Assembly: GCA_018667995.1 (NCBI GenBank)
Contig: JABIQT010000029.1
Span: 1 to 6,502 of the forward strand
Direction: 5' to 3'
Length of the DNA: 6,502 bases
From: Candidatus Latescibacterota bacterium
GTDB lineage: Bacteria > JAAXHH01 > JABIQT01
In this document: positions 1 through 6,502 of the stretch, piece by piece
Layout: every line of letters begins with the position of its first letter
Numbering within the stretch: position 1 is the first letter of the stretch
Program-made: the position numbers and the translations under genes
Notes under the pieces: model-generated
Database searches by the model: none
What the model was told of the DNA's origin: nothing
The model's input: the letters and a program-made list of their open reading frames with translations, nothing else

Positions 1-357
1 GTCCGCTTTCTCTGCCGACTGCTTGATATCATCAGCCGAGACAGTTCGTCCTTCAGGCTTGGGGCCACTCATGAACATGAAGCAGTCTACACCCATTTCG
101 GCGGCATATTCCATGCGCCGTTTGTTGCGCTCCACATGCGCCCAGTCGGTATTGTCCGGTGATCCACTGGCTGTGAATACGCACATGGGCATATCTGCAG
201 CGTCGCAGATGCTCTTAAGGCGTTTCGCGGGACCCATCCAATCCAATGGCAAACGCCCTTCCCAACCATCCCAGCCCGCGTCCTTCAATGCGGGCAGTGC
301 TCTCTCCAGATCCGGCTCACGCCATCGCAAAGTGGCGTATCCCATTTTCAGCGGCAT
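1..357 (-). CDS. Sugar phosphate isomerase/epimerase-like TIM-barrel protein, N-terminal part (runs off the left edge)
   Basis: Reading the minus strand from the ATG at 357-355 gives 119 uninterrupted codons up to the window edge. The protein starts MPLKMGYATLRW and continues with segments typical of the xylose-isomerase-like/AP-endonuclease-2 TIM-barrel family. These are a first strand (MGYATLRW), an 'AGWDGWEGRL' second strand whose Glu sits where the family's conserved acidic residue falls, a 'MPMCVFTA' strand and a 'GVDCFMFMSG' strand about 30 residues later. Family members isomerise or epimerise sugars or act on inositol derivatives in the cytoplasm, often using a divalent metal. The substrate cannot be read from this fragment. 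An AGGAG ribosome site (minus strand, 369-365) lies 7 nt before the ATG, and a plausible promoter lies at 468-440. The gene is divergent from everything else here, so it is probably a separate transcription unit. The fold family is fairly secure; the specific activity is unknown. Confidence 0.84.
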   Translation of the reverse strand, partial: MPLKMGYATLRWREPDLERALPALKDAGWDGWEGRLPLDWMGPAKRLKSICDAADMPMCVFTASGSPDNTDWAHVERNKRRMEYAAEMGVDCFMFMSGPKPEGRTVSADDIKQSAEKAD

Positions 358-435
358 GGAAGGACTCCTGTGATGCTGTCCTCTGCTGTCCGGCTGCAGG
401 CACAAGCAGAGACTACGATTAATTGCGTCATTTCG

Positions 436-444
436 TGCTATAAT
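436..444 (+). promoter_or_regulatory. Perfect extended -10 element (TGCTATAAT) pointing rightwards
   Basis: The plus strand reads TGCTATAAT, an exact TGn extension plus an exact TATAAT -10 hexamer. At the usual distance upstream there is no recognisable -35 (CGATTA at 416-421), but extended -10 promoters can work without one. It shares its AT-rich core with the minus-strand -10 (445-440), so the two promoters overlap back to back. A rightward transcript would start near 451 and enter about 530 bp without a recognised gene before reaching the gene at 982. It may drive a non-coding RNA, a long leader, a relic gene or only spurious divergent transcription. Confidence 0.38.
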
Positions 445-468
445 AGCCGGTATCCAAACGGGAATCAA
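440..468 (-). promoter_or_regulatory. Sigma70-like promoter for the minus-strand TIM-barrel gene
   Basis: On the minus strand there is TTGATT (468-463) as a -35 box, a 17-bp spacer, and TATTAT (445-440) as a -10 box. They match the TTGACA and TATAAT consensus at 4/6 and 5/6 positions. Transcription would start near 433, giving an untranslated leader of about 75 nt before the ATG at 357. Position and orientation fit the divergent gene. No operator is obvious. The call rests on consensus matching alone. Confidence 0.5.
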
Positions 469-505
469 CCGTAAAACAGAGATGTTGCTTTTGACCACAA
501 TATAG

Positions 506-883
506 AATAACCTTAGACGAGTTTATAGACTTCTATTGATCAAGTTCCAAATCAGGGACAGAAGAAATGACACATCGCCATCGTCGATTATTGCGGCTCC
601 TGCTCTCGTGTTCTCATTTTGGTGGGGATTCGTTGGTCTGGAATAATCTTACCGGTCGTTCGAAGTGAAAAACCTGGCCGACGTCAGCGGTTTGACGGCC
701 TAGGTACATCATATTAAATTACCCGCAAAGCAGACGGATTCTCGGACATCTACCTGCCGACGCTGATGCTACTTATCGATGGCTGCTGACATTGAGTCTC
801 GGAGCCTGACCGCCGGTCGCGGATATCTGTTGGTAGAAGCGGGTGGTCTCGGGGATGACTCCTGGCAGAGCAGAAGCCATTGA
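506..883 (+). pseudogene. Possible decayed coding sequence, function unknown
   Basis: Codon-like segments run rightwards but are broken by stops and frame changes. In one frame (positions congruent to 2 mod 3) residues such as 'PALVFSFWWGFVGLE' end at a TAA (644-646). The same frame then continues with 'YRSFEVKNLADVSGLTA' to a TAG (701-703). Another frame carries 'ADGFSDIYLPTLMLLIDG' (about 733-786) to a TGA. The first frame resumes from an ATG at 779 for 34 codons ('AGRGYLLVEAGG') and stops at 881-883. The segments use ordinary-looking codons and include a hydrophobic, aromatic-rich stretch, as a relic membrane or secreted protein might. I recognise no family. Chance open frames in a moderately GC-rich spacer are a serious alternative. 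Confidence 0.22.
673..704 (+). other. Bulged hairpin in the intergenic region
   Basis: The sequence can fold as CCT-GGCC-(GAC bulge)-GTCA, a 6-nt loop GCGGTT, then TGAC-GGCC-(T bulge)-AGG. This gives 11 Watson-Crick pairs interrupted by two bulges. It is not followed by a run of T, so it is not a standard rho-independent terminator. It lies about 220 nt downstream of the expected start of a transcript from the extended -10 element at 436-444. It could be part of a structured RNA, a protein-binding site, or chance within a relic reading frame. Confidence 0.3.
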
Positions 884-888
884 GGATA

Positions 889-900
889 CTGGTATACCAG
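889..900. promoter_or_regulatory. Perfect 12-bp palindrome, candidate operator for the NAD gene
   Basis: CTGGTATACCAG is identical to its reverse complement over all 12 bases, with no further symmetry outside. Its right edge is 11 bp before the TTGACA -35 box at 912-917, which puts its centre near -51 of the predicted transcription start. That is a typical place for a dimeric activator and also usable by a repressor. I do not recognise it as a published NiaR, NrtR or NadQ site. One copy alone cannot show that it is functional. Confidence 0.33.
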
Positions 901-911
901 CTAAAGTACGT

Positions 912-939
912 TTGACACGCGCGTCGTAATCGTGTAGTT
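912..939 (+). promoter_or_regulatory. Candidate promoter for the nadD-nadK fusion gene
   Basis: A perfect TTGACA -35 hexamer (912-917) is followed after 16 bp by TAGTTT (934-939), a weak -10 matching 3/6 consensus positions. Transcription would begin near 946 and give a leader of about 36 nt to the ATG at 982. A strong -35 with a poor -10, next to an upstream palindrome, suggests a regulated promoter. This is inferred from consensus and position only. Confidence 0.4.
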
Positions 940-981
940 TTCCGTCACATTATTGCCCTTTGTTTACCGTGTTTTCAGACC

Positions 982-2385
982 ATGGATCCCATGTTGGACA
1001 ATAAACGAATTGCCCTATTTGGCGGCAGTTTTGATCCGCCCACAAGTGCCCATCGTGAAATCGTTGCGGAAGCCGCCCAGAGTTTTGACGAGGTCGTGGT
1101 GGTGCCCTGCGGACCGCGTCCCGATAAACTCACCGTCAATAACATCCCGTCTATTCACCGCGCCGTAATGGTGGATATGACCTTCGCCGATATACCGAAC
1201 GTTACCGTTGATCTTACTGATCTGGAATTGACGGTATTCACCAGGACGTTCGAGCTGGTGGACCGGTATGAACAGGTTGGAGAGGTCTGGCTGGTCATCG
1301 GTTCAGACCTGGTTCAGGGGGGGAGCGAGGGAAATTCCCTGATTCAACGGGAATGGGTCAATGGCAAGGCACTGTGGGCGCACACAGGATTCCTGGTCGT
1401 GTCGCGGGGAGGATACGGTTTCTCGGAAGAGGATCTTCCGCCTCGTAGTGAAGTAATTCATCAGGCGAAATATGGAGCTAGCTCTGAGATCCGTAGTGCC
1501 GTCTTCAACAGATCGACGGTGCCTGACGGACAGGTGGTTCCAAGAGTGGCGGGATACATTGAGCGATATGGTCTCTATCGCGGTCAGGCCCCCGCGATCA
1601 ATGTACCTGTGTCAAAGATCGAACCCAGGATTGATCTCATCTACGACCGTCGGAACGACCATTTGGCCGATATTGTATCGCAGTTGGAGCCTTACTGCCA
1701 TCCCGATCCAAACGTAATCGTTACCGTGGGTGGGGATGGAACCATGCTGCACGCCATCAGAAGTTCGTGGCGTCGCCGACTTCCCTTTATCGGCATCAAT
1801 GCCGGCCATCGTGGCTTCCTCCTGAATCAACCAGATGTACTTGATTTGGATGCACCATTCTCAGATCTAACTATATGGCATCTGCCGTTACTTTACGTGG
1901 AGACGCAACAGGAAGAGGATGGCCCGTGGGAGGGAGCGTTCGCGTTTAACGATGCTTGGGTCGAGCGGGAAGAAGGACAGACGGCATGGATCGAAGTGCG
2001 CGTCAATGATGAGGTCCGGATTCCCAGGCTGGTCTGCGATGGCGTTTTGGTGGCTACCGCTGCCGGATCAACGGCCTATGCACACGCCATGGGCGCACCA
2101 TCGCTGCCCGTAGGTGTCCCCGCGTTGTTATTGATCGGCTCGAATGTTGCCGACCCTCCACTCTGGAAGCCGGTCGTACTACCGCTTGGGGCGACCATAC
2201 AATTTCGATCCCTGGAGAATAAGAAACGGCCAATACGTGGCTATATGGACGGGGAAGAGTGTCGATCCATAACGGCCATGCGCATTCGTACCAGTAGGGT
2301 AGCGTCCGTCGAACTGGCCTTCGCCCGGGACTATGACGTGGCTGAAAAACTCTCGCTTTTGCAGTTTCCGCAGAGCCCTCCCTAG
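982..2385 (+). CDS. Bifunctional nicotinate-nucleotide adenylyltransferase (NadD) / NAD kinase (NadK) fusion
   Basis: The 467-residue protein joins two cytoplasmic enzymes of NAD(P) synthesis. Residues about 8-200 are a NadD-type nucleotidyltransferase (nicotinate mononucleotide + ATP to deamido-NAD). They show GGSFDPP (14-20), an (H/T)xGH-type site present as T21-S-A-H24, and the C-terminal SSEIR signature (167-171). Residues about 205-467 are an ATP-type NAD kinase (NAD + ATP to NADP). They show GGDGT (250-254), NAG..GFL (273-280), FND (322-324) where NE is usual, CDGVLVATAAGSTAY (352-366) where GDG...TPTGSTAY is usual, and a DGE (423-425). Each half has about full domain length, and a short linker around 201-215 joins them with no stop. 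The first possible start after an in-frame TAG (934-936) is the ATG at 982. A second ATG at 991 is possible, and neither has a clear Shine-Dalgarno. The NAD synthetase step between the two activities is not encoded here. Domain identities are confident; catalytic competence of each half is inferred. Confidence 0.92.
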   Translation: MDPMLDNKRIALFGGSFDPPTSAHREIVAEAAQSFDEVVVVPCGPRPDKLTVNNIPSIHRAVMVDMTFADIPNVTVDLTDLELTVFTRTFELVDRYEQVGEVWLVIGSDLVQGGSEGNSLIQREWVNGKALWAHTGFLVVSRGGYGFSEEDLPPRSEVIHQAKYGASSEIRSAVFNRSTVPDGQVVPRVAGYIERYGLYRGQAPAINVPVSKIEPRIDLIYDRRNDHLADIVSQLEPYCHPDPNVIVTVGGDGTMLHAIRSSWRRRLPFIGINAGHRGFLLNQPDVLDLDAPFSDLTIWHLPLLYVETQQEEDGPWEGAFAFNDAWVEREEGQTAWIEVRVNDEVRIPRLVCDGVLVATAAGSTAYAHAMGAPSLPVGVPALLLIGSNVADPPLWKPVVLPLGATIQFRSLENKKRPIRGYMDGEECRSITAMRIRTSRVASVELAFARDYDVAEKLSLLQFPQSPP

Positions 2386-2710
2386 AGTAACCGCTTATGG
2401 TGCGGAGTAGACCAATCAGCCAGTAATAGATTCTTTGCTCGATTTGGACATGTATCTGCTGACGATACCCCGAATCATACGTCGCTGACATCCTGAAGTG
2501 CCAATAGTTTTGAACTCAAGAACCGGGTCACGGCGGCAAAACTGGCCGATTGGGTACAGTTACACCGGCATTGGTACCGAACCGAGCATGTGATATGGTC
2601 GGATCATGTGACATCTGCAGTACCTGATTGGAATCACATAGTACAGCAATACAGTTTTCTCCCTGATAGGGATCCGAAGACGTTCTTACTGAAAGGATGC
2701 AAACCTATAC
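2386..2710. other. Intergenic region of about 325 bp with no recognised gene
   Basis: This separates the NAD gene from the downstream operon. No terminator hairpin with a T-tract follows the TAG at 2383-2385. On the plus strand, a frame congruent to 1 mod 3 is open from 2497 to a TGA at 2734-2736, overlapping the start of the next gene by 26 nt. It has no ATG. The only common alternative starts in it are GTGs at 2590 and 2608. Its translation is tryptophan- and histidine-rich (for example 'KLADWVQLHRHWYRTEHV') and resembles nothing I know. The same frame is also open from just after the NAD-kinase stop to a TGA at 2494-2496. It may be a decayed gene or chance. A weak promoter candidate lies at 2628-2655. 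Confidence 0.55.
2628..2655 (+). promoter_or_regulatory. Weak candidate promoter for the lipid/dtd/maf operon
   Basis: TTGGAA (2628-2633) and TACAGT (2650-2655) are separated by 16 bp, and each matches consensus at 4/6 positions. The predicted start near 2662 leaves a leader of about 49 nt before the ATG at 2711. It is the best pair I found in this gap, but hexamers of this quality occur often by chance. Confidence 0.22.
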
Positions 2711-3895
2711 ATGTTCTCCAAGAAAGAAGCTTTTGATGTGGTTGTAGTGGGCGCAGGTCCAGGCGGATCAATGGCCGCTTGGGCGGCTGCCGAGCGCGGT
2801 CTTGACGTTCTGATGATCGAGAAGGACCGCGAAATCGGTGTTCCTGTCAGATGTGCGGAGGGAGTAGGAGCCGATGTGATTCAAAGATTCATCGATCCAG
2901 ATCCTCACTGGATCTCCAGCGAGATACAGGGAGTTCGGATCTACGCGCCGTCAGGAGATAGTGTGGCGTTCACGGAGGAGGGTATGGGATACGTGCTTGA
3001 GCGACGGGTTTTTGACCGGGCCCTGGCGAACAGGGCCGGCCAGGCCGGCACAGAGGTGCGCGTGAGTACGTGCGCCACCGGACTCGAATTCAACGAGGAT
3101 CGCCCCTGCGGAGTCAAGATCCTGACACGCGGAACCGAAAGCACCGTGCGCTGCAAGGTCGTGATTGCGGCAGACGGAGTTGAGTCACGCGTCGCCCGCT
3201 GGGCGGGCATCAAAACGATGATTGCGTTGAGGGATCTCGAGGTCACGTCTCAGTATCTTCTGGATAATGTGACCACTGACAAGGGATATTGTGAGTTCTT
3301 TGTCGGTGCGGACGTGGCACCCGGCGGTTATGCCTGGGTATTTCCGAAAACCGATAAAACTGGGAATGTTGGAATCGGTGTCTGTGGCAGATACACCAGA
3401 AAGCGATCCTCAACCGACTACCTGCATTCCTTCATCGAGGGTCGATTCCCTGAAAGCACCCCGCTTGCCATGGTCGTGGGCAGCGTCCCGGTTGCGGCCA
3501 CGCTGGATGACATCGTTGGCGACGCCATCATGGTTGTGGGCGATGCCGCGCATCAGGTGAATCCTGTAAGCGGAGGCGGTATCGGAACCGCGATGATCGC
3601 TGGCGAAATCGCCGGACGGGTCTGCGCTGAGGCCATACGAGACGGCGATGTGTCACGTGATAGACTTCACCGGTATCGGAAAGAGTGGGATCAGACATAC
3701 GGTAATCACCAGAAACGCGTCTACAAAGTCAAAGAAGCCATCCAAAAACTAAAGGACGAAACCTACAATGCTTCGGCCGCAAAACTCATGAATAAAGCAA
3801 GTCCCACGTTGCGCGATATGTTTATGACTGTGCTCCGCCACCAGCCTGGTATCATATTCGACGTGGTCAAAATGTTCGCCTTCATGAAGAAGTAA
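2711..3895 (+). CDS. Geranylgeranyl reductase-family flavoprotein (digeranylgeranylglycerophospholipid reductase-like)
   Basis: The 394-residue protein is an FAD-dependent oxidoreductase of the geranylgeranyl reductase family, which saturates the double bonds of isoprenoid chains. An N-terminal dinucleotide fold starts at residue 9 with GAGPGG (14-19) and an acidic strand end (MIEKD, 35-39). PVRCAEG (45-51) has the Cys found near the substrate in archaeal enzymes. ADG lies at 154-156. PGGYAWVFP (204-212) matches the PxxYxWxFP motif of these reductases. The second FAD motif GDAAH (277-281) is followed by SGGGIGTAM. The basic C-terminal tail is also typical. The length is normal for archaeal-type members. 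An AAAGGA at 2692-2697 precedes the ATG by 13 nt, rather far, but an in-frame stop just upstream leaves no other start. The next gene, 9 nt downstream, is a UbiA prenyltransferase, which supports a membrane ether-lipid role. Alternatives are reduction of a quinone side chain or a polyprenol. The family is certain; the substrate is inferred. Confidence 0.9.
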   Translation: MFSKKEAFDVVVVGAGPGGSMAAWAAAERGLDVLMIEKDREIGVPVRCAEGVGADVIQRFIDPDPHWISSEIQGVRIYAPSGDSVAFTEEGMGYVLERRVFDRALANRAGQAGTEVRVSTCATGLEFNEDRPCGVKILTRGTESTVRCKVVIAADGVESRVARWAGIKTMIALRDLEVTSQYLLDNVTTDKGYCEFFVGADVAPGGYAWVFPKTDKTGNVGIGVCGRYTRKRSSTDYLHSFIEGRFPESTPLAMVVGSVPVAATLDDIVGDAIMVVGDAAHQVNPVSGGGIGTAMIAGEIAGRVCAEAIRDGDVSRDRLHRYRKEWDQTYGNHQKRVYKVKEAIQKLKDETYNASAAKLMNKASPTLRDMFMTVLRHQPGIIFDVVKMFAFMKK

Positions 3896-3904
3896 AATTG
3901 CAAA

Positions 3905-4717
3905 ATGCTTACCATAATCCGCCCGTTGAACTGCTTCATAGCCGCTCTATCCGTGATGGTCGGTGTCCACGTCGCCAACGGCTCGCCTGTCTCATACGCG
4001 ATCCTATTGGCCATATTGGCGGGCTGGAGCTTGTGCGCCGGAGCGAACACACACAACGATATTTGCGATCTGGATATTGATCGTGTTAATAGACCCGACA
4101 GGCCTCTTCCGGCTGGGAAAATCTCCGTACGCTTTGCGGCATGGTATGCCGGAGTGTGGTATGCAGTAGGACTGCTGTCGGCTGGATTCTTATCCCTCTC
4201 CCACACCGTCGTAGCAGTTGGGATGGTGATAATGACGATCATCTACAATAAGTATCTTAAGAGAAGACTACTATTGGGCAACCTTCTGGTGGGAGGTGTT
4301 TCGTCGCTGGCCTTCGTAATCGGGGGACTGTTGGGTGACGATGTGCTAATCACAGTGGTTCCTGTTGGATTTGCGATTCTTTTTCATTTTGGACGGGAAG
4401 TGCTTAAGGATCTGGCGGACGTTGTGGGTGATCGGGAGGGCGGTGTTGACTCGGCGCCTATGAGATACGGAGAGTCCGGAGCCAGATGGATTGTCACGTT
4501 CACATTTGCTGTTCTCATCGGAACCACAATTTGGCCATACACAGCGGGTTGGTTTGGTGTGAACTATCTGATGGTTGTCACGGTGGTCGACGCCATACTC
4601 ATATGTGTCTTATGGTCCCTATGGCTGGATTGCGGCCCTGGAAATGCGGCCCGTTTGAGCAGCATTCTCAAGGCTGACATGGTGATTGGCATTTGTGCAA
4701 TTGTAGTGGGGAGGTAA
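3905..4717 (+). CDS. UbiA-family prenyltransferase, digeranylgeranylglyceryl-phosphate synthase-like
   Basis: This 270-residue integral membrane protein belongs to the UbiA superfamily, which transfers a prenyl chain from a prenyl diphosphate to an acceptor. The first Asp-rich motif is NDICDLDID (51-59, NDxxDxxxD), followed by RPDRPLPAG (63-71), the common NRPxRPLPxG signature. The second Asp motif is D169-xx-D172-xxx-D176 within [13 protein letters not shown]. These acidic residues bind Mg2+ and the diphosphate. About nine hydrophobic segments are visible, the usual number. '[17 protein letters not shown]' resembles geranylgeranylglyceryl-phosphate geranylgeranyltransferases, which make the second ether bond of archaeal lipids. 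The geranylgeranyl reductase immediately upstream (9-nt gap) supports that reading. No good Shine-Dalgarno precedes the ATG, so translation may be coupled to the upstream gene. Quinone or other aromatic acceptors remain possible. The superfamily is certain; the specific acceptor is moderately supported. Confidence 0.87.
4708..4714 (+). promoter_or_regulatory. Strong Shine-Dalgarno that fixes a TTG start for dtd
   Basis: GGGGAGG sits inside the last codons of the UbiA gene, 7 nt before the TTG at 4722-4724. It is the best ribosome site in the window. It supports a TTG start rather than a later ATG, and the resulting protein begins exactly at the conserved first strand of the DTD family (MRVVLQR). 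Confidence 0.8.
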
Positions 4718-4721
4718 AGAC

Positions 4722-5162
4722 TTGCGAGTCGTGTTGCAGCGCTCTCGTCTGGCGCGCGTGGAGGTTGAAGGCGAGATGATCGGAGAGATTGAGGCGGGCC
4801 TCGTGTTGCTCATAGGCGTAGCCAAGGAAGATACGGTGCAAGACGCACAGTACGTGATGGAAAAATGTGTGAACTTGAGGGTGTTTGAGGATGAGGCTGG
4901 AAAGATGAATCGTTCTCTACTCGAAACTGGTGGACAAGTATTGGCTATTTCTCAATTTACGCTATACGGCGACACTCGAAAGGGGCGCAGGCCGGGTTTC
5001 GATCAAGCAGCCAGACCTGACGTCGCAGAGCCCATATACGAGGCCTCGTTGGCTCATCTTGCCAGTCTCGGAGTACGTGTCGAGACCGGCCGATTCGGCG
5101 CCCATATGTGCGTCTCGCTCGAGAATGACGGTCCGGTAACATTAATATTAGAGAGCAAATGA
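4722..5162 (+). CDS. dtd: D-aminoacyl-tRNA deacylase
   Basis: The 146-residue cytoplasmic protein is a bacterial DTD, which hydrolyses D-amino acids (and mischarged glycine) from tRNA and so keeps them out of protein. The start MRVVLQRS is the family's first strand. [17 protein letters not shown] (77-93) contains the conserved SQFTL with Thr80. NDGPVT (135-140) carries the Gly137-Pro138 pair that forms the cis-Pro chirality filter. The length equals the usual size of about 145 residues. Translation starts at TTG (4722), preceded by a very strong Shine-Dalgarno within the end of the UbiA gene, with 4 nt between the two genes. Its stop codon overlaps the maf start (ATGA). There is nothing degenerate in the sequence. 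The enzyme is bacterial/eukaryotic in type (archaea use an unrelated DTD2), which helps place the host among Bacteria. Confidence 0.96.
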
Positions 5163-5752
5163 ATTACTCCGTTACTACCCCAATTATCTTAGCCTCAGCT
5201 TCACCGAGACGTTCCTCCCTGCTGGCACAGGTAGGCATCCCTTTTGAGGTCGAGGTTTCAGGCGTGCCCGAGGACTCTTCAGATGATCTGTCGCCTTCCG
5301 AGCTCGCGAGATCGCTTGCCCTGTCAAAGGCAAATGCCGTGGCGAGCCGTCAGGAAGAGTCGGGCCGAATCGTCCTGGGAGCTGATTCCATCGTCGTCGT
5401 TGACGGCATTGTGTTTGGAAAGCCGAGGAGTCGATCCGACGCCCGGCACATGCTGGAAACAATTCTTGGACGCAAGCATCAAGTTATCACGGGAATCGCG
5501 CTGGTAGAATCAGGTACCGGGCGCCAGTATGAATCTCATGAAGAAACCGAGGTCACCATGAGGGCTGCCACCGAAGATGAAATCAGGCAGTATCTGGCTA
5601 CCGGCGAATCAATGGACAAGGCTGGAGCCTATGGCGCTCAGGGCTTCGGAGCAGGATTCATTGAGCGTGTTAACGGATGTTTCTACAATGTGGTTGGGCT
5701 GCCACTCTCCCTCGTTACTACTTCTCTCAGGACCTTTATGGGCGCCAGCTGA
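5159..5752 (+). CDS. maf: Maf-family nucleoside triphosphate pyrophosphatase (YhdE-like, dTTP/UTP type)
   Basis: The 197-residue cytoplasmic enzyme belongs to the Maf/HAM1-like house-cleaning pyrophosphatases, which hydrolyse nucleoside triphosphates to monophosphates and pyrophosphate. Visible motifs are LASASPRR (11-18, phosphate-binding loop), GADSIV (74-79) with the catalytic-base candidate Asp76, GKP (87-89), HQVITG (107-112), [10 protein letters not shown] (153-162) and [10 protein letters not shown] (173-182). SPRR (not SPWR) and the Gln in GAYGAQG point to the YhdE-like branch that prefers dTTP, UTP and modified pyrimidines over the m7GTP-type YceF branch. The length is normal. The start codon overlaps the dtd stop by 4 nt (ATGA), so translation is probably coupled. 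Adjacency of Maf to UbiA-type prenyltransferases also occurs, from memory, in Bacteroidetes genomes, but I could not check this here. The family call is confident; subfamily specificity rests on motifs. Confidence 0.94.
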
Positions 5753-5783
5753 CGTTCATGGAGCTTGACGTGTTGTCCCGCCT

Positions 5784-6502
5784 ATGCTGACCTACATTTC
5801 CGATAGATTGCTTCATCCCGTTTCGGTTTTCGCAGTGTTCTATATCGCTCTGTTATTTCTGTGCTATGACGCGATACATTTTCCTCCGTACTGGGATAGT
5901 GTACTCGGCCTCTTTGCGGAGGCAACATGGCTGGCAGACCACGATTTCGACTATATGGCACTGGCCTATGAGCAATCTGGCTATGTAGCGGGCGGACCGA
6001 GAGTATACTTCTTCTCAATATATCCTTCCCTGCAGGCATTGCTGATGATCGGTTTCGGTAATGCCTCGCGCTTTTTGCTCTTCAACCACTTGCTGACATT
6101 TGGCTACGCAGCTGCCACTCTCGCGGCGTTCTATTACCTGCTGCGCGTGCGCGTGGGTACGGCGTTGGCTCTATTGGGTGCCATCGCACTGATGGTTCAT
6201 CCTCTCTTCAGGGCTCAGGCAGAGGCCATAAACATGGAGATGCCACTGCTGGCCGCTACATCGATCGGCATATTGTTGACGATAAGAGGGCACCATCTCT
6301 GGGGTGCGGTCTTTGCCGTTGCTGCGATGGCAGTAAAACCCTTCGGGATTATAGGGGTGGTGGCTCTGCTTATCTATCATCTGGTGGATCGTGAGCAAGG
6401 GTTGAGGCGGGATCGAGCTGCGTTGAGTCTTCTCGGACTAGCGATTCTATCAGCTCCTGCCCAGTTGTGGTTGCGATCGACCTTTCTGGAGGATTCCAGC
6501 GA
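5784..6502 (+). CDS. Polytopic membrane protein, probable GT-C (PMT/ArnT-like) glycosyltransferase, N-terminal part
   Basis: The frame is open from the ATG at 5784 to the window edge (239 codons). A short cytoplasmic N-terminus leads to a hydrophobic segment (about 12-30), then an extracytoplasmic loop beginning PPYWDSVLG with Asp38. GT-C glycosyltransferases carry their catalytic acidic residue in exactly this position after the first membrane segment. Further hydrophobic segments follow near 76-92, 98-120, 124-141, 154-167, 172-199 and 212-230. 'INMEMPLL' (149-156) resembles the D/E-x-P-L stretch of GT39/ArnT-type proteins. Such enzymes take a sugar from a polyprenyl-phosphate donor and add it to a lipid, glycan or protein at the outer face of the membrane. 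An in-frame TGA at 5766-5768 leaves no earlier start. No Shine-Dalgarno is visible. It lies 31 nt after maf and is probably in the same operon. The donor and acceptor are unknown. The GT-C assignment is likely, from topology and the loop motif rather than a full-length match. Confidence 0.72.
   Translation, partial: MLTYISDRLLHPVSVFAVFYIALLFLCYDAIHFPPYWDSVLGLFAEATWLADHDFDYMALAYEQSGYVAGGPRVYFFSIYPSLQALLMIGFGNASRFLLFNHLLTFGYAAATLAAFYYLLRVRVGTALALLGAIALMVHPLFRAQAEAINMEMPLLAATSIGILLTIRGHHLWGAVFAVAAMAVKPFGIIGVVALLIYHLVDREQGLRRDRAALSLLGLAILSAPAQLWLRSTFLEDSS

Follow-up and report, generated by a model that had tools for sequence, protein, structure and literature searches.

The window, that is, the whole stretch of 6,502 nt of DNA analysed here, carries a gene pair that, as judged from sequence, probably accounts for two steps of an archaeal-type diether lipid pathway in an FCB-type bacterium: formation of the second ether bond and saturation of the chains. 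The pair consists of a gene for a geranylgeranyl reductase (GGR)-type flavoprotein and a gene for a UbiA-superfamily membrane protein, the predicted DGGGP synthase (DGGGPS). The genes, their families, the conserved catalytic residues, the gene order and the joint presence or absence of the genes in the phylum were observed directly. The initial annotation, made from the letters of the window, had described a GGR-like gene with the motifs PGGYAWVFP and GDAAH 9 nt upstream of a UbiA gene with both Asp-rich motifs, followed by the bacterial genes dtd and maf. The reading frames agree exactly with this description and all motifs were found at their places (Table 1). The suggestion that the organism may make isoprenoid ether lipids or a mixed membrane is supported at the gene level, as a potential. 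A small bacterial phylum thereby joins, at that level, those with the capacity for archaeal-type lipids. Elsewhere in the window, positions 982-2385 hold a fusion of NadD (nicotinate-nucleotide adenylyltransferase) and NAD kinase in one ORF of 467 aa.

Table 1. Coordinates of the features in the window and in related loci.
Feature	Locus	Position	Strand	Remarks
GGR, digeranylgeranylglycerophospholipid reductase type	window	2711..3895	+	ORF of 394 aa
TGT codon of GGR Cys48, in PVRCAEG	window	2852..2854	+	position of S. acidocaldarius Cys47
PGGYAWVFP, the PxxYxWxFP motif of the GGR cavity	window	3320..3346	+	from residue 204
GDAAH, FAD-binding motif of GGR	window	3539..3553	+	from residue 277
UbiA-superfamily membrane protein, predicted DGGGP synthase	window	3905..4717	+	ORF of 270 aa
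First Asp-rich motif of UbiA, N48-R60	window	4046..4084	+	N51, D55, D59 = MjDGGGPS N62, D66, D70
Second Asp-rich motif of UbiA, G163-D176	window	4391..4432	+	D169, D172, D176 = MjDGGGPS D180, D183, D187
dtd, D-aminoacyl-tRNA deacylase	window	4722..5162	+	bacterial neighbour; PF02580 2.1e-55
maf, nucleotide pyrophosphatase	window	5159..5752	+	bacterial neighbour; PF02545 3.2e-59
Second UbiA protein	L007	1360..2301	-	beside purF, near accD
Second UbiA protein, Poribacteria	L064	3917..4897		directly before DGGGPS
GGR gene with in-frame TGA, Poribacteria	L064	6777..8009		TGA at 6951
GGR gene with in-frame TGA, Poribacteria	L071	6042..7274		TGA at 6216
GGR gene with in-frame TGA, Poribacteria	L077	6244..7461		TGA at 6403
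DGGGPS and GGGPS close together, Poribacteria	L064, L071, L073, L075, L077, L078, L080, L084, L098, L103, L126

The UbiA protein matches the Pfam family PF01040 (1.2e-36), and its two best NCBIfam profiles are PRK12884 (prenyltransferase, 195.1 bits) and PRK12882 (geranylgeranylglycerol-phosphate geranylgeranyltransferase, 185.6 bits). Other UbiA-family profiles score 78 bits (ChlG), 34 bits (UbiA) and 30 bits (MqnP), with 30-51 bits for the quinone enzymes overall. Both best scores lie below the respective equivalog cut-offs (269 and 296 bits), which are classifier thresholds and not biochemical features; the assignment as a DGGGP synthase thus rests on evidence other than these cut-offs, although the DGGGPS profiles outscore those of every other family. 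The closest PDB entry is 6m31, the DGGGP synthase of M. jannaschii (MjDGGGPS; E 1.5e-38, 30% identity). The AlphaFold model of the protein (pLDDT 95.4) compares best with the same structure (Z 31.9), followed by the UbiA proteins of Aeropyrum (26.9) and Archaeoglobus (23.4). The residues reported as functionally important in MjDGGGPS, N62, D66, D70, Y125, K130, D180, D183 and D187 (PMC9385802), correspond to N51, D55, D59, Y114, K119, D169, D172 and D176 of the window protein, which accordingly shows the complete pattern D66-x3-D70, Y125-x4-K130, D180/D183/D187 and N62 (MjDGGGPS numbering). Across 35 aligned relatives N51, D59, Y114, D169, D172 and D176 are invariant, and D55 and K119 are conserved at 90% at least. 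In a maximum likelihood tree of 62 rows from a quick search, with many open forks, weak deep forks and few non-DGGGPS outgroups, the four UbiA proteins of the phylum fall among the DGGGP synthases of FCB bacteria, near Latescibacterota and Zixiibacteriota and separate from the archaeal clade; an exact sister group is not claimed because the deep forks are weak. A tree of 92 rows with CtaB and MqnP outgroups was set aside, as its long branches were scattered. A grouping with MenA-, UbiA- or HPT-type enzymes, which the initial annotation had named as evidence to the contrary, was not found. Best profile and PDB matches, residues, predicted fold and tree all mark the window protein as a predicted DGGGP synthase.

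The GGR protein matches PF22578 (GGR_cat, 3.4e-24) and TIGR02032 (228.6 bits, cut-off 158.8). Among the NCBIfam profiles, NF041160 scores 263.7 bits versus 87.7 bits for ChlP and 71.1 bits for MenJ; this is below the equivalog cut-off of 780 bits for DGGGPL reductases, yet the DGGGPL reductases score best. The closest PDB entry is 3oz2, a digeranylgeranylglycerophospholipid reductase (E 9.4e-70, aligned over residues 6-354). The features of the geranylgeranyl reductase family are all present: TIGR02032 and PF22578 over their cut-offs, the FAD motif, the motif PxxYxWxFP named for GGR in PMC10821996, and the equivalent of Cys47. The latter cysteine is conserved throughout the archaeal GGRs and is essential for catalysis in S. 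acidocaldarius (PMC10821996). The linkage of the gene to that for DGGGPS supports a predicted action of the reductase on DGGGP lipids. Of the four genomes in the phylum that carry the archaeal-type genes, three also encode a second GGR-family protein (L149, on contig C987 of the window's genome, L148 and L150). Its gene lies beside tetrapyrrole-like genes, which are hemL-like in L149 and resemble uroporphyrinogen III synthase in L148 and L150.

The genome to which the window belongs (G000) is a 6.06-Mb MAG of 1165 contigs, 85% complete and with 4.2% contamination. GGGP synthase (GGGPS), which the initial annotation had noted as missing from the window, is encoded once elsewhere in this genome, on contig C475 directly behind a bacterial alaS (E 2.3e-48). 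It exceeds the equivalog cut-off of TIGR01769 (223.1 versus 161.55 bits) and aligns with the Tyr/Tyr/Glu triad (Y128, Y172, E174) and with the Thr of group II in place of Asn (T226). Among group II structures it matches Methanothermobacter 4MM1 (E 5.5e-58) and Flavobacterium johnsoniae 4JEJ (E 3.2e-54). Two polyprenyl synthases are present, and the copy on contig C480 carries FHTWTMVHDDIMD; an aromatic residue five positions before DDxxD, without an insertion, is the signature of archaeal type-I GGPPS. The lack of both a GGGP synthase and a GGPP synthase was to speak against the pathway; the genome has a GGGP synthase and a GGPPS-like polyprenyl synthase.

Other lipid genes had been listed for a check, with a mixed outcome: GGGPS and a PF01553 acyltransferase were found, but G1P dehydrogenase and PlsY were not. 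No true G1P dehydrogenase (EgsA/AraM) was found in the 85%-complete G000. The four Fe-ADH_2 matches were rejected as an AroKB fusion or generic Fe-alcohol dehydrogenases, with 25 bits or no match versus the G1P dehydrogenase cut-off of 413, and the scores are equally low in the other carrier genomes. Since no such enzyme was found, the backbone may have the stereochemistry of either G1P or G3P. An apparent fusion of shikimate kinase and 3-dehydroquinate synthase (AroK-AroB) was seen in the phylum at L004, L033 and L043. A search of G000 for the CDP-archaeol synthase CarS (PF01864) found nothing, although the same search scored above the cut-off in five control genomes. The PF01553 acyltransferase is encoded in all 16 genomes of the phylum collection, and the carriers therefore probably also make ester lipids. 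PlsY (PF02660) is found in 0/16, including the 12 genomes without archaeal-type genes; these 12, all of genus g3, have a single PF01553 acyltransferase each. The combination taken as indicative of a mixed membrane in FCB bacteria is present: GGGPS, DGGGPS and GGR alongside retained genes for acyl lipids.

Quinone and chlorophyll enzymes also belong to the UbiA and GGR families, and the genome encodes a second member of each. The window UbiA might instead prenylate a quinone or another aromatic acceptor, whose tail the GGR would saturate in the manner of MenJ or ChlP, and no glycerol ether would be formed. This is improbable. DGGGPS profiles and 6m31 outscore every quinone or chlorophyll match, and GGGPS, the maker of the DGGGPS substrate, co-occurs exactly with DGGGPS and is clustered with it in Poribacteria. 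A separate MqnP-type UbiA lies with ubiE and ubiX in an mqnP-ubiE-ubiX cluster on contig C526, so that the window UbiA is not needed for quinones, and its candidacy as a quinone enzyme was rejected.

The phylum collection comprises five genera. Four of them, in three families, are represented by G000, G001, G014 and G015, each of which has GGGPS, DGGGPS and GGR_cat; all three are absent from the 12 genomes of g3, eleven of which are at least 90% complete. The joint absence may be one loss event and counts once, not twelve. The UbiA matches in the 12 g3 genomes are short and weak, and one of them, L013, resembles by sequence haem O synthase (CtaB) and not DGGGPS; among the weak PcrB matches in this genus, L029 is by sequence tryptophan synthase alpha. 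The contrast between the four genera that carry the set and the sister genus that lacks all of it offers a natural comparison for what the lipids do.

All four carriers share the order GGR-UbiA-dtd-maf (relatives at L010, L011 and L012) and also the order alaS-GGGPS (4/4). The DGGGPS proteins of the three other carriers are only 42-45% identical to the window UbiA, and preservation of the order at this distance argues that the pairing is not due to chance. At one position of the G001 GGR gene (L012 / L144) an in-frame TAG replaces the Glu codon of its relatives (RDL-E-VTTQYL), through either a nonsense mutation or an error in the assembly. That the genes are archaeal contaminants, conceivable in a fragmented MAG with the contamination value given above, is scarcely credible, for they have bacterial dtd, maf and alaS as neighbours, four genomes of the phylum share this arrangement, and the UbiA protein groups with FCB bacteria and not with archaea; contamination was rejected on the gene order and the bacterial neighbours common to the four genomes.

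A second, very divergent UbiA protein (best profile match only 61 bits) is present in the four carriers (L007, L174, L175 and L176) and in 0/12 of the g3 genomes. In three Poribacteria (L064, L077 and L126) it directly precedes DGGGPS. As it accompanies the pathway in both phyla, this protein may be a further, unrecognised component; the link to the ether-lipid pathway is suggestive only, because the absence from g3 counts as one event. The copy in G014 contains one in-frame TAA.

In the scan of named genomes an alignment query found relatives of DGGGPS, whereas a single-protein query gave none. The relatives come from KSB1, Latescibacterota, Zixiibacteriota, Poribacteria, Ignavibacteriota, Neomarinimicrobiota and others, as well as from archaea. 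The order UbiA-dtd-maf recurs in KSB1 and one further bacterium (L052, L062 and L113). GGGPS lies no more than about 3 kb downstream of DGGGPS in 11 of the 12 Poribacteria loci (Table 1). Co-localisation of the two genes within bacteria has seemed restricted to Cloacimonetes (Villanueva et al., PMC7852524), and the Poribacteria loci extend it beyond that group. In L064, L071 and L077 the order is DGGGPS-ferredoxin-GGR-GGGPS with a two-cluster ferredoxin, and in two Melioribacteraceae (L060 and L090) ferredoxin and GGR adjoin DGGGPS on the opposite strand. By analogy, such a neighbourhood would fit a reductive saturation step, since the GGR of M. acetivorans works better with the neighbouring ferredoxin (PMC9385802).

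The GGR genes of L064 (JADFGN01), L071 (chromosome OY282444.1) and L077 (JASMLX01) are each interrupted by an in-frame TGA, at the same codon in all three. This codon takes the place of the cysteine of EIGxPVRC-AEG, the window Cys48 (TGT there) and archaeal Cys47. It is likely, as read from the nucleotide sequences, that the archaeal-type lipid cluster of some Poribacteria contains a GGR with selenocysteine at the catalytic cysteine. The 40 codons before the TGA show 18-22 synonymous versus 2-8 non-synonymous changes, and the 150 codons after it 63-73 versus 26-38; with this synonymous excess before and after, the codons on both sides are under purifying selection in one frame. A hairpin of 6 bp begins 13 nt after the UGA (GCACAG-AGGCU-CUGUGC or GUGCAG-AGGCA-CUGCAC), and its loop lies some 19 nt beyond the UGA. 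In two of the six pairs both bases change; with three sequences only, 57 of 500 shuffles reach the score. Folding z-scores range from -1.5 to -2.7 in the three Poribacteria genes versus +0.1 in the window gene with Cys. The SECIS-like hairpin is a candidate element that is supportive, not conclusive. No tRNA gene was found within the 10-kb Poribacteria loci. Reassignment of UGA was rejected, as the genes of L064, GGR included, end in TGA and thus use the standard code. A sequencing error is unlikely because the UGA stands at the same codon in three assemblies.

Full-text searches gave no paper on a seleno-GGR, and geranyl or prenyl enzymes go unmentioned in a 2026 review of prokaryotic selenoproteins. 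Neither the Poribacteria cluster nor the probable selenocysteine GGR nor the second UbiA was found described in the literature searched. If the selenocysteine reading is true, it would add a selenoprotein family absent from the list of that review and would for the first time connect selenium with the saturation of ether lipids. The exchange of Cys for UGA in three Poribacteria independently marks Cys48 of GGR as a redox-active residue.

The following course is proposed for the pathway, including its substrates, chain length and direction, the addition of head groups and a place for the product in the membrane. The polyprenyl synthase on C480 would make GGPP, from which the GGGP synthase on C475 would link one geranylgeranyl chain to glycerol phosphate. 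The window UbiA protein would attach the second chain to yield DGGGP, and the window GGR, a flavoenzyme needing an electron donor, would reduce the double bonds to give a saturated diether. The head group may be added by bacterial CDP-alcohol enzymes, which are proposed because no CarS was found. E. coli enzymes convert DGGGP to archaetidylglycerol (PMC7852524), which weighs against a product outside the bulk lipids, such as a minor, dephosphorylated or signalling isoprenoid ether. Such a product would agree with the missing CarS and has a parallel in the heptaprenylglycerol-type ether of Bacillus (PMC6431249, PMC9179154); the Bacillus compound, however, has one chain and is made without a DGGGPS or GGR step, both of which are encoded and linked here, and a non-bulk product is considered unlikely. 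Still less probable, indeed very doubtful, is that the enzymes run in reverse and degrade archaeal lipids scavenged from neighbours, as catabolism was proposed for FCB lineages without G1P dehydrogenase (PMC6431249), for a chain-saturating reductase fits synthesis and not breakdown, and the homologues from Cloacimonetes act in synthesis both in vitro and in E. coli (PMC7852524). Synthesis of a saturated diether is the preferred reading.

Compared with known systems, the window UbiA protein shares the fold and the catalytic residues of the M. jannaschii DGGGP synthase (PDB 6M31, 7BPU), but belongs to a bacterial FCB clade. The window GGR has the conserved PVRC cysteine in common with the Thermoplasma-type reductase (3OZ2, NF041160), of which it is an outlying member under the NCBIfam equivalog cut-offs. 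The GGGP synthase has the triad and the Thr of the group II enzymes 4MM1 and 4JEJ and differs from them in being encoded directly behind a bacterial alaS.

In content the pathway resembles that of Cloacimonetes (Villanueva et al. 2020, PMC7852524), with GGGPS, DGGGPS, GGR and two polyprenyl synthases, and with neither CarS nor EgsA/AraM. The Cloacimonetes GGGPS and DGGGPS yielded archaeal lipids in E. coli; the gaps at G1P dehydrogenase and CarS were reported there too, and bacterial CdsA and an unknown source of G1P were invoked (PMC7852524). GGGPS adjoins DGGGPS in Cloacimonetes, whereas the genome of the window has GGR beside DGGGPS and GGGPS apart behind alaS, and the second UbiA protein co-occurs in its phylum. 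Gene neighbours are thereby added to the pathway: DGGGPS lies next to ferredoxin and GGR in two other bacterial groups and next to GGGPS in Poribacteria, and the second UbiA is a further addition. The occurrence of such genes in the FCB group, to which the initial annotation had referred, was described in 2019-2020 (PMC6431249, PMC7852524), GGGPS and DGGGPS being stated for other FCB and related phyla as well (PMC7852524), and the window adds a new member.
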